Below, piece by piece: positions 1 to 52,704 of a stretch of 52,704 nucleotides of DNA (its first letter is position 1; each line of letters begins with the position of its first letter). A program made the position numbers and the translations under genes. The DNA is from Desulfarculales bacterium (GTDB lineage: Bacteria > Desulfobacterota > Desulfarculia > Desulfarculales > Desulfarculaceae): assembly GCA_031267815.1 (NCBI GenBank), contig JAIRYI010000072.1, positions 1 through 52,704 on the forward strand, read 5' to 3'. The notes below the pieces were generated by a model. It worked only from the letters and a program-made list of their open reading frames with translations. It searched no databases and was not told the origin of the DNA.

Positions 1-209
1 AGATCTTTGGCTTCCCTGGTCATCCGGTCGGTCATTTCAACAGGCATTTGCGGAACATAAAAGCTGACGTAATTGGAAAGTTCCGGAGCTACATACAAAA
101 CGGTTACTTTGGCGTTATAGGCCCTGGCCAGACTGGCGGCATACTCGGCCACCTGAGGGCTGAGATCGCTTAAATCCAGGGCGCAGAGAATACTTTCTAT
201 TTTAATCAT
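1..209 (-). CDS. Universal stress protein (UspA family), N-terminal part
   Basis: The 3' end of the gene lies outside the window, so only about 69 N-terminal residues are visible. The translation starts MIKIESILCALDLSDLS and continues with a helix ending in AYNAKVTVLYV. This is the usual first strand, first helix and second strand of a UspA nucleotide-binding fold. The start is the ATG at 209, preceded on the minus strand by a strong AAGGAGG about 9 bases upstream. Usp proteins are small cytoplasmic dimers or tandem proteins linked to stress survival. The G-x2-G-x9-G ATP motif would be in the missing part, so ATP binding cannot be judged. The gene lies downstream of carB on the same strand, but the 130-base gap and its own ribosome site suggest separate expression. 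Confidence 0.8.
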   Translation of the reverse strand, partial: MIKIESILCALDLSDLSPQVAEYAASLARAYNAKVTVLYVAPELSNYVSFYVPQMPVEMTDRMTREAKD

Positions 210-339
210 AATTAAGATGCCTCCTTAAATGTTTTGCGGGCGGCAAGGTTAATCACAGCGGCCAAAATATTTCCGCTTCCGGCCCGCGGAAAAAGGGAAG
301 CAGATACTATAGACGCAGGATCTTCCGGCCGCACCCCAA

Positions 340-3688
<3,349 letters not shown>

Positions 3689-3696
<8 letters not shown>

Positions 3697-4870
3697 TGGC
3701 TGTTCCTGTAATCATATTGCGGAATTTTATGAAGGCGTCCCTGGCGTCATAGGGGCCGGGGCTGGCTTCAGGATGAAATTGCAGGGAAACAACTCTGTTG
3801 TCCCGGCATTCCAGACCTTCCAGAGTATGGTCGTTAAGATTCATATGGGTGATGTTTATGTTGGAAGCCAGACTGTCCGGATCCACACAGAAGCCGTGAT
3901 TCTGGCTGGTTATGAGTACCCTGCCGGTCAAGAAATTTTTTACCGGATGGTTCACCCCGTGATGACCGAAAGGCAGTTTATAAGTTCGCCCTCCCATGGC
4001 CAGAGCCAGAATCTGATGTCCCAGGCAGATGCCCAGCAGAGGCAGGCGTCCCAAAAGCCGTTGGGCGGTTTTGATAATATCGGAACAGGCGCCAGGGTCG
4101 CCGGGGCCGTTACTTAAAAAAACGCCGGCTGGCTGGCTGGCCAGGATGGTTTCGGCGTCGGTGCGGGCCGGCCACACTCTGGGCCGCATACCCTGGTCCA
4201 TAAAGCAATTGAGAATGGAGCGTTTGAGGCCCAGATCCAAAACCGCGATATTGAGAACGGGCTGGGCAATTCCTTCAGTCACCGGCATCGCGGGAGAATA
4301 TTCATAATTGCAGCTCACCTCCGCGGTCAGATCCAACCCCTGCATGGAAGGCAAAGCCCGCGCTCTTTGCAAAAGAGATTTTTTGTCCAGATCAACGGCG
4401 CTGATTATGCCGTTGCGCGCTCCGCCGTCGCGGATATGCATAGTCAGAGCCCTGGTATCAATGCCGCTGATGGCGGTAAGGCCGGCCGCGGCCATGCTTT
4501 CGTCCAAAGCGCCTTCCGCCCGCCAGTGGGGAAATTTGCCCGGAGGGGTGATCTGCAGCTCATGGAAGACCGCTCCCGCCGCCTGGGGGCGGAAAGACTG
4601 ATCATCACAGGAGCTTACTCCGTAATTGCCCACATGCGCGGCGGTGAAAACCACTATCTGGCCATAATAAGAGGGATCGGTCAGGGTCTCCTGGTATCCG
4701 GCCATGCTGGTGGTGAAAATTACTTCACCTTTAGCTTCCCGGCAGGCGCCGCGAGCCTGACCGGAAAAACAAATTCCATCGTCAAGCATGAGGAGGGCGG
4801 GCCGGGTTCCCGGGAATTGAGAGGTCCCCGCCTCCTGTCCCTCGCCGGATAACTGTCTGCTGTCAGTCAA
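3689..4870 (-). CDS. carA: Carbamoyl phosphate synthase small (glutaminase) subunit
   Basis: CarA hydrolyses glutamine and passes ammonia to CarB. The 393-residue protein has the CarA-specific N-terminal domain (about 25-160, with the [16 protein letters not shown] signature). It is followed by a class I glutamine amidotransferase domain with the nucleophile Cys282 in LLGICLGHQ and the partners His366 and Glu368 in FHPEASPG. The start taken is TTG at 4870, because a GGAG lies about 8 bases upstream and no better start is in frame. The first 20 or so residues are not conserved in the family, so an internal start is possible. The gene heads a carAB operon and overlaps carB by 8 bases. Confidence 0.96.
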
Positions 4871-5556
4871 AATTTTTCTCCAAAATTGAGTCCCCGCGAC
4901 GGACTGTTTGATTTTTCCCCTGAAAAACTGTTATTTTCCCCCAAGATTGCCTTGGGTCCGCAGTAAGAGGCCTGTCGCATATTGCAAATATGCGGAAACC
5001 AAAAGCTGAAGTTTTGGGATCGTTCCCGCCGCACCCCGCTCGCTTAAAAAGACAGTGAAAACGCTTTGCTAATGGGTACCGGCAATCCTTGATTTTGCCG
5101 CCGTCAAATTTAGGAGGCACATAAATTACATATCTGTAACAATTTTAATTTTTATTCTACGTTTTAGTAGATAATTTACTTGGCATATTAATTTTTGTCA
5201 ATCCCCCGCCCCGTTTTTCCCTGGCCCAAGCGCCTTTTTATCTGTTTTTCTTTTCTCCCGCATTTTATCCGCTCCTGGGGCTGTGTTTTTATTATGTGAT
5301 TTAACGTATAATTCGAAACGGTTATGTAACAGCGTCTGTTTATCCGCTTCTCTTTGTCCGCCGCCGTCATTTCAGCGGCATACAAGTTGCTTATAATTTT
5401 AACCGGCAGAGGTTAAAAATCTCTTGCCCCCAAATTTTTATAATATCAAATTTTGGGCATTGGGCAAAAATAAAATCAGGGTGGATTTTTTTGTCCGCTG
5501 GCATGGGTTGATCCCTCTGTCACCTTTAACCGCCAAAAATATAAGGAGATTTGTAA
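4871..5556. other. Intergenic region between divergent carA and glnN
   Basis: This 686-base gap separates two divergently transcribed genes and must hold both promoters. The only clear structure is a cluster of short hairpins at about 4940-5040, described separately as a diverged mosaic repeat. The part from 5120 to 5556 is AT-rich and contains TATAAT-like strings near 5392 and 5440, but none has a well-spaced -35 box. I found no match with correct spacing to a sigma-54 promoter or an NtrC site. The two open frames on the minus strand (4863-5120 and 5188-5385) have no ribosome site or recognisable protein signature and are taken as chance. Confidence 0.5.
4969..5032 (-). repeat. Diverged mosaic palindromic repeat, copy near carA
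   Basis: The stretch has two hairpins. CGCATAT (4976-4982) and ATATGCG (4988-4994) enclose a five-base loop. CCAAAA (4999-5004) and TTTTGG (5012-5017) enclose GCTGAAG. Read on the minus strand, 4999-5032 matches the core of the two copies at 21169-21403: GCGGCGGGAACGA, then the arms, then the loop CTTCAGC. The order GGCCTG, AT-rich palindrome, CTTCAGC-type hairpin, GCGGC recurs in the gap between amtB and the PII gene at 20071. No protein is encoded here. Confidence 0.6.
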
Positions 5557-7746
5557 ATGTCTTTTTCTCCCCGCAACCGGGCCCGTTTCGCTGTCGCCGA
5601 TGACCAGTTTGTGGATCAGCCTGCCGATTACAAGAATTACAGCCAGATATACGGTCAGGACGTCTTTAATATGCGGGTTATGCGCGAAAGGCTGCCCCAA
5701 AATGTGTATGAGCGCCTGGAACAGGTGGCGCGCCTGGGCCAGTCCCTGGCGGAAGGCGACGCCGATGTGATTGCCAGCGCCATGAAAGACTGGGCCATTG
5801 AAAAAGGGGCCACTCACTATACCCATTGGTTTCAGCCCATGACCAGCCTCACCGCGGAAAAGCATGACGCTTTCGCCGTACCCACCTCCGGAGGCTACAT
5901 GATCAATGAATTTTCCGGCAAAATGCTGATCAAGGGCGAACCGGACGCCTCTTCTTTCCCTTCCGGGGGGCTGCGCACCACTTTTGAAGCGCGGGGGTAT
6001 ACAGCCTGGGACCCCACCAGCCCGGCTTTTGTCATGGGAAACCGCTGGGGCAAAACTCTGTATATTCCGACTCTGTTCATGTCTTACACGGGCGAGTCCC
6101 TGGACCGCAAGACCCCGCTTTTGCGTTCGCTGAACGCGCTTTCCAAGCAGGCTTTGCGCATTTTGCGCCTGTTCGGCAACACCACCGCCACCAAAGTGCA
6201 GGGCATGGTGGGGGCGGAACAGGAATATTTCCTGGTGGATCGGCGTTACGCCAAACTGCGCATGGACCTGCTTCTGGCCGGACGCACGGTTTACGGGGCC
6301 ATGCCCAGCAAAGGTCAGGAGCTGGAAGATCAGTATTTCGGCGCCATCAGCCCCAGAATTATTGATTTCATGGGCGATGTGGAGGCCCGCATGGTGGCCC
6401 TGGGCATACCGGCCCGCACCCGTCATAATGAAGTGGCTCCCAGCCAGTTTGAGCTGGCACCTCTATATGAGGAGGCCAACCTGGCCACTGATCATAACAT
6501 GCTCACGATGGTACTCCTGCGCGCCACCGCCGAACGCCACGGTTTAATGTGCCTGCTCCATGAAAAACCTTTTGCCGGCATTAACGGCTCAGGCAAGCAC
6601 AACAACTGGTCTCTGTGCGATTCCGACGGCAACAATCTCCTTGAACCCGGTTCCACTCCCCTGGACAATGCCCAGTTCCTGGTTTTTCTGGCGGCTGTTT
6701 TACGCGCCGTGCATCTTCACGCCCCGGTCTTACGTTTAGGCACGGTGGGAGCTGGCAATGACCACCGCCTGGGCGCCAACGAAGCCCCGCCGGCCATTAT
6801 TTCAGTATTTTTGGGAGCCCAGCTCACTAATCTCATCGAGGGCATTGCCGCCGGCAAAGCTGACGGTTCCGGCTGGAAACGCGGCACCATGGAAATAGGG
6901 GTGTCCACCATACCGCCTCTGCCCAAAGATATTTCCGACCGCAACCGCACCAGCCCCTTTGCCTTCACCGGCAACAAATTTGAATTCCGGGCAGTGGGAT
7001 CCTCCCAGTCCATATCCCCGGCCAATTTTGCCCTGAACGCCGCGGTGGCCTGCGCTTTGGATGATATCGCCACCGAGCTGGAGGCCGGAGCGGCTAAAGG
7101 CGTTCCCTTGAATCAGGCGGTGCAGACCTTGCTGGCCCGCCTTTTCAAAGAACATCTGCCCGTGGTTTTCAACGGCAACGGCTATGCGGAACAGTGGCAG
7201 GAAGAAGCGGCCCGGCGCGGCCTGCCCAATCTTAAAGACAGCGTCGCGGCTCTGGCCCGTTACAGCGACAAGGATGTAATGGATGTATTCCTGCGTCACG
7301 GAATATTGGACGCCAGGGAACAGCTGGCCCGGCAGGAAATCCTGCTGGAGGCCTATCTCAAAAATGTGCTGGTGGAGACCAAACTTACTTCTCAGATGGG
7401 CCGGTCGGTCATCCTGCCCGCGGTGCTGAAATATCTGCGCCAGAGCGCCGAGCTGGCGGCCCGCACCCAAGAGCTTACCGGAGAAACCGCTTCTTTCGAA
7501 GAACAGTATTATAAAAAACTGCGGGTTCAGGCTTCAGGCCTGCTTAGTTCTCTGGACGAGCTGGATAAGCGCCATCAGGAATTAAATGAACTGGACCGCG
7601 AAATAATGGAAAAAGCGGAAATGGCCAGAGACGTCCTGCTGCCTCTGATGGCCCAGTGCCGGCGGCATGCCGACGCGCTGGAAGAAATGATTGACGACGA
7701 TATCTGGCCTTTACCAAAATATGACGAATTATTATGGCATCGCTGA
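5557..7746 (+). CDS. glnN: Glutamine synthetase type III
   Basis: The enzyme joins ammonia and glutamate to glutamine using ATP in the cytoplasm. The 729-residue length is that of the GSIII (GlnN) class, not the 450-470 of GSI. Seen in the sequence are the metal-site segment VGAEQEYFLVDR (about 218-229), the substrate-loop segment NGSGKHNNWSL (about 343-353) and the segment GNDHRLGANEAPPAI near residue 405, all typical of the family. GSIII is not known to be adenylylated like GSI, and no GSI adenylylation motif is visible. The ATG at 5557 follows AAGGAG about 9 bases upstream. The gene sits just ahead of the urea-uptake operon, which fits a role in capturing urease-derived ammonia. Confidence 0.95.
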   Translation: MSFSPRNRARFAVADDQFVDQPADYKNYSQIYGQDVFNMRVMRERLPQNVYERLEQVARLGQSLAEGDADVIASAMKDWAIEKGATHYTHWFQPMTSLTAEKHDAFAVPTSGGYMINEFSGKMLIKGEPDASSFPSGGLRTTFEARGYTAWDPTSPAFVMGNRWGKTLYIPTLFMSYTGESLDRKTPLLRSLNALSKQALRILRLFGNTTATKVQGMVGAEQEYFLVDRRYAKLRMDLLLAGRTVYGAMPSKGQELEDQYFGAISPRIIDFMGDVEARMVALGIPARTRHNEVAPSQFELAPLYEEANLATDHNMLTMVLLRATAERHGLMCLLHEKPFAGINGSGKHNNWSLCDSDGNNLLEPGSTPLDNAQFLVFLAAVLRAVHLHAPVLRLGTVGAGNDHRLGANEAPPAIISVFLGAQLTNLIEGIAAGKADGSGWKRGTMEIGVSTIPPLPKDISDRNRTSPFAFTGNKFEFRAVGSSQSISPANFALNAAVACALDDIATELEAGAAKGVPLNQAVQTLLARLFKEHLPVVFNGNGYAEQWQEEAARRGLPNLKDSVAALARYSDKDVMDVFLRHGILDAREQLARQEILLEAYLKNVLVETKLTSQMGRSVILPAVLKYLRQSAELAARTQELTGETASFEEQYYKKLRVQASGLLSSLDELDKRHQELNELDREIMEKAEMARDVLLPLMAQCRRHADALEEMIDDDIWPLPKYDELLWHR

Positions 7747-7809
7747 TGTGGGGGGCGTGCCGGCATTATCATCCACCCATCGGTGACACTTTTGCGTATA
7801 TCTGACCTG

Positions 7810-7832
7810 TGATGACAAACTATGATGACAAA
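7810..7832 (+). promoter_or_regulatory. Tandem direct repeat upstream of urtA
   Basis: The ten-base word TGATGACAAA occurs at 7810-7819 and again at 7823-7832, separated by CTA, so the period is 13 bases. It lies about 170 bases before the urtA start in an otherwise unstructured AT-rich gap. A tandem exact repeat in a promoter region suggests a binding site for a regulator. The regulator is unknown, and the words do not match NtrC or PhoB sites. Confidence 0.35.
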
Positions 7833-8001
7833 TATAATTTTCAGCAGTTATTTTCCAAGATAATGCCAGCGCGCCCCGATTTTGGGCATGCTGTGCCGCG
7901 GCTATGCTTACATCAATTATTACAGTTACTGACATTTGGATACATCTCGAGCCTGGCGATTGGCGACAATATTAAACAACAATAAATACAAGGAGGATGT
8001 T

Positions 8002-9288
8002 ATGAGATTTATGAAACTGGCCATTGCTCTTGTGACTTTGGGGGTCATGCTGGGAGGCGTAACCGCCAGAGCGGCCGAAAACACCATTAAAGTTGGCATA
8101 TTGCATTCCCTGTCCGGCACTATGGCCATCAGTGAGACAACACTTAAAGACGCAATGCTCATGTTTATTGATGAACAGAATAAAAGAGGCGGGCTTTTGG
8201 GGCAGAAACTGGAAGCCGTGGTTGTGGATCCGGCCTCAGACTGGCCTATGTTTGCCGAAAAAGCCCGCGCCCTCCTGACCCAGGATAAAGTGGCGGCGGT
8301 ATTCGGCTGCTGGACTTCAGTTTCCAGAAAATCGGTGCTGCCGGTATTTGAAGAGGCCAACGGTCTGTTGTTTTACCCGGTGCAGTATGAAGGCCAGGAA
8401 TCTTCGCGCAATGTCATCTATACCGGCGCCGCCCCTAATCAGCAGGCCATTCCGGCGGTGGACTATCTGTTAAAGGAAATGGGGATAAAACGCTTTGTCC
8501 TGGCGGGAACTGATTATGTTTTTCCCCGCACCGCCAACAAAATAGTGGAAGCTTATCTGCTCCGCCAGGGAGTGGCGCAAGACGACATCATGATCAACTA
8601 TACTCCGTTTGGCTATGCTGACTGGCAATCCATTGTCGCCGATATAAAGCGCTTTGGCAGCGCCGGGCGCAAGACCGCGGTCATTTCCACTATCAACGGC
8701 GACGCCAATGTGCCTTTTTACAAAGAGCTGGTCAATCAGGGCATTACCGCCGATCTTATCCCGGTTATGGCTTTTTCGGTGGGAGAAGAGGAGCTTTCCG
8801 GCATTGACACCAGACCTCTGGCGGGGCATCTGGCGGCCTGGAATTATTTTATGAGTGTGGAAACCCCGGAAAATGAAGCTTTTATAGAAAAATGGCACGC
8901 TTTTGTCAATGATCCCAAAAGAGTTACCAACGATCCGATGGAAGCGCACTACATTGGTTTCAACCTCTGGGTCAAAGCGGTGGAAAAGGCCCGCAGCACT
9001 GATGTTGATGATGTGCTGAAGGCCATTGTAGGTTTGGAAGTTCCCAATCTTACCGGAGGCAAGGCGCGGTTGCTTCCCAATCATCATATCACCAAGCCGG
9101 TGTTCATAGGCGAAATTACAGAAGAGGGGCAATTCCAGGTGGTCTGGCAGACGCCTGGGGAAATCCCCGGCGACGCCTGGTCTGACTATCTGCCGGAATC
9201 CCAGGATCTGGAAGCTGACTGGACCGCTCCGCTCAACTGCGGCAACTACAACCTTAAAACCAAGACTTGCGGCGGCTCAGGCAATTAG
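8002..9288 (+). CDS. urtA: Urea ABC transporter, periplasmic urea-binding protein
   Basis: UrtA binds urea in the periplasm and delivers it to the UrtBC channel. The 428-residue protein has a signal peptide ending near ARA-AEN (about residue 24) and then a Peripla_BP_5-type fold starting IKVGILHSLSGTMAISE. The motifs GCWTSVSRKSVLPV and FYPVQYEGQESS are characteristic of UrtA rather than of branched amino acid binding proteins. The start is the ATG at 8002, with AAGGAGG at 7990-7996. In-frame codons upstream exist but lack such a site and would bury the signal peptide. A strong hairpin follows the stop, so UrtA is probably made in excess over the membrane subunits. Confidence 0.95.
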   Translation: MRFMKLAIALVTLGVMLGGVTARAAENTIKVGILHSLSGTMAISETTLKDAMLMFIDEQNKRGGLLGQKLEAVVVDPASDWPMFAEKARALLTQDKVAAVFGCWTSVSRKSVLPVFEEANGLLFYPVQYEGQESSRNVIYTGAAPNQQAIPAVDYLLKEMGIKRFVLAGTDYVFPRTANKIVEAYLLRQGVAQDDIMINYTPFGYADWQSIVADIKRFGSAGRKTAVISTINGDANVPFYKELVNQGITADLIPVMAFSVGEEELSGIDTRPLAGHLAAWNYFMSVETPENEAFIEKWHAFVNDPKRVTNDPMEAHYIGFNLWVKAVEKARSTDVDDVLKAIVGLEVPNLTGGKARLLPNHHITKPVFIGEITEEGQFQVVWQTPGEIPGDAWSDYLPESQDLEADWTAPLNCGNYNLKTKTCGGSGN

Positions 9289-9298
9289 CTCTTTCCCG

Positions 9299-9340
9299 GA
9301 AAACCGGCGCCCGCGTCAAGCCGGCGGGGCGCCGGTTTTC
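9299..9340 (+). terminator. Intercistronic hairpin between urtA and urtB
   Basis: Two perfectly complementary 14-base arms (9299-9312 and 9327-9340) start ten bases after the urtA stop. The 3' arm ends in TTTTC rather than a long T run. Such hairpins commonly follow the binding-protein gene of ABC operons. They act as partial terminators or 3' stabilisers that raise the level of the binding protein. The downstream genes continue on the same strand without a visible new promoter. Confidence 0.7.
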
Positions 9341-9382
9341 AATAACCTCTGATTATTTAGCGCTTTTCAGGAATATCCGGAC

Positions 9383-10996
9383 ATGATACGGCATTATTTT
9401 CGCCTCCTGTTTATGTTGTTGCCCCTGCTGTGGGCGGCCGCGCCCGGCTCTGTCCTGGCGGGCCAGGGGATTTATCTCCCTCCAGAAGTCAAAGCCAGTT
9501 TGAGCAGCCTCAATGTAAACGAGCGGTCCGTGGCTATAGCCGCCCTTATCCAGGATAATTCCGAAGAAGCCGCGGCCTTGCTTTCCGCTTTGCAGGGCGG
9601 CGTTTTGTATGTGCAGCGGGAGGAAAATGAGCTTTACCTCCAGGGGCCGGACGGTTTTACGGCGCTGACCGGGACGGAGGCGGTTAATCCGGAGCGCGGC
9701 CGGATGCGCCGGGTGGGCACCAATATCCGTCAGCGCGATGAAATAATCAGATTTTTGAATATACGTTCGCTTAAACATCCCCTGGCCGAGACCCGGCGCA
9801 AGGCTTCCGCCGCCTTGCTGACCGCGCCCGATATTGAGCCGGCAACTCTGCGCGGCTTGCTGGCGGCGGAGGAAGATACGGTCACCCGCAATAACTATAC
9901 AAAAATCTTGGCTATTAAAACCCTCAGTGATTCCGGCGCCGGGCGCGCTGAACTGCTGGCGGCGCTGCGCGAACTGACCGTCCTGCACACCCCGGAGGCC
10001 CAGCAGCTTATCAGAGCCAGGAGAGCCTCATCCGATCCTCAGATAGCCCAAAGCGCTGACCGCGCCCTTCGCCAGACAGAAGCCACCATTCAGCATATCG
10101 CCTTGTTCGAAACCATTTTCTTTGGCCTCAGCCTGGGGTCGGTGCTGGTGCTGATCGCGGTTGGTCTGGCGATCACCTTTGGGGTTATGGGAGTTATAAA
10201 TATGGCGCACGGCGAGATGGTAATGCTGGGCGCATACACGGTGTGGGGTTTGCAGCAATTGTTGCCAGGACAGGCGGATCTGGCCTTTGTGCTGGCCATT
10301 CCCGCCGCTCTGCTGGTAGCCGGCGCAACCGGCGCCCTGATTGAGCGCACGGTGATCCGCTTTTTATATGGCCGCCCCCTTGAAACTCTGCTGGCCACTT
10401 TCGGCGTAAGCCTTATTTTGCAGCAACTGGCGCGCACTTTGATCTCTCCCATGAACCGGGCGGTGGAAACTCCGGCTTTTATGAGCGGCATGTGGCAGAT
10501 CACGGAACATTTCAGCATAACCTGCGGCCGGATGTATATAATCGTATTCTGCCTGGCCGTATTTGCCATGATTTACCTGGTCATGCGCCATACCCGCCTG
10601 GGTCTTTCGGTGCGGGCGGTAACCCAGAACCGGGCCATGGCCCGCGCCGTGGGGGTTAATTCTTCCCGGGTGGATACTCTGACCTTTGCCCTGGGTTCAG
10701 GAGTAGCCGGGATGGCGGGAGTGGCCTTGAGCCAGTTGACCAATGTGGGGCCTAACCTTGGGCAAAGCTATATTGTCGATTCTTTCATGGTGGTGGTTTT
10801 TGGCGGAGTGGGAAATTTGTGGGGAACTCTGGCGGGAGGGCTGATCATTGGCATGGTCAATAAATTTCTGGAGCCCATAAATCCGATCAACGGCGCCATC
10901 CTGGCCAAGATTCTGATAATGGCCGGCGTCATTTTATTTATTCAGAAGCATCCGCGCGGCCTGTTCCCGCAGAAAGGCCGCGCGGCGGTACAATAA
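9383..10996 (+). CDS. urtB: Urea ABC transporter permease UrtB
   Basis: UrtB is one of the two membrane subunits of the urea importer. The 537 residues comprise a signal peptide (about 1-26, ending SVLAGQG), a periplasmic helical domain to about residue 230, and then a LivH-like permease. The permease part begins with the segment GVMGVINMAHGEMVMLGAY and has about eight membrane helices. The long extracytoplasmic N-terminal domain distinguishes UrtB from LivH. The ATG at 9383 has no strong ribosome site. The stop shares one base with the start codon of urtC (TAATG at 10994-10998), so these genes are translationally coupled. Confidence 0.94.
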   Translation: MIRHYFRLLFMLLPLLWAAAPGSVLAGQGIYLPPEVKASLSSLNVNERSVAIAALIQDNSEEAAALLSALQGGVLYVQREENELYLQGPDGFTALTGTEAVNPERGRMRRVGTNIRQRDEIIRFLNIRSLKHPLAETRRKASAALLTAPDIEPATLRGLLAAEEDTVTRNNYTKILAIKTLSDSGAGRAELLAALRELTVLHTPEAQQLIRARRASSDPQIAQSADRALRQTEATIQHIALFETIFFGLSLGSVLVLIAVGLAITFGVMGVINMAHGEMVMLGAYTVWGLQQLLPGQADLAFVLAIPAALLVAGATGALIERTVIRFLYGRPLETLLATFGVSLILQQLARTLISPMNRAVETPAFMSGMWQITEHFSITCGRMYIIVFCLAVFAMIYLVMRHTRLGLSVRAVTQNRAMARAVGVNSSRVDTLTFALGSGVAGMAGVALSQLTNVGPNLGQSYIVDSFMVVVFGGVGNLWGTLAGGLIIGMVNKFLEPINPINGAILAKILIMAGVILFIQKHPRGLFPQKGRAAVQ

Positions 10997-12114
10997 TGCT
11001 GACCCGTATTTTTGACCGTCCCACCAGAATATTTTTTCTCTGCGCCCTGTTTTTCAGCGCGGCGGTGATAATTGGCGCCTGTTTCCCTCCGGACGGTTTA
11101 TGGCATGTTTCCCCTTATACGGTAAGCCTTCTGGGCAAATATCTGTGCTATGCCATCCTGGCTCTGTCCATTGATCTGGTGTGGGGCTATCTGGGCATAT
11201 TGAGCCTGGGCCACGGCGCTTTTTTCGCTCTGGGCGGTTATGCCTTTGGCATGTACCTGATGCGTCATATAGGAACCCAGGGAGTTTACGCCAGCGCGGA
11301 ACTGCCCGACTTTATGGTATTTCTCAACTGGAAGGAATTGCCCTGGTATTGGCAGGGTTCGGATATGTTCGTTTTTGCCTGCCTGCTGGCGGTCCTGGTT
11401 CCCGGCCTGCTGGCTTTTATTTTTGGCTGGACCGCTTTCCGCTCCCGGGTTTCCGGAGTTTATTTTTCCATCATCAGCCAGGCTATGACTTACGCTCTGA
11501 TGCTGGCCTTTTATCTCAATGAGCTGGGGTTTGGCGGCAACAACGGGCTGACCGATTTCAAAACCCTGCTGGGGTTTGAAATTCATTCCCCAACCATGAC
11601 CGTCGCCTTGTTTGCCCTGTCTTCCCTGGCCCTCCTGCTGACTTACTTTCTTTGCCGCCTGCTGGCCAGTTCCCGCTTGGGCCTGGTGTGCATTGCCGTG
11701 CGTGACAATGAAGAGCGCATCCGTTTCACCGGTTACCGGGTGGAGCATATCAAACTGGCGGTGTTTACCCTTTCAGCCATGCTGGCCGGAATAGCCGGCG
11801 CCCTTTATGTCCCGCAGGTGGGCATAATAAACCCCAGTGTTTTTTCGCCGCTGTTTTCCGTGGAAATGGTGATATGCGTGGCGCTGGGGGGCCGCGGCCT
11901 CCTGTACGGGGCGGTGCTGGGCGCTTTTGTCATTAATTTCGCCAAAAGCTGGCTCACCACCGCCCTGCCCGATTCCTGGCTTTTTGCCCTGGGCGCCATT
12001 TTTGTTCTGGTGACTGTTTTACTGCCCCAGGGGATAGCCGCGCTCTTCCCCCGCGCCTGGACTCTGCTCAGGCCTCTGGGCAACAGGATGAAATATGGAA
12101 ATAAAAACGCCTGA
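10996..12114 (+). CDS. urtC: Urea ABC transporter permease UrtC
   Basis: This is the second membrane subunit of the urea importer, a LivM-like permease of 372 residues. It has about ten hydrophobic segments and the family segments GYLGILSLGHGAFFALGGYA and LGGRGLLYGAVLGA. A loop with VRDNEERIRFTGY likely contacts the ATPases UrtD and UrtE. The ATG at 10996 overlaps the urtB stop by one base, and the end overlaps urtD by 20 bases. This places it firmly inside the urtABCDE operon. Confidence 0.94.
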   Translation: MLTRIFDRPTRIFFLCALFFSAAVIIGACFPPDGLWHVSPYTVSLLGKYLCYAILALSIDLVWGYLGILSLGHGAFFALGGYAFGMYLMRHIGTQGVYASAELPDFMVFLNWKELPWYWQGSDMFVFACLLAVLVPGLLAFIFGWTAFRSRVSGVYFSIISQAMTYALMLAFYLNELGFGGNNGLTDFKTLLGFEIHSPTMTVALFALSSLALLLTYFLCRLLASSRLGLVCIAVRDNEERIRFTGYRVEHIKLAVFTLSAMLAGIAGALYVPQVGIINPSVFSPLFSVEMVICVALGGRGLLYGAVLGAFVINFAKSWLTTALPDSWLFALGAIFVLVTVLLPQGIAALFPRAWTLLRPLGNRMKYGNKNA

Positions 12115-12907
12115 AACTATGGCCCCCGCCCTGCCCTGGATTCCCAAACTGCAGCGGCGGCGCAATTATATCCTCTTTATTGAGGACATTACGGTCAGCT
12201 TTGACGGGTTCAAGGCTCTGGACAATCTCACCTTATATATCAGCGAAGGAGAGCTGCGCTGTCTCATCGGTCCCAATGGGGCTGGCAAAACCACCATGAT
12301 GGACGTCATCACCGGGCATACCAGGCCGGACAGCGGCGAGGTGTGGTTCACCGAAAAAATAAATTTGCTGGACAAAGACGAGGTGGCTGTGGCCCAGGCC
12401 GGTATCTGCCGCAAATTCCAAAAACCGTCGGTATTCGAGCATCTCTCGGTATATCACAATTTGGAACTGGCGCTTAAGGGCCGCAAAACCGTGCGCGATA
12501 CCTTTATGGCCCGGCTGAGCAGCGAAGACTCCGGATTTCTGGACGCCACCCTGGCCCTGATAGGCTTAAAAGAGCGGGCGCGTCTGCTGGCGGGCAGCCT
12601 TTCGCATGGGCAGAAACAGTGGCTGGAAATCGGCATGCTGCTGGCGCAAAAACCTCTCATTCTGCTGCTGGACGAACCGGTGGCCGGCATGACTCCTCAG
12701 GAAATAGAGCGCACCGCCCAGTTACTGCTCACTTTGGAAGGCGGGCACACCATTATTCTGGTGGAGCATGACATGGCCTTTGTCCGCTCCCTGGCCCGCA
12801 AAGTTACCGTGCTTCATCAGGGTTCGGTGCTGGCGGAAGGAAGCATGGACGAGATCAGCCGTAATCCGGAAGTAATAACCGCCTATCTGGGAGGCGATCT
12901 GTGCTGA
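12095..12907 (+). CDS. urtD: Urea ABC transporter ATP-binding protein UrtD
   Basis: This is one of two ATPases that drive urea import. The 270-residue protein has Walker A GPNGAGKTT (59-67), the ABC signature in the unusual form LSHGQKQWLEIGM and Walker B LILLLDEPVAG. The SHGQKQWLEI form is typical of UrtD. The N-terminal 25 residues before the ABC fold are a small Pro/Arg-rich extension. The ATG at 12095 lies inside the end of urtC, and the stop overlaps the start of urtE by 7 bases. Confidence 0.94.
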   Translation: MEIKTPETMAPALPWIPKLQRRRNYILFIEDITVSFDGFKALDNLTLYISEGELRCLIGPNGAGKTTMMDVITGHTRPDSGEVWFTEKINLLDKDEVAVAQAGICRKFQKPSVFEHLSVYHNLELALKGRKTVRDTFMARLSSEDSGFLDATLALIGLKERARLLAGSLSHGQKQWLEIGMLLAQKPLILLLDEPVAGMTPQEIERTAQLLLTLEGGHTIILVEHDMAFVRSLARKVTVLHQGSVLAEGSMDEISRNPEVITAYLGGDLC

Positions 12908-13596
12908 AAGTGGAAAAGCTGAATCAGTTTTACGGGGAAAGCAATATTTTGCGCGATGTGACCCTGCAAGCGCCTCCAGGGCAGTGTACCTGTCTGCTGG
13001 GCAGAAACGGGGTAGGCAAAACCACTCTTTTGCAGTGCGTAATGGGCCTTTTGCCCGCCCGCTCCGGACGTATTGTTTTTAACGGGCAGGATATAACCGG
13101 CTGGCCTCCGGAGCGGCGCGCCCGGACGGGGCTGGGTTATGTCCCTCAGGGGCGGCAGATTTTCCCTCTGCTGACAGTGGAGGAAAATTTGCGCATAGCT
13201 CTGCCTGCCAGACGGGACGGGAAGAGAAGCATCCCTGACAGCGTGTTTGCCTTCTTCCCGGTGCTTAAAGAAATGCTGCGCCGCCGGGGCGGAGACCTGT
13301 CCGGCGGACAGCAGCAACAACTGGCCATTGCCCGCGCTTTGGTCCTGGACCCGCTTTTTTTGATTTTAGATGAACCCACCGAAGGGATACAGCCCAACAT
13401 TGTGCAGGAAATTGTTGCTATTGTGGGCCGTTTGACTAAAGAAACAGGCTTAAGCGTGCTGCAGGTGGAACAGAAGGTCCCGGTGGCGCGCAAGATTGCC
13501 GCCAATTACGCCATTATGGAGCGCGGGCATATTGTGGATGCCGGGGCCATGGCCGGCTTGAGCGCGGAAGCTATAAAAAATTTTTTGAGCGTGTGA
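12901..13596 (+). CDS. urtE: Urea ABC transporter ATP-binding protein UrtE
   Basis: This is the second ATPase of the urea importer, 231 residues. It has Walker A GRNGVGKTT (34-42), the signature LSGGQQQQLAIARAL and Walker B FLILDEPTEGIQP. The GIQPN segment is shared with LivF and UrtE. The start is GTG at 12901, overlapping the urtD stop by 7 bases. The urease gene ureD begins only 12 bases after the stop, with no terminator between them. Transport and hydrolysis of urea therefore appear to be transcribed together. Confidence 0.93.
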   Translation: MLKVEKLNQFYGESNILRDVTLQAPPGQCTCLLGRNGVGKTTLLQCVMGLLPARSGRIVFNGQDITGWPPERRARTGLGYVPQGRQIFPLLTVEENLRIALPARRDGKRSIPDSVFAFFPVLKEMLRRRGGDLSGGQQQQLAIARALVLDPLFLILDEPTEGIQPNIVQEIVAIVGRLTKETGLSVLQVEQKVPVARKIAANYAIMERGHIVDAGAMAGLSAEAIKNFLSV

Positions 13597-13608
13597 GGAT
13601 TATTCTCC

Positions 13609-14520
13609 ATGGCAGAGCCAAAAGCGGCGCTTACCATATCCGGAGGCGCCTGGCCGGCGGAACTTGATTTCGTATTGAGCGCCCAACAGCGGCGCACAGT
13701 GCTTTCCCGTCTCCGTTTTCGCGGCCCCTTACGCATACAGCGGCCTTTTTATCCGGAAAACCGGACAGAAGGCAGTCTGGCTTTGCCTTGTCACTGTTAC
13801 CTTCTGCACCCTCCGGGCGGTTTAGTCAGCGGTGATCGCCTGCAAATACGCGGGCAGGTCGAGCGCGGGGCCCATGGCCTTATCACCACTCCCGCGGCCG
13901 CCAAGGTTTACCGCGCCGCTTTGAAGGGGAATCCGCAGTATCAGTCCGTGAAGGTGCGGGTGGAGGACGACGGCGTATTGGAATGGCTGCCCCAGGAAAC
14001 GATAGTGTTCAAAAACGCTGACGCGCGTCTTGAAACTTCTTTTTCCCTGAACAGGCACAGCCGGCTTATCGGCTGGGATATTCTTTGTCTGGGCCGCCCG
14101 GCCGCCGGAGAGGTCTTCAGCGCCGGCCGGATTCGCCAGGGGCTGCGGATTTGCCGCCGGGAAAATCCCCTGTTCAACGAGCTGCTGCGCCTGGAAGGAG
14201 AAAATGAGCTGCGGCTTTGCCGGCCCGGCCTGCAGGGGCAGACTGTGAGCGCCACTTTTTTTGCCTGCGGCCGGGAGGGAGACAAAGAAGATGAACAGGC
14301 TCTGCGCCGCGCCTGCGCCAGTCTCCAGGATATCAGCGAAAGCGGCGGCGAATTCCGCCCAGGGCTGACGGCCGCCACCTTCCGGGCCGGGCTGCTTCTG
14401 GCCCGCTATCTGGGCGCTCACGCCTCCGGGGCCAGAGATTTCTGCCTGACTGCCTGGCGGCTATTGCGGCCGCTCCTCTTGGGCCGCGCGGCCTGCGAGC
14501 CCAGAATTTGGCGAACTTGA
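13609..14520 (+). CDS. ureD: Urease accessory protein UreD
   Basis: UreD is the scaffold of the UreDFG complex that loads nickel into apo-urease. The 303-residue protein shows the family features RPFYPE, the [10 protein letters not shown] segment near residue 66 and [10 protein letters not shown] near residue 90. These mark the start of the UreD beta-helical fold. The first 30 residues before [10 protein letters not shown] are a variable extension. The ATG at 13609 is taken as the start, though the ribosome site is weak. The gene opens the urease part of the operon (order ureD, A, B, C, E, F, G). Confidence 0.93.
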
Positions 14521-14552
14521 TTTTAACCCTTGAACCGCGGGAGAATAATGCT

Positions 14553-14855
14553 ATGGAACTGCTGCCCAGAGAAAAAGACAAATTACTGCTGTTCACCGCC
14601 GGACTGCTGGCGGAGCGGCGTCACTTGAGAGGGATCCGGCTTAATTATCCCGAAGCGGTGGCCTTTATAAGCCTGGCGATTCTGGAGGGCGCCCGCGAGG
14701 GGAAAAGCGTGGCCGAATTGATGGGCAGTTGCCGGGAGCTTCTCTCCCGCGGCCAGGTCATGGAAGGAATTCCGGAAATGCTCAAAGAAGTACAGGTGGA
14801 AGCCACTTTCCCGGACGGTTGCAAACTGGTGACGGTACACGACCCTATTCAGTGA
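14553..14855 (+). CDS. ureA: Urease gamma subunit
   Basis: This is the smallest structural subunit of urease. With the ATG at 14553 it is exactly 100 residues, the usual UreA length, and begins [14 protein letters not shown], the classic family N-terminus. The frame is open further upstream (an ATG-less start at 14508 would be possible), but the GGGAGA at about 14540 and the family length favour 14553. Conserved parts include [14 protein letters not shown] and the end [14 protein letters not shown]. Separate ureA and ureB genes are the typical bacterial form. Confidence 0.96.
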
Positions 14856-14882
14856 ATTCCAAAATAAAGAGAGGGTTTAGTT

Positions 14883-15200
14883 ATGATACCGGGCGAATAT
14901 AAATTGCGGGATGAAGATATTGTTCTTAACCGGGGGCGCGCGGCGGTGGAAATAACCGTGGCCAACAGCGGGGACCGCCCGGTGCAAGTGGGGTCGCATT
15001 ATCATTTTTATGAGGTCAACCCGGCTTTGTTTTTTGAACGGGGGAAAGCCCTGGGCATGCGGCTGGATATTCCCGCCGGCACTTCGGTGCGCTTTGAGCC
15101 AGGCCAGTCGCGCCGGATAAGGCTGACCGCCTTTGCCGGCCAGCGGCTGATCTATGGCTTCCGCGGCGAAATTATGGGCCCGTGTCCGGAAAAGGAGTAA
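14883..15200 (+). CDS. ureB: Urease beta subunit
   Basis: The 105-residue protein is the beta-barrel subunit of urease. Family marks are MIPGEY at the start, [21 protein letters not shown] in the middle and the end [12 protein letters not shown]. The ATG at 14883 follows an AGAGAGGGTTT-type purine-rich site, 27 bases after ureA. The stop is 7 bases before the ureC start. Length and spacing match other three-subunit bacterial ureases. Confidence 0.96.
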
Positions 15201-15207
15201 AAAAATT

Positions 15208-16914
15208 ATGCTGGAAATAGGGCGCAAGCAGTATGCGGAAATATTCGGCCCCACTGCCGGAGACCGTATCCGCCTGGCGGACACGGAACTTTGGCTGGAA
15301 ATTGAGCGGGACTTGACTGTTTATGGCGATGAAGTGTCTTTTGGCGGCGGCAAGGTCATCCGTGACGGCATGGGGCAGAGCCAGCGCGCTCAGGCCGCGG
15401 ACACGGTGATCACCAATGCGGTGGTTATGGATGTCAGCGGCATAGTTAAAGCCGATGTGGGCATAAAAGACGGAAGAATTATGGCTCTGGGCAAAGCGGG
15501 CAACCCTGACGTCCAGGAAGGAGTTTCCCTGATTATCGGTCCCGGAACGGAAATTATCGCCGGAGAAGGATGCCTGCTGACCGCCGGAGGCGTTGACAGC
15601 CACATTCATTTTATTGCTCCCCAGCAGGTAAATGAGGCCCTGGCCAGCGGCATCACCACCATGGTGGGAGGAGGCACCGGCCCGGCCACCGGGACCAACG
15701 CCACTACTTGCACTCCCGGGGCCTGGCATCTGGCCCGCATGATCATGGCCACCAATAATATGCCCATGAATTTCGCTTTTTTGGGCAAAGGCAACGCCAG
15801 CACCCCGGAGGCGCTGCGGGAACAGCTTAAGGCCGGCGCCTGCGCCCTCAAACTGCACGAGGACTGGGGCAGCACCCCGGCGGCCATTGACTGCTGTCTG
15901 CGAGTGGCGGAGGAATACGGAGTCCAGGTGGCTATTCACACTGACACCTTGAATGAAAGCGGTTTTGTGGAGGATACTCTGGCCGCTTTCCAAGGGCGGA
16001 CTATTCATACCTACCATACCGAGGGCGCGGGAGGCGGGCATGCTCCAGATATTTTGAAGGTCTGTTCGCTGCCTTATGTTCTGCCTTCATCCACTAATCC
16101 CACCCGGCCCTACACCGTCAACACTATTGACGAACACCTGGATATGCTCATGGTCTGCCACCATCTCAATCCGTCTCTGCCGGAAGATGTGGCTTTTGCC
16201 GATTCGCGCATCCGGCGGGAAACCATCGCGGCTGAAGACATTTTGCATGATATGGGAGTGATTTCCATGCTCTCATCTGATTCACAGGCCATGGGCCGGG
16301 TGGGCGAGGTAATTATCCGCACCTGGCAGACCGCCCATAAAATGAAAATTCAGCGCGGAAGTCTGGAACAGGATAAGGACGGCAATGACAATTTCAGGAT
16401 AAAACGCTATTTAGCCAAATATACCGTCAATCCGGCCATCACTCACGGCCTGGAGAAAGAAGTAGGCTCGGTCGAAGCGGGAAAACTGGCTGATCTGGTT
16501 TTGTGGAAACCCGCTTTTTTCGGAGTCAAGCCGCATCTGGTCATCAAAAACGGGACTATTGCCATGGCGCCCATGGGCGACATTAATGCTTCCATTCCTA
16601 CCCCGCAGCCCTGTTGCTACCGGCCCATGTTCGGGGCTTTCGGCGCCGCCGGCGCCGCTTCCGGCCTGACCTTTGTCTGTCAGGCGGCTTTAGACGAGGG
16701 CCTGGAAAAACGGCTGCGCGCGCAAGGGGTCACCCGCCGGCTGACCGCCTGCGCCAATCCGCGGGGAAGATCTAAAAAAGATATGGTTCTCAACAGCGCC
16801 ACGCCTGAACTGGAGGTGGACGCGCAAACCTATGAAGTCCGGGCGGACGGACAACTGCTGACCTGTGAGCCGGCTTATGTGTTACCTATGGCTCAGCGAT
16901 ATTTCCTGTTTTAA
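15208..16914 (+). CDS. ureC: Urease alpha (catalytic) subunit
   Basis: UreC holds the di-nickel centre that hydrolyses urea to ammonia and carbamate. The protein is 568 residues from the ATG at 15208, where AAGGAG lies 8 bases upstream. A frame extension to 15154 lacks family support. All active-site residues are present: His132 and His134 (SHIHFI), carbamylated Lys215 and His217 (KLHEDWG), His244, His270, flap residues Cys317 and His318 (VCHHL) and Asp358 (SSDSQAMGR). Numbering is offset by two from the Klebsiella enzyme. No inactivating change is seen, so the enzyme should be functional if nickel is supplied. Confidence 0.98.
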
Positions 16915-16930
16915 GGGAGAGAGGAAAGCT

Positions 16931-17371
16931 ATGCTGGAATTTATTGAAAATATCGGATTCCATCCCGAAATCAGCGCCGATGAAACCGTGTCTTTGGATT
17001 ACGGGCAGCGGGTCAAGGCCCGGCAGAAAGTGTTTCTGGACAGCGGAAGCGAAGCCGGTCTCTTTTTGCCGCACGGCCGGACGCTGACGGAGGGGGATAT
17101 ATTGCGAACCGCCGCCGGGGTAAAGGTCAGGGTGGCCTGCAAAGCGGAGGAAGTAGTCACGGCCCAGGCTTCTCAGGGGGAGAGCCTGGCCCAGGCCTGT
17201 TATCATTTCGGCAACCGCCACGCGGCGGTGCAGATAGGCCAATTATGGCTGCGTTTTCTCCCCGATCAGGTTTTGGAAACCCTGGCCCGCCGTCTGGGTC
17301 TGGCGGTTTTTAGGGAAAAGGCTGTGTTCACGCCGGAGAACGGGGCTTATCACAATCATCATCAGGCCTAG
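16931..17371 (+). CDS. ureE: Urease accessory nickel metallochaperone UreE
   Basis: UreE carries nickel to the UreG-UreD-UreF complex. The 146-residue protein from the ATG at 16931 (GAGGAAAG just upstream) has the N-terminal peptide-binding domain, with LFLPHGRTLTEGDIL near residue 45. It also has the C-terminal metal domain with YHFGNRHAAVQIG near residue 95. The C-terminal tail has only a short His cluster (HNHH) instead of the long His tail of Klebsiella UreE, so nickel storage is probably limited. The stop is 4 bases before the ureF start. Confidence 0.94.
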   Translation: MLEFIENIGFHPEISADETVSLDYGQRVKARQKVFLDSGSEAGLFLPHGRTLTEGDILRTAAGVKVRVACKAEEVVTAQASQGESLAQACYHFGNRHAAVQIGQLWLRFLPDQVLETLARRLGLAVFREKAVFTPENGAYHNHHQA

Positions 17372-17375
17372 GAGC

Positions 17376-18095
17376 GTGTTAACTTTAAACGCCAATGCTA
17401 TAAGCGAGCAAAGGGAAGGGGCGGGGTCTGACATCTTGCGCCTGCTGTATATGGCCAGCCCAGCCCGGCCTGTGGGCGGCTTTGCCTGGTCGCAGGGCCT
17501 GGGGCAGGCCTGCGCGGCCCGCCTGGTCACAGACGCGGCCAGTCTGCGGGACTGGTTGCGGGCAATTCTCCATTACGGGCTGGGACGCCTGGATTTGCCT
17601 CTTTTACTGCGCTCCCTGCGGGCAGCGGCGGGCGGGCGGGCGGAACATCTGCTCCATTGGGACAGACTGTCTCTGGCCGGAAGGGAAAGCGCGGAGTTGT
17701 GGATGGAAGAAAGGGAAACAGGGCGGGCGCTTACCCGCCTGCTCAGTTCGCAGCGGCTTTGGCCCGGCTGGCTGCCGCCGGAAGTTCAATTGGGTTATGT
17801 GGCCGCTTTTGCCCTGCTGGCGTCCGGGCTTAAATTTCATTCCCAGGATTACAGGCTGGTGGCGTCGGCTTTCACTTGGAACTGGCTGGAAAATCAGGTC
17901 AGCGTTGCCGCTAAATGCCTGCCTTTAGGGCAGAGCGCGCTTCAAAGCCTTCTGCTGGAATTGATGGACGAGGTTGCCTGGGCGGTGGAAGCGGCCGCCG
18001 GGCTGGATGACGGCGACATTGGGGCCTCGCTGCCCGGTCAGGCCGTGATGAGCGCCAGGCATGAACGGCAGCATTCCCGTATGTTCAGGAGCTGA
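17376..18095 (+). CDS. ureF: Urease accessory protein UreF
   Basis: UreF binds UreD and acts as the checkpoint for GTP-dependent nickel insertion by UreG. The 239-residue helical protein has the family segment [20 protein letters not shown] (about 26-45) and a central Ala/Leu-rich helical bundle. The start is GTG at 17376, with GGAG overlapping the end of ureE. The first 22 residues are not conserved. The 55-base gap to ureG is the largest inside the ure block and holds only the ureG ribosome site. Confidence 0.92.
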
Positions 18096-18150
18096 AATAT
18101 TCGCCGGCCGGAATGTATGGGCGCGGTTTTTACTGCAAAAGGAACTGCTA

Positions 18151-18762
18151 ATGAAACGAGAATGTCTGCGGGTGGGAGTGGGCGGCCCGGTGGGATCGGG
18201 CAAAACCGCTTTATTGTATCATCTGTGCCGCCGGATGAGCCGCCGCTATGATATGGCGGTTATCACCAATGATATTTACACCAGAGAAGACGCGGAATTT
18301 TTAGCCCGGCGCAAGGCCCTGGCGCCTGAGCGTATCCTGGGAGTGGAAACCGGCGGCTGCCCCCATACCGCCATCCGTGAAGATGCTTCTATGAACATAG
18401 GGGCGACGGAAGAAATGCTGCGCCGTCATCCTGGGCTGGAGCTTATATTCATTGAGAGTGGGGGAGACAATCTCTCGGCCACTTTCAGCCCGGAACTGGC
18501 GGACCTCACCATTTATGTAATTGACGTCAGCGGAGGAGACAAAATCCCCCGCAAAGGCGGGCCTGGGGTTGTCCGTTCCGGCCTGCTGGTTATCAATAAA
18601 ACCGATCTTGCCCCTTATGTGGGCGCCTCCCTGGAAGTCATGGAGCGCGACGCCGCCCGGATGCGCGAGGGCCGCCCTTTTGTTTTCACTGAACTTAGAA
18701 GCGGCGCGGGCATTGAGCCGGTAATTGATTTTATTATTCATGAAGGCATGCTTTCAGCGTAA
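18151..18762 (+). CDS. ureG: Urease accessory GTPase UreG
   Basis: UreG is a SIMIBI-class GTPase that powers nickel delivery to urease. The 203-residue protein from the ATG at 18151 (AAAGGA upstream) has the P-loop GGPVGSGKT (11-19), the nickel-binding Cys-Pro-His motif at 70-72 in [13 protein letters not shown], and the base-recognition motif NKTDLAP. The frame is open for 30 codons upstream, but these overlap the end of ureF and lack family similarity. It is the last urease accessory gene; no dedicated nickel permease gene is in the window. Confidence 0.96.
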
Positions 18763-18806
18763 AAAACGGTTTGACCGGCCCTGATAAAGGGCCAGGAGGT
18801 GACAAA

Positions 18807-20054
18807 ATGCTCAACAGCGGCGACACTGCCTTTATGCTGCTGGCGGCGGTACTGGTGTTCATTATGACCCCGGGGCTCGGTTTCTTTTACGGCGGGCTGG
18901 GGCGCAGAAAAAATGTAACCAACAACTTGCTGGCAACAGTATCTATTATGGGCCTGGGTATGGTCATGTGGATATTGCTGGGTTATTCCCTGACTTTTGG
19001 CGGTAACAATTTCGGCGTTATCGGCTCGCTGCGCCACTTGGCATTAGGCGGCATAAGCCTGGGAGAAGCCTCTCCTTATGCGGAAAATATCCCCTCCCTG
19101 GCTTTCATTTCCTTTCAGATGATGTTTGCCCTTATAACGCCGGCCATTATAACCGGAGCGATTGCCGGGCGGATGAAATTTAAAGCTCTGTTCATTTTTA
19201 TCGCCTGCTGGTCACTGTTGGTATATTATCCCCTGGCTCATATGGTATGGGGCGAGGGGGGCATACTGGGCGCCAGCGGTCTGGGAGCGGTGGATTTCGC
19301 CGGCGGCAATGTGGTACATATCAGTTCAGGGGTGAGCGGGCTGGTGCTGTGCGCTATTCTGGGGCGGCGCCATGGCTATGAAACCACCCTTTACCGGATG
19401 CACAATCTGCCTTTTGTGGCCTTGGGCATGGCTCTGCTGTGGTGCGGCTGGTTTGGGTTTAACGCGGGCAATGCCTTGGGCGCCAACGCTCTGGCCGCCC
19501 ACGCCTTCATGACCAGCGCGGCCGCCAGCGCGGCCGGGCTTTTATCCTGGATGCTGCTGGACGTGCTGCGCAATCGCCGCCCCACTCTGATAAGTTCCTG
19601 CACCGGAGTGGTGGCCGGCCTGGTGGCCATAACTCCGGCCGCCGGGTTTGTACCCATAGGCGCCGCTTTGCTTATTGGGGCCGGATCCGGGCCTGTCTGC
19701 TATTTCGGCATTATTCTGATAAAGAAAAAGCTGAAAATTGATGACGCTCTGGACGCCTTTGGCTGCCATGGGATCGGCGGCATATGGGGAGGACTTATGA
19801 CCGGCGTTTTTGCCGATCCCACGATAAATGAAGCCGCCGCCGCCGGGTTGTTTTGGGGAGAAAGCCGCCAGTTCACGGCTCAAATAATCGCGATCGCGGT
19901 GAGCATGGCCCTGGCCGGAGCGGGAACCTTGATTTGCGCCAGCCTGACCCGCGGTTTCACGCCCCTGAGAGTCAGCAAGCGCGATGAGCTAATCGGCCTG
20001 GACATGTCGCAGCACGGCGAAACCGCTTATCCTTCTTTTACCGGTCTGGATTAG
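18807..20054 (+). CDS. amtB: Ammonium channel AmtB
   Basis: This is a membrane channel for ammonium, 415 residues, with about eleven membrane helices. The start is the ATG at 18807, preceded by AGGAGGT. The protein begins MLNSGDTAFMLLAAV, the mature-type N-terminus without a long signal. The twin histidines of the pore are present in VVHISSGVSGLV (about residue 170) and in DAFGCHGIGGIWGG (about residue 310). It follows ureG by 44 bases, so it is probably in the same transcript. The PII gene downstream is the usual partner that plugs the channel when nitrogen is plentiful. Confidence 0.95.
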   Translation: MLNSGDTAFMLLAAVLVFIMTPGLGFFYGGLGRRKNVTNNLLATVSIMGLGMVMWILLGYSLTFGGNNFGVIGSLRHLALGGISLGEASPYAENIPSLAFISFQMMFALITPAIITGAIAGRMKFKALFIFIACWSLLVYYPLAHMVWGEGGILGASGLGAVDFAGGNVVHISSGVSGLVLCAILGRRHGYETTLYRMHNLPFVALGMALLWCGWFGFNAGNALGANALAAHAFMTSAAASAAGLLSWMLLDVLRNRRPTLISSCTGVVAGLVAITPAAGFVPIGAALLIGAGSGPVCYFGIILIKKKLKIDDALDAFGCHGIGGIWGGLMTGVFADPTINEAAAAGLFWGESRQFTAQIIAIAVSMALAGAGTLICASLTRGFTPLRVSKRDELIGLDMSQHGETAYPSFTGLD

Positions 20055-20070
20055 AGCATATTCGCTTTGC

Positions 20071-20148
20071 GGCCTGCTGTATATTACAAAAATGTTTTGA
20101 CCCGCTTAAGTTTGGGATTTGCCGCGCTCGAAATATGAAGTATTTCGA
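20071..20148 (+). repeat. Diverged mosaic palindromic repeat between amtB and the PII gene
   Basis: The gap begins with GGCCTG and an AT-rich segment resembling 4969-4992 (18 of 24 bases alike by eye). It continues with a GCTTAAGTTTGGGAT core that resembles GCTGAAGTTTTGGGAT at 5005-5020, and then GCCGC. It ends in a palindrome with 8-base arms, TCGAAATA (20128-20135) and TATTTCGA (20141-20148), around TGAAG. I read it as a decayed member of the same intergenic repeat family. It may also affect relative expression of amtB and the PII gene. Confidence 0.45.
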
Positions 20149-20211
20149 AAGGTTTAAGGCTTTCACCACGCTTAAAGCCTCAACCGCCCAATCAAATAGG
20201 AGAGGAAGCCT

Positions 20212-20556
20212 ATGATCAAAATTGAAGCCATTGTGCGCCAGGAAAAACTGGAAGACGTCAAAAGCGCGCTTAACGCGATCGAGGTAAACGGAATTACCGT
20301 CTTTCAGGTAATGGGCTGCGGCGCCCAGAAGGGATATTCGGAAATGGTGCGCGGGAGCAAAGTGGATGTAAGCCTGCTCCCCAAAGTAAAATTTGAAATA
20401 GTCGTATCTTCCGCGGAATGGGAGCAGAAAGTGATTCAGTCCATTCAGGAGGCCGCTTTTACCGGCAATATAGGAGACGGTAAAATTTTCAGCTATGATC
20501 TGCGCAGCGCCATCCGCATCCGAACCTGCGAAACCGGATACGACGCTTTAAATTAG
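20212..20556 (+). CDS. Nitrogen regulatory PII protein (GlnK/GlnB family)
   Basis: PII proteins are trimeric sensors of 2-oxoglutarate and ATP/ADP, and when encoded beside amtB they usually block the channel. The 114-residue protein has the second PII signature TGNIGDGKIFSYDL and the conserved LPKVKFEIVV strand. The T-loop (about residues 37-55) is QKGYSEMVRGSKVDVSLL. Position 51, the tyrosine uridylylated by GlnD in enteric bacteria, is valine here. Position 46 is also valine. Control by uridylylation is therefore unlikely, and ligand binding alone may control it. The ATG at 20212 follows AGGAGAGGAAG. A strong hairpin ends the gene. Confidence 0.93.
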   Translation: MIKIEAIVRQEKLEDVKSALNAIEVNGITVFQVMGCGAQKGYSEMVRGSKVDVSLLPKVKFEIVVSSAEWEQKVIQSIQEAAFTGNIGDGKIFSYDLRSAIRIRTCETGYDALN

Positions 20557-20596
20557 TCTTTCCTGAAAAAGCCGAAGCCGGCTTTTTCAGGAAAGA
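20557..20596 (+). terminator. Hairpin terminator after the PII gene
   Basis: Perfect 17-base arms (20557-20573 and 20580-20596) around a six-base loop begin right after the TAG stop. The arms contain A5 and T5 runs, so the stem is read similarly on either strand. No long T tract follows. It is the likely end of the amtB-PII transcript. Confidence 0.65.
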
Positions 20597-20622
20597 ACGC
20601 TTGCTTTCAGGCGCCGATCTTA

Positions 20623-20699
20623 GCGGCCGTGAGCCAAGTAAATTGTGGCAAAGCCCTCACCGCGTCCGTTCGATAAATCGACCGGGATAGCCAATCCTG
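20623..20699 (+). repeat. Mosaic repeat module, TAAATTG..GACCGGGATA type
   Basis: The segment carries GGCAAAGCCCT followed by AAATCGACCGGGATA and an ATCC end. The same words in the same order occur at 43847-43906, directly before the MoxR gene, with a spacer about 15 bases shorter. No open frame with coding signs covers it. I take it as another building block of the intergenic repeat family. Confidence 0.55.
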
Positions 20700-20707
20700 A
20701 AAAGAAA

Positions 20708-20743
20708 CCTTTGCAAATTGCCGGCCACGGCAATTTGCAAAGG
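20708..20743 (+). repeat. Perfect 16-base inverted repeat
   Basis: Arms 20708-20723 (CCTTTGCAAATTGCCG) and 20728-20743 are perfectly complementary around the four-base loop GCCA. There is no T tract on either side. It lies between the end of the nitrogen block and the convergent small cysteine-rich gene. It could terminate either transcript or be part of the repeat mosaic that starts at 20623. Confidence 0.6.
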
Positions 20744-20808
20744 TATAGTCGGCAAAACATGGTTAAAGCCGGCTATGCTTTCATGACAAGATATTCGCAA
20801 AAGCGATT

Positions 20809-21027
20809 TTATTTTTTCTTGCTGGCGCGCTTGCTTGCTTTCAAGGGGTTGATTTTAGCCGCGCTTTTAGCTTCCGTTTTGACATGGGTGGCAAAATTGC
20901 ATACTCCCAGACGCCATTTGGCGGAAGGGTTGGGATAACTCTGGCAATATACCGATTCTCCCTCGGTCACAGTGCGGTCGCATCCCTGGCAGGAATCAAT
21001 AATGGGCAAAGCGGTTGGATTTAACAT
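20809..21027 (-). CDS. Small cysteine-rich protein with basic tail
   Basis: The 72-residue protein has Cys13, Cys16, Cys28 and Cys43, then His48, in the pattern CxxC...CxxYPxPxxKWRxGxCNxATH. The last 22 residues are rich in Lys, Ala and Ser. The Cys pattern suggests a small zinc- or iron-sulphur-binding fold, and the tail a nucleic-acid contact; both are inferences. I recall similar short proteins from Desulfovibrio-type genomes but no assigned function. The start is the ATG at 21027, with AAGGAG about 8 bases upstream. The overlapping plus-strand frame (20645-20938) lacks a ribosome site and is rejected in favour of this one. Confidence 0.7.
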   Translation of the reverse strand: MLNPTALPIIDSCQGCDRTVTEGESVYCQSYPNPSAKWRLGVCNFATHVKTEAKSAAKINPLKASKRASKKK

Positions 21028-21168
21028 AAAATTTCTCCTTATAGCAGCATAAAATTATTACGCTCACAGAAATAAACCCTAAACATAGCATCTTAACAGT
21101 TTTATGGCAAATTAAAATCAAACTTGCCCGCCCGGCGCGGAAACGGCCGTTATTATGGCCGGGCTTTA

Positions 21169-21264
21169 CCGCCATAGCGGCGGGAACGAACCCAAAACTT
21201 CAGCTTTGGGGCGATGTGATCCTCATAAATCACCTCCCAAGGTGATTTATGAAATGAACTCTAG
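21169..21264 (+). repeat. Mosaic palindromic repeat, copy 1 (96 bases)
   Basis: The unit contains three hairpins in a row. CCGC-CATA-GCGG is first. CCCAAA and TTTGGG around AACTTCAGC is second. The third has 12-base arms, TCATAAATCACC and its complement, around TCCCAA. It ends GAACTCTAG. It differs from copy 2 at five of 96 positions. None of the hairpins is followed by a T run, so simple termination does not explain the structure. Confidence 0.85.
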
Positions 21265-21303
21265 AAGTCATTAATGACTTCTAAGACCGGACAGCATGTC
21301 CGG
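21263..21303 (+). repeat. Palindrome pair linking the two repeat copies
   Basis: GAAGTCATTAATGACTTC (21263-21280) is a perfect 18-base palindrome. CCGGACA-GCA-TGTCCGG follows (21287-21303). The same two palindromes, in the same order and followed by the same CCGCCATAGCGG unit, occur at 43746-43790. Confidence 0.85.
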
Positions 21304-21307
21304 TACG

Positions 21308-21403
21308 CCGCCATAGCGGCGGGAATGAGCCCCAAACTTTAGCTTTGGGGCGATGTGATCTTCATAAATCACCTCCCAAGGTGATTTATGAAATGAACTC
21401 TAG
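21308..21403 (+). repeat. Mosaic palindromic repeat, copy 2 (96 bases)
   Basis: This is a direct repeat of 21169-21264 with five differences. Its middle hairpin is fully paired (CCCCAAA and TTTGGGG around CTTTAGC) and the last hairpin has 13-base arms (TTCATAAATCACC and its complement). It ends 38 bases before the start of the EAL gene, so it will be in or beside that gene's 5' leader. Confidence 0.85.
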
Positions 21404-21441
21404 TATAGTGATGGAACAAGGCTTATTTTTGAGGAGTCAGT

Positions 21442-24345
21442 ATGTCCAAAAAAGATTATCATCGCGCCGCCAGGGCGGAATATATTGTTCTGAAAGCATT
21501 AAACCGGTCTATAGCTGTTATTGAGTTTGCCCCCGATGGGACTGTTGTTGGAGCCAATAACCGCTTTTTAAAAGTATCCGGATACAGTGAAGAAGATTTG
21601 ATCGGCAAAAATCACAGTTTTCTCCGTCCCGGGGAGGCGGACGGTTTCCCTGACGCGCGGTTTTGGCAAAAACTGGCTGAGGGAGGGCAGGAGGCGGGCG
21701 TCTTCGCTTATCAGCGCCGGGACGGAAGCGCATTTTGGCTGGCCGCCAGTTATATTCCCGTCTTTTCCGCCGGCCGGGCCGTGGAACGGATTACAGCCTT
21801 CGGCATTGACATCAGCGAAACCCAAAAGAGCGGCGAAGAAATGGGAGCAAAATGGGCGTCCTTGGATCGCGCCCTGATTGCGGCCGATTGCCTGCCCAGC
21901 GGGGAAGTGGTGGCGGGCAACCAGAATTTTCTGAACGCCTGCGGTCTGAGCCGGTTCAGAGAGAGGGGGAAAAAGCCTCTTCTGCTTCTGCCGGGGCAAG
22001 ACGCCCAAGCTTCCGCCTGGGATGACGTCTGCCGCCGGATTACCGGCGGCCAGCCCTATTTTGCTTCCGCGGAGTTGCGCAGGGGCAAAAGCCGGCACAT
22101 ATGGCCGGAAGCCGCTTACGCGCCGTTTTACAATAAAGACGGGCAGTTGAGCAAAATTACCGTTTTTGCCGTCGCCATGCCCCGGCAGACGAAAGATGAG
22201 TCGAAAGTGGGGACGATGCTGCCCCTGCTGGCCAATATAACGGATAACGGAGTGATGATTGCCGACAGAGATAATCATCCTGTTTATATCAATTCCTTTT
22301 TCAGCCGGATAATGGGCTATCAGCCGGAGGAAATGACAGGAAAACCTTTTGGATCCATATTCGGCCCGGCGGAAAAAAGAGTACTCAAAAAAATCAGGGA
22401 TCATATTAAGGCGGGAACTACCTTCCGTTCGGAAGAAATGATTTATGGCCGTTCCGGCGGGCGGATGTGGAGCGCCGTAGTAACCAGCCCGATTACGAAC
22501 GGAGAGGGGCGGGATAAATACAGTATCAGCGTGTTCACCAATATCACTGACACTAAAGTGCGGGACCGCCTGCAGCAGAAAACTCTGGAAGCCCTGTGCG
22601 ATGGTCTGCCCAGCGCCAAGATTCTGAATATGATTTGCCGGGAGGCCGAATTTACCAGCCCTGAGATAATTGCCGCCGTCACCGTTTTGGATGAACAAGG
22701 CTGTATAAGTATGCTGGCCGGCCCCAGCCTGCCCGCCAGCTGTAAACAGGCCCTGAAAAATTTGGAAAATGAACCGCCCGCCGCCGGCAGCCTCCAACCG
22801 GAAAACGCCAACAGCCAGACGCGCCGCAAAGATGTCTGGGAAAGCTGCAATACCGCCTTTATGCTGGAAAACAGTTCATCCTACCTGTCCAGGGACATAT
22901 ATTATTCTGATACAGGCAACAAGGTGGGCGTATTAACTTTTTATTACCGCCACGGCCATACCCCCAGCGCCTTTCATCAGCGCCTGGCTGATATCATTGC
23001 CGGCATCTGCGGGGTGGTGCTGACGCGGGAAAACAACAGGACCACCATCCGCAAGCTGGCGTTGTACGATAAACTTACCGGTCTGCCCAGTTCAGAATTA
23101 TTTCTGGCCCAGGGGGAAAAAATGGCCGCCGGCTTCAAAGGGAAGCGCAAAATGCTGGCGGTTATTGTGCTGGGGATAGACAGGCTGAAACGCATTAATG
23201 ATACCATGGGACGATCGGTGGGCGACAAATTTTTGCATACCGCCAGTCTGCGTATCGCGGAGGTTATAGGTTCCCGCGGTCTGGCGGGGCGGATCTCAGG
23301 GGAAAAATTCGCTGTCATGCTGGGTGTGACCAATTTCAGTCAGGCCCTCAATCTGGCCAGCCGCCTGCAGGACGCCATATCCCAACCGTGGGAAAACGGC
23401 GCTGTGACCGTGTCAAGCAGCGTAAGCGCCGGCCTGAGTTTCTATCCTGATCAGGGGAGCGTTGTGGAAAAAGTCTTCGCCAACGCGCAGCTGGCTCTGA
23501 ATCAGGCCAGAAAAAAAGGAATGGGGCAACTGGAATGTTTCAGTGAAGAACTCAACGATATGGCCAGGCAACGCCTTTCTCTGGAGTATTTTTTACGGGA
23601 AGCGGTGGAGAAAAAAGAGTTTTCTCTTTTTTACCAGCCGCAGGTATTTTTGCAGAAGCACGGCCTGCACGGAGCGGAAGCCCTGTGCCGCTGGAATCAC
23701 CCGGTACTGGGCAATGTATCGCCCGATTTATTCATACCGGTGGCGGAGGAGAGTGATCTGATCAATTCTCTGGGAATGTGGACCTTGGATGAAGGCATGC
23801 GTCAGCTGAGTCAGTGGCGGAAAGCGGGAATTATGGTGCCCTCAGTTTCCATCAACCTTTCCTCTTTGAATTTTCGGGACGTCGCTTTGCCGGAAAGAAT
23901 CAGAGCCATGCTCAGAGAATACAAGCTTTCTCCCCAGGATTTGGTGCTGGAACTCACGGAAAGCATATTGCTGGATTCCAATCCCAACACTATGTCCACC
24001 ATGTACACAGTCCATGAATACGGCGTCCGCCTTTCCATGGATGACTTTGGCACCGGCTATTCCAGCTTGAGCTACTTGCGCCATTTGCCTGTAACCGAAC
24101 TGAAGCTGGACCGCAGTTTTGTATGGGATCTGGATGAAAATGAAACCAGCCGCCGCCTGAGTCAGGCTATTATGGCCATCGGCAACAGCCTGGATCTGAC
24201 CGTGGTGGCCGAGGGTATTGAAACTGAGCTGCAAAACCAGCTGCTTAGAAATCAAGGATATCATGTGGCTCAGGGCTATTTACAGTCAAGGCCGCTGCCG
24301 CCGGATGAATTCGTCAGATGGTATGACCGTTTTCGCCGCGCTTAA
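21442..24345 (+). CDS. PAS-PAS-PAS-GAF-GGDEF-EAL cyclic-di-GMP phosphodiesterase
   Basis: The 967-residue soluble protein has three PAS-like domains (about 15-130, 140-250, 260-375), a GAF-like region (about 380-530), a GGDEF domain (about 540-700) and an EAL domain (about 710-960). The GGDEF signature is degenerate (SGEKF near residue 620), so cyclase activity is unlikely and the domain may only bind GTP. The EAL domain keeps its key motifs: EAL near 747, ELTES, DDFGTGYS and VAEGIE. Hydrolysis of c-di-GMP is therefore expected. The arrangement resembles the oxygen sensor DosP of E. coli, but I cannot say whether a PAS domain binds haem. The ATG at 21442 follows GAGGAG. No membrane segment is seen. 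Confidence 0.9.
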   Translation: MSKKDYHRAARAEYIVLKALNRSIAVIEFAPDGTVVGANNRFLKVSGYSEEDLIGKNHSFLRPGEADGFPDARFWQKLAEGGQEAGVFAYQRRDGSAFWLAASYIPVFSAGRAVERITAFGIDISETQKSGEEMGAKWASLDRALIAADCLPSGEVVAGNQNFLNACGLSRFRERGKKPLLLLPGQDAQASAWDDVCRRITGGQPYFASAELRRGKSRHIWPEAAYAPFYNKDGQLSKITVFAVAMPRQTKDESKVGTMLPLLANITDNGVMIADRDNHPVYINSFFSRIMGYQPEEMTGKPFGSIFGPAEKRVLKKIRDHIKAGTTFRSEEMIYGRSGGRMWSAVVTSPITNGEGRDKYSISVFTNITDTKVRDRLQQKTLEALCDGLPSAKILNMICREAEFTSPEIIAAVTVLDEQGCISMLAGPSLPASCKQALKNLENEPPAAGSLQPENANSQTRRKDVWESCNTAFMLENSSSYLSRDIYYSDTGNKVGVLTFYYRHGHTPSAFHQRLADIIAGICGVVLTRENNRTTIRKLALYDKLTGLPSSELFLAQGEKMAAGFKGKRKMLAVIVLGIDRLKRINDTMGRSVGDKFLHTASLRIAEVIGSRGLAGRISGEKFAVMLGVTNFSQALNLASRLQDAISQPWENGAVTVSSSVSAGLSFYPDQGSVVEKVFANAQLALNQARKKGMGQLECFSEELNDMARQRLSLEYFLREAVEKKEFSLFYQPQVFLQKHGLHGAEALCRWNHPVLGNVSPDLFIPVAEESDLINSLGMWTLDEGMRQLSQWRKAGIMVPSVSINLSSLNFRDVALPERIRAMLREYKLSPQDLVLELTESILLDSNPNTMSTMYTVHEYGVRLSMDDFGTGYSSLSYLRHLPVTELKLDRSFVWDLDENETSRRLSQAIMAIGNSLDLTVVAEGIETELQNQLLRNQGYHVAQGYLQSRPLPPDEFVRWYDRFRRA

Positions 24346-24454
24346 ATCGCTTAAGGGCTTACTTTTGCGAGCCAGGGCCGCAAAACCCGCAAACCCCGGC
24401 GCCGCTTTTTAGGAGGCGGGGGACAAACGGAATTTACTTTTTATAAAGGGTGCC

Positions 24455-25297
24455 ATGACTTTTTTACCCGGTTCTCCCATGTTGCTGGTCGACGAACGCG
24501 ACCGTCAATATCTGTTTACTGTCCCTGCTCCGGAAGAGGCGGCCGTCCGCGTCCGGGGGGAAGTTTTACCCACCGCCGCGCTGGCCGGCCAGCACAACGG
24601 CGGGGTGTTACGCACTGAGCTTAAGCGCCGCTATCTGGTGCTTAGGCCTACCCTGGAACAGATAATAATGAATATGCCCCGCCAGGCCCAGGTAATCTAT
24701 CCCAAAGATATCGGCCATATGCTCATGTGGGGGGATGTGGTCCCCGGCCAGGCGGCGGCGGAGGTGGGTTGCGGCCACGGCGCTTTGACCATGAGCCTCC
24801 TGCGTTGTCTGGGGCCGCAAGGGAATCTTGTAAGCTATGACATAAGGTCTGACCACTTGAACCGCACCCGTAAAAATATTGCTCTTTATCTGGGACCGGA
24901 ATACCTTGCCCGCTGGTCTCCCCTGAACAGGGATATCACCAGCCCGGCAGAAGAGGAAAAAATGGAGGGATCCGAATCTGCCCCACCCTATCTGCGTGAT
25001 ATCGTTCCGGTTCAGCGATTGTTTTGCGATATCCCCGAGCCTTGGCGGCTTATTGAAGCGGCGGCTGTCATGCTGGAGCCGGGCGGGGTATGGGTGGCTT
25101 ATATTCCCACCGCTTTGCAGCTCATGTCTTTGGTGCAGGCCATGAATCAGGCCCGCGCTTTCAGTTTGGCCGAGGGCTTTGAGACCTTGCAGCGTTATTG
25201 GCATGTCAGCCCTCCGTCCTTGCGCCCCCGTCATGGCATGAAAGCTCACACCGGTTTTATTGTCACGGCCCGGCGGCGGTATCTGGCGGAGGAATAA
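24455..25297 (+). CDS. tRNA (adenine-N1)-methyltransferase, TrmI-like
   Basis: The 280-residue protein fits the TrmI family, which methylates adenosine 58 in the T-loop of tRNA using S-adenosylmethionine. The SAM motif I is EVGCGHGALT (103-112), preceded by the family segment QVIYPKDIGHMLMWGDVVPG. The N-terminal 60 residues form the small beta domain of this family, with LLVDERDRQYLF near the start. The C-terminal end contains GFIVTARRR. The ATG at 24455 is used; the ribosome site is weak. It lies 110 bases after the EAL gene and is probably expressed with it or from a nearby promoter. Confidence 0.82.
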   Translation: MTFLPGSPMLLVDERDRQYLFTVPAPEEAAVRVRGEVLPTAALAGQHNGGVLRTELKRRYLVLRPTLEQIIMNMPRQAQVIYPKDIGHMLMWGDVVPGQAAAEVGCGHGALTMSLLRCLGPQGNLVSYDIRSDHLNRTRKNIALYLGPEYLARWSPLNRDITSPAEEEKMEGSESAPPYLRDIVPVQRLFCDIPEPWRLIEAAAVMLEPGGVWVAYIPTALQLMSLVQAMNQARAFSLAEGFETLQRYWHVSPPSLRPRHGMKAHTGFIVTARRRYLAEE

Positions 25298-25386
25298 AAG
25301 AGCCAGTAAACTTTCGTTTTTGAGTAAAGCGGGTCCCTTGGAAATTGAACTTTAACCAACCAACTTCCGCAGGAAAGGCGTCAATT

Positions 25387-25935
25387 ATGGCTGGAGACTT
25401 GATGCGTAAAGGCTTGATGGTAAAAATTCTGGTGAGCGCACTTTTGCTGACAGTGAACGTGGGCCTGTCCCGGGCGGCTGAAACCTCCCTAAGCTTGTCG
25501 GTGGCCGCGGGGGACAGCAGTTCGCTGGCCTATGATTTATCTCTGCAACAAATATATGATCCCTGGATTGCCAATGAGTATATCACGTTACGCCCTCTGC
25601 TGGGGTTGACCGCCTTTATGTGGCACAACAACAATGATTCTCTGGGAGGCGGCATGGCATCCGTAGGATTGCGGATGAGTATGGGTTCCAGCGCCGTTTT
25701 CCGCCCCTATCTGGCCGCTACTTTTGGCCCGGCTCTGCTTTCTCAGACCTCTTTTGACGATATAGATCTGGGCAGCGCCTTGCAGTTTCGCAGCCAGGGC
25801 ATATTGGGGATAAGTTTTGGCCCCGGTTTGCGCCACAGCATCCAGGCTTCCTTTTCCCATTATTCCAACGCCGGCCTCAGTGACGAAAACAGCGGTTATA
25901 ATACCTGGGGTCTGTCCTATGGCTTTACTTTTTAA
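25387..25935 (+). CDS. Outer-membrane lipid A 3-O-deacylase, PagL-like
   Basis: The 182-residue protein has a signal peptide (about 1-31, ending SRAAE) and then alternating beta strands ending in a C-terminal Phe, as in outer-membrane barrels. The motif HYSNAG with His158 and Ser160 is the catalytic His-Ser of PagL, which removes the 3-O acyl chain of lipid A. From memory, the Glu completing the triad in the Pseudomonas enzyme aligns with Asn172 here, a change seen in other family members. The ATG at 25387 has AGGAAAGG upstream. An in-frame TTG at 25345 would add 14 residues before the signal peptide and is less likely. Confidence 0.75.
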   Translation: MAGDLMRKGLMVKILVSALLLTVNVGLSRAAETSLSLSVAAGDSSSLAYDLSLQQIYDPWIANEYITLRPLLGLTAFMWHNNNDSLGGGMASVGLRMSMGSSAVFRPYLAATFGPALLSQTSFDDIDLGSALQFRSQGILGISFGPGLRHSIQASFSHYSNAGLSDENSGYNTWGLSYGFTF

Positions 25936-25961
25936 ATCATTGGCTTTAAGGAACGTGAATT

Positions 25962-27503
25962 TTGGCTGACCCAGATAAAATACTTATTTTGGATTTTGGT
26001 TCGCAGACCACCCAGCTTATTGCCCGCCGGGTCAGGGAACTCAAGGTATATTGTGAAATCCATCCTCATTCCCTGAGCCTGGAGGCGGTGCTGGCTTTCC
26101 GGCCTAAAGGCATAATTCTTTCCGGAGGCCCCACCAGCGTATACGCCCCGGATGCGCCCGGCCTGGATAAAAGGATATTGGGGCTTCATCTGCCCCTGTT
26201 GGGTATCTGCTACGGCATGCAGATAATTACCCATTTGCTGGGCGGAGAAGTTAATCCGGCCCCCAAGCGCGAATACGGGCCGGCCCGGCTGGATATCCTC
26301 AAAACGGCCGGGCCGTTTCGCCGGGCGGAAAGCGGGCAGGCGGTATGGATGAGCCACGGCGATCGCATTACCCGCATGCCCCCCGGATTTACGGCGCTGG
26401 CCCGGAGCGACAATTCTCCCTGCGCCGCCTTCGGCGACCTGGAGCGCCGCATTTACGGAGTGCAGTTTCATCCGGAAGTGGCTCATACCGCCCAAGGCAT
26501 GACCATGCTTGAAGATTTTGTCATGGATGAATGCGCCTGCGCGCCTGTCTGGACGATGCGCGGTTTTGAGCAAAACGCCGTTGCCCGGCTGAGCCGTCAA
26601 CTGGCCGGCAAGAAAGTGATCTGCGCCTTATCAGGAGGAGTGGATTCTTCGGTGGTGGCCCTGCTCCTGCACCGGGCTGTCGGCGCCAATCTTACTTCTA
26701 TTTTTGTGGATAACGGCCTGTTGCGCCAGGATGAAGCCGCGCAGGTGGAGGAAGTTTTCCGCCAGACTTTTGGCCTTAATCTTATCACAGTCAAGGCCGG
26801 AGACTTATTTTTGAGCCGTCTGGCCGGAGTAGTTGATCCGGAAGAAAAGCGCCGCATCATCGGCCGCGCTTTTATCGAAGTGTTTGAGCTGGAAGCGGGC
26901 AGGCTGGAGGAAGTGGATTATCTGGCCCAGGGCACCATTTATCCTGACGTCATCGAATCAGTGAGCCAGAAAGGCCCCAGCGCGGTGATAAAAAGCCATC
27001 ACAATGTGGGAGGGTTGCCGGAAACCATGAAACTCAGCCTGGTGGAGCCGTTGCGCGAGCTGTTCAAAGACGAGGTGCGGGATCTGGGCCGGGCCATGGG
27101 TCTGCCGGAAGAAATCATCAGCCGCCAGCCTTTCCCCGGCCCCGGCCTGGCTATCCGGATTATGGGGGAAGTAACCGCCCCGCGCCTTGCCGTGTTGCGT
27201 CAGGCGGATTTAATCGTCCAGGAGGAGATAAAAAAAGCCGGCCTCTATGAGCGCATATGGCAAAGTTTCGCCGTTTATCTGCCGGTGAAAAATGTGGGTG
27301 TGATGGGGGATGAACGCACTTATGAGGATGTGATAGCTCTTAGAATAGTTGACAGCGCAGACGCCATGACCGCCGACTGGACCCGCCTGCCCTATGATCT
27401 GCTGGCCCTTTTGAGCAGCCGCATCATCAACGAAGTGGCGGGAATAAACCGGGTGGTTCTGGATATTTCCAGCAAGCCCCCGGCCACCATTGAGTGGGAG
27501 TGA
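25962..27503 (+). CDS. guaA: GMP synthase (glutamine-hydrolysing)
   Basis: GuaA converts XMP to GMP using glutamine and ATP. The 513-residue protein has a class I amidotransferase domain with nucleophile Cys83 (GICYGMQ) and His170/Glu172 (FHPEV). It also has an ATP-pyrophosphatase domain with the P-loop LSGGVDSS (223-230), and the C-terminal dimerisation domain ending KPPATIEWE. The start is TTG at 25962 (AAGGA about 9 bases before), because the next residues ADPDKILILDFGSQ match the family start. It lies 26 bases after the PagL-like gene, so the two may be co-transcribed, although their functions are unrelated. Confidence 0.97.
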   Translation: MADPDKILILDFGSQTTQLIARRVRELKVYCEIHPHSLSLEAVLAFRPKGIILSGGPTSVYAPDAPGLDKRILGLHLPLLGICYGMQIITHLLGGEVNPAPKREYGPARLDILKTAGPFRRAESGQAVWMSHGDRITRMPPGFTALARSDNSPCAAFGDLERRIYGVQFHPEVAHTAQGMTMLEDFVMDECACAPVWTMRGFEQNAVARLSRQLAGKKVICALSGGVDSSVVALLLHRAVGANLTSIFVDNGLLRQDEAAQVEEVFRQTFGLNLITVKAGDLFLSRLAGVVDPEEKRRIIGRAFIEVFELEAGRLEEVDYLAQGTIYPDVIESVSQKGPSAVIKSHHNVGGLPETMKLSLVEPLRELFKDEVRDLGRAMGLPEEIISRQPFPGPGLAIRIMGEVTAPRLAVLRQADLIVQEEIKKAGLYERIWQSFAVYLPVKNVGVMGDERTYEDVIALRIVDSADAMTADWTRLPYDLLALLSSRIINEVAGINRVVLDISSKPPATIEWE

Positions 27504-27660
27504 TGGGGCGAGCGGGCCGCTTTACCCCGCCGTAGGACAAGCATCTCAATCGTATATGCTCCTATCGTTGCTTACGCTCCTCGCCATGACGGAAAAGTTG
27601 AAAAAGGCCCGCGATTTGCTCTTTGCTGTCATTGCTTCCCGCCCTTGCGCTTAAACCCTT

Positions 27661-28254
27661 TCAGCGCCATACCGTCTCCTTACCTCTTCTTTCCAGGATA
27701 CGCAGCGAAGAAAGACGCAAGCGCAGATATTCATCATCCTCAAGCCGGTATTTTTCCAACAGCCCGCAAGCCTCCACCCAGGCCTCATTCTGGGGATTCT
27801 TTTCCCCCCAGACCACTTCAAAACCGGCCAGGGCGTCATTGAGGCAGCAGCCCGGACCGTAGCGGACGACCGCGGCATTAGTTTGCCCCTCTTCTTCCGC
27901 TGAAAACCACATGCCTTCCAGCTTGATGATTTTGCCCGCATACTCATCCGGATTAAGATAAATATCGCTTATCTGGCTGAGAAAAAAATTTTCCTTTATC
28001 TCCACGGTCTCTCTCTCAGATAGCGGAGGGAGAGCTTCATCTTCTGCCGGAAGGGGGGAAGAAGAAAAAAGGCGGGGAACCTCTGCCTCGGGCGCGGGGG
28101 AAGCAACCAGGATGCCGCCATTCCCGGTTAATCTGCTTGATTCTGGCCCAGGCGCGGGGGAAGCAACGCTCCTGCCCGGCCCGGGCGCCGGGGCGCCGCC
28201 GCCGCTGAAAGCCAGCAAAGCGGACAATATGAGCAAAACTATTATCTTCATCAT
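27661..28254 (-). CDS. Secreted DUF1980-like protein of the zinc operon
   Basis: From the ATG at 28254 the protein has 197 residues: a signal peptide (about 1-18), a Pro/Ala/Gly/Ser-rich linker to about residue 70, and a small C-terminal domain. That domain has the segments YLNPDEYAGKIIKLEG and VVRYGPGCCLNDALAGF. The CC motif in such a beta-rich domain resembles the C-terminal part of the DUF1980/TIGR03943 family, whose members I associate with metal-linked loci. The function is unknown. The start overlaps the znuB stop (ATGATGA), so it is the fourth gene of the operon. A longer frame upstream of 28254 runs inside znuB and is not used. A periplasmic zinc-handling role is an inference. Confidence 0.7.
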   Translation of the reverse strand: MMKIIVLLILSALLAFSGGGAPAPGPGRSVASPAPGPESSRLTGNGGILVASPAPEAEVPRLFSSSPLPAEDEALPPLSERETVEIKENFFLSQISDIYLNPDEYAGKIIKLEGMWFSAEEEGQTNAAVVRYGPGCCLNDALAGFEVVWGEKNPQNEAWVEACGLLEKYRLEDDEYLRLRLSSLRILERRGKETVWR

Positions 28255-29051
28255 TTTTTCCTTTCTCTTCCCCGCCACAGCAGAAGGGTGTTCAGGAACC
28301 AGAAAGCCAGGAAAGCGATGATGTTCATGATAACCACGCTGGCCCCGGCGGGAGTGGCGAAAAAATAGGAAGCGATTATGCCGCACAGAAAGCAGGCCAG
28401 AGAAACAAAGGCCGCGCAGACGGTAACGGTCTTGAATCTTTTACAGACCCGCATGGAGGTGAGAGCGGGAAAAATTATCAGGCTGGAAATAAGCAGCGCC
28501 CCCATCATACGCATGCCCAGGACAATGGTAAGGGCGGTGAGCAGGGCGATCAGCATATTATATATGCCGGTCCTGCTTCCGGTGGCCCGGGCAAAGGTTT
28601 CGTCGAAAGTCACCGCGAAAATGCGATGATAGAAAAACAGAAAAAGAATCAGCACCAGCAGGGCCAGGGTAACGCTCAGATAAACGTCCGCTTTGCTCAT
28701 GGCCAGAATACTGCCGAACATATAATTGCACACATCGGTATTCATCCCGCTGCTCAAGGATATGACCGCTACCCCTATGGCCAGTGAACTTGTGGATATA
28801 AGGGCAATGGCGGCGTCGCCCTTGATTTTGCTGCCGGAGCTTATGCGCAGGAGAAGAAAGGCGGCCAGCACCACCACCGGCAGGGAAACGGTCAAAGGCG
28901 CCGCGTTCATGGCGGTGGCAACGGCCAGAGAGCCGAACCCCACATGGGATAAACCGTCGCCGATCATGGCATAGCGCTTCAGCACCAGGCTCACCCCCAA
29001 AAGGGCGGCGCAAAGCGAGACCAACAGGCCCACCACCAGAGCGCGGAGCAT
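28251..29051 (-). CDS. znuB: Zinc ABC transporter permease
   Basis: The 266-residue protein is an ABC-3 family permease with about eight membrane helices. Family segments include KRYAMIGDGLSHVGFGSLA near the start and GMRMMGALLISSLIIFPA. It carries zinc (or manganese) across the inner membrane together with ZnuA and ZnuC. The first ATG is at 29051 but has no ribosome site. The eight codons before it (IEIFSYTF) look like the normal family N-terminus. The true start may therefore be a rare codon, CTG at 29078 or ATT at 29075, overlapping the znuC stop. The end overlaps the next gene by four bases. Confidence 0.9.
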   Translation of the reverse strand: MLRALVVGLLVSLCAALLGVSLVLKRYAMIGDGLSHVGFGSLAVATAMNAAPLTVSLPVVVLAAFLLLRISSGSKIKGDAAIALISTSSLAIGVAVISLSSGMNTDVCNYMFGSILAMSKADVYLSVTLALLVLILFLFFYHRIFAVTFDETFARATGSRTGIYNMLIALLTALTIVLGMRMMGALLISSLIIFPALTSMRVCKRFKTVTVCAAFVSLACFLCGIIASYFFATPAGASVVIMNIIAFLAFWFLNTLLLWRGRERKK

Positions 29052-29074
29052 AAAAGTGTAAGAAAATATTTCAA

Positions 29075-29779
29075 TCAGAGTACTGATACCGGCCCCCTTT
29101 CAATAAAGGATCGGCCCGCCGGGGAATCGCGGTAGGCGGCGGCCGGGCCGAAAAAAATTTGCCGCCCCTGCAAGTGGAGAATCAAATCCGCATACTTGAG
29201 GGCATTGGGGATATCATGGGAAACCATGACAACGGTCAGCCCGTTTTCCCGCTTGATCTCCGCCAGAAGACGGTAAAGCTGCAACGTGGCCAGAGGATCC
29301 AGGCCGGTGGCCGGTTCATCCAGAACCAGCAGTTTGCGGGCGGCGCAAAGCGCCCGGGCCAGCAGCACCCGCTGCTGCTGGCCGCCGGACAGTTCCCGGT
29401 AGCATTTATTTTTCAAATCCAAAATACCCAGACGCTCCAGGTTCATCTCCGCGGCCGCCTTGTCCCGGCGGGCATAAAAAGGACGCAGCCCCAGCGAATT
29501 CAGGCGGCCGGAAAGGGCCACCTCATAGACACTGGCGGGAAAATCCCTGGACACCACCGTCTGCTGGGGCAGATAGCCTATTTCTTCCGCTTTAAGGGAA
29601 GAGATTACCCGGCCGCCATGGGGAGGCTTAAGCCTCAGCAAACCCTGGAGCAGGGTGGTCTTGCCGGAGCCGTTTTCGCCCACAACGCACAGCCATTCGC
29701 CCGGGGCCACGGAAAAATTAAGTCCGGCCGCCACTGTTACCCCTTGGCAGGCAAAGGAAGCGTCCTGGCAGGCCAGCAT
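29075..29779 (-). CDS. znuC: Zinc ABC transporter ATP-binding protein
   Basis: The 234-residue ATPase has Walker A GENGSGKTT (34-42), the Q-loop segment GYLPQQTVVSRDFP, the signature [15 protein letters not shown] and Walker B LLVLDEPATGLDP. The Q-loop sequence and the neighbours mark it as the metal-type (ZnuC/MntB) ATPase. The ATG at 29779 begins one base after the znuA stop, so translation is coupled. It lacks the long C-terminal metal-binding extension seen in enteric ZnuC. Confidence 0.93.
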   Translation of the reverse strand: MLACQDASFACQGVTVAAGLNFSVAPGEWLCVVGENGSGKTTLLQGLLRLKPPHGGRVISSLKAEEIGYLPQQTVVSRDFPASVYEVALSGRLNSLGLRPFYARRDKAAAEMNLERLGILDLKNKCYRELSGGQQQRVLLARALCAARKLLVLDEPATGLDPLATLQLYRLLAEIKRENGLTVVMVSHDIPNALKYADLILHLQGRQIFFGPAAAYRDSPAGRSFIERGPVSVL

Positions 29780-29780
29780 A

Positions 29781-30725
29781 TCAGTTCAACCCTTCCCGCA
29801 AGGCGTCCAGATTGGCCTCCATCAATTCCAGATAAGTGCGGCCGGCGGCAAAGTCCTGAGAAGAAAGATTGTGGCCGGAATGCATAAGCCTTTTGGCCGC
29901 GCCGCTGGATTCACATATGGAATCCGCTATCTTCTCGTTTGAAAGTTCAATATGAAATACCGTGGGAATATGTTCCGCTTTTACCTTGTCAATAAGAAAG
30001 GCGATAGTGGCGGCGCTGGCCTCGGTTTCCGTGGAACAGCCGGGAAAGGCGGCGAAATAGTCAAGCCCGTATTCCTCGCTCAGATAACGAAAGGGAAAGC
30101 GGTCGCCGAAAACAATGGTTTTTCTGGCTCCCTTGGCCACAGTTTCCCGGAAAGCTCTGTCCAGGGCTTCAAGGCGGCTTAGATATTCCTCTTCCTTCTG
30201 CCGGTAAAAGTCCGCGTTGGCCTCATCCGCCTGACGCAGCGCCGCCGCTATTGTCCGCACAACCGCCTGGGCATTGCGGGGGGAAGTCCAGATATGCTCA
30301 TCATATTCCGCTTCTTCCTCTCCCTCTTCTTCCGCTTCCATGCCTGGAACCAGTTCCTCCTCCAGCGGGGATACACATTCCAGCATGGAAATAACTTTTA
30401 TTTCCGGCCGCTCCACCGCTTGCAGCACTCTTTCCACCCAGCGCTCGGATTCTCCGCCGGTGTAAATGAAAATATCGCAGTTTTTTATTCGGATAATATC
30501 CTGGGGGCTGGGTTCAAAAGAGTGGCTTTCCGCCCCGGGATTGAGCAGCATATCCACTTCAATCAGTGATCCGCCCAGGGCGCGGGCAAAGTCATAAGGC
30601 GGAAAGATGGTGCTGACCACCCGGGTTTTACCGGCGGTACGGGAAGAGGAATCATCCGCCGGGGCAGGAGAGGAAACGATCAGAGCCAGCCCGGCCGCCA
30701 GGGCCGGGAGTAAAAATTTTTTCAT
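29781..30725 (-). CDS. znuA: Zinc ABC transporter substrate-binding protein
   Basis: The 314-residue periplasmic protein has a signal peptide (about 1-23) and a cluster A-I metal-binding fold. Likely zinc ligands are His68 (GAESHSFEP) and His144 (DEHIWTSP). An acidic stretch of Glu residues (about 130-142) precedes His144, where many ZnuA proteins have a His/Asp-rich loop. The usual third His is replaced by Asp208 in FGDRFPFRYL. As I recall it, this form and the following FPGCSTETE segment are common in clostridial homologues. The ATG at 30725 is the only good start. The gene leads the operon znuA-znuC-znuB-DUF1980-like. Confidence 0.92.
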   Translation of the reverse strand: MKKFLLPALAAGLALIVSSPAPADDSSSRTAGKTRVVSTIFPPYDFARALGGSLIEVDMLLNPGAESHSFEPSPQDIIRIKNCDIFIYTGGESERWVERVLQAVERPEIKVISMLECVSPLEEELVPGMEAEEEGEEEAEYDEHIWTSPRNAQAVVRTIAAALRQADEANADFYRQKEEEYLSRLEALDRAFRETVAKGARKTIVFGDRFPFRYLSEEYGLDYFAAFPGCSTETEASAATIAFLIDKVKAEHIPTVFHIELSNEKIADSICESSGAAKRLMHSGHNLSSQDFAAGRTYLELMEANLDALREGLN

Positions 30726-30778
30726 GGGAAATCTCCATCAGTTTTAAATAATGAGTAAACCCTCCGCTCCGCTTCCGG

Positions 30779-30824
30779 GCGGCGGCGTTTTTGAAATCAT
30801 CCGTAAAGCAAGACGCCGCCGGGC
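30779..30824. repeat. GC-rich inverted repeat upstream of znuA
   Basis: GGCGGCGT and ACGCCGCC form 8-base arms around a roughly 20-base loop in the gap between znuA and the small gene upstream on the same strand. There is no T run. It may end the small transcript or be a regulatory structure. I could not find a convincing Zur or Fur operator in this gap. Confidence 0.4.
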
Positions 30825-30872
30825 GGGGGTTGCCGCCAATTGCCGCTCAAAGCTCCCCGGGCGGGGATGATA

Positions 30873-31205
30873 TCAATTATTCATTCTGATTTTGAGGGTC
30901 ACCGGGGTGAGGCAAAAGACCGTCCCGGCCATAGCCAGGACCGACATGAAGAAGGCCGGCGCGGAGACGGCCGTAAAGAAGTGGCCGCCGGCCGGGGCCA
31001 TTTGTTTGCTCATTTGCTGAGCGCTGTTGATTTGCGCGCAGACGGGGCACTGCTCTCCAGAGCAGTCGTGATCAGCGTGGCTGATTGTAAAGACGGGAGA
31101 TAACAGGAAAAAGGACATAAATAAGAGAGAAAAAAGCACAGGCCGCCAGCCTAACCCGCTTGTCCGGCCCCAGCCATGTTGTCCGGCGAAGAACGCTGCT
31201 CTCAT
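30873..31205 (-). CDS. Small membrane protein with HDCxGExCPxC motif
   Basis: The 110-residue protein has two hydrophobic helices, about residues 22-42 and 80-102. Between them lies a segment with HADHDCSGEQCPVCAQI. The His/Asp and three Cys suggest metal binding on the loop, probably outside the cytoplasm. From memory, short proteins with HDCxGExCPxC are frequent beside zinc-uptake genes in clostridia; their function is not known. The ATG at 31205 has AAAGGA about 8 bases upstream. It is 147 bases upstream of znuA on the same strand, so common zinc control is plausible. Confidence 0.65.
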   Translation of the reverse strand: MRAAFFAGQHGWGRTSGLGWRPVLFSLLFMSFFLLSPVFTISHADHDCSGEQCPVCAQINSAQQMSKQMAPAGGHFFTAVSAPAFFMSVLAMAGTVFCLTPVTLKIRMNN

Positions 31206-31495
31206 TTTAAGTCCTTTGCGTCATTGCTGATAAATTCAAAACCGCCAGGGGTGGGGCGTCCCGGCGGGGACAAATATTGCGATTTCCCGGCCCCGGACGC
31301 CCTTTTATTGTAACATGGAGCCAATTTCTGTCAACGCGGACCGTCTTTCCCAGGCCTGCCGGCAACAATTTAACCTAACCGTATCTTATCTGTAACCTGA
31401 CTGTAACAGAAAAAAACTATAATTCACAGTGTTGGGGCAACAAAAGCATTGTGTCCGGTTAACTGTTAATTATAATTTTTCAAGGAGAGACGATA
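31206..31495. other. Divergent promoter region, small zinc-linked gene and pst operon
   Basis: The 290-base gap lies between a minus-strand gene start and pstS. The right half contains the Pho box and -10 element listed separately. The left half (31206-31380) is GC-rich near the minus-strand gene and AT-rich further on. I see no clear operator for the minus-strand gene. Confidence 0.6.
31390..31423 (+). promoter_or_regulatory. Pho box and -10 element of the pst operon
   Basis: CTGTAAC (31390-31396) and CTGTAAC (31401-31407) are exact direct repeats spaced by four bases, an 11-base period. This is the arrangement PhoB binds (consensus CTGTCAT twice). A perfect TATAAT follows at 31418-31423, ten bases after the second repeat, the normal distance when the Pho box replaces the -35 element. 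The pstS start is 72 bases further on. Phosphate-starvation control by a PhoB-type regulator is strongly suggested; phoB/phoR are not in the window. Confidence 0.85.
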
Positions 31496-32305
31496 ATGAT
31501 CAAACGTGTTTTATTGACTTGCGCATTCATTGTCCTGGGAGCTTCTTTCAGTATGGCCCAGGATAAAATCACCATTGGCGGTTCCACCACCGTACTGCCC
31601 ATAGCCCAGAAAACGGCGGAAGTTTATATGGCCAAATATCCGGAGGCGCAGCTTTCCGTGTCCGGTTCCGGCTCGGGCGATGGCCTGAAAGCTTTAATGG
31701 ACGGCTCCATAGACATTGCCAACTCCTCCCGCGGGCTCAAAGAGCAGGAAACGCGCACCGCCGCTCAAAATGGCTATACCTTGTTTCCCAGTGTAATCGC
31801 CGTTGACTGTATTGTACCCATTGTCAGCCCGGAAAATCCGGTGCAGGATTTAAGCCTGGAGCAACTTAAAAATATCTATAACGGAAAAATTAAAAACTGG
31901 AATGAAGTGGGCGGAGAAGATAAGGTCATTGTGGTTATCTCCCGCGATTTCAGTTCCGGCACTTTCGAAATGTGGCAGGAGAAAGTTCTGGGTTCAGACC
32001 GGGTACGCTCTGACGCCCAGATGTTATCTTCCAACGGAGAAGTGGCCGGCAGCGTGAGCGCCAATAAATACGCCCTCGGTTATGTGGGCTTGGGCTATGC
32101 CAAAGGCAGCGTGAAAGGCCTGCGGGTAAACGGGGTGGCGGCCAGCGTAAGCACGGCCAAAGACGGCAGCTATGCCCTGGCCCGCGAACTCTACATGTTC
32201 ACCAAAGGGGAACCGGCGGGCGCGGTAAAACGCTTTGTCGATTTTGTGAAGAGCAAGCAGGGACAGAGCATTGTGGAAGAAGAAGGTTTTGTGGCCATTG
32301 ATTAA
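31496..32305 (+). CDS. pstS: Phosphate ABC transporter, periplasmic phosphate-binding protein
   Basis: PstS captures inorganic phosphate in the periplasm. The 269-residue protein has a signal peptide (about 1-21, ending FSMAQ) without a lipobox cysteine, so it is a soluble periplasmic form. Binding-site segments are GGSTTVLPIA, SGSGSGDGLKAL and SSGTFEMW. The ATG at 31496 follows AAGGAGAG. It is the first gene of pstSCAB-phoU behind a Pho box. A hairpin at 32376-32404 after the stop probably raises PstS over the other subunits. Confidence 0.95.
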   Translation: MIKRVLLTCAFIVLGASFSMAQDKITIGGSTTVLPIAQKTAEVYMAKYPEAQLSVSGSGSGDGLKALMDGSIDIANSSRGLKEQETRTAAQNGYTLFPSVIAVDCIVPIVSPENPVQDLSLEQLKNIYNGKIKNWNEVGGEDKVIVVISRDFSSGTFEMWQEKVLGSDRVRSDAQMLSSNGEVAGSVSANKYALGYVGLGYAKGSVKGLRVNGVAASVSTAKDGSYALARELYMFTKGEPAGAVKRFVDFVKSKQGQSIVEEEGFVAID

Positions 32306-32375
32306 ATTATAGGAATCATTTTGTCCGCCCCTGGCCCAAAGCGCGGGACAAAAATAAAAACAGCCGGTAAATTCG

Positions 32376-32404
32376 ATGCTTATACCCTGACTGGGTATAA
32401 GCAT
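32376..32404 (+). terminator. Intercistronic hairpin between pstS and pstC
   Basis: The 12-base arms ATGCTTATACCC (32376-32387) and its exact complement (32393-32404) surround TGACT. No T run follows. Its position after the binding-protein gene mirrors the urtA-urtB hairpin and fits a partial terminator or mRNA stabiliser. Confidence 0.65.
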
Positions 32405-32430
32405 GGAAAACCGGCGGCGAAGATTAAATT

Positions 32431-33426
32431 ATGATAACTCACAGTAATGTATGGCGGTTTTTCACCAAGCCCCTGATGAAAACCCGGCTTGCCCCCCGCC
32501 GGGGGCTGAACGGCCTGGCGGGAAAAGATATCGGCGACCGGCAAAGCCGGATTATTTTCACGGTCCTGGGCTTCACCGCTCTCACCGCTTTATTGCTTAT
32601 TGTTCTCTTTCTCTTTTTGGAGGGAACAGCCCTTTTTATTCATCCCGCTGAAGACGGCTCCCGGGTTGGCCTGGGTGATTTTATCCTGGGCAGTTTCTGG
32701 TATCCAGGCTACACTCCTCCGGAATTCGGCATATTGCCGCTCATGGCCGCCTCTCTATCCGTGACTGTACTTTCCGCCTGTTTATCCATACCTCTGGGTA
32801 TGGGCACGGCTCTTTACCTTTCCAGCGTGGCCGGCCCCAGGGTACGCGAATGGGGTAAACCGGTAATAGAATTGCTGGCCGCCATGCCTTCGGTGGTGCT
32901 GGGCCTGGTGGGCATGATGGTTATTGCTCCTTTTATGCAGGAATGGTGGGATGTGCCTTCCGGGCTCAATATGCTCAACGCCTCTGTCATGCTGGCTTTG
33001 ATGGCCATTCCCACCATCGCCAGCATTGCCGATGACGCTCTGGAAAGCGTACCCCGGGACCTGCTGGAAGCCTCATACGCTTTGGGGGCCACCCCTCTGC
33101 AAACTTTGATGCGCACAAGACTGCCCTGCGCCCTGTCCGGGGTAGGGGCTGGGATCATTTTGGGGCTTACCCGGGCCATGGGCGAGACCATGGTGGTGCT
33201 GATGTGCGCGGGCGGGGCCGCCCAGCTTAGCTTCAGCCCTCTGGACGCGGTAAGGCCCATGACCTCAACCATTGCCGCGGAAATGGGTGAAACGGCGGTG
33301 GGCAGCAGCCATTACAGCGCCCTGTTTGCCATCGGCATAACTTTGTTCCTGATGACTTTTGCCTTCAATCTCCTGGCTTCTTTCATTGCCGGGCGTTACA
33401 GCCAGAAAGGATATCAGGCGGCATGA
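32431..33426 (+). CDS. pstC: Phosphate ABC transporter permease PstC
   Basis: This inner-membrane subunit of the phosphate importer has 331 residues. After a basic N-terminal segment of about 45 residues there are six membrane helices, with the ABC-permease EAA-type loop [20 protein letters not shown] before the fifth. The large periplasmic loop between the first helices is normal for PstC. The ATG at 32431 has a weak ribosome site. The stop overlaps the pstA start by four bases (ATGA). Confidence 0.93.
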   Translation: MITHSNVWRFFTKPLMKTRLAPRRGLNGLAGKDIGDRQSRIIFTVLGFTALTALLLIVLFLFLEGTALFIHPAEDGSRVGLGDFILGSFWYPGYTPPEFGILPLMAASLSVTVLSACLSIPLGMGTALYLSSVAGPRVREWGKPVIELLAAMPSVVLGLVGMMVIAPFMQEWWDVPSGLNMLNASVMLALMAIPTIASIADDALESVPRDLLEASYALGATPLQTLMRTRLPCALSGVGAGIILGLTRAMGETMVVLMCAGGAAQLSFSPLDAVRPMTSTIAAEMGETAVGSSHYSALFAIGITLFLMTFAFNLLASFIAGRYSQKGYQAA

Positions 33427-34289
33427 AAGCCAATAATCTGAAAAAACGTAAATATTACACCGTGGCCGTCTTTGCCCTGTTCCGGCTGGCCGCTCTGCTC
33501 ACCGCTGCCGCTCTGGCCGGGATCGTACTTTTTTTAATTATAAAAGGCGCGGGCAGCATAAGCTGGGATTTTCTGAGCCAATCTCCCGCCGACTCCATGA
33601 CCAAAGGCGGAATTTTCCCAGCTATTATCGGCACTTTCTATCTCACCGCGGGCGCCATGCTGGTGGCTTTGCCTTTGGGTCTGGCCACAGCCGTTTATTT
33701 AAGCGAATACGCCCGGCCCGGCCGGATCAATTCCATCATCCGCCTGAGCGTGGCCAATCTGGCCGGAGTCCCCTCAGTCATTTTTGGCCTTTTCGGCCTG
33801 GCTTTTTTTGTCACCAAACTGGGCCTGGGCATAAGCATACTGTCCGGATCCCTGACTCTGGCTTTGATTATCATGCCCACCATTATCAGCGCCTCGGAAG
33901 AGGCGCTAAAGCAAATTCCCCTCTCCTACCGGGAAGCATCCTATGCTCTGGGGGCCAGCCATTGGCAGACCGTGTTCAATGTGGTGCTGCCCGCGGCCCT
34001 GCCCGGCATTATAACCGGCAGTGTCTTAAGCCTGGCCAGAGCCGCGGGAGAGACCGCGCCCATAATGTACACAGCCGCGGTTTTTTATACCCTGCATCTG
34101 CCCTCGTCACTGTTTGACCCGGTAATGGCTTTACCTTATCATATTTATAAACTGGCTACCGTAGGCACCCACGAGGCGCTGGTTCCCATCCGTTACGGCT
34201 CCTGCCTGGTACTTATCGGCCTGGTGCTGGGGATGAGCCTGGCCGCTATTATCATCCGGACTAAAATAAGGCGGAACAAACAATGGTAA
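33423..34289 (+). CDS. pstA: Phosphate ABC transporter permease PstA
   Basis: This is the second membrane subunit of the phosphate importer, 288 residues with six predicted helices. The EAA-type loop is [27 protein letters not shown]. The family segment [11 protein letters not shown] follows. It overlaps pstC by four bases and pstB by seven, so the three are translationally coupled. Confidence 0.93.
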
Positions 34290-35047
34290 ATGATCCTAAC
34301 GCGGTTGAAGTCAAAACTCTCAATTTCTTTTACGGCGAAAAACAGGCCCTTAAAAATATTAATCTCGATATAAAACGCAATGAAATAACCGCGCTGATCG
34401 GGCCTTCGGGCTGCGGTAAATCCACTTTTCTGCGCCTGCTTAACCGGATGAACGATCTGATTGCCGGAGTGCGCCTGGAAGGGAAAATCCTGCTCAACGG
34501 GATGGATATTTATGCGCCGGAGGCGGAATCGGCCGATATCCGCCGCCGGGTGGGCATGGTCTTTCAAAAACCCAACCCCTTTCCCAAAAGCATTTTTAAC
34601 AATGTGGCTTATGGGCCAATGCTGCACGGCATAAAAAATAAACACGGTTTGAACAGGATAGTGGAAAGCTCTCTGCGGGCGGCCGCGCTTTGGGAGGAGG
34701 TCAAAGATGATCTGCACAAATCGGCTTTGTCTCTTTCCGGGGGGCAGCAGCAGCGTTTGTGCCTGGCCCGCGCTTTGGCCATGGAACCGGAAGTTTTGCT
34801 CATGGATGAGCCCACCTCCGCTTTAGATCCTATTTCCACCAGCAAGATCGAAGAATTGGTGATGGATTTAAAAAATTCCTACACGGTGATTATCGTCACC
34901 CACAACATGCAGCAGGCGGCGCGCATCTCGGATAAAACCTGTTTTTTTTATATGGGAGAACTTATTGAAAGCGGAGCCACCGACCAGATATTTACCCTGC
35001 CTCAACAACGGCAGACAGAAAATTACATTACCGGACGCTTTGGCTAG
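34283..35047 (+). CDS. pstB: Phosphate ABC transporter ATP-binding protein
   Basis: PstB is the ATPase of the phosphate importer, 254 residues. It has Walker [10 protein letters not shown] (40-48), the PstB-specific segment [17 protein letters not shown], the signature [15 protein letters not shown] and Walker [14 protein letters not shown]. The ATG at 34283 lies inside the end of pstA. The stop is 19 bases before phoU. Confidence 0.96.
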
Positions 35048-35066
35048 GGTCAAAGGGAGAAACGCG

Positions 35067-35750
35067 ATGAATCATTTTGACAAAGAAATGGAAAGCATCA
35101 ATACTGACCTGATCAGAATGGGAGCGCTCAGCGAGCGTTTGGTGCAGGACGCGATTAAAGCTCTGCTCAGCGGCGATACCTCTCTGGCCAGACAGGTCGT
35201 AGCCCGCGACCGGCAGGTGGACAACGCGGAAAACGCCATTTCCCGCACTGCCACCAGGCTTCTGGCCACCAACCAGCCCGTGGCCGGCGATTTGCGCTTT
35301 TTGAGTACCATTTTCAGGCTGATTACCGATCTGGAGCGGGTGGCCGATCTTTCCGTCAATCTGGCCTGGCGCACGGTGGCCATCAATGAAGAGATCGGGC
35401 TTAAGGCCCCCTTCTCCCCTCTTCTGCCGGAAATGGCCCTGATGGCGCAAAAAATGGCGGCCCAGGTTCTGGCCGCCCTGGCGCGGCGCGACTGTGAATC
35501 AGCCCTGCTGGTATGTCAAAGCGACAATGATTTGGATGAATTAAATCACCGCCATTACCGGGAGGTTGTGGAGATCATGCAAAAGCGCCCTGATCTGGTC
35601 CCTTGGGGCGTAGAGGCTATTCTGGCCGGCAATTACCTGGAGCGCATGGGCGATCACATTACCAACCTGGGCGAAGAAATTATTTACATAGTGCGCGGAG
35701 AGGTTGTCCGCCATCAGGAAAATATGAAATATAAAAAGACCCCTGATTAA
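35067..35750 (+). CDS. phoU: Phosphate signalling protein PhoU
   Basis: PhoU links the Pst transporter to the PhoR kinase and represses the Pho regulon when phosphate is ample. The 227-residue all-helical protein has the duplicated PhoU domain. The first repeat begins FDKEMESINTDLIRMG and carries LRFLSTIFRLITDLERV. The second carries GNYLERMGDHITNLGEEIIY, whose E-x-x-D-x-x-N pattern binds metal. The ATG at 35067 has AAGGGAG upstream; the longer frame from 34965 overlaps pstB and is not used. Confidence 0.94.
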   Translation: MNHFDKEMESINTDLIRMGALSERLVQDAIKALLSGDTSLARQVVARDRQVDNAENAISRTATRLLATNQPVAGDLRFLSTIFRLITDLERVADLSVNLAWRTVAINEEIGLKAPFSPLLPEMALMAQKMAAQVLAALARRDCESALLVCQSDNDLDELNHRHYREVVEIMQKRPDLVPWGVEAILAGNYLERMGDHITNLGEEIIYIVRGEVVRHQENMKYKKTPD

Positions 35751-35759
35751 TATTCAGAC

Positions 35760-37499
35760 ATGAAGACAGACTTTGCAATCATAAGAAAAATTCTCGACGG
35801 CGGCTTTATCAAGCCGGTATATCAGCCCATAATCTCGCTTCAGAGCGGGGAAATTATGGGCTATGAAGCGCTCAGCAGAATAACGGCCAAAGAATTACAG
35901 ATGAATATTGAAAATATGTTTCACGCCGTTGACAAAATGGGATGTTCATGGGAATTGGAGACGCTTTGCCGGATGAAAGCCCTGGAAAATGCCGTGACCA
36001 AACCTGAAGGCAAAAAGCTCTTTTTAAATGTCAACTCCAATATTATTTATGACGAAAACTTCAAAAACGGTTTTACCAAAAAATTTTTGCGCGCCTATGG
36101 CATCAATGCCGATGACATTGTATTTGAGATAACCGAACGGGTGGCGGTTTCCGATAAAAACGCCTTTCAGGGATCCATCAGCCATTATAAAAATCAGCGC
36201 TACGGCATTGCCATAGATGATGTGGGCGCCGGATTTTCAGGTCTTAATATGATTATCAGCGCCCAGCCTGATTTTTTAAAGCTGGATATGAACCTTATCA
36301 GGAATATTGACAAAGACGACATAAAAACGCTGCTGTGCAAGGCTATTGCCGAGTTTTGCCGAAACGCCAATATAAATCTGATCGCGGAAGGGATTGAGAC
36401 CGAAGAGGAATTAAAAGAGCTTATAAAGCTGGGAGTGCAATTTGGGCAGGGTTACTTCCTGGGAACCCCCCAGGAGACTTTCGCGGCTTTGGACCCGCAT
36501 GTATCAGAACTTATTTCCACTTATTATTCCAAGCATTATATAGAAAACGCCAGGAGTTCCGTATATCCCATTATTGAACACTTATGCAAGCGGGGGCAGA
36601 TATTCTCTCCTCAGGCCAAGGGGGAAGAGGTCTATGAACACATCAAGGCGGCGCCCATGATTACAGAGGTCTATATTGTGGACGGGGAAAAAATCGTCGG
36701 CTTCCTGAGCAAATTGGCTTTAAATGAATACTTTGGCGGACGCTACGGCTACAGCCTCAATTACCGCAAAACCGTCCAAGAAATAATGCGGACCGATTTT
36801 TTCCGGTCCGGACATAACATGCCGGTGGACCTTGTGGCCAGGCTGGCTATGCAAAGGCCCTATGAACAGCTCTATGATCCTATTATTGTCGAAAAAGAAG
36901 GGAAGTTCCGGGGCGCGGTGACAATCAAGGACTTACTGGAAGCCTGCGCCAAAATTCAGATAGATATCGCCATGCACGCCAATCCCCTGACCGGACTGCC
37001 GGGCAACCTGCTTTTGGAAAAGGAAATCAAGAGCCGTATTTTTGGCCAGGATCCTTTCTGCATTACCTATTATGATCTTGATAACTTCAAAGGCTATAAT
37101 GACGCCTACGGCTTTATTAACGGAGACCTGATGTTAAAACTGCTGGCCTCGCTCCTGCAGGAGCAGGCCCGGAAGAATGAATTTGTAGGCCATATTGGCG
37201 GCGATGATTTTATCGTTATCGCCGACTATCATGACGGCGAAGCTTTCTGCCAGGACCTCCTGGCCGCTTTCGCCGACCGGGTTCTCTCCCTGTACCGCCC
37301 CCAGGATGTGGAGCGGGGCTATATTGTCTCCAAAAACCGCCATGGGGTTACGGAAAATTTTCCGCTGGCCAGCCTGTCAATCGCCGGGATAAGCAACAGA
37401 AAAAAAACATATCAAACCCTTGAGGATTTCTCCCAGGACGTCTCCGCCCTGAAAAAAATATGCAAGCGGCATGTGGGCAGCTATTATGAGATATGGTGA
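35760..37499 (+). CDS. EAL-CBS-GGDEF cyclic-di-GMP turnover protein in the pst operon
   Basis: The 579-residue soluble protein has the reverse domain order: an N-terminal EAL domain (about 5-250, EAL at 36-38, DDVGAGFSG near 153, AEGIE near 209), a central CBS-pair-like region (about 270-400) and a C-terminal GGDEF domain (about 405-560). The signature is GGDDF at 480-484, a conservative variant. Five residues before it is RKNE instead of the RxxD inhibition site, so product inhibition is doubtful. Both catalytic halves look usable. CBS pairs commonly bind adenine nucleotides, which could set the balance. It starts 9 bases after the phoU stop and should be co-transcribed with pstSCAB-phoU, coupling phosphate status to c-di-GMP. 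Confidence 0.88.
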   Translation: MKTDFAIIRKILDGGFIKPVYQPIISLQSGEIMGYEALSRITAKELQMNIENMFHAVDKMGCSWELETLCRMKALENAVTKPEGKKLFLNVNSNIIYDENFKNGFTKKFLRAYGINADDIVFEITERVAVSDKNAFQGSISHYKNQRYGIAIDDVGAGFSGLNMIISAQPDFLKLDMNLIRNIDKDDIKTLLCKAIAEFCRNANINLIAEGIETEEELKELIKLGVQFGQGYFLGTPQETFAALDPHVSELISTYYSKHYIENARSSVYPIIEHLCKRGQIFSPQAKGEEVYEHIKAAPMITEVYIVDGEKIVGFLSKLALNEYFGGRYGYSLNYRKTVQEIMRTDFFRSGHNMPVDLVARLAMQRPYEQLYDPIIVEKEGKFRGAVTIKDLLEACAKIQIDIAMHANPLTGLPGNLLLEKEIKSRIFGQDPFCITYYDLDNFKGYNDAYGFINGDLMLKLLASLLQEQARKNEFVGHIGGDDFIVIADYHDGEAFCQDLLAAFADRVLSLYRPQDVERGYIVSKNRHGVTENFPLASLSIAGISNRKKTYQTLEDFSQDVSALKKICKRHVGSYYEIW

Positions 37500-37608
37500 C
37501 AGACAATGATTTTAAGCATTGCTTGCGGCGGTTTTTCTTTTGCGGCCGGCCCGGTGACCGGCTTACGCCAGCCATGCCGGCGCGGCAGGCCTCAAATTGC
37601 CTCAGGCT

Positions 37609-37998
37609 TCAATACCCGAGGGCAAAACAGAACGGATGACCCGCCGGATCCAGCATGACCGTCCAGGAATCACTGTATTGCCGACCGGCTTTTCTTGCTC
37701 CGCAGGCCAAGGCGTGAGCCACCGCTTTTTCCATTTCCTCTTTATCTTTCACCTTAAAATCCAGATGCAGCATCTGCTGCTGCCCCGGCGGCTCTTCCGG
37801 CCAGAGGGGAGGCCGGTAATTCTCTTTCTGCTGAAAGGCTATTTTGGTCCCTCCGCCCGGCGGGGCGATCTCCAGCCAGCCCGGCCCAACGCCGGCGTTT
37901 TCCCAACCCAGCATTTTGCGGTAGAAAGCCGCCAGGGCCGTAACCTCCGGACAGTCTATAACGGCCGCGCCCAATTCTAGAGGCATAAACTCTTTCAT
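37609..37998 (-). CDS. VOC-superfamily (glyoxalase/bleomycin-resistance-like) protein
   Basis: The 129-residue protein shows the vicinal-oxygen-chelate fold: an opening strand GAAVIDCPEVTALAAFYRKMLGW, a central MLHLDFKVKD strand and a closing LDPAGHPFCFAL. Members include metal-dependent glyoxalases, dioxygenases and drug-binding proteins; the substrate cannot be told. Candidate metal ligands are His78-type in LHLDF and the His of PAGHPF. The ATG at 37998 has no clear ribosome site, and Met5 is an alternative. It stands alone, convergent with the EAL-CBS-GGDEF gene. Confidence 0.8.
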   Translation of the reverse strand: MKEFMPLELGAAVIDCPEVTALAAFYRKMLGWENAGVGPGWLEIAPPGGGTKIAFQQKENYRPPLWPEEPPGQQQMLHLDFKVKDKEEMEKAVAHALACGARKAGRQYSDSWTVMLDPAGHPFCFALGY

Positions 37999-38181
37999 TT
38001 TTATATTCTTTTTAAATTTAGTCGATCCTGAAAAACATTAAACATATTGATGATTCATTTTAAGCGGCTTAAAAACTTTAACCATGATTTCCCGCTTATG
38101 CCCACCCTTTAAAGATATTTTTAAGCCACTTGAAAGGCCGGAAAACCTGGAGTCTGCGTCCAGCCGCAAACTCTCCCCAAT

Positions 38182-39102
38182 TTAAGCCACCACTTTATTC
38201 CTGCCCCTGCCTTTGGCGGCATAGAGATTTTTGTCCGCCAGGGCAATGAATTCCGTCAAAGGCTGCTCCGCGCTGGGAATAACGGCAGCCACCCCAATGC
38301 TGACAGTGGTATGGGTTTCCAGGCCCAGGGCCGGGCACAGCACCGGGCTGGCTTCCACCGCCGCCCTGACTTTCTCCGCCACCACCAGGGCGCCCTCAAT
38401 GTCCACTCCCGGCAAAATAATCGCGAAGTCCTCTCCGCCCAAACGGGCCACCATATCCGCGGGGCGGCGCAGGCAGGAGACCATGGTCTTGGCCAGACTG
38501 CGCAACAGGGCGTCGCCCTGGAGATGGCCGTAGGCGTCATTATAGTTTTTAAATTTGTCCACATCCATCATCAGGATGCTCAAAGGCGTTTTAGTCCGGC
38601 TCATGCGCCGCCATTCCTCATCGATGCGGTTGTCAAAGTAGCGCCGGTTGGGGATATCGGTCAGTTCGTCAATCAGGCCTAACCGTTCTATAGTTTTAAT
38701 ATATTTAATAATTTTTATCTGGGTATTTATCCTTGCCTTCACCACCTCGTTGCTGAAAGGTTTGACGATATAATCCACCGCCCCCAGGCGCAGCCCTTTT
38801 TCCTCATCTCCGGCGCTACTCAGCCCGGTTATGAAGATGACCGGGATATTGCGGGTGGGTTCCGCTTCTTTGAGCTTGATGAGAGTGGTAAAGCCATCCA
38901 TCTCCGGCATGATTATATCCAGCAAAATCAAATCTGGCTTACTTTCGCTGCCGGCCGAAGCCAAAGCCAGGGCTTCCCGGCCGGACTTGAGCATTTGCAG
39001 CTCGTAGTCATCCTGGAGAATAGCGCGCAGCACATCCAGATTGATCTTTTCGTCATCCACCACCATGAGGCGGAATTTGCCTCTGTCTTTTTTTTCATCC
39101 AT
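38182..39102 (-). CDS. Response regulator with diguanylate cyclase output (REC-GGDEF)
   Basis: From the ATG at 39102 the protein has 306 residues. It has a receiver domain (about 10-128) with phospho-acceptor Asp62 (LLDIIMPEMDG) and the VKPF lysine, then a GGDEF domain (about 140-300). The signature is GGEDF (222-226), with an RPAD sequence placed as the RxxD product-inhibition site. It is therefore a likely active, feedback-inhibited cyclase of the PleD/WspR type. The start codon overlaps the end of the upstream hybrid kinase by 8 bases, with GGAG in that kinase's last codons. Hence the two are a coupled pair. A longer frame from 39168 runs inside the kinase and is not used. Confidence 0.9.
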   Translation of the reverse strand: MDEKKDRGKFRLMVVDDEKINLDVLRAILQDDYELQMLKSGREALALASAGSESKPDLILLDIIMPEMDGFTTLIKLKEAEPTRNIPVIFITGLSSAGDEEKGLRLGAVDYIVKPFSNEVVKARINTQIKIIKYIKTIERLGLIDELTDIPNRRYFDNRIDEEWRRMSRTKTPLSILMMDVDKFKNYNDAYGHLQGDALLRSLAKTMVSCLRRPADMVARLGGEDFAIILPGVDIEGALVVAEKVRAAVEASPVLCPALGLETHTTVSIGVAAVIPSAEQPLTEFIALADKNLYAAKGRGRNKVVA

Positions 39103-41845
39103 TTCCGCTCTCCAGTTTCTTTTGGATTTCCCCCAGCGTTTGCCAGGCGGCCTCGAATTCATAGTCATCTATCTGCCGGATCAGCTTTTTGCCGGACTCT
39201 CCCAAGGGGGCGAAGACCTCTTTTATTTCTTCAAGTAAGTCCAGACTGGCGGCGTCAGCCATTCGCAGCATAGGTTCCAGCCTGACCGCCAGAGCGAGCG
39301 CTTTTTCCAAAACCAGTTCACCTCCTTCTTCTCCTTCCCCATTCCCGCCTTCTTCCTTTTTTCCCAGAGGAGACAGCTCTTCCAACACCTCGTTCAAAGC
39401 TGTTTCCAGGGCGCGCATCTGTTCCCGGCCGCAATCCGCCCGGCCTTCGGCCAGGGATTTTTCCAGCGCGGAGGCGGCCAGACGCAGCCGGCCCGCCCCG
39501 ATCAGGCCGGAGACATTTTTTAAGGTATGAACCATGCGGCGGGCGCCGGTGGCGTTGCCCGCGTCAAGGGCTTCACCCAGTTCCCTGTAAAAACCGCGGT
39601 TATTTTTCAAAAAATCGCCCAGCAGGCGCTGATAAAGCTGCTGATTGCCGGCGGCCATTTTAAGGCCGGTTTCCCGGTTGACAATATAGGGATTGATCTG
39701 CTGCTCCACGTTCCAACCGGACGCCTCTTCTCCGGCCGCCGCGCCCACGGGAACGAGAAATTTGAGCAGGCAGGTCCACAATTCCCGGGCGGTAAAAGGT
39801 TTGCCGATATGAGCGGCTATGCCCTGGCGGGCGTAAAGAGCCACCTGATCGGACATGACATTGGCGGTCATAGCCACCACCGGAGTCTCCACCCCCATTG
39901 CCGTCAGTTCACGGACCGCGCTCAACCCGTCCAACACCGGCATATAAATGTCCATCAGAATTAAAGAAAAAGGCGAGCCGCTCTTCATCCGCTCCCGCAC
40001 CGCCGCCAGACCCGCCGCGCCGTTTTCCGCCATAGTGACGCCAAGCCCCACCTGGCGCAGATGTTCAAAAATAACTTCCTGGTTGAGCCGGTTGTCTTCG
40101 CACACCAGAACATCGCCCTGAAAAAGCGGCTTCTGGATGACCGCCTCCCCTCCCTCATATGTTCGGTCCGCCTGCTCCGAGAGCGGGAACTCAAGGGTAA
40201 AGCTGAATTTACTGCCCACGCCGGGCATGCTTTCCACCTTCAGTTCCCCTCCCATCAGGGCCACCAGGTCGCGGGTAATGGCCAGCCCCAGCCCGGTGCC
40301 GCCGTAGCGCCGGGTAATTGAGCCGTCGGCCTGGACAAAGGGAGTGAATATCTTGCCGACCTGTTCCCGGTTCATGCCTATCCCGGTGTCCTTCACTTCA
40401 AAGGTAAGAGCAAGACCGGTCTGATCATCTTCTTCCCCCTCCTGGGCAATGACGCGTAAACTGACGAAACCGGTGTCGGTAAATTTGATGGCATTGGAAA
40501 GGAGATTAAGCAGGGCCTGACGCAGCTTGACCGGATCGCCGACAAGTTTGCGCTTTAAGGCCGCGGCGTCAAAGCGCAGTTGCAGCCCCTTTTCCACCGC
40601 TTGTACGTTGTTGATGGTCTCACAGTGGTTCAGTATCTCCCGCAGGCTGAAGGGAATGCTTTCCAGCTCCGCCCGGCCTGATTCGATTTTGGAAATATCC
40701 AGAATATTATTGATGACGTCCAGGAGACCCAGGGCGCATATTTTAATTTTGCCCAAATATTCCCTGGTTTTGACGCTGGTTTCCCCACTGTCCAGAGCAA
40801 ACCCGGTAAAACCGATGATCCCGTTTAAGGGAGTTCTTATCTCATGGCTCATATTGACCAGGAAGACGGATTTCATCTGTGATTCGCTGGCCGCCTCCCG
40901 GGCCGTATTTTTAAGCCGCTTTTCCATTATATAAATCAGCAGGGCGGTGAGCAGAAGGACCAGGGAAAAAACCGCCGCCGTGACCGTCACCTGGCGGTAG
41001 ACAGGTTCCCGGATGAGGGAGGCGGGCAGGGCGGTATACAGGCGCCACCCGGTCTCTCCCACCGGGGCGGCAATATAGTAGCGCATTATCCCGTCGAAAG
41101 AACGGCTCAAGGCCGCAATCCCGCTGGGGACGGTCAGCAGGCCGGAGCAGACGCCGCCGGCGATTTGCCTCAAATTGGCAAAACTCCCGTCCGGGCGGGG
41201 GCGGTAGGCCTGATCTGTATGAGCCAGAATATTGCCCTCCCGGTCGGCCAGAAAAGTGTAGCTGCCTTCCATGACCCGGGCGCGGCTCACCGCCTCCTCC
41301 AATACGTCCGGCAGCATGTCCGCCGCCGCCACTCCTCTCAGGCCCTGGGGAGTGACTATGGCCCTGGCCACTGTCATCGTCAGGCGGCCGGTGCGGGAAT
41401 CAATGCAGGGAGTAGTGACAAAAGGCCGCTCCGGGCTGCGCTCCGCTCCGCTGTACCACTCCTGTTTATAGGCGGCCCAGCCGCCCTCGTAATCGGGGAT
41501 CCAGCCGCTGGCAAAGTCGGCGCGGCCGTCCGGATAGCCTATGTACATATCAGTGTATTGAGGATTTTCCGCCAGATGGGCGGCCAGAAGCCTGACCGGG
41601 GAGAAATTCTCATCCTGAGCCAGGACGGAAATATCCGCCGCCAGGACGGAAACGCGGGCGGCGGCAATCTTCAGCCGTCCGCTTATTTTTTCCGCTTCCA
41701 GTACGGCGGTCTGCTCTGTCTGGCTCAAACCGTCTTCCACCAGACGGTAACCGGTGAAAATGGCGTAGCCGATGGTTATGGCCCCCATGCCGGTTATGCA
41801 CAGGATAAGCAATAACGCCATCAGGCGGAAAGACAGCTTTTTCAT
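39095..41845 (-). CDS. Hybrid sensor histidine kinase with Cache sensor, REC and HPt domains
   Basis: The 916-residue membrane protein has a helix at about 8-32 and a periplasmic double-Cache sensor domain to about 285. A second helix (about 287-307) is followed by HisKA with His334 in MSHEIRTPLNG. An HATPase domain has DTGIGM and GTGLGLAI. A receiver domain (about 590-710) has Asp in LILMDIYMPVLDG, and an HPt domain has RMVHTLKN near residue 785. This is a full internal phosphorelay whose likely target is the coupled REC-GGDEF regulator. The sensor sequence KQEWYSGAERSP...TTPCID resembles Cache domains that bind small organic ligands; the ligand is unknown. The ATG at 41845 lacks a strong ribosome site. 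Confidence 0.9.
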   Translation of the reverse strand: MKKLSFRLMALLLILCITGMGAITIGYAIFTGYRLVEDGLSQTEQTAVLEAEKISGRLKIAAARVSVLAADISVLAQDENFSPVRLLAAHLAENPQYTDMYIGYPDGRADFASGWIPDYEGGWAAYKQEWYSGAERSPERPFVTTPCIDSRTGRLTMTVARAIVTPQGLRGVAAADMLPDVLEEAVSRARVMEGSYTFLADREGNILAHTDQAYRPRPDGSFANLRQIAGGVCSGLLTVPSGIAALSRSFDGIMRYYIAAPVGETGWRLYTALPASLIREPVYRQVTVTAAVFSLVLLLTALLIYIMEKRLKNTAREAASESQMKSVFLVNMSHEIRTPLNGIIGFTGFALDSGETSVKTREYLGKIKICALGLLDVINNILDISKIESGRAELESIPFSLREILNHCETINNVQAVEKGLQLRFDAAALKRKLVGDPVKLRQALLNLLSNAIKFTDTGFVSLRVIAQEGEEDDQTGLALTFEVKDTGIGMNREQVGKIFTPFVQADGSITRRYGGTGLGLAITRDLVALMGGELKVESMPGVGSKFSFTLEFPLSEQADRTYEGGEAVIQKPLFQGDVLVCEDNRLNQEVIFEHLRQVGLGVTMAENGAAGLAAVRERMKSGSPFSLILMDIYMPVLDGLSAVRELTAMGVETPVVAMTANVMSDQVALYARQGIAAHIGKPFTARELWTCLLKFLVPVGAAAGEEASGWNVEQQINPYIVNRETGLKMAAGNQQLYQRLLGDFLKNNRGFYRELGEALDAGNATGARRMVHTLKNVSGLIGAGRLRLAASALEKSLAEGRADCGREQMRALETALNEVLEELSPLGKKEEGGNGEGEEGGELVLEKALALAVRLEPMLRMADAASLDLLEEIKEVFAPLGESGKKLIRQIDDYEFEAAWQTLGEIQKKLESGNG

Positions 41846-41885
41846 AATCGCCGATTGCCCGGTTGAAAATTATTCAGTCTTAAAT

Positions 41886-43451
41886 TCATTTACTCAGAGT
41901 AAATTTATAAGTGAAATCTTGGGGCCGAGACAGGACAAGATCCACAATCCGGCTCAATTCCACCGGATTTTTCGGTTTTAAATTCAAAGCCAGGCGGCCC
42001 GGCCTCTGAATAAGACCCCGCAAATTCATCAGCAAATCGCGGAGCAAGGCCCCGTCTGCCTGCTGTAGATGCCTGTCTATTTCCTCCAGGCACCGGGATC
42101 TGGCTTGGGTCAGGCTTGTCTCCGGTTGGGCCAGAGAGAAAAAGGAACTCTCCAGAGCCATGTTGATAAAGCCCCTGTCCTGATAAACCGCCTCCATTTC
42201 CCTGACCTGGACAGATCCAAATTCTCCCAACAGGGCCGTCATTTTTTCGTAAGGGTTGATCTCCATTATATTTCCGCCAGGCAAGCCCTCACCTTCTCTC
42301 AGGCCCAGCCCGGCCGCCGGGTTCAGAGCCTGAACGGCAAAGCTGAAATCAGCCAGATGGGGCAGGGAAATTTTAATATGGCCGGGACTGAATTTCCGGT
42401 CGGACAGGAGAAGGCCGGCGTCCAGGGAGAGGATAAGCGGCTTGCCCTGAAGCAGGCGGGCCAGATCACGGTCAAGTCCGGCCATATACTCCGGCGCTAT
42501 CTGAAAGTCATCCAGCTTATAGCGCCAGGCCGAGTTGCGCCCTTGCGCCCCTTCCTCTTTGTACTCGCTCAAGATAAGGCCGCTTTTCAGAGTAAAAATA
42601 GTAAGCTGAGGAAGGGTGACGCCTTTTATGCCGCTGAATTCCATATTGAAACGGTAAGGCGCAAGGGCCGGCGGCTCTGAAAACGCGCCTTCCTCCGCCT
42701 CCCAGGCCAGCAGACGGGAACGGGTGAGGCCGTCCGCCTCAATCTCGCCTTTCATCGCCTCAATGCTCAATTCCGCCTCACCGGCCCTGACCGTAATTTG
42801 CCGGGCCTGAATCCGGCTGGCGCTGGCCATGCCGGCCTTTTCCGCGGAACTTTCGCCTATGCTTACCTTCAGGCCATTCATTTCCGCGCTATAATCTTCA
42901 TAACCGGCCTCAGCCGCCCGGGCTTCAAGCAACAGAAGCGCGGCCTGAAGGAAGGCGCGCGCGCCGCCCTCCTTTAACCGGGCCAGAATATCACCCCAGC
43001 GCCCCCGGTAAGAGGTGAAAACAGAATTTTTCCAGGCTGACTGCGGCCACAGGGCAAGTTCAGGGGGGAAAACCCCCTCCGGCCAGGACAGGCTGCCCTG
43101 GCTTATACTGATCCGCTGGGCCAGAACCTGAGCCGGGCCGGGGGTAAAGGCCTCCGGATTGGGCTTAAAGAGATCTATCCGGGCGGCGCTCATGAGCAGA
43201 AGGGAAGACGGGGGAGAAGCAGTTTTTTCTTTCCGCGCCGCCGGAGTGAGTTCATAAACCAGGCGGAACTGAATCAAGCTTAAAATGTCTTTGTCCTGGT
43301 CATAGACAATATCCCCGCAGCTCACCTGCAGGCCCGGGGGCAGATTGGCCAAAGCCTGGCGCAGATCGGAAGCCGCGTCGCGGACGGCCAGGGACGCGCT
43401 CCCAGGGCCAAGCAGAAGCAGAAAAACAGCGCCGGCCAGTATTTTTTTCAT
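41886..43451 (-). CDS. Large exported protein of unknown function
   Basis: The 521-residue protein has a clear signal peptide (about 1-22, ending GSASLAVRD) and no other membrane segment. The rest alternates short amphipathic strands and helices, with repeated phrases of the type RIQARQITV and IKGVTLPQLTIF. These recall AsmA- or DUF945-like periplasmic proteins, but I do not recognise a family with certainty. The start ATG at 43451 has a good AAGGAG 9 bases upstream. It lies 40 bases upstream of the hybrid kinase on the same strand, so it could be transcribed with it. Confidence 0.7.
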   Translation of the reverse strand: MKKILAGAVFLLLLGPGSASLAVRDAASDLRQALANLPPGLQVSCGDIVYDQDKDILSLIQFRLVYELTPAARKEKTASPPSSLLLMSAARIDLFKPNPEAFTPGPAQVLAQRISISQGSLSWPEGVFPPELALWPQSAWKNSVFTSYRGRWGDILARLKEGGARAFLQAALLLLEARAAEAGYEDYSAEMNGLKVSIGESSAEKAGMASASRIQARQITVRAGEAELSIEAMKGEIEADGLTRSRLLAWEAEEGAFSEPPALAPYRFNMEFSGIKGVTLPQLTIFTLKSGLILSEYKEEGAQGRNSAWRYKLDDFQIAPEYMAGLDRDLARLLQGKPLILSLDAGLLLSDRKFSPGHIKISLPHLADFSFAVQALNPAAGLGLREGEGLPGGNIMEINPYEKMTALLGEFGSVQVREMEAVYQDRGFINMALESSFFSLAQPETSLTQARSRCLEEIDRHLQQADGALLRDLLMNLRGLIQRPGRLALNLKPKNPVELSRIVDLVLSRPQDFTYKFTLSK

Positions 43452-43571
43452 AATGCTTTCTCCTTACAAGATGAGCGCTGTCAACAGCCTGGAGCAGAAC
43501 TCTCAGCCGCCGGACAGAATGCGGGGACGTCAGGATAAATTCGCGTCAAAAAATTAAAAAACAGGAACCGG

Positions 43572-43601
43572 GCAAAAGATATAGCGCCGGCGCGATATCT
43601 T
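43572..43601 (+). terminator. Terminator-like hairpin without an obvious gene
   Basis: AAAAGATAT and ATATCTTTT flank a self-complementary GCGCCGGCGC core, with one mispaired base on each side, followed by more T residues. It is shaped like a rho-independent terminator on the plus strand. No plus-strand gene ends here. It could be a leftover of a lost gene or shield the downstream region from antisense transcription. Confidence 0.5.
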
Positions 43602-43745
43602 TTTTAAACTCGCCTTAAGACCTTGCGGACAAGCTTATCTTTCAAGTTTAATTTTATTGGCGCAATTGTCAATATTAGCCGCCGCTTGCCGCTTTACGGT
43701 CGTCACCGCCCCGGTTTTTCAGTATACTTCTTTTCTATTATTGTA

Positions 43746-43906
43746 GAAGTCATTTCATAAATGACTTCTAAGGCCGGACAGCATGTCCGGCTTTGCCGCC
43801 ATAGCGGCGGGAACGAGCCTAAAACTTACACCGCGCCGCTTGAAAACGGCCGCCGCAAATAAATTGCGGCAAAGCCCTAAAATCGACCGGGATAAGCCGA
43901 TCCGCA
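43746..43906 (+). repeat. Mosaic palindromic repeat, copy before the MoxR gene
   Basis: In order, the stretch holds GAAGTCATT with its complement around a short loop (43746-43768) and CCGGACA-GCA-TGTCCGG (43774-43790). CCGCCATAGCGGCGGGAACGA follows from 43796, and the order is the same as at 21263-21330. The CTTCAGC hairpin is lost (AAAACTTACACC instead). From 43847 it carries the TAAATTG, GGCAAAGCCCT, GACCGGGATA block also found at 20623-20699. The copy thus joins two modules that are separate elsewhere. Confidence 0.8.
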
Positions 43907-43916
43907 ACCTCTAACC

Positions 43917-44762
43917 ATGGATGCCAATGTGAACAAGAATACTTTTGCCGCTAAAGCCTCTTTCCGGGGCAGCGCGGATTATGTGGCCGCGCCGGAACTG
44001 ATCAATTCGGTCAATATTGCAATGACCCTGCAAAAACCGCTTCTCATTAAAGGCGAACCCGGCACGGGGAAGACTATGCTGGCACAGTCTATTGCCACCG
44101 CTCTGGACAGGGAACTGATCATCTGGAGCATCAAGTCCACCACCAAGGCGCAGGACGGCCTGTATGGATATGACGTGGTGCAGCGGCTTTATGACAGCCA
44201 GTTCGGCGGGCAGGGGGTTGACGATATCGCCAAGTACATCAAGCTGGGCAGGCTTGGCGAGGCCTTCAGCAGAGAGGAGCAGATCATTTTGCTGATCGAT
44301 GAAATCGACAAGGCGGATCTGGAGTTTCCCAACGACCTGCTCTGGGAACTGGACCAGATGGAATTTTATATCCCGGAGACCAAAGAAACCGTCAGGGCAA
44401 AGACCAGGCCCGTGGTCATCATCACCTCCAACGCGGAAAAAGAACTGCCCGACGCTTTTTTAAGGCGGTGCGTTTTCCACTATATTGAATTCCCGGACCA
44501 GACCTTGATGGAAGAGATCGTGCGCGTACACTTTCCCAATGTGGAAGACCGGCTGCTCAACCAAGCCATCAAGGCCTTTTACCGGCTGCGCGGCATACAC
44601 GCCATCCAGAAAAAACCAAGCACATCGGAGCTGCTGGATTGGATCCAGGCCCTCACTCTGGGCGGAATCGATGTTTCCAAAATTGCGCGCGAACTGCCCT
44701 TCGCCGGCGTTCTGCTGAAAAAGAATGAAGACTTGGCGGTCATGCAAACGCAGTTGCGGTAA
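43917..44762 (+). CDS. MoxR-family AAA ATPase
   Basis: The 281-residue ATPase has Walker A GEPGTGKT (46-53), Walker B ILLIDEIDKAD, sensor 1 VVIITSNAEKELPD and the arginine pair FLRRC. MoxR ATPases act as chaperones for metal insertion or complex assembly and work with a VWA-domain partner, which is the next gene. The ATG at 43917 has no clear ribosome site; the sequence just before it is the mosaic repeat. This particular subtype resembles the CoxD/CoxE pair, but no CO dehydrogenase or other obvious client gene is nearby. The stop is 8 bases before the VWA gene. Confidence 0.9.
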   Translation: MDANVNKNTFAAKASFRGSADYVAAPELINSVNIAMTLQKPLLIKGEPGTGKTMLAQSIATALDRELIIWSIKSTTKAQDGLYGYDVVQRLYDSQFGGQGVDDIAKYIKLGRLGEAFSREEQIILLIDEIDKADLEFPNDLLWELDQMEFYIPETKETVRAKTRPVVIITSNAEKELPDAFLRRCVFHYIEFPDQTLMEEIVRVHFPNVEDRLLNQAIKAFYRLRGIHAIQKKPSTSELLDWIQALTLGGIDVSKIARELPFAGVLLKKNEDLAVMQTQLR

Positions 44763-44770
44763 GCGATAAA

Positions 44771-45964
44771 ATGTTTGGGCCGTTTTTCTATCTGCTCCGG
44801 GCGCGGGGACTGGATGTTTCCTTGAGCGAATGGCTGACCCTGGTGGAAGCCATGGACAAGGGGCTTTCCCACGCCGGCTTCACCCAGTTTTACTATCTCG
44901 CCCGCTCCGTTCTGGTCAAAAGCGAGGTGGACTACGACAAATTCGACCGGGTGTTCCTGGAGTTTTTCAAGGATGTCGCCTTTACCTCAGACGAACTGCC
45001 CCAGGAGCTTCTGGACTGGCTTAACAACCCGGACCATGAGCGGCACGGGGACCTGGGCCGGGGTGATCTGGCCGACGCTCTGGATAATGATGAAATCGCG
45101 CGCATGTTCAGGGAACGGCTTCTTGAGCAGAAGGAAGAGCATAACGGAGGCACCTATTGGATCGGCACGGACGGCGCATCCCCCTTTGGCAATGCCGGAG
45201 AAAGCCGGAAGGGGATCAGGGTGGGCGGAGCCTCGCAGGGCCGCATGGCCATGGCTGTAGCCGGAGCGCGGCGATACCGGGATTTCCGTGACGACACAAC
45301 CCTCAACACCCGCAGCTTTCAACTGGCTTTCCGCCGCCTGCGCCAGTTTTCCAACCGGGTGGACGCGCCGCGCACAGAACTTGACATCAACCAAACCGTC
45401 CGGGCGACCTGCGACAATTTCGGCTTCCTTAAACTGGTGTTTGCCAAACCCCGAAAAAATACAGTCAAGCTGATGCTCCTGATGGATTCCGGCGGCTCCA
45501 TGGACAGCTATGGCAGCCTGTGCGCCTCACTGTTTCAGGCCGTAAGTAAATCCAACCATTTCAAAGATTTGAAAGTATACTATTTCCATAACTGCATCAA
45601 GTCTCACCTTTATAAAAGCCCCCGCATAACCTACCGGGAATCCCTCGGCACCGATTGGGTATTGAACAATATAGACGGCGAGTACCGGGTGATCATTGTG
45701 GGCGACGCCCTTATGGATTCCTCGGAGCTGACGGCGGGCGGGTATTTTTCCCAAAGGCCCGACGCTCTCAATGGGCTGCAATGGCTGCGCCGCTTCAAGG
45801 AACGCTACCGGCATCTGGTCTGGCTCACCCCGGAAAACAATGATCTGCTGGTGAGCCGTTTTTGGGGCGCGTCCTATTCGCTGATCAAACGCGAAGTTGA
45901 TACCCATGTCCTCACGGTTGAAAACCTGACCAATGTGATTAAAAAATTGATGATTGCGCGCTAG
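44771..45964 (+). CDS. VWA-domain CoxE-like partner of the MoxR ATPase
   Basis: The 397-residue protein has an N-terminal helical region and a C-terminal von Willebrand factor A domain from about residue 230. The metal-ion site is DSGGS (239-243), a DxGxS variant of the usual DxSxS. The middle (about 125-160) is rich in Gly with GGTYWIGTDG and GVGGASQG-like segments, typical of this CoxE-like group. Such proteins form a complex with the neighbouring MoxR ATPase. The client protein is unknown. The ATG at 44771 is used. Confidence 0.88.
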   Translation: MFGPFFYLLRARGLDVSLSEWLTLVEAMDKGLSHAGFTQFYYLARSVLVKSEVDYDKFDRVFLEFFKDVAFTSDELPQELLDWLNNPDHERHGDLGRGDLADALDNDEIARMFRERLLEQKEEHNGGTYWIGTDGASPFGNAGESRKGIRVGGASQGRMAMAVAGARRYRDFRDDTTLNTRSFQLAFRRLRQFSNRVDAPRTELDINQTVRATCDNFGFLKLVFAKPRKNTVKLMLLMDSGGSMDSYGSLCASLFQAVSKSNHFKDLKVYYFHNCIKSHLYKSPRITYRESLGTDWVLNNIDGEYRVIIVGDALMDSSELTAGGYFSQRPDALNGLQWLRRFKERYRHLVWLTPENNDLLVSRFWGASYSLIKREVDTHVLTVENLTNVIKKLMIAR

Positions 45965-46146
45965 CCGCCGGCCGGCGGCTTCCAATTTTGCGCCGCCCTT
46001 TGGCTTTCTCATTGGCAATATAAGGATAAATATAATAAAATAATAAAGATGAAAATGCGGGCGCGCTAAGAAGGCAGGCCTTAAAGCTGCCATTTCGGCG
46101 TTGTCCTGAAATCGGGGCAGGGCAAGGAACAGACTTTACAAATCCT

Positions 46147-46656
46147 ATGGGCGCAGAAAAAATACCGGTTATATTTCTTTTTATGGCGCTGGCGCTTTTT
46201 AGCGGAAGCGCGGAAGCGGCGCCGCGCCCGGATGGGCCTTCCCCGCTTTTCGTGAGTATACCGGAACGCATGACCGCCCAGATGATGCGCGAACAGATTA
46301 TTCATACCGCCTATTCCCAATTAGGCCAGACTTATAAACGGGGCGGTTCCTCTCCGGGCAGCGGCTTTGACTGTTCCGGCTTCACCAGCTGGGTCTTTGC
46401 CATGACCGGCGTAAAAATTCCCCGCACCTCGCGTGAACAGTTCGGCAAAGGCATAAACATCTCCCAAGAAGATCTGCGTCCCGGCGATATGGTTTTTTTC
46501 CGCTCCGGACGCAATATCAGCCATGTGGGAATCTATGTGGAAAAAGGATATTTTATTCACAGCCCCAATAAAAACAGTGAGATAACCATCAGCAATCTGA
46601 AATCTTCCGGGTGGTTGCGCACCTATGCCGGAGCCAGACGCCTGATACCGGACTGA
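46147..46656 (+). CDS. Secreted NlpC/P60 cell-wall peptidase
   Basis: The 169-residue protein has a signal peptide (about 1-25, ending GSAEAA) and an NlpC/P60 domain (about 48-165). The catalytic Cys76 is in GFDCSGFT, His126 in SHVGIY and the third polar residue His138 in YFIHSP. These enzymes cut peptide stems of peptidoglycan in the periplasm. No lipobox Cys is present. The ATG at 46147 has a weak upstream site, so the exact start is less certain. It is followed after 56 bases by the RmlB-like gene. Confidence 0.88.
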   Translation: MGAEKIPVIFLFMALALFSGSAEAAPRPDGPSPLFVSIPERMTAQMMREQIIHTAYSQLGQTYKRGGSSPGSGFDCSGFTSWVFAMTGVKIPRTSREQFGKGINISQEDLRPGDMVFFRSGRNISHVGIYVEKGYFIHSPNKNSEITISNLKSSGWLRTYAGARRLIPD

Positions 46657-46712
46657 AAGGCGGCTCGCGGCCTGTTGTACAGTCTGAAACTGATGTTGAG
46701 GAGAGAACTAAA

Positions 46713-47744
46713 TTGCAGATTTTAGTAACTGGCGGCATGGGTTTTATCGGGTCCCATCTCATAAGGATACTGCTGGAGAGTTTCCCCCAGGTGAAAGTGG
46801 TCAATCTGGATATTTTGGCCTACGCATCCAATCCCCGCAATTTGTCTTATGTGCGCAGCATCTTCAGCGACCGCTATCAATTTGTCCCCGGTGATATCTG
46901 TGACGCCGAACTGGTGCGGGAACTGGTGGCCGGTTCGCAGGCTGTATTTAATCTGGCCGCGGAAACCCATGTGGATCGCTCTTTGCAGGACGCCGACAAC
47001 TTTGTCCGCACCAATGTTCTGGGCGCTAACTGCCTGCTTCAGGCGGCGCGGGCCTGGGAAGACGACCCGCGGCGGCGTTTCATTCAAGTCTCCACCGATG
47101 AAGTATACGGAGCTTTGAGCCTGGAAGAAACCGGCCTTTTCCGTGAAACTTCCCCTCTGTGCCCCAGCAGCCCCTACAGCGCCAGCAAGGCCGGCGCCGA
47201 TATGCTGGCCTTGGCCTATCACCGCTCCTTCGGTCTGCCGGTAATTATTACCAGGGCCTGCAACAACTATGGGCCGCATCAGTATCCGGAAAAATTCATT
47301 CCTCTGATGATAAATAAAGCGGTTAACGGCCAGGAATTGCCGGTTTACGGCGACGGATTGCATGTGCGCGAGTGGATGTTTGTCAAAGACCATTGCCGGG
47401 CTCTGCTGGCGGTATGGCAGAAAGGCGAGCCGGGACAGATATATAACATCGGCAGCGGAAGACGGCATAATAACCTTGAAATGCTTGATATTATTATTAA
47501 TATTATGGGGAAACGCTATAGTATCGAAGTTGATGAATTTCGCCGCCTCATCCGCCACGCGCCTGACCGGCGCGGCCATGACCGCCGCTACGCCCTGGAC
47601 AGCGGCCGGCTTGAGCGGGAAATCGGCTTTAGGCCCTCAGTCAGCCTGGAAGACGGTTTGAACCAAACCGTGAACTGGCATTTTGACCATCCCGACTGGT
47701 GGAATATTGACAACAATGACCAGCAGTGGTGGTTGCGGCGCTGA
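46713..47744 (+). CDS. rmlB: dTDP-glucose 4,6-dehydratase, RmlB-like
   Basis: The 343-residue protein is an extended short-chain dehydrogenase. It has the NAD-binding motif TGGMGFIG (6-13), the catalytic triad segment STDEVYG (Thr128, Asp129, Glu130) and YxxxK as Tyr155/Lys159. The family segment NNYGPHQYPEKFIPLMI is also present. It makes dTDP-4-keto-6-deoxyglucose for surface polysaccharides. The start is TTG at 46713, with GAGGAGA 9 bases upstream; the frame before it overlaps the NlpC gene. No rmlA, rmlC or rmlD gene is beside it, so substrate specificity within the NDP-sugar dehydratases is not certain. Confidence 0.85.
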   Translation: MQILVTGGMGFIGSHLIRILLESFPQVKVVNLDILAYASNPRNLSYVRSIFSDRYQFVPGDICDAELVRELVAGSQAVFNLAAETHVDRSLQDADNFVRTNVLGANCLLQAARAWEDDPRRRFIQVSTDEVYGALSLEETGLFRETSPLCPSSPYSASKAGADMLALAYHRSFGLPVIITRACNNYGPHQYPEKFIPLMINKAVNGQELPVYGDGLHVREWMFVKDHCRALLAVWQKGEPGQIYNIGSGRRHNNLEMLDIIINIMGKRYSIEVDEFRRLIRHAPDRRGHDRRYALDSGRLEREIGFRPSVSLEDGLNQTVNWHFDHPDWWNIDNNDQQWWLRR

Positions 47745-47750
47745 AGCGAA

Positions 47751-48377
47751 ATGAAAGAAACGGCTTTTCCACCTCGGGCGGTTATATTTGACCTGGACGG
47801 AGTTCTTCTGGACTCTTTTGCCGCCAATGCCGCCTACTACGACTATATTGCCCTCCAGATGGGCTTTGCCCCTCTTTCTCCGGATGATAAAAAGCTGGTA
47901 CACCGGGAGACTCATGAACGGGCGCTCAAACATCTGGCGGGTGAGGGAGGCTACGAGCGGGCTTTGGCCTTGAGCCGGCGACAAGGCGCTCTCAATCTGC
48001 AGAAACACCACAAATTGTTCCCCGGCGCCAGAGCGGTTCTGGACAGGCTTCAGGCAAAGGCGGTGCTGGCGGTGGGCACCAACAGGGACAGTTCCGCCCG
48101 CCGCATTTTGCGTGAACTGGGACTTGTTTCTCATTTCGCCTTCATTCTCACTCCCGGCGAAGCGCCCGAACCCAAGCCGGGAAAAGGATTCATGGATTGT
48201 CTGCTTAAAAAGCTGGCCCTGGAGGCCGGGGATGTGGTCTATGTGGGCGATTCTCTGGTGGATGAGCAATTATGCCGGGCCGGAGGAGTGAGGCTGCTGG
48301 CTTTTCAAAATGAAGAGTTGCGCGCTTGGGCCTATGTGAATGAATTTACGGCCATCCCGGCGGCTCTGGGCTTTTAA
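47751..48377 (+). CDS. HAD-superfamily hydrolase (phosphoglycolate phosphatase-like)
   Basis: The 208-residue protein has the HAD motifs: nucleophile Asp14 and Asp16 in FDLDGVL, motif II Thr in VGTNRDS, the lysine in PKPGKG and motif IV in VGDSLVDEQ. The helical cap between motif I and II (about 20-90) is of the Gph type. The substrate is a small phosphate ester that cannot be named from sequence. The ATG at 47751 is 6 bases after the RmlB stop, so the two form an operon and a sugar phosphate substrate is possible. Confidence 0.85.
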   Translation: MKETAFPPRAVIFDLDGVLLDSFAANAAYYDYIALQMGFAPLSPDDKKLVHRETHERALKHLAGEGGYERALALSRRQGALNLQKHHKLFPGARAVLDRLQAKAVLAVGTNRDSSARRILRELGLVSHFAFILTPGEAPEPKPGKGFMDCLLKKLALEAGDVVYVGDSLVDEQLCRAGGVRLLAFQNEELRAWAYVNEFTAIPAALGF

Positions 48378-48437
48378 TCGCCTCAACCCTTGACTAATCT
48401 TCTTTAATACAGTAAATAATCTAAGGAATAAGCGCCG

Positions 48438-48513
<76 letters not shown>

Positions 48514-48644
48514 CAAAGATTAAGTATAAGTTACAGATTAGTTGTTTGTGTCTTAAACCTTGATTCACCGGGTGCTTCACCTTTTTTAAGAATCCTCCAG
48601 CACGCAAAATTATTGATAGGCCGAATCCCCGGCTGGGCAAGCTA
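48514..48644. other. Gap after tRNA-Phe, nothing recognised
   Basis: This AT-rich stretch has no open frame with a ribosome site. The minus-strand frame 48449-48640 overlaps the tRNA and is chance. Confidence 0.5.
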
Positions 48645-48770
48645 ATCTTAGATGAAAAAATTTCCGTTTTGGACCCACCCCCCGCGCCGGGGAAAATGTC
48701 TAAAACTGTGCCTGATTATATCAGACTGGATAAAAACGGATATCCGTGCATAGTCGGATATACTCCATAA
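48645..48770 (+). pseudogene. Truncated fragment of the small gene at 51809
   Basis: Read in frame, this stretch encodes LDEKISVLDPPPAPGK, later DYIRLDKNGYP, then stops after CIVGYTP. It matches the first 40 residues of the gene at 51809 (DEKNSVLDPPPAPGK ... EYIRLDKNGYPRIGGF). It has no start codon and is cut at the point where the other copy enters its membrane helix. It is a broken duplicate that lies about 3.2 kb from its partner. Confidence 0.75.
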
Positions 48771-48791
48771 ACGGCCCCGCCCCCCTTATGC

Positions 48792-49601
48792 GTGATTAAG
48801 GCGCAAAACACCGCTGACGTTGTCAAGGCGCTCCAATACTGCAACCATAACCGCCTTACCGTCATCCCCCAGTGCGGCCGCTCGGGCGTGTGCGCGGGCA
48901 GCGCCATGAACCGGATCATCAAACTGGACGAGGAAAATCAGGTTCTCAGCGCTATGTGCGGAACTCCGCTGGAGTATATTGAAAAATACTGTCAGGAACG
49001 CGGCTTTACCACCGGCCATTTCCCCCAGTCCCTGCCTCTGGCCCAGATAGGCGGGCTGGTGTCCACCCGCAGCATCGGCCAGCTGTCAACCCCGTACGGC
49101 GGCGTCGAAGAAATGCTGGTGGGTCTGGAAGCGGTTTTGGCGGATGGAACAGTGATCCGCACCAAAAATGTCCCCAGCCGCGCCGCCAAAACCGGACTGG
49201 TGCGCGACACCTGCGAAGTGTCGGCTAAATGGACGGATATTTACCGCATCTATGAAAATGTACTCCACCGCTTCCCCCGGGAAGTGGAAAATGTGACCCA
49301 GATAAGCGCCCATTCCTCCCACAGCTACACCACCGGCACCAATCTCTATTTTGTCTTCTCCTTCAGCGGCGACACAGATATGGTCAGAGCCAGGGCCCAC
49401 TTCGATCAGGCTTGGAACATCATCATGGAAGAGACTCTGCGCTTTAACGGCAGCATATGCCATCATCACGGGGTGGGCAAATACCGGGATCATCTCATTC
49501 CCAGGGAACACGGCAGCGCTTATCGTATCCTGGAAATACTGAAAGACGGGTTTGATCCCAACCGCATTATGAACACCGGCACATTTATGCCGCGCCCCTG
49601 A
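48792..49601 (+). pseudogene. FAD-linked oxidase (alkyl-DHAP synthase-like), truncated and internally deleted
   Basis: The open frame of 269 codons starts with GTG inside what should be the FAD_binding_4 domain (VVKALQYCNHNRLTVIPQCG). It runs to GTVIRTKNVPSRAAKTG, then jumps directly to LVRDTCEVSAKWTDIY, a C-terminal segment of the family. Full-length relatives have roughly 500 residues. Missing are the N-terminal region before the FAD domain and the GSEGTLGVIT-type FAD segment plus much of the cap. The C-terminus with the SICHHHGVGKYR motif and GFDPNRIMNTGTF end is intact. The frame is not interrupted, so the deletion was in phase, but the product can hardly bind FAD normally. The start shown is only the first start-like codon. 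Confidence 0.75.
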
Positions 49602-49629
49602 CGCTTTTGGCCCGGATAAACCGGTAAAA

Positions 49630-49649
49630 GGGCGGCATTGACGCCGCCC
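49630..49649 (+). terminator. GC-rich hairpin after the oxidase fragment
   Basis: GGGCGGC (49630-49636) and GCCGCCC (49643-49649) pair around ATTGAC, 28 bases after the stop. There is no T run directly after it. It could act on the converging transcripts of the oxidase fragment and the beta-helix gene. Confidence 0.45.
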
Positions 49650-49734
49650 CCTGCCATCCAGCCTCTGCCGGCCTTTGTAAATTTCCGCAGCGCCTGAGTT
49701 GCGGCGGTCTACTTTTTTAGATCGAAGAATCAAA

Positions 49735-50982
49735 TCAGTCCGGGTTTATGCCCATTTCCTTTAAAGTGGGCACATGCACTTCCGGCCACTCAAAAGGCTG
49801 TTTGCTTTCCTTTGCCGAAAACCTAATCGGAACGTTGAAGGGACCGGTGGGAGCCGGAGGATGAAAGGTTAAGTTGTAAAATTTTAAATCCTTACCAAAC
49901 TGAGGGGCCGCGCCCTTTATTTCTATAGGCTTGTGTATTTCCACATTCTCCCACTGCCCGCCTCTTAAGTTAAGGTCAAACCATTCACCGCCCAATATCC
50001 TGACATTGCGCAAATTGAGATACTTAATGTCACCCTGTAATCTCGGTTCTTGTAAATCAAGGTTGTAAATGTTAGCTCCGCCGCCTTTTACATGGATCGG
50101 CATAGGCGCAGCATTTTTGCCGCCGCCCTCGCTTTTCAGGGCCGTTTTATCGTTAAAAATATATACATTTGTGCTATTTATCGAGCTTGGGGATGACTGT
50201 CCGTACCTATTTAAGAACGGTACAAATTTATTGTTGACAAAATACAGATTACCTCCCCTTGTTGGTGCAATAGCTAAAGTTGAATTTTTTACCACCATAA
50301 CTTGAGGATAGCCTAAACTAGCTGAGCCGGTAAACTCACAATTATCAATGTAAGTGGCCCTAGTTTTACTGTTTCCAAAACCGGAACGATTGGTAAATTT
50401 GCTGTTAGTGGCATAAATAGTGTTGACATCTGCCCCATAACCATAAATATCACATATAGCCAAGTCTTCCTCTGTTGCCGCCGCATTTGCGTCCAACTTA
50501 CAATTATCTATGCGAAATTGCAGGTCCCTGCCGATCAGTATTGCTCCGTCACGATAGCCCCCGAAAGCGCTCATGTTTCTAAAAGTCATACTGCCACCCC
50601 ACATTCCACCCAACTTGGCGCCGCGCATGCTGACCCCATCCAACACCACCTTGTTTACATTAACACTCCGCCAATCCACAGACTTGTGTCCTGCCTCCTG
50701 GCGCGTGGTGCTGTTGGACATAACGCCGCCTTTGAAGATGACATTTTCCATATGACCCTCGTAAAACTCACAGTCTATAAAGGAACAATTTTTAAATACC
50801 ACATTCTTAAAATAAAATCTGACAGACCACATATTATTAAAAGTGGTATGGCTGAGGGTTACGTTTTCCAGGCGCAAGCCGTCATATCCAGCGCCGTCAG
50901 ATCCAGTGCCGCTTATTGACCGGCCATTTAGTATTGACGGGTTGGCGTTTATTTCCTCTACTGTCAAACCCAAAATTCCCAT
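49735..50982 (-). CDS. Beta-helix / pentapeptide-like repeat protein of unknown function
   Basis: The 415-residue protein has no signal peptide and no membrane segment. From about residue 35 to 390 it consists of short repeating strands rich in Asn, Phe and Gly, such as NVVFKNCSFIDCEF, FRNMSAF and LNLRNVRILGG. This is the pattern of a right-handed parallel beta-helix, in part like pentapeptide repeats. Such folds occur in polysaccharide lyases, phage tail spikes and secreted effectors; none of their active-site patterns is recognisable. The ATG at 50982 follows a strong AGGAGGTT. Base composition is visibly AT-richer than the flanks, which points to recent acquisition. Confidence 0.75.
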   Translation of the reverse strand: MGILGLTVEEINANPSILNGRSISGTGSDGAGYDGLRLENVTLSHTTFNNMWSVRFYFKNVVFKNCSFIDCEFYEGHMENVIFKGGVMSNSTTRQEAGHKSVDWRSVNVNKVVLDGVSMRGAKLGGMWGGSMTFRNMSAFGGYRDGAILIGRDLQFRIDNCKLDANAAATEEDLAICDIYGYGADVNTIYATNSKFTNRSGFGNSKTRATYIDNCEFTGSASLGYPQVMVVKNSTLAIAPTRGGNLYFVNNKFVPFLNRYGQSSPSSINSTNVYIFNDKTALKSEGGGKNAAPMPIHVKGGGANIYNLDLQEPRLQGDIKYLNLRNVRILGGEWFDLNLRGGQWENVEIHKPIEIKGAAPQFGKDLKFYNLTFHPPAPTGPFNVPIRFSAKESKQPFEWPEVHVPTLKEMGINPD

Positions 50983-51071
50983 AATAAATTAACCTCCTAT
51001 AAAAAAACATAAGTAATATCAACAGGCGTCAGTTATTCACCTCAGAATTAAGCGGTGGTGTTATTATTCCT

Positions 51072-51275
51072 CTATTCCCTTATCTTATATTCATCTGGCA
51101 TCATATCCGCATACTTGCCGAAATCCGGCACTTCATCATCAGCCGCTGATCCGATACCACCACCGCCCTTGCTGATTTGATAACCAATTTGCCTTCCTGA
51201 TGTGTCCCGGAAATCTACTGGAAAGCAGTAAGGTGAATCAATATCATAACTGTTGTTAATATACTCATTCCCCAA
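51072..51275 (-). CDS. Small hypothetical protein or gene fragment
   Basis: The frame gives 67 residues from a TTG at 51275 (MGNEYINNSYDIDSPY...), with Gly- and Asp-rich parts and no family I recognise. In-frame codons continue upstream for about 20 residues without a better start, and no ribosome site is visible. It may be the 3' remnant of a longer gene. It has the same AT-rich composition and orientation as the beta-helix gene downstream. Confidence 0.35.
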   Translation of the reverse strand: MGNEYINNSYDIDSPYCFPVDFRDTSGRQIGYQISKGGGGIGSAADDEVPDFGKYADMMPDEYKIRE

Positions 51276-51339
51276 AGGCAGAGACTGGCCAAACTTTAAC
51301 CCAAGTTTAACATTTATAAAAATTTTACATTAAAAATAA

Positions 51340-51579
51340 ATAGGTTACAATATCGTTAGGCACTACATTCCTCTGAACCGGAACAAGCGTTTCTGTTCCC
51401 TGTACGCCGGGAAGGACATTCACATCATCGTTGGCAGAACGGAAGGCAGTTTGCTTTTTTGCTGCACGGATCATCACGGCAAAGCCTATGCCTGGCCGGA
51501 AACCCGAAAGCTGGAAATTCACCCCAGAACCGAGGCAGCACAACTGCCCGGCGAAGCGGCGGAAGCCTTGCTCTCTTGA
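51340..51579 (+). pseudogene. 3' remnant of an unrecognised gene
   Basis: The frame is open for 79 codons to TGA at 51577-51579 but has no start codon. The encoded segment reads like real protein, with LNRNKRFCSLYAGKDIHII and TDHHGKAYAWPETRKLEIHP. Codon use is GC-rich at third positions like the chromosome around it. I do not recognise the family. It begins abruptly at the edge of the AT-rich block, which suggests its 5' part was replaced by the acquired DNA. Confidence 0.4.
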
Positions 51580-51808
51580 GCCATTGGACACATTCCCTAA
51601 CCCAAACCGCCGCTAGCTTGCGCCGCGGTTACTGAGAGAATCTTCGCTTCCGCCTTCAACCATCCCAACGCCCAACGGCGTTTCCGCCTCATGGGCAGCC
51701 AGGCCAAACGGCTTTTACGGCTGCATGGCGGCGCGGCAAGCTTCGCCGCCATGAGAGTGGAGAAGGAGAAGATAATATGGATGCGCCATCAATATAAGGA
51801 AATTAAAT
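51580..51808. other. Gap with a second possible coding remnant
   Basis: From 51636 to 51818 one plus-strand frame is open, with protein-like content (FNHPNAQRRFRLMGSQAKRL) but no start codon. It overlaps the start of the next small gene. I cannot assign it. The stretch also holds the ribosome site AAGGAAATT of the gene at 51809. Confidence 0.3.
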
Positions 51809-52027
51809 ATGTCAGATGAAAAAAATTCCGTTTTGGACCCACCCCCTGCGCCGGGGAAACCGGCTGAACCTGTGCCCGAGTATATCAGACTGGATAAAAA
51901 CGGATACCCGCGCATAGGTGGATTTTTATATGTAATTGCTGTTCTTCTTGTTTGGAGTTTCCTCTCCGTTAAGGATGCCCCGGCGGGAGTGGCGGCGCCC
52001 AAGTTCAGGGCGCATCGTGCTGGATAA
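51809..52027 (+). CDS. Truncated small membrane protein
   Basis: The 72-residue product starts MSDEKNSVLDPPPAPGKPAE, a Pro-rich cytoplasmic lead. It continues YPRIGGFLYVIAVLLVWSFL, one membrane helix, and ends in an unrelated-looking tail that overlaps the convergent gene. IGGFLY before a helix is reminiscent of the N-terminus of DUF2569-type membrane proteins, so the rest of a longer protein is probably lost from about 51975 on. AAGGAAATT lies 9 bases before the ATG. A more damaged copy of the first 40 codons is at 48645-48770. Confidence 0.5.
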   Translation: MSDEKNSVLDPPPAPGKPAEPVPEYIRLDKNGYPRIGGFLYVIAVLLVWSFLSVKDAPAGVAAPKFRAHRAG

Positions 52028-52704
52028 TCGCGTCAGTAATCAGCCAGGCATTGTTTTCCCGCAGCCAGTCCAGTTCCAGGATAACCGCCAGATTCACCGT
52101 GTGGCTGTCGTCCCGGCGTACCGTGGCCTCCATGCGGGCCCACATTTTGGCCCGGTCGGCTTTAATCAGCTCCACTTTGTTCTCCAGCAGGCGCAAAGAC
52201 GGGGTGGAGGCGGAATCTATCTGGGCGCGGTAGGCGTCGCTGAGTTGCTTGTGACCCAAGGTGCCCTGTTCTCCTTTGGGGCTGCGCATCAGCACATAAA
52301 CCTGAGGATGAAGGAAAGTCAGAATAATATCCCAGTCTTTAGCCCGGTAAGCGCCCATTATGCCTTTAAGGCGGCCTTCCAACAACTGGGGAACGGCTCT
52401 GCCGTCCGCTGTTCTTGAAGAGGAGGGACGGAGGGCGGGCGGAGGCGCAACAGAGGCAGGAGGAGTCGGCCCCGCTCCGGCGGAAGACCCGGCCGGAGGC
52501 GCAACAGAGGCGGGAGGAGTCTGCCCCGATCCTCCGGAAGACGCAGCCGGAGGCGCAACAGAGGCTGGAGGAGTCTGCCCCGATCCAACGGAAGACGTAG
52601 CCGGAGGCGCAACAGAGGCAGGAGGAGTCTGCCCCGATCCACCGGACGACGTAGCCGGAGGCGCAACAGAGGCAGGAGAGATCGGCCCCGCCCCGGCGGA
52701 AGAC
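52005..52704 (-). CDS. NTF2-like protein with Pro/Ala/Ser/Thr repeats, N-terminus beyond the window
   Basis: The frame enters from the window edge, so the start is not visible; 232 residues can be read. The first 95 or so are 18-residue repeats of the form APPAxSSxGSGQTPPASV. They are followed by about 125 residues of an NTF2/SnoaL-like domain with LEGRLKGIMGAYRAKDWDIIL near its start and WLRENNAWLITDAI at its end. Such a domain behind a flexible Pro-rich region is common in exported proteins, but the signal sequence, if any, is outside. The Arg/Leu-rich frame at 52358-52666 is the same repeat read out of frame. The 3' end overlaps the convergent truncated gene by 23 bases. Confidence 0.7.
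   Translation of the reverse strand, partial: SSAGAGPISPASVAPPATSSGGSGQTPPASVAPPATSSVGSGQTPPASVAPPAASSGGSGQTPPASVAPPAGSSAGAGPTPPASVAPPPALRPSSSRTADGRAVPQLLEGRLKGIMGAYRAKDWDIILTFLHPQVYVLMRSPKGEQGTLGHKQLSDAYRAQIDSASTPSLRLLENKVELIKADRAKMWARMEATVRRDDSHTVNLAVILELDWLRENNAWLITDAIIQHDAP
52441..52704. repeat. 54-bp tandem repeat inside the NTF2-like gene
   Basis: Units begin with GGAGGCGCAACAGAGG at 52441, 52495, 52549, 52603 and 52657, each exactly 54 bases apart. Four are complete and the fifth is cut by the window edge after 48 bases. Each encodes 18 residues on the minus strand. The unit length is a multiple of three, so copy number can change without breaking the frame. Confidence 0.95.

Follow-up and report, generated by a model that had tools for sequence, protein, structure and literature searches.

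Small hairpin-rich repeats of bacterial genomes are usually left unexplained, or they are filed as REPs or as terminators. The repeat described here resembles several systems that are better defined. RUP and the Correia/NEMIS elements are likewise shorter than 200 bp, carry no gene, lie between genes, have TA-ended terminal inverted repeats and a strong secondary structure, and likewise occur in tens to about 100 copies (PMC2229807, PMC3049150). The IS427 group of IS5 elements, mostly 832-865 bp in length, has terminal repeats of about 13-21 bp and makes 2-bp duplications (PMC3281130), and TAGAnnYCAT is the form of the ends in related IS5 elements, where the TGA stop codon of the transposase lies inside the right repeat. 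BOX of Streptococcus pneumoniae is a MITE-like repeat that is rich in hairpins and built from modules, the content of which varies, and the GTAG-type REPs, palindromes located between genes, often provide the preceding gene with its TAG stop codon (PMC3733652). Against this background, the repeat is a new bacterial MITE family with five successive hairpins, i.e. a new family of a kind of genomic parasite that is already known.

Layout and copy number of the element

The window, i.e. the whole stretch of 52,704 nucleotides that was analysed, belongs to a MAG of 2.38 Mb (109 contigs, 92% complete). The preliminary description had reported two 96-base repeats with five differences, each with three hairpins, and two further palindromes between them. 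On re-comparison, the cores at 21169-21264 and 21308-21403 are indeed identical at 91 of 96 positions and contain three hairpins each (hp3, hp4, hp5), and a scan of 21151-21403 for perfect, non-overlapping stems of 6 bp or more gave seven, whereas 1000 shuffles that preserved dinucleotides averaged 0.37 and never exceeded 3. The 96 bases are not the repeat unit, however: comparison of all copies delimits a unit of ~144 bp, arranged as TA-hp1-hp2-hp3-hp4-hp5-tail-TA, and 21151-21402 consists of two head-to-tail copies of it. The two palindromes do exist (hp1, 21262-21283, and hp2, 21286-21304), but it is the second copy that begins with them; the first copy is truncated within hp2. Written out, the order is hp1 (TAGAAGTCATTTcatAAATGACTTCTA), hp2 (ACGCCGGACAtgcTGTCCGGCGT), hp3 (GCCGCcataGCGGC), GGGAACGAG, hp4 (CCCAAAACTTCAGCTTTTGGG), GCGATGTGATCC, hp5 (TCATAAATCACCTnncAGGTGATTTATGA) and the tail (AATGAACTCTA). 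The ends are TA-bounded, imperfect terminal inverted repeats (TAGAAGTCATTTCATAAAT / TAGAGTTCATTTCATAAAT), and the outer ~20 bases of each end (TAGAAGTCATTTCATAAATGAC, TAGAGTTCATTTCATAAATCAC) are imperfect inverted repeats of one another. A transposase ORF is absent from the ~144 bp.

The upstream copy (21151-21263, plus strand; nhmmer E 5.5e-32, covariance model 103 bits) is 5'-truncated inside hairpin 2 and covers profile positions 36-144. The stem scan places its hairpin 4 (CCCAAAACTTCAGCTTTGGG) at 21191-21210 and its hairpin 5, with a 13-bp stem, at 21223-21252, and the right terminal inverted repeat (TAGAGTTCATTTCATAAATCAC) matches the pattern exactly on the minus strand at 21242-21263. 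The downstream copy (21262-21402, plus strand, 141 bp; nhmmer E 1.2e-44, covariance model 150.5 bits) is full length from TA to TA. In the same scan, its hairpin 1, which is the left terminal inverted repeat (TAGAAGTCATTAATGACTTCTA), lies at 21262-21283, hairpin 2 (ACCGGACAGCATGTCCGGT) at 21286-21304, hairpin 3 (core GCCGCCATAGCGGC) at 21306-21321, hairpin 4 at 21329-21351 and hairpin 5, with a 14-bp stem, at 21361-21392, followed by an exact minus-strand match of the right terminal inverted repeat (TAGAGTTCATTTCATAAATCAC) at 21381-21402. Both copies share the TA at 21262-21263 (ACTCTAGAAGTC). A tandem pair on contig C23 also has a single common TA, there mutated to CA. The four cores of the pairs on contigs C54 and C23 all have the CTCCCAAGG loop, with mutual identities of 89-92 in ~96 positions; the two pairs could possibly stem from one tandem dimer, and pairing the cores by position or by locus gave no distinction. 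The window pair lies between divergent genes, namely a PxxKW-family gene (20809-21027, minus strand) and a rightward PAS-GGDEF-EAL gene (21442-24345), whose start codon is ~39 bp past the end of the downstream copy; amtB and glnK are located further upstream.

That the module order recurs elsewhere in the window was also confirmed. A third copy at 43744-43827 (plus strand; blastn E 1.5e-20, also found by nhmmer) comprises hairpins 1-3 and half of hairpin 4, where it is truncated, and a fragment at 4999-5032 (minus strand; blastn E 4.7e-8, nhmmer E 2.6e-7) comprises the end of hairpin 3 and hairpin 4. Other repeats were seen in the window as well. Another dispersed palindrome (TTTGCAAATTGCCG...CGGCAATTTGCAAA) lies close to copies of the element (20713-20745, and at ~1215-1245 of locus L011), five 54-nt units (18 codons) stand head-to-tail at 52435-52704 and reach the window end, and a 115-nt direct repeat occurs twice, 3.2 kb apart, with 87% identity (48645-48759 and 51809-51923), one copy being ~135 bp from a tRNA gene. 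An Rfam match to 5_ureB_sRNA (15360-15637, minus strand), antisense to a 586-aa ORF (15154-16914), probably does not represent a true sRNA but reflects the conservation of a coding sequence for urease.

In its own genome, the family is abundant. The terminal-repeat pattern with up to 3 mismatches gave 66 matches, as compared to 0 for the reversed control; blastn gave 81 matches, nhmmer 51 non-redundant matches at E <=5e-3, and the covariance model 42 matches at E <=1e-3. The genome search with the repeat unit, which had been proposed as a check, thus returned ~50 non-redundant copies or fragments, nearly all of them between ORFs that are arranged in tandem, divergently or, in a few cases, convergently. 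The better copies are ~80-95% identical over up to 144 bp (blastn). Besides full-length copies, there are copies with truncated ends, internal deletions (hp1 is fused to hp5 in C87 and at C108:23218) and lone end palindromes (C86, C23:57483). The term “mosaic” was therefore too strong for what are full-length, truncated or internally deleted forms of one element; the variety results from degradation of one element rather than from a free shuffling of modules. A CRISPR-like repeat (GTTTCAATCCACGCCCCTATGTAAGGGGCGAC) was observed near a degenerate copy in this genome (C97:17830-18053, L132).

It had already been argued that ordinary terminators do not explain the hairpins, and we agree. Hairpins in intergenic DNA could in principle be terminators, or palindromes that arose by chance and are similar by coincidence, but ~50 copies with defined ends and the described degree of identity over up to 144 bp, the lack of T tracts, the divergent gene contexts and a number of hairpins that shuffles never reach leave this explanation with practically no probability. 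A search for GC stems followed by T tracts in the window region gave a single AT-rich, terminator-like match on the minus strand (1 found, 0.4 expected).

Terminal repeats, target site and proposed mobiliser

The distribution of the element is narrow. A DNA search of 40 relatives' genomes gave matches in its own genome and none in the other 39, and the covariance model, applied to 20 genomes of the family, was likewise positive in its own genome and negative in the other 19. Of 395 genomes sampled evenly across the phylum, its own was the only one with multiple copies, and viral contigs gave no matches. A pattern scan over GTDB contigs returned two isolated matches that are probably due to chance; this pattern left too little freedom in the bases that follow the common end and would miss the version found in G040. 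G040, a genome from a different family, was the one other genome detected when 63 genomes of the class were searched with the end sequence alone.

G040 contains 46 end matches (full pattern, 2 mismatches), mostly as opposed pairs 145 bp apart, and these belong to a MITE whose 19-bp ends are identical to the hp1 end of the window family. Beyond the end sequences, no homology between the two elements was found: their interiors are unrelated, and the G040 MITE folds into one long end-to-end hairpin. Judged from the ~96% identity of its copies, the G040 MITE would be the younger of the two. At six of the 20 G040 loci that were read, it is inserted in the loop of a repeated hairpin of which there are more than 200 further copies. 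The filled sites read gtctt-TAGAAG...CTTCTA-gtcacgg (L135, L147, L148; reverse in L136, L138, L139), while the empty loops read GGGGGTCTTTAGTCACGG, and the G040 MITE therefore duplicates TA on insertion. The landing site is itself a palindromic repeat, CCGGGGGTCTTTAGTCACGGAGC with long flanking stems, which is present in >220 copies (e.g. L167:1480-1680) that often face each other at a distance of ~128 bp.

At the G040 locus L150, the end common to the two MITEs is joined to a different interior, and the minus strand there encodes a 63-aa C-terminus that matches the NCBIfam model NF033580 of IS5 transposases with an E-value of 2.3e-15. The score is below the whole-protein cut-off because the sequence is a fragment. 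This C-terminus also matches annotated IS5 transposases on plasmids, and the TGA stop codon of the remnant lies inside the terminal repeat. Ends of this kind (TAGAnnYCAT, bounded by TA) also occur in two plasmid-borne IS5 elements: one on a Deinococcus plasmid, 839 bp from end to end, with ends TAGAGATCATCCGGAAAT (TA-GAGATCATCCGGAAAT), and one on a Leptospira plasmid with ends TAGAACCCATCTCAAAAA (TA-GAACCCATCTCAAAAA). From the form of the ends, the length and the 2-bp duplication, we infer that the mobiliser would belong to the IS427 group.

What does this mean for the window family? When its own genome (92% complete, 109 contigs) was searched with the IS5 transposase C-terminus, no match was obtained, and the family therefore looks orphaned in this assembly. 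An intact IS with exactly the window-family ends was not found, nor was an IS counterpart of the interior with hairpins 2-4. By analogy with the G040 ends, the window family would have been moved by the same kind of transposase, which may since have been lost or may be encoded in the unassembled part of the genome. Both ends of the element carry TA in the window's genome, and in-silico removal of one TA together with the element restored a TAA stop codon in all three testable copies (C23, C105, C86). Together with the common TA of the tandem pairs, this points indirectly to a TA duplication by the window family itself. On C86, two ends are ~1.1 kb apart, and a composite transposon was considered for this interval; it was rejected, as the interval is asd, a host gene (named from sequence, without a family search).

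We thus consider it very probable that the window repeats are head-to-tail copies of a ~144-bp non-autonomous transposon, a MITE, that was moved by an IS5-family, IS427-like transposase at TA. Mechanistically, a DDE transposase of this type, supplied in trans, would bind the terminal inverted repeats (TAGAnKTCATTTCATAAAT), and the element would be inserted at a TA that is thereby duplicated. A second insertion into the TA that borders a resident copy would then generate a tandem pair. The suggestion of a MITE-like intergenic family in the preliminary description thus holds as far as the ~50 copies, the terminal inverted repeats, the TA boundaries and the TA duplication by the same ends elsewhere are concerned.

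The alternative label given there, REP-like, does not apply in the strict sense. A REP- or BIME-type palindrome would be moved by a tyrosine (Y1, RAYT) transposase that acts on single-stranded hairpins, and the dominance of hairpins in the element, the presence of one Y1_Tnp gene in the genome and the fact that GTAG REPs also provide neighboring genes with TAG stop codons (PMC3733652) would fit. However, this sole Y1 gene (146 aa, C100:284-646, L031) is flanked by its own, unrelated IS200-type hairpins, with no copy of the element around it, the element has ~144 bp instead of 20-40 bp, with an inverted repeat at either end, and a GTAG tag is lacking, since the TAGA of the ends is mostly preceded by T or A. 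Moreover, the same ends duplicate TA in G040, and to our knowledge Y1 elements do not, so that a Y1-mediated mobilization appears very unlikely. An IS630/Tc1-type MITE with TA target, as proposed for RUP, would account for the TA boundaries, and two IS630 (DDE_3) fragments are indeed present on contigs C66 and C53. As these IS630 loci lack such a terminal repeat, and as the matching G040 end belongs to an IS5-family gene, we regard this origin as equally improbable.

Stem maintenance and placement at stop codons

In 31 copies, 89.9% of the stem cells pair, and two-sided changes are found in 27 cells as compared to 11.8 +/- 2.6 in shuffled controls, whereby cells are not independent events, as the copies are related. 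Counted by pairs, there are 14 versus 6.8 +/- 1.7. The result was similar with 15 copies, and the covariation score dropped from 0.080 to 0.033 or less when the partner was slid by 1-3 columns. The underlying alignment was made by sequence and not fitted to the structure, which was written from one aligned member, and a 74-row covariance-model alignment (A2) was left out of the pair counts, as its palindromes gave spurious minus-strand rows. In the test for covarying stems that had been proposed, compensatory changes thus exceed the shuffled controls; the hairpins are therefore maintained or corrected as the copies diverge. Template-switch correction of quasi-palindromes can give the same pattern without selection. 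Complementarity may be kept either by selection, for a cruciform or an RNA stem, or by such a template-switch correction. The covariation exceeds what a plain decaying MITE needs, and it is counted against the MITE explanation.

The second unusual aspect is the position of the copies relative to genes. Ten copies close a long open frame of 129-424 codons, as their terminal TAG is read in frame as its stop codon; among these genes are one for a NifH-like protein (C108) and asd (C86), the names of both having been taken from the sequence. Of 2423 TA sites outside ORFs in these loci, which served as a control that was defined within this analysis and not tuned further, 3.5% are the TA of such stop codons. 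The placement of the element at stop codons (10 of ~45-56 sites) is about six times this rate, with a binomial P of about 3e-6 to 2e-5. The simplest reason for the excess is purifying selection, as an insertion at this position leaves the protein unchanged. A more far-reaching idea is co-option of the MITE as a portable 3'-end module, whose own TAG would end the gene, with five stable stems behind it and internal hairpins that would be selected after insertion; we consider this rather unlikely.

Could the element be a structured RNA, as had also been suggested? It might be kept for its function in mRNA 3'-UTRs, for example as a stabiliser, a processing site or a terminator-like block, and mobility would then explain its origin only. 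The excess of compensatory changes and the ten copies that lie exactly at stop codons speak in favor of such a role. On the other hand, 21140-21403 has no Rfam match at gathering score and no T tract, many copies are located between divergent genes, the window pair among them, and a manual tally gave about equal numbers of copies in each orientation relative to tandem genes, without a clear strand bias. In addition, template-switch correction can keep palindromes complementary without selection, and the compensatory cells count related copies. A functional RNA is not needed as an explanation, and we judge it to be a fairly improbable reading of the family as a whole, although stem covariation lies above the shuffled controls.

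It is the complementarity of stems in many diverged copies, together with ten copies whose position matches the TA of a stop codon to the base, that goes beyond the routine description of another MITE. These two features permit a direct test for a target preference of the transposon, for purifying selection or for co-option at gene ends.

Comparison with known small repeats and IS5 elements

The ends tie the window repeat to IS5-family transposition and to the otherwise unrelated G040 MITE, which belongs to the same class but another family of bacteria and shares with it the identical 19-bp ends and a nearly identical length (145 bp); the TA duplication is shown for the G040 ends and would apply to the window family as well. 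The repeat can thus be named and annotated. An IS5-family transposase acting at TA most likely moved the window family, and this would be a difference to RUP, for which an IS630 mobiliser is presumed. Compared to RUP and Correia elements, the window element is also unrelated in sequence, and its five hairpins are separate and follow one another, where those elements have a single end-to-end stem. The IS427-group elements, with which it shares the form of the ends, contain a transposase, whereas the window element has none, has about one sixth of their length and has an unrelated interior. In comparison with BOX, which varies the copy number of its modules, the window family keeps one order of modules and varies by truncation or by internal deletions. 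REPs, finally, are 20-40 bp long, GTAG-tagged and linked to RAYT, none of which is true for the window element, and what the two have in common is that they are palindromes between genes and supply TAG stop codons to upstream genes.
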